In this document: in pieces, positions 1 through 64,000 of the stretch | How the letters are laid out: each line of letters begins with the position of its first letter | How positions within the stretch are numbered: position 1 is the first letter of the stretch | From: Azospirillaceae bacterium | GTDB taxonomy: Bacteria; Pseudomonadota; Alphaproteobacteria; Azospirillales; Azospirillaceae | Assembly: GCA_035645145.1 (NCBI GenBank) | Contig: DASQNC010000071.1 | Coordinates: 124,001 to 188,000, forward strand | Length of the DNA: 64,000 bases | Direction: 5' to 3' | Notes under the pieces: generated by a model | Told to the model about the DNA's origin: nothing | Databases searched by the model: none | The model's input: only the letters and a program-made list of their open reading frames with translations | Position numbers and translations under genes: made by a program

Positions 1-337
1 CGCTCAGGATCAGCTTGGCGCTGTTGTAGGTCTGCATCCGCGAGCTGGCCACGCAGGCCAGCTTCAGATTGCTGATCTCCACCCCGTTGCCGTTCAGGTA
101 CAGGGCCGAATTGGACGGGACCGAGGCTTTCAGGACCGAGCTGTCGCCCTCACCGAAGATGTCGATCGAGGTGGCCCTCAGCACACCCGAGTGCATGAAG
201 GTGCCGGCCGGGATCTTCACGTCCAGACCATGCGCCCTGGCGTAGTCGAACGCACGCTGGATCGCCGCGGTGTTGTCCGTATAGCCGTCGCCCTTGGCGC
301 CGAAATCGGTGATCGAGACGTAGGTGGCCGTTGCCAT
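1..337 (-). CDS. Parallel beta-helix (pectate-lyase-3-like) protein, 3' part beyond window
   Basis: This is the first 112 codons of a gene that runs off the left edge. The start is the ATG whose complement lies at 335-337. The product begins MATATYVSITDFGAKGDG and continues with a DNTAAIQRAFD motif, a typical opening of the pectate-lyase-3/glycosyl-hydrolase-28-like right-handed beta-helix fold. By eye about two thirds of the visible residues match the start of the complete neighbour at 654-2384, so the two are tandem paralogues in the same orientation. No signal peptide is visible. The family includes polysaccharide lyases, epimerases and depolymerases; which reaction this one carries out cannot be read from the fragment. 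Confidence 0.85.
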   Translation of the reverse strand, partial: MATATYVSITDFGAKGDGYTDNTAAIQRAFDYARAHGLDVKIPAGTFMHSGVLRATSIDIFGEGDSSVLKASVPSNSALYLNGNGVEISNLKLACVASSRMQTYNSAKLILS

Positions 338-653
338 GTTCAAACCTCGTACAAGTGTTCGGCCGTGCGGCTTCCCGCATCGGCAACATTCTGGCAGTCG
401 GATCGCTAAAGGACTGAGAGGGACTGCCGTTGAACACAACTTCGACGGTGCAAATTAACGGAATCTGAATGGCGAAACTTGTCACAGACTATCGTATAAC
501 GAGTGGGTGCTTGTTTTCTGAGTTTCGAATGCGGAATCTACGTCGGGTTGCGCGGTACACTTTGTCATTTCCTGGGCGCGGCTCCCGTCGTGTGCACAAA
601 AAAACGGGGCGCCAAAAGGCGCCCCGCTTCCGAACCGGTTCCGTGCGATTGGA
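338..653. other. Intergenic region between the two beta-helix genes
   Basis: These 316 bases separate the tandem beta-helix genes. The right part holds the terminator of the upstream gene at 598-626. The remainder, 338-597, is visibly richer in A+T than the coding DNA around it and should contain the promoter of the left-hand gene on the minus strand. I could not assign convincing -35 and -10 boxes, and no convincing open reading frame is present. Confidence 0.6.
598..626 (-). terminator. Rho-independent terminator of the beta-helix/CBM gene
   Basis: A perfect 9-bp stem (605-613 with 618-626, core GGGGCGCC) closes a 4-base loop. On the minus strand it is followed by seven T residues, the complement of the A run at 598-604. 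It lies 28 bases past the stop codon of the gene at 654-2384, so it ends that transcript before the next paralogue. Confidence 0.9.
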
Positions 654-2384
654 TCAGGCGGCCTGACCGCCTTCGATATGGTGGACTTCCTGGAACGCAT
701 CCGGCGGCGCGCTGTCGGGCACGAAGACGGGAGCCGGCGCCGCGGGGGCGGAAGGGACGGAGTCGTGGATGGCCGGGGTGGCCGCCACCTGCGAGGCGTG
801 GACCTGCTCGTTGCTGACGGGCGGTTGTGCCGGTGCCGGTGCCGGGACGGGGGCTGGCCCGTGGTTCGGGGCGCCGGACAGGTCCATGTCCACCGACCCG
901 TTGCTGTGCAGCTTCCGCCCGTCGTCCCACAGCACCTTGCCGTTCACCGACACCTCGCCGACCGAGAGGTTGCGGTCCTTGCCCTTGGCGCCGCCGTACA
1001 GGTCGTTCGTGAACGCGACGCTCAGGGCGTGGGCGTCGGCCGCGATGTCCGTCTTGATCAGGAACGTCTGCCATCCGGCGCCCTCGTCGACCGCGACCGG
1101 CATGGGAGCGGTGACCGCGTGGCCGTCGACGGCCACCTGGAACTCCGGCCGTCCATTCCAGGCATTGCCCGACACCTTGAGCATGATGGTGTCCGGCCCG
1201 TCGCCGACCACCACCGGCGGGATCTGGCCCGCCGGATCGCGGGGCGGGTCCGTGGGGGCCGGGGTCGGCCGCGTGCCGTCGGGGATCTGGGCGGCGTGGT
1301 TGCCGGCCAGATGGATCGTGGCCGACCCCGTCTTGTGGTACGCGATGAACCCGCTCTTCAGATCCTGGTAGGCGTTGTCGGCCACGACCAGATCCTTGGC
1401 CGGGCCGATGACCTGCACGCCGGACGTCTTGGCGCCGTTCAGATCATTCTCGACGATCTTGATGTTCCGGTTGTTGTTGCCCCAGACCAGCACGGAGGAC
1501 TGGCGTGAATCCTCGACGTGGTTGTCGCGGACCACGATGTCCTGGTTCGGGTACTTGCCGGAATGATAGATGGTGATCCCGCCATGGCCGGATTTGTGCC
1601 CGCCGGCATCCACCAGGTGGTTGCCCTGGACCAGGATGTTCTTGGTCCCGAAGGTCGAGTACGCGCTTTCGCTGGCGATGTAGATGCCGCCGCGATCGGC
1701 CGGGCTCTTGACCTCGTTGTTCAGGATCTGGACGTTCTCGCCCCCGATCACGGTGATGCCGCGGGCCCACTTGTTGTCCATCACGACGTTGTCGCGGATG
1801 ACGATGTCCTTCACCACGCCGCCGTGCTTCTGGTAGCTGACGACCGAGATCCCGTCGTCGCCCGACCGCTCCACCCTGTTCTTCTCGACCAGGATGTGGC
1901 TGGACTCGTTCACCATGTGGATCGAGTCCGCATTGGTGTTCTTGACCAGGTTGTTGCGGATGACGCCGTTGTGGACGTTGTCCATGATGATCCCGGCCGA
2001 GCCGGAACCCTCGATCGTGACGTCCTCGATCCTGAACTTGTTCGTGCTGGTCACGATGACCTTGGCGCTGTCGTAGGTGCGGTGGCGGCCGCTGTCCACG
2101 CAGCTCAGCTTCAGGTCCAGCAATTCCATCCCGTCGCCGCGCAGGTGCAGCGCCGACTTGCCGGGCGAGGTCGCGCGCAGCTCGGAGGCGTCGCCCTCGC
2201 CGAAGATGGTGATGCTGTTCGCCTTCAAAGTCCCATTGTGCAGGAAGGTGCCGGCCGGGACCTTCACGGCCACGTTGTGCGCCTTGGCGTGATCGAACGC
2301 GCGCTGGATCGCCGCGGTGTTGTCCGTGCGACCGTCGCCCTTGGCGCCGAAATCCGTGATCGAGACGTGGTTTTGGGTGGCCAT
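654..2384 (-). CDS. Parallel beta-helix protein with C-terminal CBM60-like domain
   Basis: The product has 576 residues. The ATG at 2384 is preferred over upstream in-frame starts because a GGGAG ribosome site lies 9 bases before it and the conserved opening (VSITDFGAKGDG) follows at once. Residues about 5-370 form a pectate-lyase-3-type beta helix with many N-N and NNV-type turns. After a Pro-rich linker, residues about 405-530 resemble the Ca-dependent CBM36/CBM60 carbohydrate-binding fold (DTIMLKVSGNAW near its start, then FTNDLYGG and DRNL). The last 45 residues are Pro/Ala-rich. There is no Sec or Tat signal, so export by a type I system is plausible, and such a system is encoded at 12823-15953. 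A role in cutting or modifying the cell's own exopolysaccharide is an inference from the adjacent glycosyltransferase/Wzc genes. Confidence 0.9.
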   Translation of the reverse strand: MATQNHVSITDFGAKGDGRTDNTAAIQRAFDHAKAHNVAVKVPAGTFLHNGTLKANSITIFGEGDASELRATSPGKSALHLRGDGMELLDLKLSCVDSGRHRTYDSAKVIVTSTNKFRIEDVTIEGSGSAGIIMDNVHNGVIRNNLVKNTNADSIHMVNESSHILVEKNRVERSGDDGISVVSYQKHGGVVKDIVIRDNVVMDNKWARGITVIGGENVQILNNEVKSPADRGGIYIASESAYSTFGTKNILVQGNHLVDAGGHKSGHGGITIYHSGKYPNQDIVVRDNHVEDSRQSSVLVWGNNNRNIKIVENDLNGAKTSGVQVIGPAKDLVVADNAYQDLKSGFIAYHKTGSATIHLAGNHAAQIPDGTRPTPAPTDPPRDPAGQIPPVVVGDGPDTIMLKVSGNAWNGRPEFQVAVDGHAVTAPMPVAVDEGAGWQTFLIKTDIAADAHALSVAFTNDLYGGAKGKDRNLSVGEVSVNGKVLWDDGRKLHSNGSVDMDLSGAPNHGPAPVPAPAPAQPPVSNEQVHASQVAATPAIHDSVPSAPAAPAPVFVPDSAPPDAFQEVHHIEGGQAA

Positions 2385-2909
2385 GGCCAAACTCTCCCAT
2401 TGCATCGAAGCAGCGGGGTGATGCCGAACGAACTGGCATCGTCCCCGGTCCGGGCCTGTTGTGTGCGGCCCGCCTGGACGCAAGTTCGGGATTTTATGCT
2501 TAAGCGAAGGTAAATCACGGGCCGGGCTGCGGGCCGTGGAGCCGGGATATAAGCGCTTGTTTGTAGATATCTGTTACACCGGGGAGGCTGCGATGGGCGA
2601 TTATTGAAAGGCGGGTTGGATTGTTCGACTTTCGACCTGCCCTGTCCCTTCATTTTCCAGAATTGGGTGTTTTTCCTGTTCCTGATGTCACTCATTCATA
2701 AGATCGACTCAAGGGACCGGCGGACTTTTTTGTGACACCCGGCAATCGGGCCGACCTGGACGGTTCGCACCACGAATGCGGGTCGCCGACGCCATCGGCG
2801 GCCGCTGATTCGCCCAAAGCGGGCCCCTTCCCCTCCCGGCCGCAGCCCCTCATCGGGAACCCGGTGCCCGGTAGCAAGGTTGGTTGCAGGCGGAAGGAGG
2901 TCCAAACCC
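2385..2909. other. Divergent intergenic region, no gene seen
   Basis: This 525-base stretch separates the minus-strand beta-helix gene from the plus-strand RlpA-like gene. Its left half has A+T-rich patches (for example around 2490-2600) compatible with a promoter for the beta-helix gene. An AAGGAGG ribosome site for the right-hand gene lies at 2894-2900. Reading frames across it lack recognisable protein similarity and have poor codon bias, so I annotate no gene. Confidence 0.55.
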
Positions 2910-3455
2910 ATGCGTGCGATGCTTGTCGCCACCGCTGTGGCCATTATGACGGGTGCCGTGATTCCGGGGCCCGCCGACGCCGATGACACGAAGCCCCCGC
3001 CGCCGCGGATCGAAGCCGGGGCGGATGGGGAACCGACCGTGGTGCACGAAGGCGAGGCGTCCTTCTACGGCGACCGTTTCCACGGCCGTCCCACCGCAAC
3101 CGGCGAGCGCTTCGACCAGAACAAGCCCACCGCGGCCTCGCGCGAACTGCCGCTCGGAACCAAGGCGACCGTCATCAACCAGGAGAACGGCCGCAGCGTT
3201 GATGTCATCATCAACGACCGGGGACCCTATGCGAAGGGCCGGGTGATCGATCTGTCCAAGGAGGCGGCCCGGCGTCTGGACATGATCGAGGAAGGCACCG
3301 CCGAGGTGCGGGTCGAAATGAAGCCGTCCGAGCAACCGACCGAAAAGGCCCGTGCGAAGGTGGAGGAGAAGGCCGAGGAGCTGGTCGAAACATCGGCCCA
3401 ATCCGGCGAGTCCGACGGGCCCGGCCAGGCTGCCGCGTCGGGGGCGACGCGCTAG
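2910..3455 (+). CDS. RlpA-like double-psi beta-barrel exported protein
   Basis: The product has 181 residues. The start is fixed by AAGGAGG 9 bases upstream of the ATG. Residues 1-24 form a Sec signal peptide ending in ADA. Residues about 45-130 are the RlpA double-psi beta barrel: a GEASFYGDRFHGRPTA motif, then the conserved INDRGPYAKGRVIDLS. RlpA proteins act in the periplasm or outer membrane on denuded peptidoglycan as lytic transglycosylases or as structural septal proteins. The usual C-terminal SPOR domain is absent and is replaced by a charged Glu/Lys/Ala-rich tail of about 45 residues. There is no lipobox, so it is probably soluble in the periplasm. Confidence 0.9.
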   Translation: MRAMLVATAVAIMTGAVIPGPADADDTKPPPPRIEAGADGEPTVVHEGEASFYGDRFHGRPTATGERFDQNKPTAASRELPLGTKATVINQENGRSVDVIINDRGPYAKGRVIDLSKEAARRLDMIEEGTAEVRVEMKPSEQPTEKARAKVEEKAEELVETSAQSGESDGPGQAAASGATR

Positions 3456-3561
3456 CGCGAGGTTCCGGTCCTGCGCGGTCGTTGGTGCCGCCACCCCCTG
3501 CGGGTAGGGCGGATCTGCTGTTGCGTGGCGAGACGTCCCGATCCGGTGTCCTGTTGCCACC

Positions 3562-3596
3562 TCATCCCGGCTCGGGATGACAGAAGATCGGGAGGA
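3562..3596 (+). promoter_or_regulatory. Hairpin overlapping the hsp20 leader next to its ribosome site
   Basis: A perfect 8-bp stem (TCATCCCG at 3562-3569 with CGGGATGA at 3573-3580, 3-base loop) ends 20 bases before the hsp20 start codon. The ribosome site CGGGAGGA at 3589-3596 differs from the right arm by one base, so the left arm could pair with either one. Small heat-shock genes of alphaproteobacteria often carry RNA thermometers that mask the ribosome site. This element is much shorter than a classical ROSE element, so a thermosensing role is only a suggestion. Confidence 0.35.
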
Positions 3597-3600
3597 CACG

Positions 3601-4245
3601 ATGAACCGGCGCTCGATGATGCCGAGCCTGTTCGGGGCGCCGCTCCCCGCGTCCCGCGGAGGTGACCCGTTCCTGACGCTCCACCGTGAGATGAACCGCC
3701 TGTTCGACGACATCATGCGCGGTTTCCCGGCCGCCGTTCCGGACCCGACGGCCCCGAACCCGGCGATGCTGACCCCGAGCATGGACGTCAGTGAGACCGA
3801 CCGCGAAATCAAGGTTTGCGCCGACCTGCCCGGTGTGTCGCCCGACGATGTCGAGGTGACGCTCGAGGGTGACATGCTGACGATCCGGGGGGAGCGGAAG
3901 GCGGCAACCGAGGACAAGGGGGAGAACTGGCACCTGGTCGAGCGGAGCCACGGGTCCTTCACCCGCACCATCCCGTTGCCATTCCGAACCGATCCCAACG
4001 CGGTCCAGGCGGATTTCGAACACGGCGTCCTGACAATCACGCTGCCGAAGCCGGAGGCCAATCCGGCGAACCGGACGCGGATCCAGGTTCGGGCCGGCAC
4101 CCGGACGACGGATACCCAGGACGACACGGGCCTGTCCGGGGCCGCCGACGCGATCCGGGCGGCAAACGCCGCCGACGGTGCCCCCATCCAGGACATCGCC
4201 ACCACCGGACCCGCGGAAGACACGACCGGGCGCGGCAAGACCTGA
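3601..4245 (+). CDS. Hsp20 small heat-shock protein
   Basis: The product has 214 residues. The ATG at 3601 is chosen because GGGAGGA lies 5 bases upstream. Residues about 55-155 are an alpha-crystallin domain: SMDVSETDREIKVCADLPG opens it, followed by a GDMLTIRGERK strand, the HGSFTRTIPLP segment and the closing A-x-x-x-x-G-V-L motif (DFEHGVLTITLPKP). These proteins are ATP-independent holdases that keep denatured proteins soluble in the cytosol. The tail after the domain is about 50 residues long, acidic and Ala/Thr-rich, longer than the usual short IXI tail. It stands alone and converges on a glycosyltransferase gene. Confidence 0.95.
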   Translation: MNRRSMMPSLFGAPLPASRGGDPFLTLHREMNRLFDDIMRGFPAAVPDPTAPNPAMLTPSMDVSETDREIKVCADLPGVSPDDVEVTLEGDMLTIRGERKAATEDKGENWHLVERSHGSFTRTIPLPFRTDPNAVQADFEHGVLTITLPKPEANPANRTRIQVRAGTRTTDTQDDTGLSGAADAIRAANAADGAPIQDIATTGPAEDTTGRGKT

Positions 4246-4262
4246 CGCGGCGCCCTTTCCGC

Positions 4263-4299
4263 CGTGCCCGGTTTCGCAACGCCGTCGAAGCCGGGCACG
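4263..4299. terminator. Stem-loop between convergent hsp20 and glycosyltransferase genes
   Basis: A 14-bp stem (4263-4276 with 4286-4299, one G-T pair) closes a 9-base loop, 17 bases after the hsp20 stop codon. It sits between two converging genes and has no long T tract on either strand. It probably acts as a bidirectional terminator or 3'-end-stabilising hairpin. Confidence 0.6.
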
Positions 4300-4310
4300 C
4301 CGGCCAGTCC

Positions 4311-4360
4311 TAATCCCCGTCCACGCCTAATCCCCGTCCACGCCTAATCCCCGTCCACGG
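4311..4360. repeat. Three tandem copies of a 17-bp unit
   Basis: The unit TAATCCCCGTCCACGCC occurs at 4311-4327 and 4328-4344 and, shortened to 15 matching bases plus one mismatch, at 4345-4360. The third copy encodes the last codons and stop of the minus-strand glycosyltransferase; the first two lie just past that stop. Because 17 is not a multiple of three, each copy would shift frame, but the TAG formed at the first junction ends the protein. This looks like recent replication slippage. Confidence 0.9.
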
Positions 4361-5492
4361 TGGTGACGCGGGGGGCCGCCGCCGGCACCTCCACCGCGCG
4401 TCTCCGCTCGGCCAGCGCCATTTCCACGGTCCGGCGGAAGCGCTCGCGGAAGATCGCGGCGTCGAACTGGGTGGCATGGCGGGCGATCCGGTCGGGCCGG
4501 AAGTTGGCCCGGACCCGCTCCAGCCGATCCACCGCGGCGTTCAGCGCTTCGGCCGTCTGCTCGTGGAAGAACAGGCCGGACAGCCCGTCCACCACGGTTT
4601 CCAGGGCACCGCCCCGGCCATAGGCGATGACCGGCTTGCCGCACGCCATGGCCTCGACGGGCACGATCCCGAAATCCTCCTCGCCGGGGAACAGCAGTGC
4701 ACGGCAGCGCATCAGGTGGTCGCGCAGCACCGGGAACGGCTGCGGTCCCAGGATCTGGACATTGGGGCGAGCCATGCGGCGCAGCCGCGGCAATTGTTCG
4801 CCGTCGCCGATCACCACCAGCGGCCGCCCGCTGGCGTTGAACGCCTCCACCGCCAGGTCGGCGCGCTTGTAGCCCACGAGTTGGCCGGCCAGCAGGTAGA
4901 AGCCGTCGTCCCCGGCCGCCGGCTCAAAGGCGGATACGTCCACCGGCGGATGGATGATGTCGGCATTCCGGCCCCAATAGCGCCGGATCCGCGCGGCCAC
5001 GTTGGCCGAGTTGGCGACGAACCGGTCCACCCGGGACGCCGTGGCGGCATCCCAGCCGCGCAGATAGTGCGAGAGGGGCGCCCACAGCAGCCGTCCGGGC
5101 CCCGACAGCTCGGTCCGGTACGAGTGGTACATGTTCCACAGGTACCGCATGGGCGAGTGGACGTAGCACACGTGCACCGCATCGGGGTCCGGCACCACGC
5201 CCTTGGCCGGACCGGCCTCGCTGGAGATGACCAGGTCGTAGCCGGACAGGTCGAACTGTTCCAACGCCATCGGCATCAGCGGCAGGTAGGCCTTGTACCG
5301 CTTGCGGGCGAAGGGCAGGCGGGAAATGAAGCTGGTCTCGATCCGGTGGCGCAGGATCACCGGATCCAGCTTCTCGGGCACGACCACATGGGTGAACAGG
5401 TCGGCTTCCGGGTAGAGCCGGCACAGCTCGGCGACGACCTTTTCGCCGCCCCGCATCGACACCAGCCAGTAATGGACGATCGCGATCTTCAT
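4344..5492 (-). CDS. Glycosyltransferase family 4 (WbaZ-like)
   Basis: The product has 382 residues, beginning MKIAIVHYWLVSMRGGEK, an opening seen in WbaZ-type GT4 mannosyl/rhamnosyl transferases. The N-terminal acceptor-binding Rossmann half (about 1-190) is followed by the nucleotide-sugar half containing AGQLVGYKRADLAVEAF, a G-D-G-E loop and the EX7E-type motif (EEDFGIVPVEAMACGKP). It should add one sugar from a nucleotide donor to a lipid-linked polysaccharide unit on the cytoplasmic face of the membrane. Its start overlaps the stop of the upstream GT4 gene by four bases, so the two are co-transcribed and probably translationally coupled. The sugar transferred cannot be deduced. Confidence 0.92.
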   Translation of the reverse strand: MKIAIVHYWLVSMRGGEKVVAELCRLYPEADLFTHVVVPEKLDPVILRHRIETSFISRLPFARKRYKAYLPLMPMALEQFDLSGYDLVISSEAGPAKGVVPDPDAVHVCYVHSPMRYLWNMYHSYRTELSGPGRLLWAPLSHYLRGWDAATASRVDRFVANSANVAARIRRYWGRNADIIHPPVDVSAFEPAAGDDGFYLLAGQLVGYKRADLAVEAFNASGRPLVVIGDGEQLPRLRRMARPNVQILGPQPFPVLRDHLMRCRALLFPGEEDFGIVPVEAMACGKPVIAYGRGGALETVVDGLSGLFFHEQTAEALNAAVDRLERVRANFRPDRIARHATQFDAAIFRERFRRTVEMALAERRRAVEVPAAAPRVTTVDGD

Positions 5493-6646
5493 GTGGCGGC
5501 TCCCAGGGCCCGGCTCCCGGGCGAGCGGTCCAACCCTTCCAGCAGATCCAGCAGTCGCTCGGCACTGGACGCCCAGGTGAATTCCCGGGACCGGTTCAGC
5601 CCGCGCCCGACCAGCCGCTCCCGCAGCCCCGGCTCCTCGATCAGCCGGCGGATGGCGGCGGCCAGGGTGGCAGGGTCGTGCGGGTCGCAGTAGAGCGCCG
5701 CCGCCCCGCACACCTCGGGCAGCGAACTGGTCTGCGCGACCGCCGCCGGACAACCGCACGCCATCGCTTCCAGCGGCGGGATGCCGAACCCTTCGTAATA
5801 GGAGGGGAAGGCCAGGCACAGCGCATGCCGGTAGAGCGCCTTCAGCTCCTCCTCGGTGACCCCGCCCAGGGCGACCGCATCCTCGGGCAGGTCGTGCAGG
5901 GAGGCGCCGCGCAGATTGACGTTGCCGGCGATGGCCAGGCGCGGCCGCGGTTCGGGAAGCATCCCGACCGCGGCGGCCACCGCGGCCAGGTTCTTGTGCG
6001 GTTTGGCGCTGCCGATCGCCAGCACATAGCCTTGCGGCGCCAGCCCGTGCCGGGACAGCACCGACGGGTCCTCCTGGATGCCGTCCAGGTGCTCCGCGGC
6101 ATTGGGCACGACGGCCAGACGATCGCGCCGCACGCCCGCGTGGCGTGCCAACTCGCCGGCGGAGAAGGCGGACACCGTGACGATCCGCTCGGCGTTCCGG
6201 GCCAGCCAGCCGAACTGCAGCCGGTACCACAGCCGGAACGCCGGCGTGTAGCTTTCCGGCACGGCGTAGACACCCGCGTCGTGCAGCACGACGACTTGGC
6301 GCGGGTGCAGGAACGGGGCGGCGTTGCCAAGGCTGAGCAGGCGGGCGCCGCGGGCCGACCGCGGCAGGTCCAACTGCTCCCACGCCTGGCCGCGGCGGCG
6401 GCCGACGGTGCGTTGGGCGATGGCCGCCAGTCCCGGCAGGCCGGCCGCGTCCGGCGGCAGGTGCAGCGTGACCGGGCCGAAACGGCCGGGGGACGCCGCC
6501 AGATGCTTGTCCATCGCCAGCACCAGTTCCCGGGCGTAGCGTTGCACCCCGGTCAGGGATTGGCTCAGGAAGCGCCCGTTGATCACCAGGGGGGTGGTGG
6601 TTCCGGATGGCGCCTTCTTCCGCCCGGCGTTGGCGTCGAACGGCAT
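5489..6646 (-). CDS. Glycosyltransferase family 4
   Basis: The product has 385 residues. The ATG at 6646 follows AAGGGG at suitable spacing and lies 11 bases after the stop of the GumK-like gene. GT4 features are an N-terminal GVQRYARELV segment, a central VVPNAAEH motif, the AIGSAKPHKNLAAVAAA donor-site segment, and the EX7E region written YEGFGIPPLEAMACGCP. It resembles mannosyltransferases of polysaccharide assembly clusters. It is the middle gene of a three-gene minus-strand operon for building an exopolysaccharide repeat unit. Donor and linkage are unknown. Confidence 0.92.
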   Translation of the reverse strand: MPFDANAGRKKAPSGTTTPLVINGRFLSQSLTGVQRYARELVLAMDKHLAASPGRFGPVTLHLPPDAAGLPGLAAIAQRTVGRRRGQAWEQLDLPRSARGARLLSLGNAAPFLHPRQVVVLHDAGVYAVPESYTPAFRLWYRLQFGWLARNAERIVTVSAFSAGELARHAGVRRDRLAVVPNAAEHLDGIQEDPSVLSRHGLAPQGYVLAIGSAKPHKNLAAVAAAVGMLPEPRPRLAIAGNVNLRGASLHDLPEDAVALGGVTEEELKALYRHALCLAFPSYYEGFGIPPLEAMACGCPAAVAQTSSLPEVCGAAALYCDPHDPATLAAAIRRLIEEPGLRERLVGRGLNRSREFTWASSAERLLDLLEGLDRSPGSRALGAAT

Positions 6647-6657
6647 GGACCGCCCCT

Positions 6658-7914
6658 TCAGGATCCCGTCGCCCGACAGGTGTCGGGCATCTGCACGCCG
6701 GCTTCCGTGGCCATCGACCGCGCCAGTTCGGCCCAGCTCGCCACCGGTTCGGGCCGTATCCGCCGCCGGTCCACCGATTGCGCGGCGGCCAGCGCGGCCC
6801 GGATCGAGTCCGCATCGCCCGGCCGGTAGCCGATCACGTGCGGCCGGTCGGGGCGGATCACGAACTCGGGGGCCACCGCCGGCAGGCGGCAATGGGTGTA
6901 CTGGATCAGTTTCAGGCTCGACTCCCGGAGGGTTTCGGCCCCGGTCCGCCATGCGTACGGGGCGGCACCGATATCGGCGTGCCGGATGAAGGGAATGGTT
7001 TCGGCGAACGGCAGTTCCCCGTGCCAGACGATGTTCGGCAGACGGGGCTCGGGGTTCAGCCGGCCGACATAGTGGAAGCGCCAATCCGGCCGGGCCCGGG
7101 CGGCCAGCGCGGGAAATTCGGTGTCGAAGAAGGAGTGCCCCACCGACACGACCTCCACCGCCCAGCGCGGACCCAAGGGGGACCGGGCGAACGGATCGGT
7201 GGTCGGACGGTCGAACGCCGCCAGGTCGATCCCGTGGGGTTGGAAGCGCGTGTTGGAAAGGCCGGCGAACCGCTCGGCGGTGAAGCGGCTGGGAGCGCTG
7301 ATAAGGTCGAACAGGGACGCGACGCGCTCCTCGGTCGCCACCACGAACGCGTGCTGCCCCAGATTCCGCGTGTCGTCGGAGACGCGGTAGACGAGCTTCG
7401 CCCCCGGTGCCAGTGCCCGGAAGCGGTCCACCAGCAGCAGCGGCAACCCGCTTTCCACCACGATGAGATCCGCCGCGCGCACGAATGCCTCGGCCCCGCC
7501 CAGCGGCAGGTGGGCCCAGCGGGCCACCAGGGGCGTGGACAGGCGGTCCAGCAGGTGGTTGCGCAGATGGAACGGGTGCCAGGGTGTGAACCAGACGTAG
7601 CTGGTGATCCGGTCCGACACGCGGACCGGCCGGTTCGCCTCCTCGCGCACCGGGTAGGCGAAGCGGGCATCGCCCCGCAGCTTGGAGATCGGGCTGATGC
7701 CGATGGTCATGAACGTGACGTCGCAGCCGAAGCCGGCCATCGCGTCCGCCAGGAAATGAAAGCCCGCCTTCCGCTTCGACGCGTAGTAGTGGCCGGACGC
7801 GAACACGACGCGAGGTGCGTGCAAGTTGGACCGCTCCGAGTTCCGGGCAGGGGCCGGGCCGCGGGTGCGCACTCGCGGCCACCAGAAATTTCGGTCCATC
7901 GGACCAAGCCGCAT
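6658..7914 (-). CDS. GumK-like glucuronosyltransferase (GT70-type)
   Basis: The product has up to 418 residues. The segment GHYYASKRKAGFHFLADAM near residue 40, followed by a FMTIG strand, resembles the start of GumK, the membrane-associated beta-glucuronosyltransferase that adds glucuronic acid to the lipid-linked xanthan trisaccharide. A C-terminal donor-binding half contains LSNTRFQPHGIDLAAFD, HSFFDTEF and ESSLKLIQYTHCRLPAV. There is no transmembrane helix, consistent with peripheral membrane attachment. The start is uncertain: ATG codons at 7914 and 7899 are both in frame and neither has a clear ribosome site. It is the first gene of the glycosyltransferase operon and suggests an acidic polymer. 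Confidence 0.85.
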   Translation of the reverse strand: MRLGPMDRNFWWPRVRTRGPAPARNSERSNLHAPRVVFASGHYYASKRKAGFHFLADAMAGFGCDVTFMTIGISPISKLRGDARFAYPVREEANRPVRVSDRITSYVWFTPWHPFHLRNHLLDRLSTPLVARWAHLPLGGAEAFVRAADLIVVESGLPLLLVDRFRALAPGAKLVYRVSDDTRNLGQHAFVVATEERVASLFDLISAPSRFTAERFAGLSNTRFQPHGIDLAAFDRPTTDPFARSPLGPRWAVEVVSVGHSFFDTEFPALAARARPDWRFHYVGRLNPEPRLPNIVWHGELPFAETIPFIRHADIGAAPYAWRTGAETLRESSLKLIQYTHCRLPAVAPEFVIRPDRPHVIGYRPGDADSIRAALAAAQSVDRRRIRPEPVASWAELARSMATEAGVQMPDTCRATGS

Positions 7915-8098
7915 TGTGCGCGCGAGCGTCCGCGGCGCACGGCCGCAATGAAACTAGCCCGATCGCGTCCCTGATTAACCATAGGGACGCATGCGTTGCA
8001 CCCCTTCGACCGGTAAGCCGTAAGCGCGTGCAACATCACACGTGGACGTCCCTTACCTTCGCGTCCCCTCCGCACCGCTCCGGATGGATCGTGCCCGC

Positions 8099-10360
8099 AT
8101 GGCTTACGAAAACGTGACCCCGCTACGCGAGACGCCGCAAACGCCGCGCCCCTCCAAGTTGATGGAGGACCAACCGACGCTGAACCTGCGCGACCAGTTC
8201 CTGAAGCTGCGCCGGCGCAAGTGGGTCATCCTGGCGACCATGTTCCTGCTGACGCTCCTGACCGTCCTGGTCCTGGAGCAATTGCAGCCGCAGTACCGCG
8301 CGTCCGCCTACGTGATGCTCGAGGCGCGCAAGCAGCAGACGCTGGATATCGAAAGCGTGCTGGGGGACGCGCCGGCCGATCTGGAAATGATCCAGAGCGA
8401 GCTGGCCGTGATCACCTCGCGCGGGGTCGCGGAGAAGGTGATCCGCAAGCTCGGCCTGGACACCACGTCCGAGTTCAACCCGCGGCTGGCGGAGGCCGAG
8501 AACGCCGGTGGCTTCGACCCGGTCGGCTGGGTGCGCGGCCAAGTGAAGGCGGCCATGGCCTATGTCGGGCTGGGCGGCGGCGACGAGCCGGAGCTTCCGC
8601 CCGAACAGCGCGAGGCGGAGAACTGGATCAAAACGGTCAACAATGTGCTGGAGAACCTGGAGGCGAGCCCGCGCGGCCGGTCGCGGGTGATCCAGATCAG
8701 CTTCACCTCGGTCGACCGCGAACGGGCGGCCAGGATCGCCAACGCCTTCGCCCAGCAGTACATCATCGAGCACCTGGATGCGAAGTTCGAAGCCGCGCAG
8801 CGCGCCTCGCAGTGGCTGAACGACCGCCTGTCGAACCTGCGCACCCAGACCGAAACGGCGGAGCGCCGGGCGGCCGAATTCCGCCAGCGCGCCGGCCTGC
8901 TCCAGGGCCAGGGCACGACCACGCTGGCCCAGCAGAACATCGGCCAGCTCAGCACCGAACTGATCACGGCCCGCAGCGCCCTGACCACGGCCGAGGCCCG
9001 GCTGCGCCAGGCCGAGCCGGCGCTCGGCGCGGGGGCCGCGACGCTGCCGGCCGCCGTCCTCGAAAGCCCGCTGATCCAGCGCCTGCAGGAGCAGGTGATC
9101 ACCCTGCAGCGGCGCATGGCCGAGATCGGTGGCACCTATGGCTCGCGGCACCCGACCATGATCAACCTGCGGGCCGAACTGGGCGAGGCGGAAACCCGCC
9201 TGCGCGCGGAAGTCGGCAAGGTGATTTCGGGTCTGCGCAACGAGGTGCAGGTCAACCGGACCCGCGTCCAATCGCTGGAGGCGGAGCTCCGGCGGCTGGA
9301 GCAGGAGGCCGGCACCCTCGGCCAGTCGGAGGCGCAGCTGCGCTCGCTGGAGAGCGAGGCGACCGCCAACCGCACGCTGCTGGACCAGCTCACCTCGCGC
9401 CTGAACGAGACGACGCTCCAGCAGGACCTGCAGCAGCCCGAGGTGCGGATGCTGTCGGAAGCGCCGGTGCCGCAGGCGCCGGCCTTCCCCAACAAGAAGC
9501 TGATCGCGGCGGTGGCCCTCGTCCTGTCGGCACTGCTGGGTGTGGCACTGGCGCTCTTGATCGAGCATCTGGACCACGGGTTCCGGTCGGCCGAACAGCT
9601 CAACCGCGCGACCGACCTGCCCACCCTGGGGTTGGTGCCGTCCATCGGCCGTGTCGGGGCGGGCCGGCCGGAGAACGCCATCGTCGACAAACCCCGGTCC
9701 AACTACGGCGAGGCGGTGTCGAGCACGCTCGCCAGCCTGTTCCTGGCCTCCAACGAACGGCGGCCGAAGCTGGTGCTCGTCACCTCGACCCTGCCCAACG
9801 AGGGCAAGACGACGCTGACGCTCAGCCTCGCCCGCGCCGCCGCCCAGTCCGGCCTCAAGGTGCTGCTGGTGGACGCCGACCTCCGCCGGCCGACCCTGCA
9901 CCGCCGGTTGGAGGTGCCGCAGCAGCCGGGCTTCACCGACGTGCTGCTGGACAAGGCCGCGTTCGCGGACGTCGTCCGCAAGGATCCGAAGTCCACGGTG
10001 TCGTTCCTCAGTGCCGGCAGCCAGGTGCCGAACCCGCTGCACTTCCTGGGTGCGGAGCGCACCCGCCAATTCCTGCACGGGCTGGGCAAGTACTACGACC
10101 TGATCCTGATCGACTCGAGCCCGGTGATGGCGGTGTCGGATTCGCGCATCCTGTGCCGCTATGTGGACCAGACGGTGTTCGTGGTCCGCTGGGCCAAAAC
10201 CCGGCGCGAGCATACCGTCAACGCCATGCGCCAGCTTGTGGAAGCCGGGGGTCGCATCGGCGGCGTGGTGCTGTCCATGGTCAATGTCCGCCGGCACGCC
10301 CAGTACGCGTTCGGCGACAGCGGCCAGTACTACATCGCGTCCAAGTACTACGAGGGGTGA
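8099..10360 (+). CDS. Wzc-type polysaccharide co-polymerase / BY-kinase
   Basis: The product has 753 residues from the ATG at 8099; an ATG 15 bases upstream is also possible. The layout is a short cytoplasmic N-terminus, TM1 about 41-60, a Wzz-like periplasmic domain with long coiled coils, the GNVR-type junction, TM2 about 463-490, then a cytoplasmic bacterial tyrosine kinase. The kinase shows Walker A (PNEGKTTLT, about 565), Walker A' (VLLVDADLRRP) and a Tyr cluster at the extreme C-terminus (YAFGDSGQYYIASKYYEG) that serves as the autophosphorylation site. Such proteins control chain length and export of Wzy-dependent capsule or exopolysaccharide. It is divergent from the glycosyltransferase operon across about 185 bases that must hold both promoters. 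Confidence 0.95.
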   Translation: MAYENVTPLRETPQTPRPSKLMEDQPTLNLRDQFLKLRRRKWVILATMFLLTLLTVLVLEQLQPQYRASAYVMLEARKQQTLDIESVLGDAPADLEMIQSELAVITSRGVAEKVIRKLGLDTTSEFNPRLAEAENAGGFDPVGWVRGQVKAAMAYVGLGGGDEPELPPEQREAENWIKTVNNVLENLEASPRGRSRVIQISFTSVDRERAARIANAFAQQYIIEHLDAKFEAAQRASQWLNDRLSNLRTQTETAERRAAEFRQRAGLLQGQGTTTLAQQNIGQLSTELITARSALTTAEARLRQAEPALGAGAATLPAAVLESPLIQRLQEQVITLQRRMAEIGGTYGSRHPTMINLRAELGEAETRLRAEVGKVISGLRNEVQVNRTRVQSLEAELRRLEQEAGTLGQSEAQLRSLESEATANRTLLDQLTSRLNETTLQQDLQQPEVRMLSEAPVPQAPAFPNKKLIAAVALVLSALLGVALALLIEHLDHGFRSAEQLNRATDLPTLGLVPSIGRVGAGRPENAIVDKPRSNYGEAVSSTLASLFLASNERRPKLVLVTSTLPNEGKTTLTLSLARAAAQSGLKVLLVDADLRRPTLHRRLEVPQQPGFTDVLLDKAAFADVVRKDPKSTVSFLSAGSQVPNPLHFLGAERTRQFLHGLGKYYDLILIDSSPVMAVSDSRILCRYVDQTVFVVRWAKTRREHTVNAMRQLVEAGGRIGGVVLSMVNVRRHAQYAFGDSGQYYIASKYYEG

Positions 10361-10857
10361 GGGGCGCGGTCCCCGTCCAGCGCCTGTTCCAGGGCGTCCA
10401 ACTGGGATTCCGCGAACACCCGGATGCCATGACGTTCCAGCAGGGCGGCGGTCACACCCCGCCCTGCCTTGGTCCGGCCCTGGAAGGTTCCGTCGTATAT
10501 GAAGGTGGAACCGCACGACGGGCTGCCGTCGGTCAGGAGGGCAAGACCGCATCCCTGCTGCTGCGCCAACCGCAGGGCCAACTCGGCGCCCTCACGGTAA
10601 AGTGCGGTCACGTCGTTTCCGGTGTCCTCCACCACGGTTCCGCCGCGTCCGGCGACGATGTCCGCGCCGTCCGCGCAACCGCGGAGTTCGGCCGGTGGCC
10701 GGGGCGTGTCGAAACCCGCGGCGAGTTCGGGGCAGATCGGGACCAGACGCCCCTCTTCCCGCCATTTCTCCAGGCGTGCGTCCGCCACCGGCTTGTCGGA
10801 GCCGTTGTAGCGGACCTTGTGCCCAAGCAGGCAGGCGCTGACCAAAATCCTTCGCAA
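10348..10857 (-). CDS. DUF523 family protein
   Basis: The product has 169 residues, starting at a TTG codon with AGGA just upstream. It shows the DUF523 signature: an N-terminal ILVSACLLG, then RYNG, a VPICPE motif and a late DGSPSCGS motif. The invariant Cys residues suggest metal or nucleophile chemistry, but no biochemical role is established for the family. Its last 13 bases overlap the end of the convergent Wzc gene, so the two genes share a 3' end and no terminator lies between them. Confidence 0.93.
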   Translation of the reverse strand: MRRILVSACLLGHKVRYNGSDKPVADARLEKWREEGRLVPICPELAAGFDTPRPPAELRGCADGADIVAGRGGTVVEDTGNDVTALYREGAELALRLAQQQGCGLALLTDGSPSCGSTFIYDGTFQGRTKAGRGVTAALLERHGIRVFAESQLDALEQALDGDRAPHPS

Positions 10858-10941
10858 GCGTCCTGTCCCTTGCCGACGAGGAATACGGGACGACCGCTGC
10901 CCGGCCGCCGGCCAGACGGAACTTGAATAGGCAAGCGGTTG

Positions 10942-11136
10942 TCAACGCACTTCGCGCATCATCGCCCGCCAGATCCGCAACACGTCGTCCGCGGTGACCG
11001 GGCCGGCCGACATGCCGGCCGATACCATGGACGGGGTGGGGTCCTGGGGCACGAGTGCCAACCGGCCGTCACGGAGCATGGCGACCACGTCGAGTGCGAA
11101 CGCCCAAGGGTCCGTTTCACGATTCGATCCTGCCAT
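10942..11136 (-). CDS. Small hypothetical protein (64 aa)
   Basis: The ATG at 11136 is chosen because GGGAGG lies 7 bases upstream. The product is an acidic, soluble-looking helical protein with the segment DPWAFALDVVAMLRDGRLAL and a conserved-looking VPQDPTPSMVSAGM block ending in an IWRAMM helix. I recognise no named domain. It is monocistronic and divergent from the DUF952-pyrD pair, whose start is about 130 bases away. Good codon bias and the ribosome site support a real gene, but function is unknown. Confidence 0.65.
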   Translation of the reverse strand: MAGSNRETDPWAFALDVVAMLRDGRLALVPQDPTPSMVSAGMSAGPVTADDVLRIWRAMMREVR

Positions 11137-11265
11137 GTTGCCGCCTCCCGCCAGGGGTTCGAATGCCGTGCCCATGGAACTGGTGCAAACAGCGGGGCCG
11201 GGATACTAAGCGGAGGGTGGGGGCCGCCCCCGACCGAACGGTTTCGAACACCACCGGATGAAGGC

Positions 11266-11625
11266 ATGGAGCACGACCGCATCATCTTCCACATGTGCAG
11301 GGCGGAGGAGTGGGCCGCGGCGCGGGACGGGGGCGTGTACGACGGTTCGTCCCAGGACCGGGCCGACGGCTTCATCCATTTCTCCACCCGGTCGCAGCTC
11401 GCCGGAAGCGCGGCCAAGCACAGGGCGGGGCAGGCGGGGCTGGTCCTGCTCACGGTGGACGCGGGTCTGCTCGGCCCCAAGGTGAAGTGGGAACTGGCCC
11501 CCTCGCGCGGGCAACTGTTCCCCCACGTCTACGGCGGCCTGCCGGTGACGGCGGTGCTGCGGGTGGACGCGCTTGCGCTCGGGCCCGACGGCCGGCACCT
11601 GTTTCCGGCGCACGCGACGCCATGA
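11266..11625 (+). CDS. DUF952 family protein
   Basis: The product has 119 residues. The chosen start gives the usual opening of the family, [11 protein letters not shown], followed by [33 protein letters not shown] and a Pro/Arg-rich centre ([13 protein letters not shown]). DUF952 proteins are related in fold to ADP-ribosyltransferase-like or cyclophilin-like small proteins and have no established role. The stop overlaps the pyrD start by four bases (ATGA), so expression is coupled to pyrD, an arrangement seen in other alphaproteobacteria. Confidence 0.93.
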
Positions 11626-12683
11626 CCGGCCCCTACGATCTGCTCCGGGCGGCACTCTTCCGGCTCGACCCGGAGGCCGCGCACGGGTTGACCATCCGGG
11701 CGCTCAAGGCCGGGTTGGTGCCAGCATGGCCGGCGGCCGACGATCCCGTGCTGCGGACCCGTGTGTTCGGGCTCGACTTTCCCAACCCGATCGGGCTTTC
11801 GGCCGGGTTCGACAAGAACGCCGAGGTGCCCGACGCCATGCTGCGCCTGGGTTTCGGCTTCGTCGAGGTCGGCACCGTCACGCCGCTGCCGCAGGCCGGC
11901 AACCCGCGTCCGCGGATGTTCCGCCTGCCCGGCAGCCGCGCCGTCATCAACCGGCTGGGCTTCAACAACGAGGGGCTGGAGGCCGCGGCGCGGCGCCTCG
12001 CCGCCCGCCCCCGCCGGGGCATCGTCGGCGCCAACGTCGGCAAGAACAAGGACCAGCCGGACGCGGCGGCCGACTATGCGGCGGGTGTGCGCCGGCTGGC
12101 CCCCCTGTCCGACTATCTGGTGGTCAACGTGTCCTCGCCGAACACGCCGGGCCTGCGGGCGCTGCAAGGGCGGGAACCCCTCGCCGCCCTGCTGGCCACG
12201 GTGATGGCCGCGCGGGCGGAAAGCGGCGCCGCGCCGCCGGTGCTGCTGAAGGTGGCGCCCGACCTGACCGAGGAGGACGAGGCGGACATTGCCGCGGTGG
12301 CGCTGGAGTCCGGGATCGACGGTCTGGTCGTGTCGAACACCACCATCGCCCGCCCGTCCGGACTGGATCCCCGCGTCGCCGACGAGGCGGGCGGGTTGTC
12401 GGGCGCGCCTTTGTTCGAGCGGTCCACGGCGCTGGTGGCGGCGTTCCGTCGCCGCACCGGCGGGCGCCTGCCGATCGTGGGCGTGGGCGGGGTGATGAGC
12501 GGCGCCGACGCCTATGCCAAGATCCGCGCGGGTGCGTCGCTGGTGCAACTCTATACCGGGCTGGTCTACGGCGGCCCCGGCATCGCCCGCCGGATCGCGC
12601 GCGAATTGGCCGACCGGCTGAGGGCCGACGGGTTCCGCAACGTCGCCGAGGCCGTCGGCGCGGACGTGCCGGTTGTGGGGTGA
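11622..12683 (+). CDS. pyrD: Dihydroorotate dehydrogenase, quinone-dependent (class 2)
   Basis: The product has 353 residues. It oxidises dihydroorotate to orotate with FMN and passes electrons to membrane quinone, the fourth step of UMP synthesis. An N-terminal amphipathic helix (about 1-40) typical of class 2 membrane-bound enzymes is present. FMN-site motifs visible are [51 protein letters not shown] with the class 2 catalytic Ser, [13 protein letters not shown] and VGVGGVMSG. Coupled to the upstream DUF952 gene. Confidence 0.97.
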
Positions 12684-12731
12684 ACGTTCCGCCAGCCCTG
12701 GAACCCGTATTCTGACCGGGCTGCCATGCCG

Positions 12732-12759
12732 CCGGGCGAAGGTTCGAACCTTCGCCCGG
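12732..12759. terminator. Perfect 28-bp palindrome between pyrD and the HlyD gene
   Basis: The sequence is an exact inverted repeat of 14+14 bases with core GGTTCGAACC, lying 49 bases after the pyrD stop and 63 bases after the convergent hlyD-type stop. As RNA it would form a long hairpin with a tight loop on either strand. No T tract follows. A bidirectional terminator is the simplest reading; an operator is possible because the dyad is perfect. Confidence 0.55.
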
Positions 12760-12822
12760 TGGAGGGCGCGACCGCGCCCCGCGCCGACGGGCGCGTAAGC
12801 CAAGGCCCACAGGGCCGCCGGC

Positions 12823-14199
12823 TCAGTCCTCGCGGAAGGCCCGGTGGAAGCCGTCCACCATCGGCTGCAGCAGGTAGCCGAAGAACGAGCGGGCGCCGGT
12901 CAGGATCATGATCTCGGCCGGCATGCCCGCCTGCATCTGGATGTCCGGGTTGCGGGCCAGCTCGTCCGGGTCGATGCGGATCTTGGCCTCGTAGAAGCTC
13001 GTCCCCGATTTCGGGTCCGTCACCGCATCCGCCGAGACGAAGAACACTTCGCCCCTCACCGGCGGGACGACGCGCTGGCGGTAGGCGCTCAGCCGCACCT
13101 CCGCGTCCAGGCCGACGTGCACATCGTCGATGTCGAGCGGCGGGACATTGGCCTTGACCACCAGATCCTCGCCGCTGGGCACGATGTCCAGGATCGGATC
13201 GCCCGGACGCACGACGGCGCCCGGCGAGAAGACCCGCAGGCCCATCACGATGCCGTCCAGCGGCGCCAGCACGTCCCGGCGTTCCAGCACATCGGCTTCG
13301 CCGCGCAGCTTTTCCGTGGTGGCGGCGAGTTGGGAGCGGACCTGCTGCAGCTCGGTGCCCACCTCGTTCCGGCGGGTGGATTTCAATTGCTCGATCTGGC
13401 TGACCAGCCCGGCCACCGCTTCGCGGGACCGGTACATCAGGCCTTCCGCCTCGGCGCTGCGGGCCATCAGGTCCGCTTCCGCGCGTTGCAGGGCGAGCAG
13501 GCGGGGCCGGCGCTCCAGCCCCTTGTCCAAAAGCTGTTGGACCCCGGCGGCCTCTTCCCGGATCAGGCGGATCTGGTCGGCATAGAAGCGGATCTGGTTC
13601 ACCGCCGCCGCCGCCGCCGCGTTCTCCTGGTCCATGCGGTGGCGGAGGGTCTGGATCTGGCTTTCGAAGGCATCGCGGCGCACGCGGAACAGCGCCTCCT
13701 GGCCGGCGACGGCGCTGGCCACGCGGGGGTCGTGCCGGGCGGCGGACACCAGATCCTCGGGGAACGCCGGATCGGCCGCACCGTCCGCCTCGGCCATCAG
13801 GCGGACCTCCTGGGTGTGCAGCAGGTCGCGCTGCACCCGCAGCACCTCGACCGCGGCGGCGGCCTGGGCGTCGTGCATGCGCACCAGCACCTGACCGCTC
13901 CTGACCCGGTCGCCTTCGCGCACCAGGATGTCCCGGACGATCCCGCCCTCCAGGTGCTGCACCGTGCGGCGTTCGCCCTCGGCGACCACCATGCCGCCCG
14001 CCACCGACGCGCTGGACAGGGGCGCCAGGCTCGCCCAGCCGCCGAAACCGCCCACGAAAACGACGGTGACGATCGTGCCGGCCAGGATGGTCGACCGGGT
14101 CCGGGGGCCGCTTTCGGCCAGCCGGGCCGACAGGCCGGTGGTGCGCCGGACGGGCAGGCGCCTGTCCAACGGATCGGTCCGGACGAGACCGCCGGTCAT
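12823..14199 (-). CDS. HlyD-family type I secretion membrane-fusion protein
   Basis: The product has 458 residues. It has a cytoplasmic N-terminus of about 38 residues, one membrane helix (about 40-62), a lipoyl half-motif (VAEGERRTVQHLEGGIVRDI), a long coiled-coil hairpin (about 115-320), the second lipoyl half (DVLAPLDGIVMGL) and a beta-barrel/C-terminal HlyD signature (GMPAEIMILTG). It bridges the inner-membrane ABC exporter to a TolC-type outer-membrane channel. The start overlaps the ABC exporter stop by four bases. No outer-membrane partner or RTX substrate is encoded beside it. Confidence 0.95.
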   Translation of the reverse strand: MTGGLVRTDPLDRRLPVRRTTGLSARLAESGPRTRSTILAGTIVTVVFVGGFGGWASLAPLSSASVAGGMVVAEGERRTVQHLEGGIVRDILVREGDRVRSGQVLVRMHDAQAAAAVEVLRVQRDLLHTQEVRLMAEADGAADPAFPEDLVSAARHDPRVASAVAGQEALFRVRRDAFESQIQTLRHRMDQENAAAAAAVNQIRFYADQIRLIREEAAGVQQLLDKGLERRPRLLALQRAEADLMARSAEAEGLMYRSREAVAGLVSQIEQLKSTRRNEVGTELQQVRSQLAATTEKLRGEADVLERRDVLAPLDGIVMGLRVFSPGAVVRPGDPILDIVPSGEDLVVKANVPPLDIDDVHVGLDAEVRLSAYRQRVVPPVRGEVFFVSADAVTDPKSGTSFYEAKIRIDPDELARNPDIQMQAGMPAEIMILTGARSFFGYLLQPMVDGFHRAFRED

Positions 14200-15953
14200 G
14201 GCGTCGCTTCCTTGGTTTGGGTTGTTTGGGGGGATTCGATCGGTTGGGGCGCGCTGGACGGCCGCTGGCGGATCCGGGCGGCGCCGAGGCGCTGGAGCAC
14301 GACGTCCCGGGTGTCGAAGGCCTCGACCATGCCGTCGCGCAGCACCAGGACCTTGTCCACGCCCGCCATCAGCCCGGCGCGGTGCGAGACGACCACCACC
14401 GTCGTGCCGTCGGCCTTCAGGGCGGCGATGGCCTGCATCAGGGCCTGCTCGCTGTTGCCGTCCAGATTGGCGTTCGGTTCGTCCAGGACGACGAAGCGGG
14501 GGCGGCCGAACAGGGCGCGGGCCAGGCCGATCAATTGGCGCTGGCCGCCCGACAGGTGGGCGCCGGCCTCGCCGACCTCGGTGTCGTAGCCCTTGGGCAG
14601 GCGCAGGATCATCTCGTGGCAGCCGGCCAGCCGGGCGGCCTCGTACACGCGGTCGGGCTCGGTCTGCTGGAATCGCGCGATGTTGTCGAACACGGTCCCT
14701 TCGAACAATTCGACGTCCTGCGGCAGATAGCCGATGTGGCGGCCCAAATCCTCGCGCGGCCAGGAGAACACGTCCGCCCCGTCCAGGCGCACGCGCCCCG
14801 ACATCGGCCGCTGCACGCCGACCATCATGCGCACCAGCGTGGTCTTGCCGGCGGCGGTCGGGCCGATGACCGCCAGCACTTCGCCGGGATTCAGGGAAAA
14901 GCCGACATTGCGCAGGATCGGCCGCTCCTGGCCGGGGATGGCGTAGCCGACCTGTTCGACGGTCAGACGGCCCTCGGGCGGCGGCGGCGCCTGGCCGGCA
15001 TCGCGCAGGGATGGTTCGCCCAGGAACCTGGCGAGGCGGCGGAAGCTGTTGCGGGCCCCGACGAACCCCTTCCAGACACCCAGCAACTGCTCGACCGGGG
15101 CCAGCGCGCGGCCCAGGATGATGCTGCCGGCGAACATGGCACCGGGCGACAACTGGTGGTCCAGCACCAGACCGGCACCGACCGCCAGCGCGAGCACCTG
15201 GACCGCCTGCCGGAAGAACTTGGCGGTCCCCATCAGGACGTTGCTGCGGTCGAAGGCCTCCTGCTGCGCCTGGAGCACGCGCAGCATGCGCGGTTCGTAG
15301 CGGTCGAGCAGGGCGGGCAGCATGCCGAGCCCGTCGATCACCTCGGCGTTGCGGATGGCCGCCTGCACCTGCCGGGAATTGGCCATCGCCGCCTCGTTCG
15401 ACGCCTTCAGCGTTCCGGCGGTGACCACTTCTCCCAGCACCGCCAGTGCGAGCAGCACGAGCGCGCCGGCAAGCGCCACCGCCCCGAGCCACGGGTGCAG
15501 GAGGAAGCAGACGGCGAGGTAGATCGGGATCCAGGGCGTGTCGAAGAACGCGAACAGGCTGGAGCCCATCACGAACTGGCGCACCGCGGTCAGATCGGTC
15601 AGGCCCTCGGTCCGGTACGGGCTTCCACGCAACTGCGCCTCGACCGCACGGGCCACGGTCTCGGGCGCCAGAACCGTCTCGAACCAGATGGCGCACCGGG
15701 CGGCGATGCGGCTGCGCACCGAGTCCAGATAGCCCAGCACCATCAGGGCTCCGACCGCCATCAGCGTCAGATAGAGCAGGGTTTCGACGCTGCGGCTGCC
15801 GAGCACACGGTCGTAGACCTGCATCATGTACAGCGAGGTCGTCAGCATCAGGACGTTGACGACCAGGCTGAACAGGCCCGCCGCCAGGATCTGCGGACGG
15901 CACAGGCCCACCACCGACCGGAACAGATGTTTCGGCGCATCCGCGCCCGTCAT
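14196..15953 (-). CDS. Type I secretion ABC exporter (PrtD/HasD family)
   Basis: The product has 585 residues from ATG 15953; an in-frame TTG at 15974 would add seven. Six membrane helices lie in residues about 20-310, then an ABC domain with Walker A GPTAAGKTT (about 364-372), Q-loop, signature LSGGQRQ (about 465) and Walker B VVLDEPNANLD. It lacks the C39 peptidase-like domain of HlyB-type exporters, so it belongs to the PrtD/HasD/PrsD group that exports proteins with uncleaved C-terminal signals. Such exporters move proteases, haemophores and exopolysaccharide glycanases. The signal-less beta-helix proteins at the left end are candidate substrates. Confidence 0.95.
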   Translation of the reverse strand: MTGADAPKHLFRSVVGLCRPQILAAGLFSLVVNVLMLTTSLYMMQVYDRVLGSRSVETLLYLTLMAVGALMVLGYLDSVRSRIAARCAIWFETVLAPETVARAVEAQLRGSPYRTEGLTDLTAVRQFVMGSSLFAFFDTPWIPIYLAVCFLLHPWLGAVALAGALVLLALAVLGEVVTAGTLKASNEAAMANSRQVQAAIRNAEVIDGLGMLPALLDRYEPRMLRVLQAQQEAFDRSNVLMGTAKFFRQAVQVLALAVGAGLVLDHQLSPGAMFAGSIILGRALAPVEQLLGVWKGFVGARNSFRRLARFLGEPSLRDAGQAPPPPEGRLTVEQVGYAIPGQERPILRNVGFSLNPGEVLAVIGPTAAGKTTLVRMMVGVQRPMSGRVRLDGADVFSWPREDLGRHIGYLPQDVELFEGTVFDNIARFQQTEPDRVYEAARLAGCHEMILRLPKGYDTEVGEAGAHLSGGQRQLIGLARALFGRPRFVVLDEPNANLDGNSEQALMQAIAALKADGTTVVVVSHRAGLMAGVDKVLVLRDGMVEAFDTRDVVLQRLGAARIRQRPSSAPQPIESPQTTQTKEATP

Positions 15954-16102
15954 GCCGACCTGCCGCACCGACAACCCTTCCCTTTACGCGCCCGCACCAC
16001 GGGCAGCGCGCAAACCCTGGGAACAGGGGATCGCGCCGGGAGTCCCGGGTTAAGCCGGCGGTCCGCCGGCTCCACCAAGGATCTCGCAGCAGGGGATAAG
16101 GG

Positions 16103-16124
16103 CTAACCCCCCGTAAGGGGTTAG
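16103..16124 (-). terminator. Hairpin at the end of the psp operon
   Basis: An 8-bp stem (CTAACCCC at 16103-16110 with GGGGTTAG at 16117-16124) overlaps the TAA stop of pspC. A second hairpin with an 8-bp stem lies at 16054-16072, before the start of the type I secretion operon on the same strand. Neither has a T run, so intrinsic termination is likely but not certain. Confidence 0.5.
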
Positions 16125-16537
16125 AGGTCCCGGATTTTCCGGCTTAGCTCGAACTCGGGCGCCGTGACCGCGGCTTCCGCCCGCGCCAGCCGGGCGTCCA
16201 GATCCGCGAAACGCTGACGCAGGCCGGCGACGGCGCGCCGCGGTTCCGGAATGGCGGCGGTCGGGGCCGCGGCCGGGCGGTTCCACAACGCGTCGCGCCA
16301 GGGTTGGTCGCGATGGTCGGGCGCGGGGCGGAGCATCACCCAGGCGATCAGGTAGGCCGGCAGCACCATCGGCAGGGCACAGGCCAGGGACACCAACAGG
16401 AGGACGCGCAGTGCCAGCGCGTTCGCCCCGAAATACTCGGCGATGCCACCGACCACACCCGCAACCCACCGGTTGCCGCGGGACCTGCGCAGGGGGGCGC
16501 GCACGGGTGCCCCCTCCGCGGCCAAGGGCCGGCTCAT
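16121..16537 (-). CDS. pspC: Phage-shock protein C (PspC domain)
   Basis: The product has 138 residues. The PspC domain occupies about residues 18-72: RSRGNRWVAGVVGGIAEYFG, then a membrane helix (VLLLVSLACALPMVLPAYLI) ending in AWVMLRP. The C-terminal part is helical and carries a leucine-rich amphipathic stretch ending ELSRKIRDL, as in proteobacterial PspC. PspC senses envelope or secretin stress with PspB and releases PspA from PspF. A GAGGAG site precedes the ATG, which overlaps the pspB stop by four bases. Confidence 0.93.
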   Translation of the reverse strand: MSRPLAAEGAPVRAPLRRSRGNRWVAGVVGGIAEYFGANALALRVLLLVSLACALPMVLPAYLIAWVMLRPAPDHRDQPWRDALWNRPAAAPTAAIPEPRRAVAGLRQRFADLDARLARAEAAVTAPEFELSRKIRDL

Positions 16538-16764
16538 GCCTTGCTCCTCCAATTCGGCACCTCCGCATCCAGGATGCGCTCCAGGCTTTGGATGCGCCGC
16601 TCCATGCGGTCGGCGACCTCGCCCAGTTCCACCAGGGTCCGCTGGTCGTCGGCGTCGAGACTGCGCTCCGCCCGCCGCTTGGCATCGTAGTGCAGCGAGA
16701 TCCACCGCGGCACCACCACGGTCAGGAGAAGGATGCCGAGCACGAACAGGGTGATGTCGCTCAT
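16534..16764 (-). CDS. pspB: Phage-shock protein B
   Basis: The product has 76 residues with the standard PspB build: an N-terminal membrane helix (LFVLGILLLTVVVPRWISLHY) followed by an arginine-rich stretch and a leucine-zipper-like coiled coil (LGEVADRMERRIQSLERILD). PspB sits in the inner membrane and works with PspC to tether PspA during envelope stress. It lies between pspA and pspC in one minus-strand operon. Confidence 0.95.
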   Translation of the reverse strand: MSDITLFVLGILLLTVVVPRWISLHYDAKRRAERSLDADDQRTLVELGEVADRMERRIQSLERILDAEVPNWRSKA

Positions 16765-16794
16765 GCGCGTCTCCGGTTGCTTGGCGGGCGGGGA

Positions 16795-17496
16795 TCAGGC
16801 GCCACCGCGGCCGGCCAGCTTCGCCTTCAGCTCCGCCAGTTCCTGCTCAACCTTGTGCTCCGTCTCCAGCTCCGCAATCTCGGTGGCCAGCGGCTTGGTG
16901 CCGCCCGGCCCCCGGCCATCCGGAGCGCCCCCGCCAAGGTCGTAGCTTTCCACCCGGCCATGCAGCTCGTCCAGTGAGCGTTCGACTTGTTCGAACCGGG
17001 CGAAGGCCTCGGTGACGCGGCGGTCGTGCAGGGTGGAACGGACGCGCAGGCGCTGCTGTGCCACCTCGGCGCGCGCGGCGAAGGTCTGTTCGCGGGCCTT
17101 CGCCTCGGACAGCTTGGCCTGGAGGCGGGCGATGTCCTCGTTCGCCTTGGCCAGGTCGGCGTCCACGTCCGCCAGTTGGGCGGACAGGGCTTCGGCCGCC
17201 TCGGTCGCGCGGGCCTTCGCCATCAGCGCGCCCTTGGCCAGATCCTCGCGCCCGCGGGTCAGCGCGATTTCGGCCTTGCCGCGCCAGTCCTCGGCCTCGC
17301 GGCGGTGGTCCGCCACCCGGCGTTCGATCTCCTTCTTGTCCGCGATGATCTGGACCGTCGCCGAACGCACTTCGACGAGCGTGTCCTCCATTTCCTGGAT
17401 GATCAGGCGGATCATCTTGCGCGGGTCCTCGGCGCGGTCCAGCAGCGCGTTCAGGTTGGCGTTCACGATGTCGCCCAGGCGGGAGAAGATGCCCAT
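16795..17496 (-). CDS. pspA: Phage-shock protein A
   Basis: The product has 233 residues and is almost entirely coiled coil, the ESCRT-III-like PspA/Vipp1 fold. The family opening MGIFSRLGDIVNANLNALLD (membrane-binding helix) and EDPRKMIRLIIQEME are present. PspA inhibits PspF in unstressed cells; on membrane damage it polymerises on the inner membrane and limits proton leakage. AAGGA lies 9 bases upstream of the ATG. A Gly-rich insertion near residue 185 (GGGAPDGRGPGG) is a local oddity before the last helix. Confidence 0.96.
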   Translation of the reverse strand: MGIFSRLGDIVNANLNALLDRAEDPRKMIRLIIQEMEDTLVEVRSATVQIIADKKEIERRVADHRREAEDWRGKAEIALTRGREDLAKGALMAKARATEAAEALSAQLADVDADLAKANEDIARLQAKLSEAKAREQTFAARAEVAQQRLRVRSTLHDRRVTEAFARFEQVERSLDELHGRVESYDLGGGAPDGRGPGGTKPLATEIAELETEHKVEQELAELKAKLAGRGGA

Positions 17497-17531
17497 AGCC
17501 TTGGTCCTTCGGTGTTTCGGTCGGGTGGGGG

Positions 17532-17672
17532 TCAGGTCAGGATCGCGGCCAGCACGAAGCCGGCGGCGAAGAAGGCCCACGTCTCGGTGGACCGGTTGCG
17601 CAGGTAGTGGCGCAGACGGTCCGCGGCCGTTCGGTTCGCGTAGCGGGGGCGGTAGGTTCCGTTCTCGTACAT
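17532..17672 (-). CDS. Small single-helix membrane protein, first gene of the psp operon
   Basis: The product has 46 residues. The ATG at 17672 has GAGGA about 9 bases upstream. The N-terminal 30 residues are basic and Tyr/Arg/Asn-rich (YENGTYRPRYANRT, then RLRHYLRNRS), and the last 16 form a hydrophobic tail (WAFFAAGFVLAAILT) that would span or insert into the membrane. It lies about 55 bases downstream of the predicted sigma-54 start site and 35 bases before pspA, so it should be induced with the Psp response. I do not recognise a named family; it is not PspB, PspC or PspD by sequence. Confidence 0.75.
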   Translation of the reverse strand: MYENGTYRPRYANRTAADRLRHYLRNRSTETWAFFAAGFVLAAILT

Positions 17673-17735
17673 GGGGCCGGTCCTCGGGGTTCGACGGGGA
17701 TCGACGGGGTTCGCAGCCATCGCCCGACCGGATCA

Positions 17736-17753
17736 TTGCAGCCGCCGTGCCAA
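17736..17753 (-). promoter_or_regulatory. Sigma-54 promoter of the psp operon
   Basis: On the minus strand the sequence reads TTGGCACGGCGGCTGCAA. This matches the -24/-12 consensus TTGGCACG-N4-TTGCA except for one base, with GG (17751-17750) and GC (17739-17738) separated by the required 10 bases. Transcription would start near 17726 and run into the small membrane gene and pspABC. The sigma-54 activator gene pspF begins 130 bases away on the other strand, and the space between can hold its enhancer sites. Confidence 0.88.
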
Positions 17754-17882
17754 GCCGTTGGGACGGCCGGAAACCCGCGGCGCGCAAGGGGTCCGCCCGA
17801 TCCATCCCGGAAGCGGCAAGAGCGCGCCTTGCGGGCGCCGCCATCCATTGGCATATCACGCGAACCATTGGGAAAATCCGCC

Positions 17883-18959
<1,077 letters not shown>

Positions 18960-19009
18960 AGCCGGGCGAATGATCCGCCGCCGTTTTCCCCTGCCACCCA
19001 TCGGACGCC

Positions 19010-21073
19010 GTGGCACAGCCCACCAAGACGCCTTCCCCGCCCGAGGCCCCGAAAAGCCCCGATCCCCGCATGCGGACCGGGCAGCCCCCCGCCAAACCCG
19101 CCGCGCGGCGGCGCGGCTCCCTGTGGGGGCTGCTGGCGAAATGGACGGCGGTGCTGGCCGTCTGGGGTGTCGTGGCCGCCGGTGCGGTCGTCGCCTACTT
19201 CGCCTGGGACCTGCCCAACCTCGACGCGGTGGAACTCCCCACCCGGCGGCCGGCCATCACGCTGTTGGCCGCGGACGGGACCGAGTTCGCCCGCCTGGGC
19301 GACCTGGTGGGCGACACGTTGGACAGCCGCCGCCTGCCGCCGCACCTGATCCAGGCGGTTCTGGCCGTCGAGGACCGGCGCTTCTTCAACCATTTCGGCG
19401 TGGACCCCATCGGCCTCGCCCGCGCGGTGTGGGTGAACTACCGGTCCGGGCGCACCGTCCAGGGCGGCTCGACCCTGACCCAGCAGTTGGCCAAGAACCT
19501 GTTCCTGACGTCCGAGCGCAGCCTGAAGCGCAAGGCGCAGGAAGCGGTCCTGGCCCTCTGGCTGGAGTGGAAATACGAAAAGCACGAGATCCTGACGGCC
19601 TATCTGAACCGGGTGTACCTGGGGGCCGGCACCTACGGCGTCGATGCGGCGGCCCGCACCTATTTCGGCAAGCCCGCGACCCAGGTGAACCTGCGCGAGG
19701 CCGCGATCATCGCCGGTCTTCTGAAGGCCCCCTCGCGCTTCGCCCCGACCAACGACCCGGCCGAGTCCATGCGCCGCGCGTCCGTGGTGCTCGACACCAT
19801 GGTGGATGCCGGTTTCCTCAACGAGGCCGACGCCGAGCATGCGCGCGCCCAGCCGACCACCCCGCGCCGCCGGCCCGGACCGGGTGGGGACGGCCGGTAT
19901 TTCGCCGATTGGGCCGCCGAGCAGGTGGCCGCCTTCGTCGGGGGCGAGCCGCGCGACCTGGTGGTGCTCACCACCCTGGACATGCGTCAGCAACGGGCGG
20001 TGGAAGGCCGGGTCGAGGCGATCCTGGCCGGTCCGGGCGCACAGCAGAAGGCGGGGCAGGCCGCCGTGGTGATGATGGACCACGACGGCGCCGTGCGCGC
20101 CCTGGTGGGCGGGCGCGACTGGAACGAAAGCCCGTTCAACCGCGCCACCCGCGCGCTCCGCCAGCCGGGTTCGTCCTTCAAGCCCTTCGTGTATCTGGCG
20201 GCCCTGGAAGCGGGCATGACGCCCGACACGCTGGTGGAGGACGCGCCCATCCGCATCGGGCGCTGGGCGCCGGAAAACTTCGAGCCCGGCTACAAGGGGC
20301 CGGTGACCCTCAGCTACGCGCTGGCCCATTCGCTGAACACCGTCGCGGTGCGCCTGCTGGACCGGGTGGGCGTGGACCGGGTGCGCGAAACCGCCCGGAA
20401 CCTGGGCATCAACCGTCCTCTCGTGCGCGACCTGTCGCTGGCGCTCGGCACCAGCGAGGTGACGCTGCTGGAAATGACCGGCGCCTTCACGGCCTTCGCC
20501 AACGGCGGCCGCACCGTCTGGCCCTATGCCATCGCCGAGATCCGCGACCGCGACGGACGCGTGCTCTACAGCCGGAAGGCGGCGGGGGCGGCCGCCGCGG
20601 CGGACGGGCGGACCGACCCCGGCCGGATCGCCCAGCTCGACCGGATGCTGGCCGCCGTGGTCGAGGAGGGCACCGGCAAGGCCGCGCGGCTCGACCGGCC
20701 GGCCGCCGGCAAGACCGGCACCACCCAGGAGCACCGCGACGCCTGGTTCGTGGGGTTCACCGCCGATTATGTGGCCGGCGTCTGGATGGGCAACGACGAC
20801 AACAAGCCCATGGCGCGCGTCACCGGCGGCGGCCTGCCGGCCCGCCTCTGGCGCGAGGTGATGCTGGACGTGCACCAGGGCCTGCCGGCCCGCCCGTTGC
20901 GCGCCATCGACGCCCCGGTGTCCGAGGGCCCCGTGGCCCGCGCGCGGAACGACGGGCCGCAGGATCCGCTCAGCGCCCTCATCCGCCGCTTGAGCGGGGG
21001 CGGTGGTGCGGCGGCCCCCGCCGCACGCAGCCCGGATGCGCCCATGTACCTGCGGGACGTGGGGAACAATTAG
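19010..21073 (+). CDS. Penicillin-binding protein 1A (bifunctional PBP)
   Basis: The product has 687 residues from a GTG start; an ATG 60 bases downstream is an alternative. After a basic Pro-rich N-terminus comes one membrane anchor (about 45-68). A GT51 glycosyltransferase domain follows (EDRRFFNHFGVD, then GGSTLTQQLAKNLFL, KAQEAVLALWLE and YLNRVYLGAGTYGV). The transpeptidase has SxxK (SSFK, about 387-390), SLN (about 441) and KTGTT (about 567). It polymerises and cross-links peptidoglycan in the periplasm. It follows pspF by 50 bases but belongs to a different functional class. Confidence 0.95.
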   Translation: MAQPTKTPSPPEAPKSPDPRMRTGQPPAKPAARRRGSLWGLLAKWTAVLAVWGVVAAGAVVAYFAWDLPNLDAVELPTRRPAITLLAADGTEFARLGDLVGDTLDSRRLPPHLIQAVLAVEDRRFFNHFGVDPIGLARAVWVNYRSGRTVQGGSTLTQQLAKNLFLTSERSLKRKAQEAVLALWLEWKYEKHEILTAYLNRVYLGAGTYGVDAAARTYFGKPATQVNLREAAIIAGLLKAPSRFAPTNDPAESMRRASVVLDTMVDAGFLNEADAEHARAQPTTPRRRPGPGGDGRYFADWAAEQVAAFVGGEPRDLVVLTTLDMRQQRAVEGRVEAILAGPGAQQKAGQAAVVMMDHDGAVRALVGGRDWNESPFNRATRALRQPGSSFKPFVYLAALEAGMTPDTLVEDAPIRIGRWAPENFEPGYKGPVTLSYALAHSLNTVAVRLLDRVGVDRVRETARNLGINRPLVRDLSLALGTSEVTLLEMTGAFTAFANGGRTVWPYAIAEIRDRDGRVLYSRKAAGAAAAADGRTDPGRIAQLDRMLAAVVEEGTGKAARLDRPAAGKTGTTQEHRDAWFVGFTADYVAGVWMGNDDNKPMARVTGGGLPARLWREVMLDVHQGLPARPLRAIDAPVSEGPVARARNDGPQDPLSALIRRLSGGGGAAAPAARSPDAPMYLRDVGNN

Positions 21074-21125
21074 GCCCGTCCGCGGGGTTCGGGGAAAACG
21101 GACACTGGCGGGCGGAGGAGCGGGC

Positions 21126-22070
21126 TTGGAAACGACCACGGCGCCGGTCCGGCGCGGCATCGCCGATCAGGTTTGGCTGTTGATGATGCTGCCCGGCCTG
21201 TTCTGGGCCGGGAACGCCGTGCTCGGCCGCGCCGTGGCGGGCGAGGTGCCGCCGGTGGCGCTCGCCTTCTGGCGCTGGACGATCGGGGCGGCGATCGCGC
21301 TGCCCTTCGCCTGGGGCCATTTGCGCCGCGATGCCGGTTCGATGCTGCGGGCGTGGCCGGTCGTGCTGGCGCTGTCGGCCCTGGGCATCGGCATCTTCAA
21401 CACCTTCCTCTACATCGCCGCCCAGACGACCACCGCGCTCAACATCGTCATGTTGCAGTCCTCCATGCCGGTGCTGATCGTGGGGGCGACCTTCCTGCTG
21501 TTCCGCGAGACGGTGACCGGCCGTCAGGCGCTCGGGATCGCGGTGTCGCTGGCGGGCGCGCTGACCCTGGTCGCGCATGGCGACGCGATGGCGCTGACGC
21601 GGCTGGAGTTCAACCGGGGCGACCTGTGGATGCTGGCGGCGATCGTCTGCTACGCGGTCTACACGGCCCTGCTGCGCCGCCGCCCGGCCGTGCACGGGTT
21701 GAGTTTCCTGGTGGCCACATTCGCGGCCGGCGCGCTGATGCTGCTGCCCTTCTATGTGGCCGAGACGCTGTCGGGCCGCCCGTTGCCGCTGACCGCGACA
21801 TCGGCGCTGGCGATCGGCTATGTCGCGGTGTTCCCCTCGATCCTCGCCTATCTCAGCTTCAACCGGGCGGTCGCGGTGATCGGGCCGAACACGGCGGGCC
21901 TGGCGGTCCACCTGGTCCCGGTGTTCGGCACCGTCCTGGCGGTCCTGCTGCTGGGCGAGCGGCCGCGCCCCTACCACGGCCTCGGAATCGCCCTTATCGC
22001 CGTCGGCATCTGGCTCGCCACCCGCAGGGCCGCGGCACCGCCGCGGACGGGCCGTCCCGCCACGGAATGA
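21126..22070 (+). CDS. DMT/EamA-family transporter
   Basis: The product has 314 residues from a TTG start, chosen because GGAGGAG lies 6 bases upstream; earlier in-frame ATG codons would add unrelated, poorly biased sequence inside the PBP gene. Ten hydrophobic helices form two EamA repeats (about 20-145 and 160-295). Family hallmarks are PGLFWAGNAVLGRAV in helix 1 and LGERPRPYHGLGIALI near the end. EamA proteins move metabolites or amino acids across the inner membrane; the substrate here cannot be inferred. It converges on the SulP gene. Confidence 0.92.
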   Translation: METTTAPVRRGIADQVWLLMMLPGLFWAGNAVLGRAVAGEVPPVALAFWRWTIGAAIALPFAWGHLRRDAGSMLRAWPVVLALSALGIGIFNTFLYIAAQTTTALNIVMLQSSMPVLIVGATFLLFRETVTGRQALGIAVSLAGALTLVAHGDAMALTRLEFNRGDLWMLAAIVCYAVYTALLRRRPAVHGLSFLVATFAAGALMLLPFYVAETLSGRPLPLTATSALAIGYVAVFPSILAYLSFNRAVAVIGPNTAGLAVHLVPVFGTVLAVLLLGERPRPYHGLGIALIAVGIWLATRRAAAPPRTGRPATE

Positions 22071-22106
22071 CCGGGCCGCGCGGGCAGCCCGGCCGCGGTT
22101 CCCTGT

Positions 22107-23594
22107 TCAATGGCCGGCGACCTGGCCCAAGGCGCCCGGCTTGTCGTGCACGGCGAGCCGGTCCACCAGCGTCGCGCTCGCCTCGTTCATGCCGACGACC
22201 TCGACCTCGGCACCCGCGCGGCGGAACTTCAGCACGGCGGTGTCCAGCGCCCCGACCCCGGACAGGTCCCAGATGTGGGCCCGGCCGACGTCGATGCGGA
22301 CACGCTCCGGCGCCTGCTTGAAGTCGAAGCTGGCCACGAAGCGTTCGGCCGACGCGAAGAACAGCTGGCCTTCGACGATGTAGGTGCGCTCCCGCCCGTC
22401 CGGGGACTGCGTCGAGGAGATGCGGAACATCTGCGCGACCTTGGACGCGAAGAAGATGCCGGACAGCAGCACGCCGACCAGGACGCCCTGGGCCAGATCG
22501 TGGGTCGCCACCACCACGGCGACGGTCGCCAGCATGACGGCGGAGGACCGCTTCGGGTGGACCCGCAGGTTCCGGATGGACGCCCAGTTGAACGTGCCGA
22601 TGGAGACCATGATCATGACCGCCACAAGGGCGGCCATCGGGATCTGCCGCACCAGATCGCCGAGGACGACGATCAGGAACAGCAGGACCGCACCCGCGGT
22701 GAAGGTCGAAAGACGCCCGCGCCCGCCCGACTTCACGTTGATGACCGACTGGCCGATCATGGCGCACCCGGCCATGCCGCCCAGGAAGCCGGTCGCGAAG
22801 TTGGCCACGCCCTGGCCGACGCACTCGCGGTTCTTGTTGCTCGGCGTGTCGGTCATTTCGTCGACGATCGACGCCGTCATCAGCGACTCCAGCAGGCCGA
22901 CCGCCGTCAGCGTCGCCGCGTACGGGAGGATGATCCGAAGCGTTTCCCACTCCAGGGGGATGTTCGGAAGATGGAAGGCCGGAAGGGTGGAGGGGAGTTC
23001 GCCCATGTCCCCCACCGTGCGGAGGTCCAGGCCGAAGCCCATGGAAAGGGCCGTCAGCACGACGATGCACACCAAGGCCGAGGGCACGGCCCTGGTCAGC
23101 AGCGGGAACAGGTAGATGATCGCCAACCCGGCCGCGACCATCACGTAGGTCAGCCAGGGCACGCCGACCAGTTCGGGAAGCTGCGCCATGAAGATCAGGA
23201 TGGCCAGCGCATTGACGAAGCCGGTCGTCACGGAACGCGAGACGAACCGCATGAGCACGCCGAGGCGCAGGAAGCCGGCCGCGACCTGGAGGATGCCGGT
23301 CAGAACGGTGGCCGCGAACAGGTACTCCAGGCCATGTTCCTTCACCAGGGTGGTCATGACCAGCGCCATGGCGCCCGTCGCCGCCGAGATCATGCCCGGG
23401 CGTCCCCCGGCAATGGCGGTGATGACCGCGATCGAGAAGGAGGCGTAGAGGCCGACCTTCGGATCGACGCCCGCGATGATGGAAAAGGCGATCGCCTCGG
23501 GGATGAGCGCGAGGGCGACGACAATCCCGGAAAGGATGTCGCCGCGCGGGTTGCAAAGCCACTCCGCGCGGAGTTGGCGTGCATCAGCGGCCAT
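22107..23594 (-). CDS. SulP-family anion transporter with STAS domain
   Basis: The product has 495 residues. Residues about 10-385 carry 10-12 membrane helices with the SulP opening ([29 protein letters not shown]) and [14 protein letters not shown], and with [16 protein letters not shown] and [15 protein letters not shown] in the second half. A short C-terminal STAS domain (about 400-490) contains [14 protein letters not shown]. SulP proteins carry sulfate, bicarbonate or dicarboxylates across the inner membrane, usually with protons or sodium; the ion cannot be chosen from sequence alone. No sulfate-assimilation or carbonic anhydrase gene is adjacent. Confidence 0.93.
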
Positions 23595-23965
23595 GGGGGT
23601 TCCTGGGAATGGATGCAACCGCGCACCGCACCGGATGGGCGCGTACACCGGGACTTGGGCGAATATGCTGGTGCCACGCGCCCCACCGCCCGGGGCGTCC
23701 TGGTCGGCGGGCGTCCTGCTCAGCCGGAGGCGATCAGGGCGGTGTGCTGCACCGCAGCATGGCGGCCTTCTAACAGGCCGGCGCGGGAATGGCAATTGTA
23801 ACGGGTTAACCCATTCGGCTGGGTTGTCGGTGGTCCGCAGCGCAAAGGCGCGTCCCCGGGTCGATTGCCGACCCGTGTTCCACCAGACCCCATGCTTTTG
23901 CATGAGTCGTCATACGATAATATGTATATAACGCCGACTGTCTGTTATTCGAAAGCGGTATATCC
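23595..23965. promoter_or_regulatory. Divergent promoter region of SulP and chemoreceptor genes
   Basis: This 371-base gap holds no convincing gene. The last 80 bases before the chemoreceptor are strikingly A+T-rich. TTGCAT (23898-23903) and TATGTA (23921-23926), separated by 17 bases, form a weak sigma-70-like pair facing the chemoreceptor. I see no clear operator or hairpin. Confidence 0.35.
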
Positions 23966-25672
23966 ATGCGATCCCTGTCCATCTCGGCGCACATTCGCGC
24001 AGCACGCCTCGGCACACGCCTCGGCATCGTCATCTTCACACTCATGACCCTTGCCGCCCTGGCGGGTGGTGCCGGCCTGTGGGGTATGGTCGAGGCCCAG
24101 AGGATGGTCCGCGAGGTGGATACGGCCAACCGGCGGGCCCTCATGGGCGAGCGGGTCAACGCCCTGGTCAACGCCGTGGTCATGGACTCCCGCGGGATAT
24201 ACCTGCAGACTGACCGGGCGGGCGTGGACCGGTTCGGCAATGCGCTGCTGGAAAACCTCGGCCGCATCGACCGGCTGGTCCGGGAGTGGGATGGGCTGAC
24301 GCCACCGAACCAGCGCGAGGCCTTCGACCAGATGGCCGCGCAGGCCCGGCACTTCGTGGCCCTTCGGACCCGGCTTGTCGAACTGGGCAAGACGCGCGGC
24401 GCCGCGGCCGCGCGCGAGTTGGGCGACAACGAGGAGAACCGCGCCTCCCGCCAAGCCTTCAACGCCGCCCTCCAGCGTTTGGCGGAGACGGACGCCGCCA
24501 TCGCGCGCGCCACGATCGTCGAACTCGAAGGGATGGCCAACCACGAGACGCTGTTCCTGGCCGGGGTGATGGTCGCGGGGGCGGTTCTCGCGCTGGTCGT
24601 CTCGTTTTTCACCGTGTGGAAGGGCATCGTCGTGCCCTTGCGGGGGCTGGCCGGCACGATCGCGGACCTGGCGGCGGGGACCCGCGGTCTTGAAATTCCG
24701 GGGCGGGCTCGCCCGGACGAGATCGGGGACATCGCGCGGGCCGTGGCCGTGCTTCAGGACGGCTTGGTCCGGGGCGAGGCGGCGGAGGCCCGCAACCGCG
24801 CCGAAGCCGAGGCCCGCGACCGCCGTCGCACCGTGATCGAGGCGGAGACGCAGTCCTTCGGCGACGTGACCGAACGGACGCTGGGGCAGCTGGTGGACGC
24901 CGCGGCGTCCATGCAGGACGCGGCCTCCAAGCTGTCGGCCATCGCGCAGGACGCCGCCGGCAAGTCCACCCGCGGGGCCGCGGCGGCCACCCAGGCGGCC
25001 GCCAACGTCGAGGCGGTCGCCACGGCGGCGGGCCAGCTCAACGCCTCGATCACCGAGATCGCCCGCAGCATCGGGGAGTCGAGCCGCATCGCGCAGTCGG
25101 CCGTGGACGAGGCGTCGCACGCGGGCGAGCAGATCCAGGGCCTGTCGGCAGCGGCGAACAAGATCGGCGACGTGGTCGGACTGATCACCGAGATCGCCGG
25201 TCAGACCAACCTGCTGGCGCTGAACGCCACCATCGAGGCGGCGCGGGCGGGCGAGGCCGGCAAGGGCTTCGCCGTGGTCGCGGGCGAGGTCAAGAGCCTG
25301 GCCACCCAGACGGCGAAGGCAACCGAGGACATCGCCCGCCAGATCGCCGGAATGCAGCAGGCCACCCAGGCGGCCGTCGGGGCGGTGGGGGGCATCGGCC
25401 GGACCGTCGAGCGGATGAACGAGATCGTGACCGCCGTCGCCGCGGCGATCGAGCAGCAGGCCGCGGCCACGCGCGAGATCGCGCGCAACGTGGCCGAGGC
25501 GAGCCGGGGCAATGCCGAGGTGACCGGCATCATCGATGGGGTCCAGGCCGCCGCCGGGGCGACCGACGAGCAGGCGGCGGCCGTCCGGATGGCGGCGGAC
25601 GCGCTGGCCACGGACACCACCGGCCTGCGCGAACGGGTGCTATCCTTTATCGGCACGGTGCGGGCTGCCTGA
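23966..25672 (+). CDS. Methyl-accepting chemotaxis protein
   Basis: The product has 568 residues. TM1 is at about 20-42, a small four-helix-bundle periplasmic sensor (about 43-195) follows, then TM2 (about 196-218) and a HAMP domain ([21 protein letters not shown]). The signalling tip carries the near-invariant hairpin [20 protein letters not shown], then [15 protein letters not shown]. It should gather with CheA/CheW at the pole and control flagellar rotation. The ligand is unknown. No C-terminal CheR-binding pentapeptide is visible. It is a single gene, apart from any che cluster. Confidence 0.95.
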
Positions 25673-25762
25673 CACCGGGACCGGTTCTGGCGGAGGCGGG
25701 GACGGGGCGCCAATATTGTGCGGGCGTGCACCCGACCCGTCCCGCCGCTCCGCAGGCCCGCC

Positions 25763-26494
25763 ATGCGCACAGATGTTCCCGCCGCTCCGCAGGCGCCCAT
25801 CCTGGTCCTGACCGGGGCCGGTATATCGCGGGAATCCGGCTTGCACACGTTCCGCGATGCCGACGGGATCTGGGCGGCGGTGCGGATCGAGGACGTCGCG
25901 ACGCCCGAGGCGTTCGCCCGGCATCCCGGGCGCGTCCACGCCTTCTACAACGCGCGCCGGCGCGCCCTCCTGGATGCGGACGTGAAGCCCAACGCCGCGC
26001 ATTTCGCGCTGGCCGAGCTGGAACGCCGATGGCCCGGGGGCGTCCTGGTCGTCACCCAGAACATCGACGACCTGCACGAGCGCGCGGGCAGCCACAACCT
26101 GCTGCACATGCACGGCGAACTGCTGAAGGTCCGCTGCGCCCATTGCGGCTACGTGGTGCCCTGGCGCGACGACCTGTCGGAGGAAGTCGTCTGCGGCGCG
26201 TGCCGCACGTCGGGCGGCATGAGGCCGCACGTGGTCTGGTTCGGCGAGATGCCGCTCGGAATGGACCTGATCGCGGAGACCCTGGCCAAGTGCGGCCTGT
26301 TCGTGTCGATCGGGACATCGGGCAACGTCTATCCGGCCGCCGGCCTCGTCCGCGAGGCCCGCGCCATCGGCATCCGGACGGTCGAGTTGAACCTGGAGCC
26401 GTCCGAGGACGCCACCGCCTTCCACACGAAGATCTACGGCGCCGCGACCGAGGTGGTGCCCGCGTTCGTGCGGGACCTGCTGGCGGGGATCTAA
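25763..26494 (+). CDS. cobB: NAD-dependent protein deacylase, class III sirtuin (CobB-like)
   Basis: The product has 243 residues. NAD-site motifs are VLTGAGISRESGL, FRDADGIW and TQNIDDLHERAG; HMHGELLKVRCAHC contains the catalytic His and the first zinc Cys pair, and CGAC gives the second pair. A Y-x-x-R element (FYNARRR) marks class III sirtuins that remove succinyl/malonyl as well as acetyl groups from lysine. It acts in the cytosol on metabolic enzymes and consumes NAD. The ATG at 25763 is chosen as the first start close to the conserved domain. It stands alone between a chemoreceptor and dnaN. Confidence 0.95.
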   Translation: MRTDVPAAPQAPILVLTGAGISRESGLHTFRDADGIWAAVRIEDVATPEAFARHPGRVHAFYNARRRALLDADVKPNAAHFALAELERRWPGGVLVVTQNIDDLHERAGSHNLLHMHGELLKVRCAHCGYVVPWRDDLSEEVVCGACRTSGGMRPHVVWFGEMPLGMDLIAETLAKCGLFVSIGTSGNVYPAAGLVREARAIGIRTVELNLEPSEDATAFHTKIYGAATEVVPAFVRDLLAGI

Positions 26495-26646
26495 ACGTTC
26501 CACGCGCGCTGCGTGCGTCGGGACGAAAGACTCGAGTGAAAGCCGTTCTCGCCGGCAACGGGTGTGCTATGCTCCGCCCTCCCGCGGTGCCGGGCTTATG
26601 CCGGGCGTCCCTGGGAATCCGGCACACACCAACGGTTTTCCGCCAC

Positions 26647-27777
26647 ATGAAGCTGACGATCGAACGCGCCGCCCTGCTCCGTGCCCTGGGTCATGTGCAG
26701 CGTGTCGTGGAACGCCGCAACACGATCCCGATCCTCTCCAACGTCCTCATCCGGGCCGAAGGCGAGGAGCTGGCGCTGACCGCGACGGACATGGACCTGG
26801 AGATCGTGGAAAGCGTGCCGGCCGAGATCGCCCGGCCCGGCGCCACCACGGCCCCGGCCCACACCCTCTACGACATCGTCCGCAAGCTGCCGGATGGCAG
26901 CCAGGTGGAACTGGATGCCGGCGGCGACGGCGGGCTGCTGACCCTGCGGTCCGGCCGGTCGCAGTTCAAGCTGGGCTGCCTGCCGGTCGAGGACTTCCCC
27001 CAGCTCACCGGGGCGGACGGGGGGCACACCTTCGCCGTCAGCGCGGCCGACCTGCGCACGCTGATCGACCGCACGCGCTTCGCGATCTCCACCGAGGAGA
27101 CGCGCTACTACCTGAACGGCATCTACCTGCATGCCGCCAAGTCCGGCGGTGGCGGCGCCGAAATCCCGGTGCTGCGTTCGGTCGCCACCGACGGCCACCG
27201 CCTGGCGCGGGTCGAAATGCCGCTGCCCAACGGTGCGTCGGGGATTCCCGGCGTCATCATCCCGCGCAAGACGGTGGGCGAGATCCGCAACCTGATCGAC
27301 GAAGCCGCCAGCGCCATCGAGGTGTCGCTGTCCGAGACCAAGATCCGCTTCACGCTGGACGGCATCACGCTCACGTCCAAGCTGATCGACGGCACCTTCC
27401 CCGACTATGAGCGGGTGATCCCCACCGGCAACGACAAGGTGCTGGAGGTCGAGGCCAAGCGCTTCGCTGCGGCGGTGGACCGCGTGGCCACCATCTCCAC
27501 CGAGAAGAGCCGGGCGGTGAAGCTGACGCTCGACCGCGGCAACCTCACCCTGTCCGCCACCAGCCCGGAGGCCGGCAGCGCGCAGGAGGAGCTGGAGGTG
27601 GCCTACGAGGCCGCGGCCATGGAGATCGGCTTCAATTCGCGCTACCTGCTGGACATCACCCAGCAGATCGAGGGCGAAACCGCCAGCTTCGCCCTGGCCG
27701 ACGCGGCCTCGCCGACGGTGGTGCGCGACGTGGCCGACGCCTCGGCGCTGTATGTGCTGATGCCGATGCGGGTGTAA
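26647..27777 (+). CDS. dnaN: DNA polymerase III beta sliding clamp
   Basis: The product has 376 residues and starts MKLTIERAALLRALGHVQRV, the standard opening. Three clamp folds are seen (about 1-120, 130-250, 255-376), with TATDMDLEI, VATDGHRLARVE and the C-terminal YVLMPMRV that forms part of the partner-binding pocket. The dimeric ring tethers DNA polymerase III to DNA. It is followed by recF and gyrB on the same strand, a conserved replication cluster; dnaA is not in this window. Confidence 0.98.
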   Translation: MKLTIERAALLRALGHVQRVVERRNTIPILSNVLIRAEGEELALTATDMDLEIVESVPAEIARPGATTAPAHTLYDIVRKLPDGSQVELDAGGDGGLLTLRSGRSQFKLGCLPVEDFPQLTGADGGHTFAVSAADLRTLIDRTRFAISTEETRYYLNGIYLHAAKSGGGGAEIPVLRSVATDGHRLARVEMPLPNGASGIPGVIIPRKTVGEIRNLIDEAASAIEVSLSETKIRFTLDGITLTSKLIDGTFPDYERVIPTGNDKVLEVEAKRFAAAVDRVATISTEKSRAVKLTLDRGNLTLSATSPEAGSAQEELEVAYEAAAMEIGFNSRYLLDITQQIEGETASFALADAASPTVVRDVADASALYVLMPMRV

Positions 27778-27870
27778 GGCCGGTTCCGCCGGTTTCCGGC
27801 ACGGCTTGCGGCACGGGCGGCGGGGATGCCCGCCCGTGATTCGGCCCGTCCGGATGCCCATCTAGATCCG

Positions 27871-29103
27871 ATGGCGCACGCCCTTCCCGACCCCTCCGAG
27901 CAGGCCATCGCCGCCTTGCCCCACATGGGCGCCCCCGATGGCGGCGTCCCCGTTGCAGAGGTTCCGCACGCCGCCACGGCCCCCGCGGTGACGCGGCTGG
28001 TTCTCAGCCAGTTCCGCTCCTATGCCGAGGCGCGCATCCTGTGCGACCGGCGGCCGGTGGTGTTGGTGGGGCCGAACGGGGCGGGCAAGACCAACCTGCT
28101 GGAGGCGCTGAGCTTCCTGTCGCCGGGGCGGGGCCTCCGCCGGGCCCGGCTGACCGATGTGCAGCGGTTGCGGGCGCCGGCCGAGGCCGGCTGGGCGGTG
28201 GCCGCGACGGTGGAGACCGGAACCGGTCCCGTGGACCTCGGCACCGGGCGCGATCCCGCGGGTGGCGACCGCCGGGTGGTCCGCGTGCAGGGCCAGCCGG
28301 CCCGCGGCCAGGCGGCGTTGGCCGAACATCTGGCGGTGTCCTGGCTGACCCCGCAGATGGACCGCCTGTTCCAGGAAGGGCCGGGGGCGCGCCGCCGTTT
28401 CCTCGACCGGCTGGTCTTCGGGTTCGACCCGGCCCATGCCGGGCGCCTCGGCCGCTACGAAAACGCGCTGCGCGAACGCGCCCGGCTGTTGCGCGACGGT
28501 CCCGCCGACCCGTCCTGGCTGACCGCCCTGGAGGCCGAGATGGCGGCCTCGGGCGTGGCGGTGGCCGCCGCCCGGCTGGACGTGGCCGGCCGCATCGGGC
28601 TTGTGGCCGGGCAGGGGACGGGCCCGTTCCCGGCGGCCGGCATTGCGGTGGACGGTCCGGTCGAGCGCTGGCTGGCCGACCGCCCGGCGCTTGCGGCCGA
28701 GGACGCGATGAAGGCCGCGCTCGCCGCCACCCGCCGCCAGGATGCCGACAGCGGCACCACCGCCATCGGCCCCCACCGCAGCGATCTGGCCGTGCGCCAT
28801 GTGGCCAAGGACATGCCGGCCGAGCTGTGTTCCACCGGCGAGCAGAAGGCGCTTTTGATCGCGATCGTGCTGGCGACCGCGCGGGTCATGGCGGCCGAGA
28901 CCGGCATGGCGCCCGTGCTGCTGCTGGACGAGGTGGCGGCGCACCTGGACGAGGCGCGGCGCGAGGCGCTGTTCACCGCCATCCTGGGGCTCGGCTGCCA
29001 GGCCTGGATGACCGGCACGGACCCCGGCACCTTCGCGCCGCTCGCCGGGGCGGCCCAGGTCTGGCGGGTGGAGGACGGGCGTCTTTGGCCGGGTGCGGCA
29101 TGA
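27871..29103 (+). CDS. recF: DNA replication and repair protein RecF
   Basis: The product has 410 residues from ATG 27871; an in-frame ATG at 27826 is also possible and neither has a strong ribosome site. After an Ala/Pro-rich lead of about 40 residues, unusual for RecF, the SMC-like ATPase begins (TRLVLSQFRSYAEA) with Walker A GPNGAGKTN, QMDRLFQEGPGARRRFLDRL, a GPHRSDL motif, the signature STGEQKALL and Walker B LLLDEVAAHLDE. RecF loads RecA at single-strand gaps with RecO and RecR. Confidence 0.95.
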   Translation: MAHALPDPSEQAIAALPHMGAPDGGVPVAEVPHAATAPAVTRLVLSQFRSYAEARILCDRRPVVLVGPNGAGKTNLLEALSFLSPGRGLRRARLTDVQRLRAPAEAGWAVAATVETGTGPVDLGTGRDPAGGDRRVVRVQGQPARGQAALAEHLAVSWLTPQMDRLFQEGPGARRRFLDRLVFGFDPAHAGRLGRYENALRERARLLRDGPADPSWLTALEAEMAASGVAVAAARLDVAGRIGLVAGQGTGPFPAAGIAVDGPVERWLADRPALAAEDAMKAALAATRRQDADSGTTAIGPHRSDLAVRHVAKDMPAELCSTGEQKALLIAIVLATARVMAAETGMAPVLLLDEVAAHLDEARREALFTAILGLGCQAWMTGTDPGTFAPLAGAAQVWRVEDGRLWPGAA

Positions 29104-29205
29104 GGTTTTGTGGTAATGTCGTGCCGGTATGCGGAACGTTGATTTTCCAGGCGCCCGGGCCGGCACAATTCGTTGCGTCGCAGCCCTGGAATCCCCATCT
29201 CCTAA

Positions 29206-31815
<2,610 letters not shown>

Positions 31816-31845
31816 GGCGCGAAGGGGCCGCGTGACGTGGGAAAT

Positions 31846-31872
31846 GCGAACGGACCCTTGGGGTCCGTTCGC
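31846..31872 (+). terminator. Stem-loop after gyrB
   Basis: A perfect 12-bp stem (GCGAACGGACCC with GGGTCCGTTCGC) closes a 3-base loop, 31 bases past the gyrB stop. Four A rather than T residues follow on the plus strand, so it is not a textbook intrinsic terminator. The stem is strong and lies between the converging gyrB and glutathione-transferase genes. Confidence 0.6.
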
Positions 31873-31952
31873 AAAACCGCGCCCGTTGGTCGGCAACCCG
31901 CGGCCTGGGGCAAGGCGGTGTTGCGTTCACCCGGCCAGCCACCCTTCTTTGG

Positions 31953-32573
31953 TCAGGTGAGTGCGGTCATGACCGATTTTCCGTAGGCGGGCCGCTGCTT
32001 CAGGCGCTCGTACCACTGCGCCAGATACGGCAAATCCGGCCGCTCGATCGGCATCTCGAACCAAGCGTAAGCGAAGCTGCCCAACGGGATGTCACCCATG
32101 CCGAAGGCCGATCCCGACAAATAGGGTTGGTTGGCCAGGGCCGCGTTGGGAATTTCAAGGACCTCCGCACATTGCCGGAGCGCCGCCCCGATCGCCCGCC
32201 AATCCCGCTCCGCGGGTGACGTGCGCACAACTCCCCAAAACAGCGGACGGAACGGGGCGGCGAGCGTGGATGTCGTCCAGTCCATCCACTTGTCCGCTTC
32301 GGCACGCTTCGCCGGCTCGGCGGAATAGAGAATGTCCTGGCCGTACTGTGCGGACAAATACCGCACGATGGCGTTGGACTCCCACAAGACAAGCCCACCG
32401 TCCTGCAGGCACGGTACCCGACGATTGGGATTGAGGGCATGGTAAGCAGGGGTGTCCACCACCCCGAAGGAACCGCCCGCCGGAATGTTCTCGTAGGCCA
32501 AGCCCAATTCCTCGGCGCACCATAGAACCTTGCGCACATTTGTTGAATTGCCGCGGCCCCAAATCTTCAGCAT
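31953..32573 (-). CDS. Glutathione S-transferase family protein
   Basis: The product has 206 residues. The N-terminal thioredoxin fold begins LKIWGRGNSTNVRKVLWCAEELGL with the Ser/Asn pair expected at the glutathione site, then NRRVPCLQDG and LWESNAIVRYL (the conserved E-S pair that binds the gamma-glutamyl group). The all-helical C-terminal domain spans about 88-206. It probably conjugates or reduces electrophiles with glutathione in the cytosol. Codon use looks less G+C-biased than in neighbouring genes, hinting at recent acquisition. It is monocistronic. Confidence 0.93.
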   Translation of the reverse strand: MLKIWGRGNSTNVRKVLWCAEELGLAYENIPAGGSFGVVDTPAYHALNPNRRVPCLQDGGLVLWESNAIVRYLSAQYGQDILYSAEPAKRAEADKWMDWTTSTLAAPFRPLFWGVVRTSPAERDWRAIGAALRQCAEVLEIPNAALANQPYLSGSAFGMGDIPLGSFAYAWFEMPIERPDLPYLAQWYERLKQRPAYGKSVMTALT

Positions 32574-32746
32574 GAAATTCCCCGATGCGGCGGACGTGCG
32601 GGGAGCGTACGTCCGACCAACACCCCCAACAAGACCGAACGCCCACCGTGTGCCGCACCGCCATCGGCAGGGCGAAGGTCGGCATCACCCCGTCGAACCC
32701 GCATGGGAACAGGGGAACGGAGCTGCGCCTTAACGGCCGCGCAGTT

Positions 32747-32777
32747 CCCCCGGCGTGCTGTAACCGCACGCCGGGGG
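32747..32777 (-). terminator. Stem-loop downstream of the copper-storage gene
   Basis: A 12-bp perfect stem (CCCCCGGCGTGC with GCACGCCGGGGG) and 7-base loop lie 18 bases past the end of the minus-strand copper-storage gene. No T run follows on that strand, although TTT follows on the other. It probably marks the 3' end of that transcript. Confidence 0.55.
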
Positions 32778-32795
32778 TTTGATCTGCCCCGCGGA

Positions 32796-33200
32796 TCAGT
32801 GGCTCATGCTCTGGAGGGCCTTCTGGCAGGCTTCCTCGCAACTCCGGCAGGCCTCGGCGCAGATGCGGCAGTGGTCGTGCATGGAGGCGTGCCGCTCGCA
32901 TTCCTCGGCGCACAGCCGGCACGCGGTGGCGCAGGCTTCGAGCATCGCCCGGATCACGCTCTCGTTCGAACCGCTGCGGCGGGTCGCGATGGCACCGGTG
33001 GCGGCGCACACGTCGGCGCAGTCCATGTTGAGGCGGATGCACTGCACCAGCTCGGCGACCATGCCCTCGCCCAGACAGGCGTCGGCGCAGGTGGTGCAGG
33101 ACTGGGCGCAGGCGTAGCATTCCTCGATGCAGCGGATGAGCGCGTCGTTGGTGTTGCCGCGGACATGGGGATGCGTGCTGATCATCTCGCGGACGTGCAT
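32796..33200 (-). CDS. Four-helix-bundle copper storage protein (Csp3/DUF326-like)
   Basis: The product has 134 residues and 18 Cys, most spaced C-x2-C, C-x3-C or C-x6-C along helices (EECYACAQSCTTCADAC, then DCADVC, ACRLCAEEC and CRICAEACRSCEEAC). This is the pattern of Csp proteins, which fill the core of a four-helix bundle with many Cu(I) ions. The ATG at 33200 follows AGGAGGA, and no signal peptide or Tat motif is present, so this is the cytosolic Csp3 type. It adjoins chromate and copper resistance genes and should sequester excess cytosolic Cu(I). Confidence 0.92.
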   Translation of the reverse strand: MHVREMISTHPHVRGNTNDALIRCIEECYACAQSCTTCADACLGEGMVAELVQCIRLNMDCADVCAATGAIATRRSGSNESVIRAMLEACATACRLCAEECERHASMHDHCRICAEACRSCEEACQKALQSMSH

Positions 33201-33445
33201 GAGCGAACTGTCCTCCTGGCCATCGATTGGGCGGAGCCGTTCCAACCCTTCCGTTGATGGCCCCTCTGCCAACACGGATCGGACGGAAGCGTTTCGCACG
33301 GGTTGCAGCCGGGGAAACCGCCGGTGTTTTCCAGTTGACGGCCGCCCTGCATCGCGCTTCCCTTTGGGCACGGGGGCCCTGCGATCCCCCCGTCAGGCCA
33401 AGGGCCCAAGTATCGCGCTCCACCCTTCACAGGGAGCGCAGGGCC

Positions 33446-34279
33446 GTGCCTTTTTGCAGCAGCATCCCCATCCACGATCTGTCCGGCCGGATTGGCACGC
33501 CGGAGTGTCCGGTCATCGTCGATGTCCGCGGCGATGAGGATTTCTCCGCCGATCCCCGCCGGATCCCGGGCTCGGTCCGCCGCAGCCATAAGGACATCGG
33601 GTCCTGGGCGCCCGCGTTGGCGGACCGTCCCGTCGTGGTCGCCTGCGAACGGGGTGAAAAGCTGAGCCAGGGGACCGCCGCATGGCTGCGCCACCTCGGC
33701 CTCGACGCGTACATCCTGGAGGGCGGGTTCGAGGCCTGGCGGGCGGCGGGCGAACTCCTTGTGCGAACCGACATGCTCCCGCAGCGCGATCCGCAGGGCC
33801 GGACCGTCTGGGTCACCCGCGAGCGGCCCAAGGTGGACCGCATCGCCTGCCCCTGGCTGATCCGCCGCTTCGTCGACCCGGCCGCCGTGTTCCTGTTCGT
33901 GGAGGCGTCGCAGGTGGAACGGGTCGCCGACCGGTTCGGGGCGGTGCCGTTCGACGTCGACGGGGTATTCTGGGGTCACCGGGGCGAGCGCTGCACCTTC
34001 GACACCATGATCGAGGCGTTCGGCCTGCGCTCGGATGCGCTCGACCGTCTGGCGGCCATCGTGCGCGGCGCCGACACGGCCCGTCCCGATCTGGCGCCCG
34101 AGGCGTCCGGCTTGCTCGCCGCGTCGCTGGGCCTGTCGCGGCTGTTTGGTGAAGACCTCCGGCAACTGGATGCGGGTATGACCCTTTACGACGCACTGTA
34201 CCTGTGGTGCCACGACGCATCGCACGAAACCCACGGCTGGTCCCCGGTCCGGACGAGCACGAAGGCGGTGAAGGCATGA
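33446..34279 (+). CDS. chrB: ChrB-type chromate resistance protein with N-terminal rhodanese domain
   Basis: The product has 277 residues from a GTG codon with GGGAG upstream; longer in-frame starts exist but run into unrelated sequence. Residues about 5-105 are a rhodanese fold (CPVIVDVRGDEDF, then an active-site-like loop VVACERGEKLSQG and ILEGGFEAWRAAG). Residues about 120-270 are the ChrB domain (WVTRERPKVDRIACPWLIRRFVDP, CTFDTMIEAFGL and a late YDALYLWCHD). ChrB proteins regulate or assist ChrA-mediated chromate export. The stop overlaps the chrA start by four bases. Confidence 0.92.
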   Translation: MPFCSSIPIHDLSGRIGTPECPVIVDVRGDEDFSADPRRIPGSVRRSHKDIGSWAPALADRPVVVACERGEKLSQGTAAWLRHLGLDAYILEGGFEAWRAAGELLVRTDMLPQRDPQGRTVWVTRERPKVDRIACPWLIRRFVDPAAVFLFVEASQVERVADRFGAVPFDVDGVFWGHRGERCTFDTMIEAFGLRSDALDRLAAIVRGADTARPDLAPEASGLLAASLGLSRLFGEDLRQLDAGMTLYDALYLWCHDASHETHGWSPVRTSTKAVKA

Positions 34280-35685
34280 GGACGCTGAACGGCACAACCG
34301 TTTCGTCGGCGCGGCCGGGCGCCGGATACCCGTCGCTCGGCGAGGCCGTGCGGACCTGGGCGCGCATCGCGGCGCTCAGCTTCGGCGGTCCGGCCGGGCA
34401 GATCGCGGTGATGCACCGCATCCTGGTGGAGGAGAAGCGCTGGATCGGCGAGACCCGGTTCCTGCACGCGCTCAACTACTGCATGCTGCTGCCGGGCCCC
34501 GAGGCCCAGCAGCTCGCCGTCTACATCGGCTGGCTGATGCACCGCACCGCCGGGGGCCTGATCGCGGGCATCCTGTTCGTGCTGCCGGGCGTCGTCGCCA
34601 TCCTGGCGTTGAGCTGGATCTACGCCGTCTTCGGCAACGCGGGACCGGTCCAGGGCCTGTTCTTCGGCCTGAAGGCCGCCGTGCTCGCGGTCGTGCTCGA
34701 CGCGGTCGTCCGCATCGGGAAACGGGCGCTGCGGAACCGGGCGATGCTCGCCCTCGCCGCCACGGCCTTCGTCGCCATCTTCGCCTTCGACGTGCCATTC
34801 CCCCTCATCATCCTGGCGGCCGGCCTGATCGGCTTCGCCGGCGGTCGGGCGGGGGTGGCGGCCTTCCAGGGCGGTGGCGGTCATGGCAAGGCCGGCGCCG
34901 GAAAGGCGGTCGCGGACGCGGACACGCTTTTGGGCGAGGGCGTCCCCGCCCATGCCCGGCCCACCGTCGGCTGGTCCCTGCGGATCGGCGGCATCCTCCT
35001 GGCGCTGTGGCTGGTGCCAACGGCGGCCCTGGTGGTGCTGTCGGGCGGGGGCGTCTTCGCGGATATCGCCGTCTTCTTCTCGAAAATGGCGGTGGTGACC
35101 TTCGGCGGCGCCTATGCCGTTCTCGCCTATGTCGCCCAGCAGGCGGTGGAAGGCTTTGGCTGGCTCCAGCCCGGCGAGATGCTGGACGGCCTCGGCATGG
35201 CCGAGACCACGCCCGGTCCGCTGATCATGGTGGTCCAGTTCGTCGGCTTCATGGCGGCGTTCCGGGACCCGGGGCCGTTGCCGCCGCTGCTGGCGGGCAC
35301 GCTGGGCGGCCTGCTGACCACCTGGGTCACCTTCGTGCCGTGCTTCCTGTGGATCTTCCTGGGGGCGCCGTTCGTCGAGGCCCTGCGCGGCAATCGGGCG
35401 CTGTCGGCCGCGCTGTCCGCGATCACGGCGGCGGTGGTCGGCGTGATTCTGAACCTCGCGGTCTGGTTCGCGCTCCACGTCCTGTTCCGCGAGGTGGGCC
35501 GGGTCCGGTTTGGCCCGGTGGCGCTCGACATCCCGAACCCGGCCTCCATCGACCTTGCGGCGCTGGCCCTGACGGTCGCCGCCCTGCTGGCGGTGTTCCG
35601 GTTCAAGATGGGCATGATCCCGGTGCTCGCCGCCTGCTCGGCCGCCGGCATGCTCCACCATCTTGCCACCGGCCTCGCGGGCTGA
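34276..35685 (+). CDS. chrA: Chromate transporter ChrA (long, two-domain)
   Basis: The product has 469 residues with about 10-12 membrane helices and two CHR repeats. The first contains FGGPAGQIAVMHRILVEEK and LPGPEAQQLAVYIGWL; the second contains KMAVVTFGGAYAVLAYVAQQ and ETTPGPLIMVVQFVGF. CHR proteins export chromate from the cytoplasm. It is the second gene of chrB-chrA-MFS, coupled to chrB by an ATGA overlap, with 6 bases before the next gene. Confidence 0.96.
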   Translation: MRTLNGTTVSSARPGAGYPSLGEAVRTWARIAALSFGGPAGQIAVMHRILVEEKRWIGETRFLHALNYCMLLPGPEAQQLAVYIGWLMHRTAGGLIAGILFVLPGVVAILALSWIYAVFGNAGPVQGLFFGLKAAVLAVVLDAVVRIGKRALRNRAMLALAATAFVAIFAFDVPFPLIILAAGLIGFAGGRAGVAAFQGGGGHGKAGAGKAVADADTLLGEGVPAHARPTVGWSLRIGGILLALWLVPTAALVVLSGGGVFADIAVFFSKMAVVTFGGAYAVLAYVAQQAVEGFGWLQPGEMLDGLGMAETTPGPLIMVVQFVGFMAAFRDPGPLPPLLAGTLGGLLTTWVTFVPCFLWIFLGAPFVEALRGNRALSAALSAITAAVVGVILNLAVWFALHVLFREVGRVRFGPVALDIPNPASIDLAALALTVAALLAVFRFKMGMIPVLAACSAAGMLHHLATGLAG

Positions 35686-35691
35686 GGCGGG

Positions 35692-36984
35692 ATGACCGCG
35701 CCGACGACGCGGCGGTTCGGCCAAGGACCGGCCGGTGCCCCGTCCGAGGTCCGGCTGCTGCTCGGCGCGCGGGCCTTGCGGGCCTTCGGCGACGGGCTGG
35801 TCAGCCTGCTGCTGCCGGTCCACCTCGTCCGGCTGGGCTTCGACGCCGTCGGAATCGGAGTGCTGGCCACGGCGACCCTGGCCGGGTCGGCGGTCCTGAC
35901 CCTGTCCGTCGGCCTTTATGCGCACCGCTTTCCCCCGCGCACACTTCTGCTGTGCGCGGGCGTGCTGATGGTCGCCACGGGCCTGTTGTTCCCGCTCGCC
36001 GACGGGTTCTGGCCCCTGTTCCTGATCGCCCTCGTCGGCACCATCAACCCGTCCTCCGGCGATGCCAGCGTCTTCCTGCCGTTGGAACAGGCACGGCTGG
36101 CCCAGGCCGTCCCCGACCGCGACCGGACCGGGCTGTTCGCCCGCTACAGCCTGATCGGGTCCCTCTCGGCCGCCTTCGGGGCACTGTGCGCCGGCGGGCC
36201 CGAAGTCCTGGCCTCGGCGACGGGTATCGACGCGGGCACGGCGGTCGAAGGGGCCTTCGTCGTGTACGCGCTGCTGGGGGTGGCGTCCCTGCTGCTGTAC
36301 CGGCGGCTGCCATCAACGCCGACGGGTGGGGCATCGGTGGATGCGGGGCAGGCGCCGGTCGCGCCGCTGCGGGAATCCCGCGGCATCGTGCTGCGTCTGG
36401 CCGCGCTGTTTTCCCTCGACTCCTTCGCCGGCGGCCTCGTCGTGCAGTCCCTGCTGGCGCTGTGGCTGTTCGAGCGGTTCGGGCTGTCGCTGGCAGTGGC
36501 CGGGGCGGTCTTCTTCTGGACCGGGGTTTTGTCGGCGTTCTCGTACCTGGTGGCCGTGCGGATCGCGGCCCGGATCGGCCTCGTCAACACCATGGTGTTC
36601 ACCCATCTTCCGGCGAACGTTTGCCTGCTGCTGGTCCCCCTCGCACCGGGGCTTGGCACCGCCATCGCACTCCTGCTGGTCCGCAGCCTGTTGTCGCAGA
36701 TGGATGTGCCCACCCGCACGTCCTACGTGATGGCCGTGGTGACGCCCGGCGAGCGGGCCGCCGCCGCAAGCGTGACGGCGGTGCCCCGGAGCCTCGCCGC
36801 CGCTCTCGGCCCGCTGCTCGCCGGGCATCTGCTGGCGGCTTCGGGGTTCGGATGGCCCCTTGCGCTCGGCGGAGGCCTGAAGATCGCCTACGACCTCATG
36901 CTGCTGGCCCTGTTCCGGAATGTCCGGCCACCCGGGGAGGCAGGCGGACGACACAGGGACAGGGCCATGGAAAAAGGCCCTTGA
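35692..36984 (+). CDS. MFS transporter of the chromate operon
   Basis: The product has 430 residues with 12 predicted helices. MFS signatures are loose: GDGLVSLLLPVHLVRLGF in helix 1, YAHRFPPRTLLLCAG after helix 2, and LLSQMDVPTRTSYVMAVV in the second half. It is tightly spaced after chrA, so it should be co-expressed with chromate resistance, but its substrate is unknown. The -35 element of the downstream copper promoter overlaps its stop codon. The C-terminus is short and charged. Confidence 0.9.
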   Translation: MTAPTTRRFGQGPAGAPSEVRLLLGARALRAFGDGLVSLLLPVHLVRLGFDAVGIGVLATATLAGSAVLTLSVGLYAHRFPPRTLLLCAGVLMVATGLLFPLADGFWPLFLIALVGTINPSSGDASVFLPLEQARLAQAVPDRDRTGLFARYSLIGSLSAAFGALCAGGPEVLASATGIDAGTAVEGAFVVYALLGVASLLLYRRLPSTPTGGASVDAGQAPVAPLRESRGIVLRLAALFSLDSFAGGLVVQSLLALWLFERFGLSLAVAGAVFFWTGVLSAFSYLVAVRIAARIGLVNTMVFTHLPANVCLLLVPLAPGLGTAIALLLVRSLLSQMDVPTRTSYVMAVVTPGERAAAASVTAVPRSLAAALGPLLAGHLLAASGFGWPLALGGGLKIAYDLMLLALFRNVRPPGEAGGRHRDRAMEKGP

Positions 36985-37011
36985 CCCTCCCATCGCTGGA
37001 AGGTCGAGGCT
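36981..37011 (+). promoter_or_regulatory. CueR-type promoter/operator before copZ
   Basis: TTGACC (36981-36986) serves as -35. An imperfect dyad GACCCTCC-7-GGAAGGTC (36983-37005) occupies the long 19-base spacer typical of MerR-family promoters, and a poor -10 (GAGGCT) follows. The layout is the same as the E. coli copA CueR box. It lies 30 bases before the HMA-domain gene and overlaps the stop of the MFS gene. Confidence 0.82.
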
Positions 37012-37041
37012 CGCGACGATCAGCCAACCCAGGAGGCAGAT

Positions 37042-37239
37042 ATGTTGAAGTTCAAAGTCGACGGGATGACCTGCGGCCACTGCGCGCAGACCGTGACCAA
37101 GGCGGTCCAGTCCGTTCCGTCGGTCACCCGCGCCATCGTGGATCTGAAGGCCGGTGAGGTGACGGTGGAAGGTGCCGCCGACGCCGGCGCCGTCCGTCAG
37201 GCCATCGAAGACGCCGGATACGAGGCCAAGGCCGCGTGA
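37042..37239 (+). CDS. copZ: CopZ-like copper chaperone (HMA domain)
   Basis: The product has 65 residues and is one complete heavy-metal-associated domain, with the metal site GMTCGHC near residue 8 and a closing DAGYEA. AGGAGG lies upstream. CopZ carries Cu(I) in the cytosol and hands it to the CopA ATPase or CueR. A CueR-type operator precedes it, and a strong 17-bp hairpin follows within 16 bases of its stop. Confidence 0.93.
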   Translation: MLKFKVDGMTCGHCAQTVTKAVQSVPSVTRAIVDLKAGEVTVEGAADAGAVRQAIEDAGYEAKAA

Positions 37240-37254
37240 TGCGGCGTCCGGTGT

Positions 37255-37292
37255 GGACAGCACCCCGGACGGTGTCGTCCGGGGTGCTGTCC
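37255..37292 (+). terminator. 17-bp perfect stem-loop after copZ
   Basis: GGACAGCACCCCGGACG (37255-37271) pairs perfectly with 37276-37292 around a GTGT loop. It lies 15 bases after the copZ stop and about 57 bases before the next gene on the same strand. Lacking a T run, it may be a partial terminator or a stabilising 3' hairpin that keeps copZ mRNA more abundant than the downstream genes. Confidence 0.65.
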
Positions 37293-37348
37293 CACCGGGC
37301 CTCGACGGCTGCGACCACCGACTGCAACCCTCGCCAGGTCCTCGCTGC

Positions 37349-37795
37349 ATGACCCTGCGCGCGCGGCTCCTCCTCCGCAGGCTGTCCCGACCCCATGGCC
37401 TGTTCCGGGCGGTGGCGGTCCTCCTCGTGCTGGTGATGGTTGGCCAGGTCGTGGGCGCGTCCGTTCTCGCCGCGCAGTGCCTGGACGGGCATCAAGCCGC
37501 GGGCGGGCACGCCATGGGTGAGCACGCCACGGGCGGACATGGGACCATCGACGATGGGCGGCATGCGGATGCCGCCGATGCGCTGGACCGTGATCGCGAT
37601 GGGGAACAGGGTCTGAGCGGGCAGGCTGCCGCCCTGTGCGGCGGCGGTGCAACCGGTTGCATGGCTTGCCCGGTCCTTGCCGGCTCGGCCCCGGTGGCGC
37701 GGAAGATGGCCTGTGACCCGGTCCATTCCAAAACCGGGGTCTTCTCGCCCATCGACCCCGGCGTCGAGAGCCGACCACCGATCGCCGCCCTCTGA
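37349..37795 (+). CDS. Exported His/Cys-rich small protein of the copper locus
   Basis: The product has 148 residues. A basic N-terminus and one hydrophobic helix (AVAVLLVLVMVGQVVGASVL, about 22-41) act as signal or anchor. The rest is periplasmic and metal-binding in character: GHQAAGGHAMGEHATGGHG, then CGGGATGCMACP with three Cys and a later Cys-x3-His. It resembles the loosely defined DUF2946-type proteins of copper loci, but that match is uncertain. The position between copZ and the oxidase operon suggests periplasmic copper handling. The ribosome site before the ATG is weak. Confidence 0.65.
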   Translation: MTLRARLLLRRLSRPHGLFRAVAVLLVLVMVGQVVGASVLAAQCLDGHQAAGGHAMGEHATGGHGTIDDGRHADAADALDRDRDGEQGLSGQAAALCGGGATGCMACPVLAGSAPVARKMACDPVHSKTGVFSPIDPGVESRPPIAAL

Positions 37796-37905
37796 TCGTC
37801 CGCCTTGGGCGGAGGCGTCCGGACCTTGTCATGTCCGCTCCCTTGCCCAGCCATCGCCGGTCCGCGCGTCGGCGCGCCCGCAACCCAGACGAACAGAGAT
37901 TTTCC

Positions 37906-38244
37906 ATGGCCTTCAAAGGACCCCTCCTGGCCGGCGCCCTGATGCTGGCGCCCGCCGTTGCCGTCGCCTCGTCCCATATCGGCGGCCACCCCGCGCGGCC
38001 GGTTGGCACAACGGGCGCGGCTTCCTACGAGTCCCCGTTTGCGGCCGGTGTGCCGCTTCTGGACCGCAGTGCGGCCCATCCGTCCTACGGCCCCGCCCCC
38101 GAGGGCGTCGCCGCGGAGGACACGGACGCGCAGGCGCCCGCGGCCGACCCTTCCAGCATGGACCATTCCAAGATGGGCCACGGCGCCATGAACCACGGCG
38201 CGCCGCCCCAGTCGCAGCCGCCCGGGAAAGGGGGAGCGCAATGA
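37906..38244 (+). CDS. Periplasmic Met/His-rich small protein
   Basis: The product has 112 residues. Residues 1-22 form a Sec signal peptide (MAFKGPLLAGALMLAPAVAV, then A-S-S). The mature part is low in structure, Ala/Pro-rich, and near its end carries MDHSKMGHGAMNHG, the Met-x-His/Met-x-x-His motif that binds copper in PcoE/CopB-type proteins. Its stop overlaps the start of the outer-membrane lipoprotein gene by four bases, so the two are coupled. It probably buffers or delivers periplasmic copper to the oxidase encoded two genes later. Confidence 0.8.
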   Translation: MAFKGPLLAGALMLAPAVAVASSHIGGHPARPVGTTGAASYESPFAAGVPLLDRSAAHPSYGPAPEGVAAEDTDAQAPAADPSSMDHSKMGHGAMNHGAPPQSQPPGKGGAQ

Positions 38245-39404
38245 CCGTTTCGCCACGCACCGTCCGTTCGGCGGCTTTGACCGGGCTGATCCTGGCGCTG
38301 CTGGGCGGCTGCTCCGCCACCACGTTCGACACCTTCCCGACCACCGCGCAGGTGGTCGAGCAGGGCGACCTCCTGCACCGCGGGCCGCCGCTGACGTCCA
38401 GCACGTTCCAGGCGGCCGTGGACCAGCGCATTGCGGAACTCGTCGCCCAACCCCTGGATCTGCAATCGGCACTTGAGATCGCGGTGCTGAACCAGCCGCG
38501 GCTGCAGGGCATCTACCTGGCCCAGAACGTCAACTATCCCAGCTTCGTCGAGAAGCTCGCGGCGGCCCGCGCCAGCGATCCGGGCACCTCGGTGGAGTGG
38601 GCCGCGGTCCGTCTCGCCCTGCTTCCCGCCGTCAACCGCATGTCCCGGTACGAATTCGCCGAAGCCTACGCGGGCATCGCGCCGGAGTTCGTGACCACCG
38701 CCGAGCACATCAAGAAGGAATGGTACGCGGCCGTCGCCGCCCACCAGACCGAGGCCATGATGCGGCAGGTGGTCGACGCCCTGCGCGCCCAGGCCGAACT
38801 CGCCAACGAACAGTACCGGTCGGGGACGGTGTCACGGGGCGAACAGGCCAAGCGGCACATCGCCCTGGGGTCGGTGCTCAAGGAGCATGCCGCGGCCAAG
38901 CGCGAACTGGTCGAGGCGCGCGAGGCGCTGGTGCGCCACCTCGGCCTGTGGGGCGACTTGGCCGACATCAAACTGCCCGACCGCCTGCCCGATCTGCCGG
39001 CCGAGGCCGCCAAGCTGGACGGCATCGAGGACTACGCCCTGGCCAACCGCATGGACGTGGTGGCGGCCCGGCACAAGGGTGGCGCCTGGAGCAAGGCCGT
39101 CGCCGCCCGCTCGCAGGCCCGCGAGGCCTATGCGAATTACCTGACCGCCTACGACACCGCCAAGTACCAGCGGGACGTGGTGATGCCGCTGACCCAGGTC
39201 AGCCTGGAATTCGCCCAGCAGGAATACAACGGCATGCTGATCGGCGTGTACGACCTGCTGGCGGAGGTCCAGGAACAGATCGAAGCCGGCAAGGACTACA
39301 TCGAGACGCTGCGCGATTTCTGGACCGCCGAGGCCGAACTCATCAGCGCCCTGGGCGGCAGCCTGCCCGGCCGGTCCGCCTCTTCGAAAGGCTCCCAGTC
39401 ATGA
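38241..39404 (+). CDS. TolC-family outer-membrane lipoprotein of the copper locus
   Basis: The product has 387 residues. A lipobox (LALLGGC) closes the signal peptide, and most of the rest is long amphipathic helices of the outer-membrane efflux family (QPLDLQSALEIAVLNQPRLQ, then RHIALGSVLKEHAAAKRELV and YDLLAEVQEQIEAGKDY). At 387 residues it is shorter than usual TolC/CzcC proteins (about 420-480), so one repeat may be reduced. No RND pump or adaptor is encoded nearby; instead it is coupled by ATGA overlaps to the Met-rich protein upstream and the multicopper oxidase downstream. That arrangement parallels copA-copB loci in which an outer-membrane protein accompanies the oxidase. Confidence 0.87.
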   Translation: MTVSPRTVRSAALTGLILALLGGCSATTFDTFPTTAQVVEQGDLLHRGPPLTSSTFQAAVDQRIAELVAQPLDLQSALEIAVLNQPRLQGIYLAQNVNYPSFVEKLAAARASDPGTSVEWAAVRLALLPAVNRMSRYEFAEAYAGIAPEFVTTAEHIKKEWYAAVAAHQTEAMMRQVVDALRAQAELANEQYRSGTVSRGEQAKRHIALGSVLKEHAAAKRELVEAREALVRHLGLWGDLADIKLPDRLPDLPAEAAKLDGIEDYALANRMDVVAARHKGGAWSKAVAARSQAREAYANYLTAYDTAKYQRDVVMPLTQVSLEFAQQEYNGMLIGVYDLLAEVQEQIEAGKDYIETLRDFWTAEAELISALGGSLPGRSASSKGSQS

Positions 39405-40696
39405 ACCGCCGTCAATTCCTGGCCAGCTCCGGCACCGGCCTGATCGCCGGGGCCGGACTCGTCTCCACCGCCGCCGCCGCGACGCCGGGCGAGGCCCCGC
39501 GGTTCACGTCCCCCGGCACCCGCGCCCCGATCCGTCCGACCGGCGGGCAGGGGTACACGCCGGTGGTCACGCTGAACGGCGGCTCGCTGCCGTGGCGCAT
39601 GAACAACGGGGTGAAGGAGTTCCATCTCGTCGCCGAGCCCGTGAAGCGCGAGGTGGCGCCCGGCATGGAACTCAACCTCTGGGGATACAACGGAAGCTCG
39701 CCGGGGCCGACCATCGAGGCCGTCGAGGGCGACCGCATCCGCATCCTCGTCACCAACAAGCTGCCGGAGCACACCACCGTGCACTGGCACGGCCTGTTCC
39801 TGCCGTCCGGCATGGACGGGGTCGGGGGCCTGACCCAGCCGCACATCAAGCCGGGCCAGACCTTCGTCTACGAGTGGACGCTGCGCCAGAGCGGCACCTT
39901 CATGTACCACCCGCATGCGGACGAGATGGTCCAGATGGCGATGGGCATGATGGGCCTGTTCATCGTACACCCGAAGGACCCCGCGGCCCACCGGGTCGAC
40001 CGCGACTTCGCCTTCCTGCTGGCAAGCTACGACGTCGACCCCGGGACCTACGTCCCGAACACGGCCGAGATGACGGACTTCAACATCTGGACCTTCAACA
40101 GCCGCGTCTTCCCCGGCATCGACCCGTTGGTCGTACGCAAGGGGGACCGGGTCCGGATCCGCGTCGGCAACCTGACCATGACGAACCACCCGATCCACCT
40201 GCACGGGTATGCGTTCACGGTCACCGGGACCGACGGCGGCTGGGTGCCGCCGTCGGCGCGGTGGCCGGAGGTCACGGTCGACGTGCCGGTCGGCGCCATG
40301 CGCGCCATCGAGTTCGTGGCCGACGAGGAGGGCGACTGGGCCCTGCACTGCCACAAGTCGCACCACACAATGGGCGCGATGGGCCACGCGGTCCCGAACA
40401 TGATGGGCGTGCGCCAGCAAAAGGTGACGCCGACCATCTCGAAGCTCCTGCCGGGCTACATGTACATGCCGATGGGCGAGAACGGCATGGCCGAGATGCA
40501 GGACATGCCCGGCATGGGCATGCACCCGCCGGAGAACACGCTGCCCATGATGATGGGCGAGGGGCCGTTCGGCCCGCTGGAGATGGGCGGCATGTTCACG
40601 GTCCTGAAGGTGCGCCGGGATGTGAAGCCCGGCGACTACACCGATCCGGGCTGGTACGCGCATCCGCCGGGCACCGTCGCCTATGAGCGCAAATAG
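39401..40696 (+). CDS. Tat-exported two-domain multicopper oxidase
   Basis: The product has 431 residues. A twin-arginine signal (NRRQFLASS) shows folded export to the periplasm. Domain 1 (about 55-185) carries the trinuclear-site ligands HWHG and YHPH; domain 2 (about 190-335) carries HPIHLHG and HCHKSHHTMGAM, with the type 1 Cys, His and Met ligands. Only two cupredoxin domains are visible, and type 1 ligands lie only in the second, so this looks like a type-B two-domain oxidase that would act as a trimer. The tail is Met-rich (MYMPMGENGMAEMQDMPG). It probably oxidises Cu(I) to the less toxic Cu(II). Confidence 0.93.
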   Translation: MNRRQFLASSGTGLIAGAGLVSTAAAATPGEAPRFTSPGTRAPIRPTGGQGYTPVVTLNGGSLPWRMNNGVKEFHLVAEPVKREVAPGMELNLWGYNGSSPGPTIEAVEGDRIRILVTNKLPEHTTVHWHGLFLPSGMDGVGGLTQPHIKPGQTFVYEWTLRQSGTFMYHPHADEMVQMAMGMMGLFIVHPKDPAAHRVDRDFAFLLASYDVDPGTYVPNTAEMTDFNIWTFNSRVFPGIDPLVVRKGDRVRIRVGNLTMTNHPIHLHGYAFTVTGTDGGWVPPSARWPEVTVDVPVGAMRAIEFVADEEGDWALHCHKSHHTMGAMGHAVPNMMGVRQQKVTPTISKLLPGYMYMPMGENGMAEMQDMPGMGMHPPENTLPMMMGEGPFGPLEMGGMFTVLKVRRDVKPGDYTDPGWYAHPPGTVAYERK

Positions 40697-40698
40697 GG

Positions 40699-40733
40699 AA
40701 AAGGCCCGACCCGTCCGCCGGGTCGGGCCTTTT
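40699..40733 (+). terminator. Rho-independent terminator after the multicopper oxidase
   Basis: AAAAGGCCCGACCCG (40699-40713) pairs perfectly with CGGGTCGGGCCTTTT (40719-40733) over 15 bp around a 5-base loop, immediately after the stop codon and ending in TTTTC. It ends the oxidase operon. Confidence 0.92.
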
Positions 40734-40788
40734 CTTCCTCGACCGGCTCCGGTCTCCGAACCAACCGCACGAGAGAGGGCATCGAGGC

Positions 40789-40979
40789 ATGGGGGCGTTG
40801 GCCCTTGCCGCGTTGCCGGCCCTATCCGCGACCGCGCCCCCGGCCTTGTGGCCGGGGGCGAGAGCGGCGGGCTGGTCTCGAGGTTCCGCAAGCCGGTCCA
40901 AGGGCAACTCGAGTTCGCCTGCCGCCTCCCCGGTCATCTCGAGGCCGGGATGGTCAGAAACGTCGCCTTTACGAAATAG
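40789..40979 (+). pseudogene. Remnant of a cupredoxin gene
   Basis: One frame starting at 40789 encodes a signal-peptide-like MGALALAALPALSATAPP. A different frame ending at 40979 encodes QLEFACRLPGHLEAGM, the type 1 copper-binding loop (C-x4-H-x4-M) and final strand of a plastocyanin-like cupredoxin. The central 70-100 residues of such a protein, including the first His ligand, are missing, and the two parts are out of frame. I read this as an internally deleted copper protein gene left inside the copper block. The C-terminal motif is clear; linking the signal peptide to it is inference. Confidence 0.55.
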
Positions 40980-41085
40980 GTGTGACGATCGGGCGGGGGT
41001 CGTTGGGACTTCCCCCCGGCATCCATCGCCGTTCCATGCGGCCGAGGCATCGCAGACATACCCTGGCTCCGTTTCAGGAATCGTA

Positions 41086-41116
41086 TTGACCTTCCAACCT
41101 CTGGAAGCATCAGAAC
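41086..41116 (+). promoter_or_regulatory. CueR-type promoter/operator before the DUF4396 gene
   Basis: TTGACC (41086-41091) is followed by the dyad GACCTTCC-7-GGAAGCATC (41088-41111; the left half-site is perfect, the right degenerate) and, 19 bases after the -35, by CAGAAC as a possible -10. Architecture matches the sites at 36981 and 41757. Confidence 0.75.
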
Positions 41117-41168
41117 GGTGGCCAGGCTCCAAGGGGCGACGCCCCGGAAAACGGAAGGATCGGGTCCC

Positions 41169-41729
41169 ATGACGACCACGCATTCCAACCATGGCCACGA
41201 CCATGCCCATCACGGCCATGGGCACCACCACCACGGGCATCAACAAAACGGGTCTCAGCATCATGGGCCGCACCAGATGCAGGCCGCCCCGCTGAACCGG
41301 GTCGCATTCCAGGCGACGCTGCACTGCATGGCAGGCTGTGCGATCGGCGAGGTCGCCGGCATGGTCATCGGAACGTCGCTGGGCATGGGCATGTGGCAGA
41401 CGGTGGCCCTGGCCGTCACGCTGGCGTTCATCACCGGCTTCGGCCTGACCATGCGTCCGTTGCTGAAGGGCGGCATCCCGTTCCGGCAGGCCCTCGGCAT
41501 CGCGTTCGCCGCGGACTTCATTTCGGTCACGGTGATGGAGATCGTCGACAATGCCGTGATGATGCTGATCCCCGGCGCCATGCATGCCGGCCCGACCACG
41601 CTCTTCTTCTGGGTCAGCATGGCCATCGCGCTCGCCATCGCGGTTGTCGTCGCGTTCCCGGTGAACCGTTGGCTGATCATGCGGGGCAAGGGCCACGCGG
41701 TCGTCCATGCCCACCACGGGCATCACTGA
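41169..41729 (+). CDS. DUF4396 membrane protein with His-rich termini
   Basis: The product has 186 residues. The first 37 residues contain a dense His cluster (HGHDHAHHGHGHHHHGH), and the last residues again read HAHHGHH. Between them are four hydrophobic helices of the DUF4396 family, with LHCMAGCAIGEVAGMVIG (two Cys and a Glu in the first helix), MVIGTSLGMGM, FAADFISVTVMEIVDN and an SMAIALAIAVVVAFPVN helix. It should lie in the inner membrane. The family has no proven function; the CueR-type site directly upstream puts it in the copper response, where it may bind or move Cu or another metal. Confidence 0.88.
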   Translation: MTTTHSNHGHDHAHHGHGHHHHGHQQNGSQHHGPHQMQAAPLNRVAFQATLHCMAGCAIGEVAGMVIGTSLGMGMWQTVALAVTLAFITGFGLTMRPLLKGGIPFRQALGIAFAADFISVTVMEIVDNAVMMLIPGAMHAGPTTLFFWVSMAIALAIAVVVAFPVNRWLIMRGKGHAVVHAHHGHH

Positions 41730-41756
41730 CCCCTTCCGGGCGGGCACGAAAAGCCC

Positions 41757-41787
41757 TTGACCTTCCTATTGTTGGAAGGTCGATCCA
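41757..41787 (+). promoter_or_regulatory. CueR-type promoter/operator before copA
   Basis: TTGACC (41757-41762) and a perfect dyad GACCTTCC-TATTGTT-GGAAGGTC (41759-41781) give the 19-base spacer used by CueR, followed by GATCCA as -10. It is nearly identical in layout to the E. coli copA CueR box and lies about 30 bases before the copA start codon, leaving a very short leader. Confidence 0.9.
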
Positions 41788-41817
41788 TGGGGCAACTTGA
41801 GGCAACAGGAACTGATC

Positions 41818-44259
41818 ATGGTCACCGCAGCCGTACAGGAACGGGACGCGCCGTCCGCGAAGGCGGCCTCCGAAATGGACATCGGGATCGGCGGCATGAC
41901 GTGCGCTTCCTGCGTGGCGCGCGTCGAGAAGGCGATCCGCAAGGTGCCGGGGGTGACGGACGTGTCCGTGAACCTGGCCACCGAGAAGGCGCGCGTCGCA
42001 TTCGCGGACCCGGTTCCGAACACCCAGGACGTCATCGCCGCCATCAGCGGCGCCGGGTACGAGCCCGCGACGACCGCCGTGGACCTGCGGGTCGAGGGCA
42101 TGACCTGCGCGTCCTGCGTCGGCCGTGTTGAAAAGGCTTTGAAAAAGGTTCCCGGCGTCGCCGAGGCCGCGGTCAATCTGGCGACCGAACGCGCCCACGT
42201 CGTGGGCCACGGCATCGACCCGGCATCGCTGGTCGCGGCCGTGGAGAAGGCCGGCTACCAGGCCTCCCCGGTCACCGCGGACCAGACCGCCAAGCAGGCG
42301 GCGGACGAGGGGCCGGAGCGCAGCCGCCGCGAACTGCGGCATGTGCTGATCGGTGCGGCGCTGTCGCTGCCGCTGGTCATCGGCATGATCGGCGACATGC
42401 TCGGCTACGACATCATGCCGCCGGGCTGGCTGCAACTGGTGCTCGCCACGCCGGTTCAGTTCTGGCTGGGCGCGCGTTTCTACAAGGCGGCCTGGAAGGC
42501 GGTGCGGGCCGGCGCCGGCAACATGGACCTGCTGGTCGCCATCGGGACCACGGCCGCCTGGGGTCTCAGCGTCCACATGCTGATGAACTCGCACCCCGGA
42601 CACATGCCGCACCTGTATTTCGAAGGGTCGGCGGTCCTGATCACCTTCGTGTTGCTTGGCAAGTGGCTGGAAACCCGCGCCAAGGGGCAGACGGCCGCGG
42701 CCATCCGGGCGTTGATGAACCTGCGTCCCGAAACCGCCCGCGTGCGCCGGGACGGCGCCGAGGTTTCGGTGCCCGTCGACCAGGTCCGGCGCGGCGACTT
42801 CGTGCTCGTCCGCCCGGGCGAGCGGGTGCCGGTGGACGGCGTGGTGGTCGAGGGGGCCGGCAGCGTCGACGAGTCCATGCTGACGGGTGAGCCGCTGCCG
42901 GTGGAAAAGGCCGTCGGCGCGGCTGTGACCGGCGGCTCCATCAACGTCGACGGCCTGCTGGTGGTCGAGACCACCGCGGTCGGCACCGAGACCATGCTTT
43001 CGAAGATCGTGCGTCTGGTCGAAGGGGCGCAGGCGTCCAAGGCGCCCATCCAGCGCACCGTGGACAAGGTCAGCGCGGTCTTCGTCCCCATCGTCCTGCT
43101 GATCGCACTGGCCACCCTGGCCGTGTGGTGGTTCGTGGCGGACGACATGGAGACCGCCATCGTCACGGCGGTGTCGGTCCTGGTCATCGCCTGCCCGTGC
43201 GCCCTCGGCCTCGCCACGCCCACCTCGATCATGGTCGGGACCGGCGCCGCCGCGAAGCACGGCATCCTGATCAAGGACGCGGAAGCCCTGGAGCGGGCCC
43301 ACGCGGTCACGACCGTCGCCTTCGACAAGACCGGCACGCTGACGGTCGGCAAGCCGCAGGTCACCGACATCGTCCCCGCCGCCGGACCGACCGAGGCGGA
43401 GCTGCTGCGCATTGCGGCCACCCTCCAGCAGGGCAGCGAGCATCCGCTGGCGCACGCCGTCCTGGCCCGCGCCGGTGACGACGGGGTCGCCCCGGCCACC
43501 CTGTCGGATTTCAAGGCCCTGGCGGGACGCGGCGTGTCCGGCACGGTGGATGGCAGGTCGGTGCAGTTCGGCGCCAAGCGGCTCATGGCCGAGAGCGGGA
43601 TCGCCATTGCGGATCTCGAAGCCAAGGCGGCGGAACTGGAGGCGTCCGGGCGGACCGTCTCCTGGCTGGCGGAAGTCGCGCCGGACCGGCGGGTGCTGGG
43701 TCTGGTCGCGTTCGGCGACACCATCAAGGAAAGCGCGCGCGAGGCCGTGCGTGGGCTGCATGCCCAGGGCATCGAGACCGTGATGGTGACCGGCGACAGC
43801 CGAGGCGCCGCGAATGCGGTCGCCAAGGAACTCGGCATCGACCGCGTGTTCGCCGAGGTGCTTCCCGGCGACAAGGCCGACGTCGTCGCGACCCTGAAGC
43901 GCGAAGGCAAGGTGGTCGCCATGGTCGGCGACGGCATCAACGACGCCCCGGCGCTCGCCGCCGCCGACGTCGGCATCGCCATGGCGACCGGCACCGATGT
44001 TGCCATGCACACCGCCGGCGTCACCCTGATGCGCGGCGATCCCGTGCTGGTCTCCGGCTCCGTGGACGTGTCGCGGCGCACCTACGCGAAAATCAAGCAG
44101 GGCCTGTTCTGGGCCTTCGCCTACAATGTGATCGGCATTCCGCTGGCCGCGCTCGGCTATCTGAGCCCCGTCCTCGCGGGCGGCGCCATGGCACTGAGTT
44201 CGGTCAGCGTGGTCCTGAATGCACTGACGCTCCGGGGCTGGAAGCCCCGGGGCAACTGA
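41818..44259 (+). CDS. copA: Copper-exporting P1B-type ATPase CopA
   Basis: The product has 813 residues from ATG 41818 (AGGA 9 bases upstream). Two N-terminal HMA domains carry GMTCASC at about residues 27 and 94. P1B features are the membrane CPC motif (about 459-461), phosphorylation site DKTGT (about 503), a TGE motif in the actuator (SMLTGEPLP), the SEHPLA nucleotide motif and GDGINDAP (about 703). The last helices carry YN (FAYNVIG) and M-x-x-S-S, as in Cu(I) ATPases. It pumps Cu(I) from cytosol to periplasm, where the multicopper oxidase can oxidise it. cueR follows 14 bases later. Confidence 0.97.
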
Positions 44260-44273
44260 CCACGGAGGGGGCC

Positions 44274-44723
44274 ATGAACATCGGGCAGGCCGCGAAGGCG
44301 TCCGGCGTGAGCGCCAAGCTCATCCGCTACTACGAGAGCATCGGGCTGATCCCCGAGGCGGGCCGGACCGCTTCGGGCTACCGGGTCTACACGCAGCAGG
44401 AGGTGAACATCCTGCGTTTCGTGAAGCGGGCGCGGACGCTCGGCTTCAGCATCGAACGCATCCAGCACCTTGTGGGCCTGTGGCGGGACAAGCAGCGGGC
44501 CAGCGCCGAGGTGAAGCGGATCGCCCTGGAGCACGTGGCCGAGCTTCAGGCGAAGATCGCCGAAATGAAGTCGATGAGCGACACCCTCCAGGAGCTCGCC
44601 GAGGCTTGCCACGGCGACCATCGGCCGGATTGTCCGATCCTGCGGGATCTTGAAAGCCCGTCCCACAAGGTCGAGGATCATTGCCATCCGGCCGCCAGGC
44701 CGAAACTCGCCGCCACCGCTTAG
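44274..44723 (+). CDS. cueR: CueR, MerR-family copper-responsive activator
   Basis: The product has 149 residues. The winged-helix DNA-binding part starts MNIGQAAKASGVSAKLIRYYE and contains ASGYRVYTQQEV; a dimerisation helix follows (about 80-118). The metal loop has two Cys separated by seven residues (C-HGDHRPD-C), the CueR/HmrR signature for Cu(I)/Ag(I)/Au(I). A further His/Cys pair near the C-terminus (EDHCHP) is an extra. It is the obvious regulator for the three dyads at 36981, 41086 and 41757. GGAGG precedes the start; it is transcribed with copA. Confidence 0.95.
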   Translation: MNIGQAAKASGVSAKLIRYYESIGLIPEAGRTASGYRVYTQQEVNILRFVKRARTLGFSIERIQHLVGLWRDKQRASAEVKRIALEHVAELQAKIAEMKSMSDTLQELAEACHGDHRPDCPILRDLESPSHKVEDHCHPAARPKLAATA

Positions 44724-44825
44724 GAGCGAAGGCCCCCCGTCGGTGCGCGAGCGCGCACGCCGGCCCGCAATCCTCGGCCGCTCGGCGGGTTGGGGAAGCC
44801 GGACATCCGGGCAGGGAGCAATGGC

Positions 44826-45101
44826 ATGACCGATCCGATCACCGACAACCAGGCACGCAGCCGTTACGAGCTGGAGGCCGGCGGCGAGGTCGCCTTCGCC
44901 ACGTACCAGCGCGACGGCGCCACCGTCTACATCCGCCACGTCGAGGCCCCGCCGGCGTTGCGCGGCACCGGTGCCGCCGGCCGGCTGATGGAAGGCATCA
45001 TGCAGGCCGCACGCCGTGACGGATTGAAGATCGTGCCGATCTGCAGCTATGCGGCTGCCTGGATGCGCCGCCACGGCGAATACGCGGACCTGCGCGGCTG
45101 A
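44826..45101 (+). CDS. Small GNAT-like N-acetyltransferase (YjdJ/COG2388 type)
   Basis: The product has 91 residues. It matches the short GNAT family: RYELEAGGEVAFATYQRDG, a VEAPPALRGTGAAGRLMEG acetyl-CoA loop (R/G-x-x-G-x-G/A type) and the closing VPICSYAAAWMRRHGEY. These proteins have half the size of usual GNAT enzymes and unknown acceptors. The ATG at 44826 follows GGGAG. It is separate from cueR by about 100 bases and not obviously copper-related. Confidence 0.92.
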   Translation: MTDPITDNQARSRYELEAGGEVAFATYQRDGATVYIRHVEAPPALRGTGAAGRLMEGIMQAARRDGLKIVPICSYAAAWMRRHGEYADLRG

Positions 45102-45127
45102 CCCGTGCCTGGTCGCCCGGGCCGCCT

Positions 45128-45727
45128 TCAGCCGTCCTTGGCGCCGGCTCCGGCACTCCGGCCCAGGATGTTGCTGCCGCGCGGATCGGCGACGGCCTCG
45201 TCGTAGCCGGCTTCGGTGGACGTCCGCGGCTGCTGCCGGATGCGCAGGTTGTTCTGCACATGGGTCACGCCCGACACGGAATGGGCGATGTCCTCGGCCC
45301 GCCGCTTGGCTTCACGGCTGTCCGCGCTGCCATACAGCGTGACCTCGCCGCCCGAGACCTGCACCGTCATGGCCGACGCGTCCAAATGGGGGTCGTCGGT
45401 CAAGCGGTCGTGCAGATCCTCCGAAATCCGCGCGTCCGACCGCCGGTAACCCTGCGGGCCGCGACCACGGTGGTCGGTGCCCCCGCCGATGCCGCCGGCC
45501 GGTCCGCGCGCGACATCCGCACCCTGCCCGCCGGGGGCGCCGAAGAAGCCGCGTGTTCGGCCCGTGGCGCCGCTGCCGCCCCGGACCGGCTCGGTCGGCT
45601 GGTAGTGGGCGCCATCGTCGCCGCGTCCGTAGTCGCCCCGCAAATAGTCCTGGCGGTCGTAGGCCGCGCGCTCGAAGTGGCGGCCCTCCATGTCCCGGCG
45701 GCGTGTGCGGGTCAGATCGTCCGGCAT
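45128..45727 (-). CDS. BON-domain protein
   Basis: The product has 199 residues. Residues about 105-175 form a BON domain (RISEDLHDRLTDD, then VSGGEVTLYGSADSREAKRRAED and GVTHVQNNLRI). The long N-terminus is charged, Arg/Asp/Gly-rich and disordered-looking, with no signal peptide. BON domains bind phospholipid or stabilise envelope and pore proteins; here a cytosolic or membrane-surface stress role is only a guess. GAGGAAG precedes the ATG. The gene ends 26 bases from the convergent GNAT gene. Confidence 0.9.
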   Translation of the reverse strand: MPDDLTRTRRRDMEGRHFERAAYDRQDYLRGDYGRGDDGAHYQPTEPVRGGSGATGRTRGFFGAPGGQGADVARGPAGGIGGGTDHRGRGPQGYRRSDARISEDLHDRLTDDPHLDASAMTVQVSGGEVTLYGSADSREAKRRAEDIAHSVSGVTHVQNNLRIRQQPRTSTEAGYDEAVADPRGSNILGRSAGAGAKDG

Positions 45728-45858
45728 GGGCTTCCTCGTGTCCGGTGTGGGAAAGCCTGTCCAACATCCGCCGCACGGGGGGGTTCCGGAACGTCGGCCG
45801 GGCCCGCCGGTTGTGCGGGCAGCCGCGGGACCCGCGGCCAACGGGGGGAGCTCGACGC

Positions 45859-47034
45859 ATGAGATGGGCCGGCGTTATCGCCTTGGCGTTCCTGGCGGCG
45901 TTGCCATTGGGAGCCTGCCAGACGGCTTCGGCGCAGGACCGCGCATCCAATGCCCAGACCGCCGGGGCCCGGACCATCGACACCGAGGCCGGCCGGGTCC
46001 GCGTGGAGACGCTTGCCGGCGGCCTGGACCACCCGTGGGCACTGGCCTTCCTTCCGGACGGGCGGATGCTGGTCACCGAACGGCCGGGACGCCTGCGCCT
46101 GGTCTCGGCCGACGGCCGCCCGTCGGAACCGCTGTCCGGTGTACCGCCGGTTCAGGCCGGGCGGCAGGGCGGCCTGCTCGACGTGGCGCTTCCGCCCGAC
46201 TTCGCGTCCAGCCGCCTCGTGTACCTGGCCTATTCCGAACCGGGCGAGGGCGGGGCGGGCACCGCCGTGGCGCGGGGCCGGCTCGGCGACCGTGGATTGG
46301 AGGATGTCCGGGTCGTCTTCCGGCAGTTGCCGAAGGTGGACGGGGGCCTGCATTTCGGCGCGCGTCTGGCCTTCGCCCCTGATGGCAAGCTGTTCGTGAC
46401 GCTTGGCGAGCGGTTCAAGTTCGATCCGGCCCAGGATCTCTCCAACCACCTCGGCAAGATCGTGCGCATCAACCCGGACGGGTCGGTGCCGCCCGACAAC
46501 CCATTCGTGAACCGGCCGGGTGCCCGGCCCGAAATCTGGTCCTACGGGCACCGCAACCCGCAAGGGGCCGCCATCCACCCGGACACCGGCGAATTGTGGG
46601 AAAGCGAGTACGGCCCGCGCGGCGGCGACGAGATCAACATCCCCCTGGCCGGCGGCAACCACGGTTGGCCGTTGGTCAGTTGGGGCCGGCACTACGACGG
46701 CCGGGACATCCCCGATCCGCCGACCCGGCCCGACCTCGTCCCGTCCATCCACCATTGGACCCCGGTGGTCTCCCCGTCGGGGATCGCGTTCTACACCGCC
46801 GACGCATTCCCGGCCTGGCGCGGCGACCTGTTGGTCGCCGGTCTCACGACCGAGGGCGTGGTGAGGTTGACGCTGGACGGCCGGCGGGTTGTCGGCGAGG
46901 AACGCATCGGCCTCGGGACGCGCATCCGCGACGTGCGGCAGGGGCCGGACGGCGCCGTCTACGCGCTGACCGACGAGACCAATGGCCGGATCCTGCGCCT
47001 GTCGCCCGAAGGGGACGGCTGGGCCAGCCGGTGA
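45859..47034 (+). CDS. PQQ-type glucose/sorbosone dehydrogenase-like lipoprotein
   Basis: The product has 391 residues. A lipobox (LPLGAC) ends the signal peptide, so it is an anchored periplasmic lipoprotein. The rest is a six-bladed beta propeller of the soluble glucose dehydrogenase/Asd family: GLDHPWALAFLPDGRMLVTER, GGLLDVALPPDF, LHFGARLAFAPDGKLFVTLG, YGHRNPQGAAIHP and ESEYGPRGGDEIN. The active-site His (in GGLHFGAR) and the RNPQG motif are kept. It probably oxidises an aldose or related sugar with PQQ and calcium. Convergent with thiQ, 27 bases apart. Confidence 0.92.
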   Translation: MRWAGVIALAFLAALPLGACQTASAQDRASNAQTAGARTIDTEAGRVRVETLAGGLDHPWALAFLPDGRMLVTERPGRLRLVSADGRPSEPLSGVPPVQAGRQGGLLDVALPPDFASSRLVYLAYSEPGEGGAGTAVARGRLGDRGLEDVRVVFRQLPKVDGGLHFGARLAFAPDGKLFVTLGERFKFDPAQDLSNHLGKIVRINPDGSVPPDNPFVNRPGARPEIWSYGHRNPQGAAIHPDTGELWESEYGPRGGDEINIPLAGGNHGWPLVSWGRHYDGRDIPDPPTRPDLVPSIHHWTPVVSPSGIAFYTADAFPAWRGDLLVAGLTTEGVVRLTLDGRRVVGEERIGLGTRIRDVRQGPDGAVYALTDETNGRILRLSPEGDGWASR

Positions 47035-47061
47035 GACCACGCACCCCCTCGGAGCCGGGGT

Positions 47062-47757
47062 TCAGCCCAGGAACTCCGCGATCCGGGGGTCCCGGTCCCG
47101 GCACAGGACCGCGTCCGGCGTTCCGGATGCGATCACCCGCCCTTCGGCCACGAAGGCCGCTTGGTCGGCCAGCGCGCGGACATCGTCGGGCGTGTGGATG
47201 GTCATGAGAACAGTCAATCGGTGGCGGCGGCGCAGCGTGTCCACCAGCCGGATCATGCCGCGGCGCAATCCGGGGTCCAGCGCGCCGAAGGGTTCGTCCA
47301 GCAGCAACAATGGCTTGGCCGACACCAGCGCCCGCGCCAGCGCCACCCGCTGGCGCTGGCCCCCCGACATTCCGTCCGGCCGCCGTGCTTCCAAGCCATC
47401 CAGTTCCACCGCCTCCAGGGTCTCGCGCACCCGTGCCCACTCGTCCGGGGACAGTTTCAGCGACGGCCGCAGGCCCAGGGCGACGTTTTCGGCGGCGGTC
47501 AGATGGGGGAACAGGTTGTGGTCCTGGAAGACCATGGCGACGGGCCGCCGGGACGGGGGCAACGGAAGCAGATCCCGCCCGCCGAACTCCAGCCGCCCCG
47601 GGGACGGCCGCTCGAACCCGGCGATCATATGCAGCAGCGTCGTCTTCCCTCCGCCCGACGGTCCGACCACCGCGCACAGGGCGCCGGCCGGGACGTCCAG
47701 GGTATAGGCCGCGCGGAACCCCGGATAGGCCAGCACACAGTCACGGACCGTCAGCAT
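47062..47757 (-). CDS. thiQ: Thiamine ABC transporter ATP-binding protein
   Basis: The product has 231 residues. Walker A is GPSGGGKTTLL, the Q-loop MVFQDHNLFPHLTAAENVALG, the signature MSGGQRQRVALARAL and Walker B LLLLDEPFGALDP. It powers uptake of thiamine and its phosphates through ThiP. Its first 17 bases overlap the end of thiP, so translation is coupled. Assignment as ThiQ rests on length, neighbours and the TPP riboswitch ahead of the operon. Confidence 0.94.
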   Translation of the reverse strand: MLTVRDCVLAYPGFRAAYTLDVPAGALCAVVGPSGGGKTTLLHMIAGFERPSPGRLEFGGRDLLPLPPSRRPVAMVFQDHNLFPHLTAAENVALGLRPSLKLSPDEWARVRETLEAVELDGLEARRPDGMSGGQRQRVALARALVSAKPLLLLDEPFGALDPGLRRGMIRLVDTLRRRHRLTVLMTIHTPDDVRALADQAAFVAEGRVIASGTPDAVLCRDRDPRIAEFLG

Positions 47758-49321
47758 TCCGCATCCCTTCGGAACCGGACCACCGCACCGAGGCGTGGGC
47801 CAGGGTGAGCGCGGCCGCGACCAGGACGAAGGCCAGCGCCGACGCCTCCTCGAACCGGTAGGCGGCCAGACGCTCGTACATCAGGTAGGGCAGGGTTCGG
47901 AGCTCGGCCCCGCCGAACAGGGCGACCACGCCGAAGTCGGCGAAGGACAGTGCCATGGACATGGCGAAGGCACCAGCCAGCGGACGCCGCAGCGTCGGCC
48001 AGTCCAAAATGCGCAGCCGCGCGATCCCGGACAGGCCCAGAAGGTCGGCCGCGAGCCCGTGCCGGGCGCCCGTCGTCAGGACGGCCGGCGCCACGAAGCG
48101 ATAGGCGAAGGCCAGGGTGCCGAACGCGTTCACCACCGGCAGCAGCACATATCCCGTCGCCGCCAGATCCGCCCCGCGGGGCATCAGCAGGAAAAGCCCG
48201 GTGGCAAGGGTGAACGGGGGAACGGCCGCCAGCCCCAGCGGCAGGGCGTCGTGCGCCGCGGCCAGGGCGGGACGGCGCACCCGCAGCCGGGCATGGCGGC
48301 TTGCCGCGGCCAGCATGACGGCGGCGGCACAGGCAAGCGATGCGGCAACGGCGGCAATGGTGACGCTGGTCACGAGCGCCCGGCCCAGGTCGGCGTCCAG
48401 CACCCGCGGCAACGCGGCCAATCCGGTTGCGATGCTGGCCAGCAGCGGCAGGACCAGCAGCGCTCCGAGGCCCAGGACCACGGTGTCGACGGCGGCCAGG
48501 CGCCGGTCCCGGGCGTCCGCCCGGGCGACGGGAAGGCGGCTGGTCTGCGCGACCGCGCTACGCCCGCCCACCCGGTGCAGCGCGACCGCCACGGTCAGGC
48601 AGAACCCCGTCTGCACCAGCGCCAGCCAGGCCGCCCGTGGAATGTCTCCCTCCGACCGCAGCGCCTCGTAGATTGCCACCTCCAACGTCGCGTGGGCGGG
48701 CCCACCGCCCAGGGTCAGCACGATGCCGAAGCTGGTGAAGCACAAAAGGAACACCAGGCCCGCCACACCCGGCGTCTCGCGGCGCAGCACCGGCAGGTCC
48801 AGGTGTCGGAACACCTCGCGCGGGCCGAAGCCCAGGACCTGGGCCAGGCGCCATTGCTCCGCCGCGACCCCGCCGAGCGCGTCCAACTGCAACCGCGCCA
48901 CCAGCGGGGCGTTCAGGGCCACGTGGGCGAGAAGGATCCCGGGCCATCCGAAGATCCGCAGCTCGCCCGGCAAGCCGGCAAGACGCATCAGGTCCGCCAC
49001 CCAGCCCGAGCGGCCGTACACGGCAACCACCGCGAAGGCCGTCACCACCGTGGGCAGGACCGCCGCCGCACCGAGGGCGGCCAGGAACAAGGACCGCCCG
49101 GGAAACCGCCGCCGCGCCAGCGCCAGGGCCAGGGCCGTGCCCAGCCCCACCGAGAGCAGCGTCGAGACACCGGCCTGCGCCAGCGAGAACGTCAGCGTGC
49201 GCACCAGATACGGGCCGATGGGGGTGACCGCGCCCGTTCCGCCCGCCGCCCACATCAGGGCGGCGAAGGCGGTGCCCGTCAGGGCGGCGATGGCCGCCGC
49301 CAGGAACGATCCCGGGTGCAT
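47741..49321 (-). CDS. thiP: Thiamine ABC transporter permease
   Basis: The product has 526 residues and about 12 membrane helices in two BPD_transp_1 halves. Each half holds an EAA-type loop (AAEQWRLAQVLGFGPREVFRHL in the first, a looser one in the second), as in ThiP and the related iron permeases. It forms the inner-membrane channel for thiamine. The stop overlaps thiQ; thiB ends 30 bases upstream of its start. Confidence 0.94.
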   Translation of the reverse strand: MHPGSFLAAAIAALTGTAFAALMWAAGGTGAVTPIGPYLVRTLTFSLAQAGVSTLLSVGLGTALALALARRRFPGRSLFLAALGAAAVLPTVVTAFAVVAVYGRSGWVADLMRLAGLPGELRIFGWPGILLAHVALNAPLVARLQLDALGGVAAEQWRLAQVLGFGPREVFRHLDLPVLRRETPGVAGLVFLLCFTSFGIVLTLGGGPAHATLEVAIYEALRSEGDIPRAAWLALVQTGFCLTVAVALHRVGGRSAVAQTSRLPVARADARDRRLAAVDTVVLGLGALLVLPLLASIATGLAALPRVLDADLGRALVTSVTIAAVAASLACAAAVMLAAASRHARLRVRRPALAAAHDALPLGLAAVPPFTLATGLFLLMPRGADLAATGYVLLPVVNAFGTLAFAYRFVAPAVLTTGARHGLAADLLGLSGIARLRILDWPTLRRPLAGAFAMSMALSFADFGVVALFGGAELRTLPYLMYERLAAYRFEEASALAFVLVAAALTLAHASVRWSGSEGMRNADGP

Positions 49322-49351
49322 GTCGCGGCCGCCGGCCGTTCCCGGTCCGGC

Positions 49352-50377
49352 TCAGCGCGCCGTCGCGTTGAGCCAGCCGTCCACGAAGGCGCGCCGGTTC
49401 GCGCGCACCTCCTCGGGCGTGAAGAGCAGGGCCTTGCCCGGACGGATCAGGTCGGCGAAGGACGCGGGCAGCCCGTCGCGCGGTGGAACCGCGGGATACA
49501 TCCAGTTGCCTTCGGGCATGGCCGACTGGAACGCGTCGGACAGGACGAAGGCGAGGAACCGGCGGGCCAGTTCGGGCTGTTTGGACGTGCGCGTCGCGCC
49601 CGCGATCTCGATGTGGACGTAGTGGCCTTCCGCGAAGGGGGCGGCGTTGTAGTTGGTCTTCTTCTCAACCGCCACATGGTAGGCGGGCGACGTGCTGTAC
49701 GAGAGCACCATGTCCGCCTCGCCCTTCAGGAACAGGCCGTAGGCTTCGGACCAGCCCTTGGTGAAGGTGACGATGCGTGGGCGCAGCCGCTGCCAGGCGG
49801 CATCCGCCTCGTCGCCGAAGACCTGCCGCATCCACAGAAGGAAGCCGAGGCCGGGCGCGCTGGTGCGCGGATCCTGGAGGATGATGCGCGGTCCGTTCGG
49901 GTCGTCCACCAGCTCGCGCAGGCTTCCGGGCACCTTGGCGGTCCGGTTGGCATCGTAGACGAAGGCCAGATGGCCCCAGTCGAAGGGGAGGAAGGTGTCG
50001 TCGGTCCACGCGACCGGCAACGCCAGCGATCCCGTGTTCTGCCCGTGCGGCGCGAACAGGCCCAGGTCCTTGGCCTCGGCCGCGAGGTTCATGTCCAGGC
50101 CCAGCACGACGTCGGCGCGGGTGGACGTGCCTTCCAGGCGCAGGCGTCCCACAAGGGACCCGGCGTCGTCGGAGTTGACGTAGACCAGGTCGCAATCGCA
50201 GACCGCCTCGAACCGTTCCTCGATCCGGGCGCCCGGCCCGTATTTTCCGGAGAACGAGGAATAGGTGTAGACGGTCAGGGTCGGCTTCTGCGCTTGGGCA
50301 TCGGCCGTTCCACCCGCGACCAGCGGGGCGAACACGGTCAGGAATGCGGCGGCAAGACTGGACAGGCGGAGGCGCAT
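49352..50377 (-). CDS. thiB: Thiamine-binding periplasmic protein
   Basis: The product has 341 residues. The signal peptide covers about 1-27 (AAAFLTVFAPLVAGGTADAQA). The mature protein begins with LTVYTYSSF, like TbpA/ThiB of enterobacteria, and shows ERFEAVCDCDLVYVN, VVLGLDMNLAAEAKDLGLF, LPFDWGHLAFVYD and LSYSTSPAYHV. It binds thiamine, thiamine phosphate and TPP in the periplasm for ThiPQ. GGGAG lies 8 bases before the ATG. A TPP riboswitch lies in its leader. Confidence 0.95.
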   Translation of the reverse strand: MRLRLSSLAAAFLTVFAPLVAGGTADAQAQKPTLTVYTYSSFSGKYGPGARIEERFEAVCDCDLVYVNSDDAGSLVGRLRLEGTSTRADVVLGLDMNLAAEAKDLGLFAPHGQNTGSLALPVAWTDDTFLPFDWGHLAFVYDANRTAKVPGSLRELVDDPNGPRIILQDPRTSAPGLGFLLWMRQVFGDEADAAWQRLRPRIVTFTKGWSEAYGLFLKGEADMVLSYSTSPAYHVAVEKKTNYNAAPFAEGHYVHIEIAGATRTSKQPELARRFLAFVLSDAFQSAMPEGNWMYPAVPPRDGLPASFADLIRPGKALLFTPEEVRANRRAFVDGWLNATAR

Positions 50378-50461
50378 GGCCCGGCTCCCATGGTTTGGGG
50401 ACGGCCGGCGGCAGCGTCGGCGACACCCGAAACGGGTGCTGACAAATTGTCTTCGCGCACG

Positions 50462-50562
50462 CTCATTCCCTCCGCCGGCACGACCCGGATCAGGTTCGAC
50501 GGGTTGGCGGGTCCACCGCCTCTCAGCCCCGGACCAATCGGCCCTCGGCACCCCGTGAGACG
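50462..50562 (-). promoter_or_regulatory. TPP riboswitch (THI box) of thiBPQ
   Basis: On the minus strand the leader reads TCACGGGGTGCC, then GGGGCTGAGAGG, GGACCC, CGAACCTGATCCGGGT and GTGCCGGCGGAGGGA in order, which are the conserved blocks of the thiamine pyrophosphate aptamer. It ends about 85 bases before the thiB start codon. The space between contains a small hairpin (CACCCG-TTT-CGGGTG) that could be part of the expression platform. Bound TPP should lower expression of the thiamine uptake operon. Confidence 0.96.
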
Positions 50563-50677
50563 GCGTTCGAATATCAGACCCGGTCCCGCCGCACAAGCCG
50601 GCGCTGGCGGCGGTGGGCGGAACCATGCCGCATCCCGCCTGTCTTCCTGACCCGTTCGTGTTGCGAGGGAGGGCCGC

Positions 50678-51331
50678 ATGCCTCGCCGGCGCGACGTCCT
50701 TTACGCGGGTCTGGCCGGTGCCGCGGTGGCCGCCCGCCGGCCGGCCGTGGCGGCAACGGCGGTCGCGCCGGCGTTGCCGCCGGACGTGTTCGTGGCCCGG
50801 GTTGCGCAGGATGTCCTGGACGCCGTGTTCACCGCGGATCCGGACCGGCGCCTGGCCGAACTCGTCCGGCAGCATGTCGACCTGCGCTACGCCGCGCGCT
50901 TCGCGTTGGGCCGGTACTGGGGTGCGCTGTCGCCACGTGGACGGTCGGATTACCTGGACGCCTACCAGGCCTTCTCGCTCGCCGTCCTGCCCGAACGGAT
51001 TCTCCGCCACCTCGATCCCCGCAAGGCCCGGCTGTTGTTCGGCGGTCCGTTCGATGCCGCGATGGTGCTGCAGCCCGCGGGACCGGTCCGACAGGGCGCG
51101 CGCGATGTCGTGGTGCCCACCGTGCTCACCCTGCCGGTCGGGGATCCCACGCTGCTGGAGTGGCGGCTGCGGGCGGCGGGCCGTGATTGGAAGCTGATCG
51201 ACCTGGCCGTGGACAAGAGCAGCCAGGCGCTGGTGGCACGGGCCGGGATCGAAGGCGCCGTGGCCGCCGGCGGCGGCGATCCGGTTGTCATCGTGCCCTG
51301 GCTGCGGGCCCGGATTGCCGCCAGCCGGTAG
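50678..51331 (+). CDS. MlaC/Ttg2D-like periplasmic protein
   Basis: The product has 217 residues. The N-terminus has a twin-arginine-like or Sec signal (PRRRDVLYAGLAGAAVAARR, cleavage near AVAATA). The mature part follows the MlaC pattern: an early helix with VLDAVFTADPDRRLAELVRQ, then HVDLRYAARFALGRYWGALS, a YLDAYQAFSLAVL helix and the late DWKLIDLAVD strand with S-x-x-LV. MlaC shuttles phospholipids between membranes. No mlaABDEF genes are adjacent, so it is an orphan copy. GGGAGGG lies 5 bases before the ATG. Confidence 0.85.
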   Translation: MPRRRDVLYAGLAGAAVAARRPAVAATAVAPALPPDVFVARVAQDVLDAVFTADPDRRLAELVRQHVDLRYAARFALGRYWGALSPRGRSDYLDAYQAFSLAVLPERILRHLDPRKARLLFGGPFDAAMVLQPAGPVRQGARDVVVPTVLTLPVGDPTLLEWRLRAAGRDWKLIDLAVDKSSQALVARAGIEGAVAAGGGDPVVIVPWLRARIAASR

Positions 51332-51436
51332 GGAACCGCCATCCGGGTGTATGGGGGGGAGGGCTCATCGGTCGGTGGACGGGGATGGCTGGCGGTACGG
51401 TCTGTTGCCGGGGGACCGTCAAACGAGGGAGGTCCC

Positions 51437-52324
51437 ATGTTCTTCCGCAGCCGCCATCTTCAGTACGACGCCAAGCCGTCCCTGTCCGATCCCGTCTTCG
51501 CCCGCCAGCTCCAGGAGCTGCTGGGCGGCCAGTGGGGCGAGATCAGCGTGATGATGACCTACTTCTTCCAGGGCTGGAACTGCCGCGGCCCGGAGAAGTA
51601 CCGGGACATGCTCATGGACATCGGCACCGAGGAGATGGGCCATGTCGAGATGCTGGCGACCATGATCGCCCGCCTGCTCGAAACCTCGCCGGTCGAAGCC
51701 CAGGAGGGGGCTGCGCGCGACAGCGTGATCGGCGCCGTGATGGGCGGTGCGCGGGTCGAGGATGCCATCGTCGCCGGCATGAATCCGCAACATGCCATCG
51801 TGACCGGCGGCGGCGCCCAGCCGGGGGATAGTGTCGGGGTCCCCTGGAACGGGCGCTTCGTGACCGCCAGCGGCAACCTGTTGGCCGATTTCCGCTTCAA
51901 CGTCACCGCCGAAAGCCAGGGCCGGCTCCAGGCCGCGCGGCTGTACGCGCTGACCGACGATCCGGGTGTGAAGGACATGCTGAAGTTCCTGATCGCCCGC
52001 GACACGATGCACCAGAACCAGTGGCTCGCCGCCATCCAGGAATTGGAGGCCGACGGGCTGGAGTCGACGCCCTGCCCCAGCAGCTTCCCCCAGGACGAGG
52101 AGATGCGCGAGGTGTCCTACCAGTTCTGGAACCTGTCGGAGGGCACGGAAAGCCAGCAGGGCCGGTGGGCCAAGGGGCCGGCGCCGGACGGCCGCGGCCA
52201 GTTCCAGTATTTGGCCGAACCGCGGCCCCTGGGGCCGGTGCCCACCTTGAACCCCGTGGACCCGCGTCTGCACGGCACGCCGAAGACACCGCGCCCGTCG
52301 ACCACCAAACGCGCCGCCGAATGA
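51437..52324 (+). CDS. Manganese catalase family protein
   Basis: The product has 295 residues. The ferritin-like four-helix core begins LLGGQWGEISVMMTYFFQGW and contains DIGTEEMGHVEMLATMI, with the E-x-x-H pair of the first metal site, and FLIARDTMHQNQW for the second. The family breaks down hydrogen peroxide with a di-manganese centre and no haem. The C-terminal tail is Pro-rich and disordered. Start fixed by GGGAGG upstream. Lies alone, ahead of a strong hairpin. Confidence 0.94.
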   Translation: MFFRSRHLQYDAKPSLSDPVFARQLQELLGGQWGEISVMMTYFFQGWNCRGPEKYRDMLMDIGTEEMGHVEMLATMIARLLETSPVEAQEGAARDSVIGAVMGGARVEDAIVAGMNPQHAIVTGGGAQPGDSVGVPWNGRFVTASGNLLADFRFNVTAESQGRLQAARLYALTDDPGVKDMLKFLIARDTMHQNQWLAAIQELEADGLESTPCPSSFPQDEEMREVSYQFWNLSEGTESQQGRWAKGPAPDGRGQFQYLAEPRPLGPVPTLNPVDPRLHGTPKTPRPSTTKRAAE

Positions 52325-52334
52325 GGCAGGGCGT

Positions 52335-52367
52335 TCCCGGCCCCGGGTCCCCGGCCCGGGGCCGGGA
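52335..52367 (+). terminator. Stem-loop after the Mn-catalase gene
   Basis: TCCCGGCCCCGGG (52335-52347) pairs perfectly with CCCGGGGCCGGGA (52355-52367) over 13 bp, 11 bases past the stop codon. No T tract follows. It probably ends the catalase transcript before speD. Confidence 0.65.
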
Positions 52368-52523
52368 TGCGGCGATATGCAGAAAGTTGTCGTTTCCTGC
52401 GCAACGGTGCTTGCATCGCGCGGCGGATTAGCCCATACCGGCGCCTCGTTCCCGCCCCCCTTCGAAATCGCACCTTCGGTGCTGGGGTTTGGCCGGGGTT
52501 GATCTACTGGTTTGGGGGAGACG

Positions 52524-53042
52524 ATGGCGAAATCCGCTCATCTCTTCCAATTGGGGATGGACTCCGGCGTTGAGCCGAGGAAGGCCCAAGCGGAAGCGAC
52601 CGTCGAGCATGCCGAAGTGATCGCAGGCCCGTGGGCGAAAGCCGACGCGTCGGAGCCGGCCGACCACTTCATCACCCGCGACGGCAAGACCTATGCCGGC
52701 ACGCACCTGATCATCGACCTGTGGGGGGCCACCCGCCTGGACGAGCTGGCGCACGTCGAGGCGACCCTGGTTGATGCGGTGAACGCCGCCGGCGCCACGC
52801 TGCTGCACATCCATCTTCATCATTTCACGCCGAACGGCGGAATTTCGGGCGTGGCGGTGCTGGCGGAAAGCCACATCTCGATCCACACCTGGCCCGAGCG
52901 CGGTTATGCGGCGCTGGACGTGTTCATGTGCGGCGATGCCCAGCCCGAGAAGGCCATCCCCGTGCTGGAGACCGCGTTCCGGCCCGAGCGCACGGTGGTG
53001 GACACCTTCTACCGCGGCGAAGTGGTGGACGAGGCCGGCTGA
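52524..53042 (+). CDS. speD: S-adenosylmethionine decarboxylase proenzyme
   Basis: The product has 172 residues. GGGGGAG lies just before the ATG. The self-cleavage site is the Glu-Ser in AESHISIHTWPE; cleavage gives a pyruvoyl group on the Ser. HLIIDLWGATRLDEL and LLHIHLHHFTPNG are further family blocks. An N-terminal extension of about 50 residues precedes the usual 115-125-residue core. The product, decarboxylated SAM, feeds spermidine synthase encoded 64 bases downstream. A small hairpin at 52470-52482 lies in the leader. Confidence 0.93.
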   Translation: MAKSAHLFQLGMDSGVEPRKAQAEATVEHAEVIAGPWAKADASEPADHFITRDGKTYAGTHLIIDLWGATRLDELAHVEATLVDAVNAAGATLLHIHLHHFTPNGGISGVAVLAESHISIHTWPERGYAALDVFMCGDAQPEKAIPVLETAFRPERTVVDTFYRGEVVDEAG

Positions 53043-53106
53043 CCGCCGGCCCCGCGTCCCGCCCACGCGCCGCAACCGGCGCAGACCTTTTCAGCAGGAA
53101 TCCGAC

Positions 53107-53955
<849 letters not shown>

Positions 53956-53958
<3 letters not shown>

Positions 53959-53995
53959 AGCGGTCGCCGTCCGTTCGGGCGGCGGGGCCGCTTCA
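53956..53995. terminator. Shared hairpin covering the stop codons of speE and lolA
   Basis: TGAAGCGG (53956-53963) pairs with CCGCTTCA (53988-53995), with further pairing inside (CGCCG with CGGCG). The left arm starts with the speE TGA and the right arm ends with the complement of the lolA TGA, so one structure terminates both converging genes. Confidence 0.65.
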
Positions 53996-54670
53996 GCGGC
54001 TGTTCCACACCCCGCCGCGCGGCTGGTCCGGGCGGACGAAGGCGAACTGGTCGCGGGGGAATTGGACCCCGGTCTCCACGCCGAACAGCGTCACCGTGGT
54101 GATCAGACCCTGGGCATCCACCACACGCCATTGGCGGAGCGCCAGCGGCCCCTGGTTCTGGGGGCCGTCCTCGAACACCAAGGTCAACTCGCCCTGGCCG
54201 GGGTCGTCCGTCTGAACCAGGCTGATTTCGAGTCGGCCGGGGCGCCGCTGCACGCCGGTCACCGTGACGTCGCCGCCCAGTTTGATGTTCGGGCGCAGGA
54301 TGAAGTCGGCCAGCGAGCTGCCGATGGAGGTCTGCTGCTGCTGCTGGAGCTTGTCGTCCCAGTGATAGATGTACGCGCCGTCCGCCACGACGAAGTCGCG
54401 GGTCGGCAGGTCGTACTGGAGCCGCAGCCGGCCCGGCCGTGCCAGCGAGAACATGCCTTCGGCGTTTCCGCCGTCCTGGCCGACCTGGGTGAAGCGGGCC
54501 CGCATCGTGGTGATGCCGTTCAGGTAGTCCTCGGCCCGGCGCAGGTCCGCCTGGTCCTGCGGGGATAGCTGGCGCGGCGCACGCCGGCCCTGGGCAAGGG
54601 CACGGGACAAGGGGGCGCCCGCGAGCAGGGCGGCGGAGGCGGCGAGGAAACGGCGTCTGCTGGTGCTCAT
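53993..54670 (-). CDS. lolA: Outer-membrane lipoprotein carrier LolA
   Basis: The product has 225 residues. A twin-arginine-like signal (TSRRRFLAASAALLAG) ends near ALA. The mature part follows LolA: a helix with RRAEDYLNGITTMRARFTQV, then GMFSLARPGRLRLQYD, DGAYIYHWD and LTLVFED. LolA carries lipoproteins across the periplasm to the outer membrane. It is the last gene of a minus-strand set with ftsK and the aminotransferase, an order common in alphaproteobacteria. Confidence 0.9.
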   Translation of the reverse strand: MSTSRRRFLAASAALLAGAPLSRALAQGRRAPRQLSPQDQADLRRAEDYLNGITTMRARFTQVGQDGGNAEGMFSLARPGRLRLQYDLPTRDFVVADGAYIYHWDDKLQQQQQTSIGSSLADFILRPNIKLGGDVTVTGVQRRPGRLEISLVQTDDPGQGELTLVFEDGPQNQGPLALRQWRVVDAQGLITTVTLFGVETGVQFPRDQFAFVRPDQPRGGVWNSR

Positions 54671-54750
54671 GCCGATGATATGGGCCCTGGCTGTGACGGA
54701 ATCAGGGCATGAGCGCCCGAACCCCGCCCGTTGTTCCGCAAATAGGAAGA

Positions 54751-54778
54751 GGGGTGCCGCCCTCGCGGACGGCGCCCC
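54751..54778 (-). terminator. Stem-loop downstream of the repeat-rich protein gene
   Basis: A 9-bp stem with one G-T pair (54751-54759 with 54770-54778, core GGGGTGCC) lies 30 bases past the end of the 54809-55291 gene. On the minus strand CTCTTCC follows, a weak pyrimidine tract. It may attenuate read-through into lolA. Confidence 0.45.
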
Positions 54779-54808
54779 CTTTGTATCATGACCGGTGTTC
54801 CCCGGGGG

Positions 54809-55291
54809 TCAGCGGGTGGTGGTGGCCGGCTTCTGGGGCTGGGCCGGGGTTGCCGGCACCGCCGACTGCGCCTTGTTCACGCCGCCCTGGCCGGTGACCG
54901 GCTGGGCTTTCGCGTCGGACGGGGCCTTGGCGTCGGACGGGCCCTCGACCTTCTTCTTCTCCGCACCCACGACCCCGGTGGCGCCGGCCGCCGTGCCCGC
55001 GGTGCCGTTCTTGACGGCATCGTCGGGCTTGGCATCCTGCGCCTTGGCCGGGGCGGCCGGCATGGCGGGCGCTGCGGGTGCCGCCGGCGAGGCGACAGCG
55101 GGCGCGGCAACCGTGGGGACTGCGACCGTGGGCACTGCGACCGTCGGCGGGGCAACCATGTTCGAAGTGGCCGGGGCGGTCTTGCTCACGTCCTGCGACG
55201 ACGCGCCGGCCGCCGTGGTGCCGCCGCCGGTGGCGAAGGCCGGGGCGGCCATCAGGGCGACGGTGAGGGCGGCGGCGATCGAGCGGTACAT
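54809..55291 (-). CDS. Exported Ala/Pro/Val-rich low-complexity protein
   Basis: The product has 160 residues. GGAGG lies 5 bases before the ATG at 55291. Residues 1-20 form a Sec signal (MYRSIAAALTVALMAAPAFA). The mature part is low complexity: tandem PTVAV/PTVAA units, then APAVASPAAPAAPAMP, and a doubled SDAKAP unit. No folded domain is visible. It may be a cell-wall-spanning spacer or simply disordered. It lies between ftsK and lolA on the same strand and is probably part of that unit. Confidence 0.75.
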   Translation of the reverse strand: MYRSIAAALTVALMAAPAFATGGGTTAAGASSQDVSKTAPATSNMVAPPTVAVPTVAVPTVAAPAVASPAAPAAPAMPAAPAKAQDAKPDDAVKNGTAGTAAGATGVVGAEKKKVEGPSDAKAPSDAKAQPVTGQGGVNKAQSAVPATPAQPQKPATTTR

Positions 55292-55432
55292 GAAATCCTC
55301 CGTTGACGTCTTTGGCTTCTCAGCACCGGGTCCCATGACCCGGACGCTGATACCAACGGAGCGCGAATTTCTTTCTTCCCTTTCCACCCAGGGTCTTTTC
55401 GTGGCGTTTGCGCCGCAATTCCGCCCCAGGTC

Positions 55433-57952
55433 CTACTCGCCCACCAGGATCTCGCGTTTGCCCGCATGGTTGGGGCGGGACAGGATGCCTTCGGCCTCCA
55501 TCCGCTCCACCAACCGGGCGGCGGAGTTGTAGCCGATGCGCAACTGGCGCTGGATATAGCTGGTGGACGCCTTGCGCTCGCGGATGACGATGGCGACGGC
55601 CTGATCGTAGAGCTGGTCGCCCGATCCGCTGCCGGTGCCGTCCCCGTCCTCGCCGTCGAGGTCCTCCGCCCCGTCCTCGTCCTCCAGAACGGCATCCACA
55701 TAGAGCGGTTCGCCCTGGGCCTTGAGGAAGCCGACCACGGCCTCGACCTCGTCGTCGCGCACGAAGGGGCCGTGGACGCGGGTGATGCGGCCGCCGCCGG
55801 CCATGTAGAGCATGTCGCCCTGGCCCAGCAGTTGTTCCGCACCCTGTTCGCCCAGGATGGTGCGGCTGTCGATCCTGGAGGTGACCTGGAAGGAGATGCG
55901 GGTGGGGAAGTTGGCCTTGATGGTGCCGGTGATGACGTCGACCGAGGGGCGCTGGGTGGCCATGATGAGGTGGATGCCGGCGGCGCGCGCCATCTGGGCC
56001 AAGCGCTGGATGGCCGCCTCGATGTCCTTGCCGGCCACCAGCATCAGGTCGGCCATCTCGTCCACGATCACCACGATGTACGGCAGCTCGTTCAGGTCGA
56101 TCGGCGTCTCCTCGAACACCGGCTTGCCGGTGTCGGGGTCGAAGCCGGTCTGCACCTTGCGGGTCAGCACCTCGCCCTTCGCCTTCGCCTCGCGCAGGCG
56201 CTGGTTGTAGCCCTCGATGTTCCGGACCCCGAGCTTGGACATGGCCCGGTAGCGGTCCTCCATCTCGCGCACCGTCCACTTCAGGGCGGTGATCGCCTTT
56301 TTCGGATCGGTGACCACGGGCGCCAGCAGGTGCGGGATGCCCTCGTAGACCGACAGCTCCAGCATCTTGGGATCGACCATGATGAACCGGCACTTGTCCG
56401 GCGGCAGCCGGTACAGGAGCGACAGGATCATGGTGTTGATCGCCACCGACTTGCCCGACCCGGTGGTGCCGGCCACCAGCAGGTGGGGCATGCGGGCGAG
56501 GTCGGCGATGACCGGTTGGCCGCCGATGTCCTTGCCCAGCACCAGCGGCAGCTTGCCGCCGCTGCGCTCGTACGCGTCGGCCTGCAGCAGCTCGCGCATG
56601 TAGACGATCTCGCGCCGGATGTTCGGCAGCTCGATGCCGATCACGTTGCGGCCGGGCACGACGGCCACGCGGGCCGACACGGCGCTCATGGAGCGGGCGA
56701 TGTCGTCGGCCAGTCCGATCACACGCGACGACTTGGTGCCGGGCGCGGGCTCCAGCTCGTACAGGGTCACCACCGGGCCGGGGCTCACCTTCACGATGCG
56801 CCCGCGCACGCCGAAGTCGCCGAGCACGCCCTCCAGCATCCCGGCGTTCTTCTGCAATGCGTCCTCGTCCAACGTCGCGGGGCGGACGCCGGGGGCGGGC
56901 AATTGCAGCAGGTCCAGCGGCGGCAGCGCGCCGGCTTCGGGTGCGGGCGGCTCGAACAGGCTGGTCTGCTTCGCCTGCTCCTTGGCCTGGCTCGCCTTGC
57001 GCGACGGCTCGACCGGACGCGGCGGGGCCGCGACGACCGGGGCCGCGCGCTCATGCCGCTCGGGCGAAGGGGCATCGGCGGGGGCACGGGACCGGGCCGC
57101 CCGCAGGCCGCCGAGCAGCGTCCCCGGTGCGGTGGCCGGTGCCGCGGGGTGCGCGTCCATGGTGGGGTACGCCGGCTCCGCGCCGGCCAGGACCGGCTCG
57201 CGGCGGATCCCCTCGGTGGTGCGGCGCACGGCCTCGGACGCATAGGCGCCGCCGACGGCCAGACCGGCCCCGGCGGCGGCGGCGCCGCGCGCCGCCATCG
57301 GGCGGAGATTGCGGTACAGCCAGATCGGCCAGCGCCACAGGATCCGGACGTCGGACAGGGCGAAGCCCAGCGTCATGACGCCCAGGAGGCCGGCGGCGTA
57401 GGCCGCGCCCATGGCGATCATGGTCTCGCTGGAGAACCCGACCACGGCGTCCATCAGCTTGGCGGACTCGGTCAGCAGGATCTGCCCCGCCGCCCCGCCC
57501 AAATGCGTGTGGTGCAACGGCCAGCCGTCGAAGGCCGGGAAACCGGCCAGGGCCGTGGTCGCCAGAAGCGTGGCGAGGGTCAGGACCAGGATGCGGCCGG
57601 GCCAACGGCCGGGCCGGCGCTGGCTGGCGGTGCGGATGCCCATCGCCACCAGCAGCAGGGCGAAGGCATAGGCCCCCCCGCCCAGGATCTGCATCAGCGC
57701 GTCCGACACATAGGCGCCGGGTAGGCCCAGCACGTTGCGGGCCGCCGCGGACTCGGTCCCGCGGATCGCCGCGGCCACGTTCCAGGACGGATCGCCCGGT
57801 TCGTAGGTGAACAGCGCCGCCGCCAGCAGGAAGCCGGCGGCCACGAAGACCATGCCGCACAGTTCCACCACGCGGCGCCACAGGAAGCCGCTGACCTGCG
57901 GCGGCAGCAGGGGGTGGCGGTTGTCGCGGGGCAGGCGGCGTGTGGCGGCCAC
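55433..57952 (-). CDS. ftsK: DNA translocase FtsK
   Basis: The product has 839 residues from a GTG start. Four membrane helices lie in about 25-210, then a Pro/Ala-rich linker (about 230-345). The motor follows: an alpha domain, then a RecA-like beta domain with Walker [34 protein letters not shown], Walker [12 protein letters not shown] and [20 protein letters not shown]. The C-terminal gamma winged helix ([21 protein letters not shown]) reads KOPS sites. FtsK pumps chromosome ends through the septum and activates XerCD. It begins 8 bases after the aminotransferase stop. Confidence 0.97.
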
Positions 57953-57960
57953 GGGCGTCC

Positions 57961-59199
57961 TCAGCAGTCCAGGATCTCGGCCATGCGCGCGCAGGCCTCG
58001 GCGACGATGGCGGCGTCATGCACCAGCGCCACGCGGATATAAGGCGAACCATGGTTAACGCCTTGCGAATCCGGCCGTGTGACATAGGCGCCCGGCAGCA
58101 CGCGGAGGCCGCCTTCGCGCCAAAGCCGGCGGCAGGCCGCCTCCCCGTCGCCCACATCGAGCCACAGGAAGAAGCCGCCGGGCGGGCGGTAGAAACAACC
58201 GAAGCGCCCACCCAACGCGGCTTCGGCGGCGTCGATCTTCTGCCGGTACAGCCGCCGGTTCTCCTCGGCATGGGCGTCGTCCGCCCACAGGGCCGTCGCG
58301 GCGGCGAAGCCCGCAACGGGTGTGCCGGCGTGCGCGTAGCTGCGCATCCGCGCGAACGCCTGGATCAGGCGCGCATCGCCCGCGACGAAGCCGGACCGCA
58401 GGCCCGCCGCACTCGACCGCTTGGACAGGGAGTGGAAGACCAGCAGGTTGGCGAGGGGATCCCCCCCGCCCGCTGGTCCGCCACCCGTGCCGGCCGCGGC
58501 GTCCAGGGCGCCGACCGGCGGGGCCGCGTCGTAGATGTCGGCGTAGCACTCGTCCACCGCCAGGGTGAACCCGTACGTCCGCGCAAGGGCCAGGGCCTTC
58601 CGCAGGTACGCGGCGTCGGCGCAGGCTCCTTGCGGGTTGGCGGGACTGGTCAGGAACATCAGCGCCGTGCGCGCCAGCGTATCCTCGGGAATCGCATCCA
58701 GGTCGGGCAGGAACCCGGTTTCCCGGGTGGCCGGCAGGTACACCGGCTCGGCCCCCGCCAGCCGGCCCGCCCCGTCGTACACGGCATAGAACGGGTTCGG
58801 CAGAAGCACGGCCGGTTGCCGGCCGGCCTTTTGCGACGGAACGCAGAGCTGGGCCGCCAGGTACAGCCCCTCGCGCGTGCCGGCCAGGGGCAGGATCCCC
58901 TTGTCGGGATCCACCAGCCGGCCGCCCAGCGGATAGCGCCGCGCCAGCCATCCCAGGGCTGCCGCCCGCCATTCCGGCGTTCCCGCCATGGGCGGGTACT
59001 TGCCCCACGCGTCGGGCGGGGATTTGGCGATGGCGTCGCGGATCAGGTCCGGCGGGGTGTGTTGCGGCTCGCCGATGGACATGACGACTGGCGGCCGGTT
59101 GGTGGCCGGCTGCAGATCGGCCAGAAGCGTGGTGAGCCGGGCGAAGGGGTAGTCGGCCAGCCGGTCCAGCCGGTCGTTGACGACGGCGTTGGATGCCAT
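57961..59199 (-). CDS. PLP-dependent class I/II aminotransferase (DapC-like)
   Basis: The product has 412 residues. Fold-type I features are [15 protein letters not shown] near residue 43, a PLP-lysine loop [40 protein letters not shown] and VDECYADIY. It is most like the succinyldiaminopimelate aminotransferase DapC group of lysine/cell-wall synthesis, judged by motif pattern and by its usual place next to ftsK in related genomes. Substrate assignment is tentative. A Gly-rich insertion ([10 protein letters not shown]) lies just before the lysine loop. Confidence 0.9.
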
Positions 59200-59358
59200 G
59201 CGGAAGCGCTCCGGAAAGGTCCCGCGAACCCTACCGCGGCCTCCGGGAGCGAACAACCTGTTGCGGTAACGCCCGGCGGCGCAGCCGCCTTGTGCGAACG
59301 GGGGCTGCGGCACCCGGCGGGCTGGACAAGCGCCCGCCGGTTGCCGATTGTCCCCGCC

Positions 59359-60600
59359 ATGACGCACGTGCTTCCCGAACCCGCCCGGCTGAACGCCGAG
59401 GTTCTGATCGTCGGCGGCGGCCTCGCCGGTTTGACCCTTGCCGCGGCCCTGGGCACCGCCGGTGTGCCCACCGTCCTCGTGGATCGCGAGACGCGCGACG
59501 ACCGGATGGCCGACACCTTCGACGGGCGGACCACGGCGGTGGCCCTGGGGTCGAAGCGTGCCATGGAGGGCGCGGGGATCTGGCCGCTGCTGCCCGACCA
59601 TGTGGACCAGGGCGCCATCCGCGACATCCGGGTGGCGGACGACAACGCGCCGCTGTTCCTGCACTACGACCACCGCGAGGTCGGCGACCAGCCCTTCGGC
59701 TGGGTGGTGGAGAACGGGCTCCTCCGGCGGGCCGGCTTCGCGCGGCTGGACGCGCTGGCGGCCGTGACCCATCTGGCTCCGGCCGCCGTGGCCGGCATGG
59801 AGCGGGACGGGGGCCGCATCGTCGCGCGGCTGTCGGACGGGCGCACGGTCGCGGCCCGCCTGGTGGTGGGGGCGGACGGGCGGCATTCCTTCTGCCGCAA
59901 CTGGGCCGGCATCCGCACCTTCGGCTGGGACTATCCGCAGACCGCCATCGTCTGCAACGTGGCCCACGAATTCCCGCACCACGGCGTGGCGGTGGAGCAT
60001 TTCCTGCCCTCCGGACCCTTCGCCGTCCTGCCCCTGTCCGGCGACCGGTCCTCGATCGTATGGACCGAGCGGCGGGAGCTGGCCCCGTCCTACATGAAGC
60101 TGGACGAGGACCGCTTCGCGCGGGAGTTGCGGCGGCGGGCGGGCGACTGGCTGGGCGAGATGCGCCCCATCGGCCCGCGCTTCGCCTATCCCCTGCACCT
60201 GTTCATGGCCGAGCGCTACACCGACGACCGGCTGGCCCTGGTGGGCGAGGCGGCGCATGCCATCCACCCGATCGCGGGGCAGGGCCTGAACATGGGTCTG
60301 CGCGACGTGGCGGCCCTGGCCGAGGTGGTCGTGGACACCTACCGCCTGGGGCTGGATGTCGGCGGGCCCGATGTGCTGGCCCGGTTCCAACGTTGGCGCC
60401 GGTCGGACAACCTGCTGCTGGCGGTGGTCACCGACGGGCTGAACCGCCTGTTCTCGAACCGCATCGGGCCGGTGCGCCTGGCCCGCGACGTGGGCCTGTC
60501 GCTGGTCGGCAAGGTGCCGCCGCTCAAGCGCCTCCTGATGCGCCACGCCATGGGGACGGTCGGGCGCCTGCCGCGGCTGGTCGCCGGCGATCCGCTGTAA
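59359..60600 (+). CDS. UbiH/UbiF-family FAD monooxygenase
   Basis: The product has 413 residues. The FAD fingerprints are VLIVGGGLAGLTLAAALG (dinucleotide fold), VVGADGRHSFCR (D-G motif) and LALVGEAAHAIHPIAGQGLN (ribityl-binding GD/GEA motif). The family hydroxylates the ubiquinone ring at C5, C6 or C1; which position is not readable here. It is divergent from the aminotransferase-ftsK set across 159 bases that must hold both promoters. Confidence 0.93.
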   Translation: MTHVLPEPARLNAEVLIVGGGLAGLTLAAALGTAGVPTVLVDRETRDDRMADTFDGRTTAVALGSKRAMEGAGIWPLLPDHVDQGAIRDIRVADDNAPLFLHYDHREVGDQPFGWVVENGLLRRAGFARLDALAAVTHLAPAAVAGMERDGGRIVARLSDGRTVAARLVVGADGRHSFCRNWAGIRTFGWDYPQTAIVCNVAHEFPHHGVAVEHFLPSGPFAVLPLSGDRSSIVWTERRELAPSYMKLDEDRFARELRRRAGDWLGEMRPIGPRFAYPLHLFMAERYTDDRLALVGEAAHAIHPIAGQGLNMGLRDVAALAEVVVDTYRLGLDVGGPDVLARFQRWRRSDNLLLAVVTDGLNRLFSNRIGPVRLARDVGLSLVGKVPPLKRLLMRHAMGTVGRLPRLVAGDPL

Positions 60601-60642
60601 CGGCGCCCGAACGGACTTCCGGGCGGAACCCGGGGCCCGGCG

Positions 60643-61092
60643 TCAATAGATGACGACGGCGCGGGCCTCGCCCAGTTCCACGCGGGTGACGGTGTTGCGT
60701 CCGATCGTGCGCTCAACCGCCGTCCGGATGATCTTGCGGATCTGCTCGATGGCCTTGCCGCTCCAGTCGGTGTCCGGGGGCTGCGCCACGACGAAGCGGT
60801 AGACGTCGAGCAGGACGGCGTCGTTGACCCGCATCCGCATGGACCGCAGGCGCTCGGCCGTGGACGTGTTCTTCGTGTCCACCCCGACGGTGATGTAAAG
60901 CTGCTGCTGGGCCTTCCCCGTACTGGTCACCGGGATGGTCATCGGCTCCAGGTTCACCGACGTCGGGGTGGTCAGCACAATCCGCGCGGGGTTGACGCCG
61001 GGGGTCGCACGATCGGTTGCGCCTTCGGCGCCCGTGCCGAACAGCAGGCTGGCGGCGAACAGGGCGACGGCAAGCGGACGCATCTGGGTCAT
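60643..61092 (-). CDS. Exported FliL-like small protein
   Basis: The product has 149 residues from ATG 61092; GTG 61104 and ATG 61083 are alternatives without clear ribosome sites. Residues about 1-28 form a signal peptide or anchor (PLAVALFAASLLFGTGAEG). The body resembles the FliL fold: LEPMTIPVTSTGKAQQQLYI, a TAERLRSMRMRVNDAVLLDVY helix, and a C-terminal helix-strand that ends ARAVVIY. FliL-type proteins ring the flagellar stator. No flagellar genes are nearby, so the role may differ. Confidence 0.7.
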   Translation of the reverse strand: MTQMRPLAVALFAASLLFGTGAEGATDRATPGVNPARIVLTTPTSVNLEPMTIPVTSTGKAQQQLYITVGVDTKNTSTAERLRSMRMRVNDAVLLDVYRFVVAQPPDTDWSGKAIEQIRKIIRTAVERTIGRNTVTRVELGEARAVVIY

Positions 61093-61144
61093 CGGTGCGA
61101 CCACCGTAACGCGAGGGGCATGGGAACCGGGCGACTATAACGCG

Positions 61145-61687
61145 TCACGCGTGCAAAGGGTACTCCGCAAGTGGGGTGTACTTGGCCCCGCCCGAACCCA
61201 GCCGGCTCTCGAACAGCACGAAACGATCGACCGTGAACGGTCCGGCCCGAAGCAGGGCGTGCTGCTGGACGAAGCGCAGGATCCGTTCAACGTTCGCCCC
61301 GGACTGCAGGCGCGCCACCGTCACATGCGGTGTGAACCGCCGGTCCTCCGGCGGTTGGCCGGCCCGGACCACGGCGGACTCCACCTTTTGCCGGAGGTGG
61401 GTCAGGGCCTCGGACCGGCCCACGCCCGCCCACAGGACCCGGGTGCGGGCGCGCTGGCCGAATTGGCCGATCCCGTGGATTTCCAGCTCGAACGGGGCCG
61501 CCGCGATCTGCGTCAGGGCGTGGTGGATGTCTTCCAAGGCGCTTTCAGGCACCTCGCCGATGAAGCGGAGCGTGACGTGCATGCCGTCCGCGTCGGTCCA
61601 GCGGGCGCCGGGGACGCCCGATTGGAGTTCGGACAGGCGCTGTTTGATGCCGGCCGGCAGGTCGATGGCCACGAAGGCGCGGATCAT
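61145..61687 (-). CDS. thpR: RNA 2',3'-cyclic phosphodiesterase
   Basis: The product has 180 residues and starts MIRAFVAIDLPAGIKQRL. The two catalytic H-x-T/S-x motifs are present (HVTLRFIG about residue 44 and HVTVARL about 125). The 2H family opens 2',3'-cyclic phosphate ends of RNA to 2' phosphate and can ligate tRNA halves in vitro. The start is preferred to an upstream in-frame codon because it gives the standard N-terminus. Confidence 0.95.
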   Translation of the reverse strand: MIRAFVAIDLPAGIKQRLSELQSGVPGARWTDADGMHVTLRFIGEVPESALEDIHHALTQIAAAPFELEIHGIGQFGQRARTRVLWAGVGRSEALTHLRQKVESAVVRAGQPPEDRRFTPHVTVARLQSGANVERILRFVQQHALLRAGPFTVDRFVLFESRLGSGGAKYTPLAEYPLHA

Positions 61688-61757
61688 GCCTGGAGTCCCC
61701 CCCCCTTTGCGCCGGCTCAAAGCCCGGGAGCGGCCGGGCGGTCCCCGCGCATAACAA

Positions 61758-62798
61758 TCAAGGGCAGGGGTTGGCGTTCGCGCGGTGGACGTCCTCGATC
61801 TCCCCCATCACGTCCGGCGACAGGACCAGGTCGATCGCGCGGAGATTGGATTCGAGCTGCGGGATCGACGTGGCGCCGATGATGGAGCTGGCGACGAACG
61901 GACGGGTCAGGGTCCAGGCGACCGCGACCTGGTTGGGCTCCAACCCATGCCGGCGGGCGATGTCCACATAGGCCTGGATCGCGGCCTCGGCGCGCGGCTT
62001 GTTGTAGCGCGACGGCCGCGGATCCAACGCCCGCCGGGTGCCCGGCGGAATTTGGCCGCCCAGGTATTTGCCGGTCAGGTGCCCGCCGGCAATGGGCGAA
62101 TAGGCCAGCAGGCCGACGTCCGTGTTCAGGCACACCTCGGCCAGATCCAGGTCGAAGGTGCGGTTGAGGAGGTTGTAGGCGTTCTGGATCGAAACGATCC
62201 GCGGCAGGCCGTGCTGTTCGGACAGGCGCACGAACTCCATCGTGCCCCACGCGGTCTCGTTGGACAGGCCGATGTGCCGCACCTTGCCGGCCTTCACCAG
62301 CCCGGCCAGGGCCTCCAGCGTTTCCAGGATGGGGACGTCGCCGGGCGCGGGCGGCTCGTTGTGGCCGAAAGCGCCGAAGCGGTGCGTCGTCCGGTCCGGC
62401 CAATGCAGCTGGTACAGGTCGACGTAGTCGGTCTGCAGCCGCTTCAGGCTGGCGTCGAGGGCGGCCTCGATGTTCGCGCGGTCCAGCCGGTGCTGTCCGC
62501 CGCGCACCCAGGGGCTTTGGGTCCGGCCGCAGACCTTGGTCGCAAGCACGACCTTGTCGCGCTTGCCGCGGCTCTTGAACCAGTTGCCGATGATGGTCTC
62601 GGTCTTCCCGTACGTCTCGGCCGAGGGCGGGACCGCGTACATCTCCGCCGTGTCCCAGAAGTTGACGCCGTGGTCCAGCGCCAGATCCATCTGCGCGAAC
62701 CCGTCGTCCTGATTGTTCTGGGCGCCCCCCCAGGTCATGGTGCCAAGGCAGATGGCGCTGACCTGAAGGTCGGTGCGTCCAAGGCGGCGGTACTGCAT
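61758..62798 (-). CDS. Aldo/keto reductase (Tas-like)
   Basis: The product has 346 residues. The TIM-barrel opening MQYRRLGRTDLQVSAICLGT is followed by the catalytic tetrad parts (D-T-A-E-M-Y, K in LATKVCG, H in LYQLHWPD) and NADPH-site motifs IGLSNE, LAYSPIAGG and IIGATS. It reduces aldehydes or ketones with NADPH; the natural substrate is unknown. Monocistronic on the minus strand. Confidence 0.94.
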   Translation of the reverse strand: MQYRRLGRTDLQVSAICLGTMTWGGAQNNQDDGFAQMDLALDHGVNFWDTAEMYAVPPSAETYGKTETIIGNWFKSRGKRDKVVLATKVCGRTQSPWVRGGQHRLDRANIEAALDASLKRLQTDYVDLYQLHWPDRTTHRFGAFGHNEPPAPGDVPILETLEALAGLVKAGKVRHIGLSNETAWGTMEFVRLSEQHGLPRIVSIQNAYNLLNRTFDLDLAEVCLNTDVGLLAYSPIAGGHLTGKYLGGQIPPGTRRALDPRPSRYNKPRAEAAIQAYVDIARRHGLEPNQVAVAWTLTRPFVASSIIGATSIPQLESNLRAIDLVLSPDVMGEIEDVHRANANPCP

Positions 62799-62821
62799 GG
62801 GGCACGCTCCGGTCGTCGATG

Positions 62822-62855
62822 TGTGCGGGCCGTATTAGCCGACACGGCCCGCACA
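62822..62855 (-). terminator. Stem-loop downstream of the small membrane protein gene
   Basis: TGTGCGGGCCGT (62822-62833) pairs perfectly with ACGGCCCGCACA (62844-62855) over 12 bp around a 10-base loop, 29 bases past the end of the 62884-63117 gene and 23 bases before the aldo/keto reductase start. No T run follows. It should separate these two minus-strand genes. Confidence 0.6.
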
Positions 62856-62883
62856 AACCAGGGTCGGAGCCGGCCGTTCCGCC

Positions 62884-63117
62884 TCAGCGGCGCGTTTCGA
62901 CGCTGTCGGCCGCCCGGTCGAGCGCCCGGTCCACCCGCTCACCCGCCTGCTCCAGCGGGCCGTCCCGAAGATCGCGCCGGCCTTCGGTCACCCGCTCCGC
63001 CGTGTTGTCCATCCGCTGGCCCAGCTCCTCGACCGGACCTTGGATGCCGTCGGTGGCGAAGACGTAGATGCCGGCGCCAAGGACGGCCAGCAGAAGAACC
63101 ACGAGGATCGCACGCAT
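62884..63117 (-). CDS. Small membrane-anchored helical protein
   Basis: The product has 77 residues. GGAG lies 7 bases before the ATG at 63117. One membrane helix (ILVVLLLAVLGAGIYVFA, about 3-20) is followed by a charged amphipathic helix (ELGQRMDNTAERVTEGRRDL, then RVDRALDRAADSVE). It resembles the many small anchored apolipoprotein-like proteins of alphaproteobacteria, with no defined function. The helix would probably lie in the periplasm. Confidence 0.75.
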   Translation of the reverse strand: MRAILVVLLLAVLGAGIYVFATDGIQGPVEELGQRMDNTAERVTEGRRDLRDGPLEQAGERVDRALDRAADSVETRR

Positions 63118-63228
63118 CCATTGCTCCAAATCGGCGCGGACCGGGGTCCGCAGGTGCAAGGGCAACGTGCGCGGACCGGACGGCGTTCCCGGCCGGGGCG
63201 AGTTCCCCGGACATGGCTGGGCGTCCGG

Positions 63229-63885
63229 TCAGCCGCCCTTCGCGGCCACGATCAGGCGTTCGACGGAGGGCAGGATGTTGCGCACGATGACGGCCACGCC
63301 CTCGCGGGTGGGGTGGAGGCCATCGCCCTGGTTCAGCACGCGGTCGGCCGCCACGCCTTCCAGGAAGAACGGGTACAGCAGCGTGCCGTGCTTTTCCGCC
63401 AGGTCCGGGTAGATCCTGTTGAAGGCATCCCCGTACGCACGGCCAAGGCCGGGGTTGGCGTACATGCCGGCGAGCAGGACGGGCAGGTTCTCCTGCCGGA
63501 GCCGGGCCAGGATCTGGTCCAGGTTGGCCCGGGCCTGCGCGGGGTCCAGGCCCCGCAGCATGTCGTTGGCGCCCAGTTCCACGATCACCGCGTCCGGCTT
63601 GTCGGCGAGCGTCCAGTCCAGCCGGGCCAAGCCGCCCGCCGTGGTGTCGCCCGACACCCCCGCGTTTAAAATTTCGACCTCGTGGCCCTTGGCGCGCAGG
63701 GCCCGCTCCAGCTGGCGGGTGAAGCCGTCCTCCTCGTTCAGCCCGTAGCCGGCCGTCAGGCTGTCGCCCAGCGCGACGATGCGCAGGCCTTTGGCCGCCG
63801 CGGGGTCCGCACCCGCGATGACGAGGGCGACGAGGGCGCCCAGAAGGTCGCGGAGAACACGCCTTGCGTTGAAATGCCCGGTCAT
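63229..63885 (-). CDS. TesA-like SGNH/GDSL esterase
   Basis: The product has 218 residues. A signal peptide (about 1-31, ending PAAA) precedes an SGNH hydrolase: block I GDSLTAGYGL with the nucleophile Ser, block II NAGVSGDTTAGGL, block III GANDMLRG and block V GDGLHPTREG with Asp and His. TesA-type enzymes hydrolyse acyl-CoA, aryl esters and lysophospholipids in the periplasm. It is divergent from an ABC ATPase gene 47 bases away, the conserved tesA-ybbA arrangement. Confidence 0.94.
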   Translation of the reverse strand: MTGHFNARRVLRDLLGALVALVIAGADPAAAKGLRIVALGDSLTAGYGLNEEDGFTRQLERALRAKGHEVEILNAGVSGDTTAGGLARLDWTLADKPDAVIVELGANDMLRGLDPAQARANLDQILARLRQENLPVLLAGMYANPGLGRAYGDAFNRIYPDLAEKHGTLLYPFFLEGVAADRVLNQGDGLHPTREGVAVIVRNILPSVERLIVAAKGG

Positions 63886-63932
63886 GGCGCCATATCGCGG
63901 ATGTCCGAATTCCCCCGAAGGGCCGATCCAGC

Positions 63933-64000
63933 ATGATTTCCGCCGCCGACCAGCCCCTCGTCCTGATGGACGGGGTGCACCTGAAGTTGGACAGCCTGGC
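63933..64000 (+). CDS. Start of an ABC transporter ATP-binding protein (YbbA-like), cut by window end
   Basis: Only 22 complete codons are present, with GAAGGG 10 bases upstream of the ATG. The peptide (DQPLVLMDGVHLKLDSL) is like the N-terminus of LolD/YbbA-type ATPases just before the first beta strand. The divergent position beside a tesA-like gene supports YbbA, a MacB-like exporter subunit. Identification depends mainly on context. Confidence 0.6.
   Translation, partial: MISAADQPLVLMDGVHLKLDSL

Follow-up and report, generated by a model that had tools for sequence, protein, structure and literature searches.

TolC-family proteins encoded beside a two-domain copper oxidase have lost their β-barrel independently at least four times, and the barrel-less genes are under purifying selection. 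One of them lies in the window analysed here (a stretch of 64,000 nucleotides of an Azospirillaceae genome, contig DASQNC010000071.1), between the gene of a secreted Met/His-rich protein and that of a Tat-type oxidase. TolC-family proteins are known as ducts. For the window protein we lean, with slightly better than even confidence, towards a different role, in which it would act as a lipid-anchored scaffold that holds the oxidase in the periplasm, within an operon for Cu(I) oxidation under presumed CueR control.

Layout of the copper operon and its oxidase

Reading frames confirmed the three genes of the first-pass annotation (37906-38244, 38241-39404 and 39401-40696) and, as it had claimed, they are linked by two 4-base ATGA overlaps, at 38241-38244 and 39401-39404. 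The surrounding copper-related features are as follows.

36984..37004, + strand: CueR-type operator ACCCTCCCATCGCTGGAAGGT with one mismatch, from a site scan of the 64 kb; probably the promoter for copZ and the genes that follow
37042..37239, + strand: CopZ-type copper chaperone with an HMA domain (domain search)
37349..37795, + strand: small secreted Cys/His-rich protein, 148 aa (ORF)
37906..38244, + strand: secreted Met/His-rich protein, 112 aa, with MDHSKM (reading frame; signal peptide-like N-terminus and MDHSKMGHGAMNHG tail)
38241..39404, + strand: barrel-less TolC-like lipoprotein, 387 aa (reading frame, alignment, model, fold match)
39401..40696, + strand: Tat-type two-domain multicopper oxidase, 431 aa (reading frame, domains, model)
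40703..40733, + strand: strong intrinsic terminator GGCCCGACCC-loop-GGGTCGGGCC-TTTT, directly behind the oxidase (sequence)
41118..41729, + strand: His-rich DUF4396 membrane protein (domain search)
41760..41780, + strand: CueR-type operator without mismatch, ahead of the Cu-ATPase gene (site scan)
41797..44259, + strand: CopA-type copper P-type ATPase, two HMA domains by sequence (GMTCASC twice and CPC in the translation)
44274..44723, + strand: CueR copper(I) regulator (score above the TIGR02044 cut-off)

CueR-type sites with at most one mismatch occur twice in the 64 kb, against 0.01 expected, and a weaker site with two mismatches lies at 41089, before the DUF4396 gene. Judging from the operator and the terminator, the transcript likely runs from 36984 to 40733 under CueR. 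The 148-aa Cys/His-rich protein has no Pfam match. Three genomes from a different alphaproteobacterial family (f38; L142, L143 and L170) have the same four-gene order: a comparable small Cys/His protein is encoded ahead of the Met/His gene, and the Met/His proteins there are positional counterparts with MDHSNM or MDHGNM tails. For the MDHSKM protein of the window, copper binding is plausible from its sequence. Three f38 operons (L170, L171 and L172) contain no convincing CueR site, so control by CueR is not general in the barrel-less clade.

The oxidase contains only the Pfam domains Cu-oxidase_3 and Cu-oxidase_2. Its AlphaFold2 model consists of two cupredoxin domains, the Met-rich stretch behind HCH being ill-defined, and its best fold matches are two-domain laccases and related two-domain enzymes (2zwn, 3gdc and 3g5w); domains, model and fold matches agree on the absence of a third domain, as first proposed. 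The trinuclear-site His motifs are complete (HWHG 128, HPH 170, HPIHLHG 263 and HCH 316), and because the sole cysteine, C317, sits in the HCH of domain 2, the type 1 site can be assigned to that domain only. The protein begins with a twin-arginine start (RR-QFL), and both of these arginines and the His motifs are invariant in 35 relatives; the earlier description of a Tat-exported enzyme with its type 1 site in the second domain is therefore retained. Two cupredoxin domains, type 1 copper in domain 2 and a full set of trinuclear His motifs are shared with type B two-domain multicopper oxidases, to which the window enzyme adds the Met-rich stretch (~65 residues after HCH, with 17 Met in residues 320-400), a Tat signal and an operon with TolC.

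The missing barrel of the TolC-like lipoprotein

The middle gene had been described as a short efflux lipoprotein. Its TolC-like character and its lipobox stand; it is not a normal channel, as both alignment and model show that the β-barrel segments are missing. The positions concerned are these.

38310..38312, + strand: lipobox cysteine 24 (LGGC24), invariant in the window clade
38574..38591, + strand: helix-helix turn, residues 112-117, where the first β-hairpin would be (alignment, model)
39078..39098, + strand: helix-helix turn, residues 280-286, where the second β-hairpin would be, with ~75 residues absent (alignment, model)
39225..39239, + strand: YNGML, residues 329-333, tip loop of the second helical hairpin, on the periplasmic side (model, motif count)

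When aligned with its relatives, the protein lacks the second β-hairpin wholly (~75 aa, including the adjoining helix ends) and about a dozen residues of the first, so that 22 and 0 residues are left in hairpins 1 and 2, compared with 33 and 38 in the reference. Barrel-bearing relatives carry ~72-93 extra residues at the hairpins and their matches to the window protein split at residue 284; the f38 homologues (L142, L143 and L170) are of the same length as the window protein and match it continuously at 43-47% identity, with a 3-aa insert. The AlphaFold2 model is all helix with zero strands (mean pLDDT 84.4), from an input made up mainly of barrel-bearing relatives and with a confidence of only 63-73 over residues 90-140, the place of hairpin 1. 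It forms two long helical hairpins (helices 118-194/199-234 and 282-330/336-370) with two tip loops, makes tight turns at residues 112-117 and 280-281 in place of the lost β-hairpins, and matches CmeC, TolC, OprM and CusC with Z ~20 over ~300 residues. The window protein therefore has the helical body and fold of TolC-type outer-membrane factors (PF02321), and a lipobox as in CusC and OprM. In contrast to those channels, which have four β-strands per protomer in two hairpins, it has none in the model, carries the tip motif YNGM, which the few control channels checked lack, and lies in an operon without pump or adaptor. Its PF02321 score is 21 bits against a cut-off of 22, and that of its relative L142 is 32.9 bits, above the cut-off.

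These losses bear on the suggestion that the three proteins dispose of copper from the periplasm to the outside. The hairpins that cross the outer membrane are gone and nothing in the lipoprotein can span the membrane, so it cannot be the exit by itself, and a periplasm-to-outside duct is unlikely here.

A widespread module with repeated barrel loss

A TolC-family gene lies directly upstream of the oxidase in all 76 loci with enough upstream DNA; these were drawn from the 80 closest genome loci and are not a random sample, and 66 of them satisfy a strict distance criterion, while the remaining ten depart from it only through uncertain start codons of the oxidase. This pairing bears out the proposal that the oxidase and the TolC-like lipoprotein are functionally coupled. 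The usual neighbours of the module are cupredoxin, CusF-like and CusRS-like genes, and on plasmids the oxidase occurs at 60-80% identity in 336 records. As the pair is so widespread, the arrangement is not peculiar to the window genome. Rhizobial plasmids have the gene order of the MCO operon of Sinorhizobium meliloti CCNWSX0020, which comprises Omp, CueO, an azurin-like protein and a copper chaperone (PMC6266702); in S. meliloti, copper induces omp 646-fold and cueO 243-fold, and mutation of omp causes hypersensitivity to copper (PMC4932525). The window resembles that operon, matched by gene order and not by accession, in its copper context and in the TolC-family gene directly 5′ of a copper oxidase. 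The rhizobial relatives, however, have a complete barrel TolC, with azurin-like and CusF-like genes downstream, whereas the window has a barrel-less TolC, a terminator and then DUF4396 and CopA ATPase genes behind the oxidase, with copZ and CueR sites around them. A pump-less TolC beside a two-domain oxidase is therefore a known, little studied arrangement, and the barrel-less form is what is new; a limited literature search by titles and abstracts found no description of a TolC without barrel in a copper oxidase module, which is weak evidence of novelty.

No RND pump is encoded on the 252-kb contig. Elsewhere the genome encodes four RND pumps, which all match multidrug models best and score below the CusA/CzcA cut-off (TIGR00914), and a copper-type RND partner elsewhere in the genome was rejected on that basis, in keeping with the earlier view that the lipoprotein has no RND partner. 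An ordinary CusC-like outer-membrane factor with its pump encoded elsewhere, the short length being unimportant, would suit the TolC fold, the lipobox and the copper context; we give this reading hardly any credence, as there is no barrel, none of the four pumps is of CusA/CzcA type and the PF02321 score falls just under the cut-off. The window shares copper and a lipidated TolC-type protein with CusCFBA, but lacks its RND pump, adaptor and channel. A three-domain CopA followed by CopB is encoded on another contig and not at the window locus, so classical CopAB is present yet separate. Like the window operon, CopA-CopB (PcoA-PcoB) pairs a periplasmic copper oxidase with another protein of the envelope; CopA, however, is a three-domain enzyme, and the outer-membrane protein beside it, CopB (PF05275), is a different one. 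The contention that the window system is distinct from both CusCFBA and classical CopAB is thus upheld.

Identity to barrel-bearing relatives is ~26-36% for the TolC proteins and ~66-72% for the oxidases, indicating that TolC evolves faster. A search of genome contigs with the window TolC alone returned no match because its sequence is too diverged, and the oxidase served as query instead. A phylum-wide sample yielded two further continuous matches (L178 and L188), which led to a large barrel-less clade in Comamonadaceae, present in ~15 of 300 genomes sampled there. In Hydrogenophaga sp. BPS33 and Comamonadaceae bacterium OS-4, where the gene is followed by a copper oxidase, a cupredoxin-type gene and CusF, its product is annotated as 'hypothetical protein', so that annotation has passed the group over. 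The Comamonadaceae forms have what look like ordinary signal peptides that lack a lipobox. With single additional cases in L046, L062 and L208, the barrel-less set comes to 24 sequences in all, window included; the oxidase adjoins 22 of the 23 other barrel-less loci and the last locus ends too soon to tell.

On the oxidase tree no fewer than four changes are needed to explain the barrel-less state, each of the four being required by well supported branches; a single origin was rejected by the AU test (p-AU 6e-65). FastTree reconstructions from the oxidases and from the shared TolC columns gave five changes each. Trees alone cannot tell direction, and we read the changes as losses and not gains because a β-barrel is general in the TolC superfamily. 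Inside the Comamonadaceae clade dN/dS is 0.07-0.17 and inside the f38 clade 0.12; the window TolC's own comparison gives 0.38, based on saturated dS. We rejected assembly error and decay as explanations of the short TolC, since proteins of the same build are encoded in other genomes and evolve under purifying selection. A related reading, in which a degenerate TolC remnant is kept only as an overlap and translational coupler of the oxidase, draws on the 4-base overlaps with both neighbours and on the faster evolution of TolC; it is very improbable when set against the purifying selection, long and intact frames in two bacterial classes with the same architecture, and a sharply conserved tip.

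The Comamonadaceae forms also weigh on the idea that export is kept, with the barrel-less body joining another outer-membrane protein, such as CopB, and feeding it oxidised copper. Barrel-bearing relatives are complete TolC-type channels, a CopA-CopB pair is encoded on another contig and a passage on the S. meliloti operon (PMC6266702) counts in its favour. We nonetheless consider retained export improbable: the window operon encodes no second outer-membrane protein, the loss of the lipid anchor in Comamonadaceae argues for a soluble periplasmic role, and PcoB, a relative of CopB, reportedly facilitates copper uptake and not export (PMC9210255).

A conserved tip and a putative oxidase scaffold

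Among 18 diverse barrel-less proteins, the most conserved of 178 segments of 15 residues starts at residue 326, at the tip of the second helical hairpin. All 24 barrel-less proteins have the YNGM motif there; of 96 barrel-bearing proteins whose locus includes the oxidase, 69 have YNGM and 88 YN.M, and none of ten control channel proteins has YNGM, in a small and imperfect control set that includes some duplicates or wrongly chosen frames. In TolC this tip faces the periplasm, and efflux adaptors bind there.

The scaffold that we propose would work as follows. The Tat system would export the folded oxidase, which, by inference from its family, would turn periplasmic Cu(I) into Cu(II). The TolC-like protein, predicted to be all-helical and lipid-anchored, has kept the lower periplasmic end of TolC and lost the membrane-spanning barrel, and its coiled-coil tip would hold or position the oxidase, together with the Met/His protein, on the periplasmic side of the outer membrane. 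Docking is attractive because both TolC and two-domain oxidases are threefold symmetric, and a putative threefold TolC body would fit a threefold oxidase. The broader and bolder claim is that TolC has repeatedly become a barrel-less periplasmic protein whose sole remaining task is the docking of a copper oxidase through the tip to which efflux adaptors bind in other members, a non-transport function of the fold; to this we assign somewhat less than an even chance. The conserved tip could also have a partner other than the oxidase.

The main rival to the scaffold is a maturation or copper-delivery factor, the helical body presenting the apo-oxidase or handing over copper together with the Met/His protein. 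Such a role would sit well with the strict pairing with the oxidase and with a Met/His partner inside the same overlap chain, and accessory genes dedicated to multicopper oxidases are on record, such as cutF for CutO of Rhodobacter capsulatus (PMC8456105). With seven Met, seven His and one Cys, the lipid site, the TolC-like protein is, however, no obvious copper carrier, and we regard maturation as unlikely, if worth serious consideration.

Natural, selected barrel-less forms beside one enzyme split the two halves of TolC, and the role of the pump-less 'Omp' thereby becomes testable. If the tip-docking reading is true, barrel-bearing members of the module would also use TolC partly as an oxidase holder and not as an exit duct, and these relatives may combine both functions. 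Should barrel-less forms be able to sustain copper tolerance, export through TolC could explain it only in part, and this would hold in rhizobia too, where Omp matters for that tolerance.

A further indication of contact comes from a short family (consensus adPadp..vpa..yrSvfagyrsyrpvepkpWrelNdaVapk) whose gene lies shortly before that of TolC at 99 loci and some of whose members carry a Met/His tail. Homology of the window MDHSKM protein with this DPADP-W-LN-V family was not demonstrated: the family profile does not recognise it, leaving it a counterpart by position only, and what follows therefore has no direct bearing on the window Met/His protein. Searched against small sets, the profile gave no match to barrel-bearing TolCs (best E 0.18). 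It matched the N-termini of the barrel-less TolCs of L062 (E 4.5e-12) and L208 (E 6.5e-11) and, more weakly, those of most Comamonadaceae forms (mostly 1e-4 to 1e-6, on a short W-N-V stretch). On these matches, the partner appears to be fused to the helical body in three barrel-less lineages, which points to physical contact between the partner and the TolC body.

Barrel-less TolC proteins in other genomes

At loci L062, L208 and L178 of other genomes, and in their relatives, the small secreted protein that usually has its own gene upstream of TolC appears to be fused to the N-terminus of the barrel-less TolC (which lacks outer-membrane beta-hairpins), apparently replacing its lipid anchor:

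L062:4944-5996, barrel-less TolC with apparent N-terminal fusion
L208:1462-2406, barrel-less TolC with apparent N-terminal fusion
L178:1051-2220, barrel-less TolC with apparent N-terminal fusion

The Comamonadaceae gene is flanked by CusRS genes on one side and the copper oxidase gene on the other; at L213 and L214 its product is annotated as 'hypothetical protein':

L213:7058-8170, barrel-less TolC, Hydrogenophaga sp. BPS33 (WP_236582117.1)
L214:6025-7134, barrel-less TolC, Comamonadaceae

Other genes of the copper region

The DUF4396 gene, preceded by a weak CueR-like site, sits between the oxidase and Cu-ATPase genes, and the small Cys/His-rich secreted protein, for which there was no Pfam match, has similar small proteins at the matching position in relatives. 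Chromate resistance genes adjoin the copper genes, and the DUF326 protein has a long N-terminal stretch that may reflect a wrong start.

32796-33371, minus strand, DUF326 Cys-rich protein, four-helix-bundle copper-binding type
33227-35685, ChrB-like protein with rhodanese domain and chromate transporter
37349-37795, small Cys/His-rich secreted protein
41118-41729, DUF4396 membrane protein, long His-rich N-terminus

A separate CopA-CopB pair

The window's genome also carries a separate classical copper pair on another contig, followed by a cytochrome c-like gene:

G000:C74, L174:5546-8177, three-domain CopA and CopB, then cytochrome c-like gene
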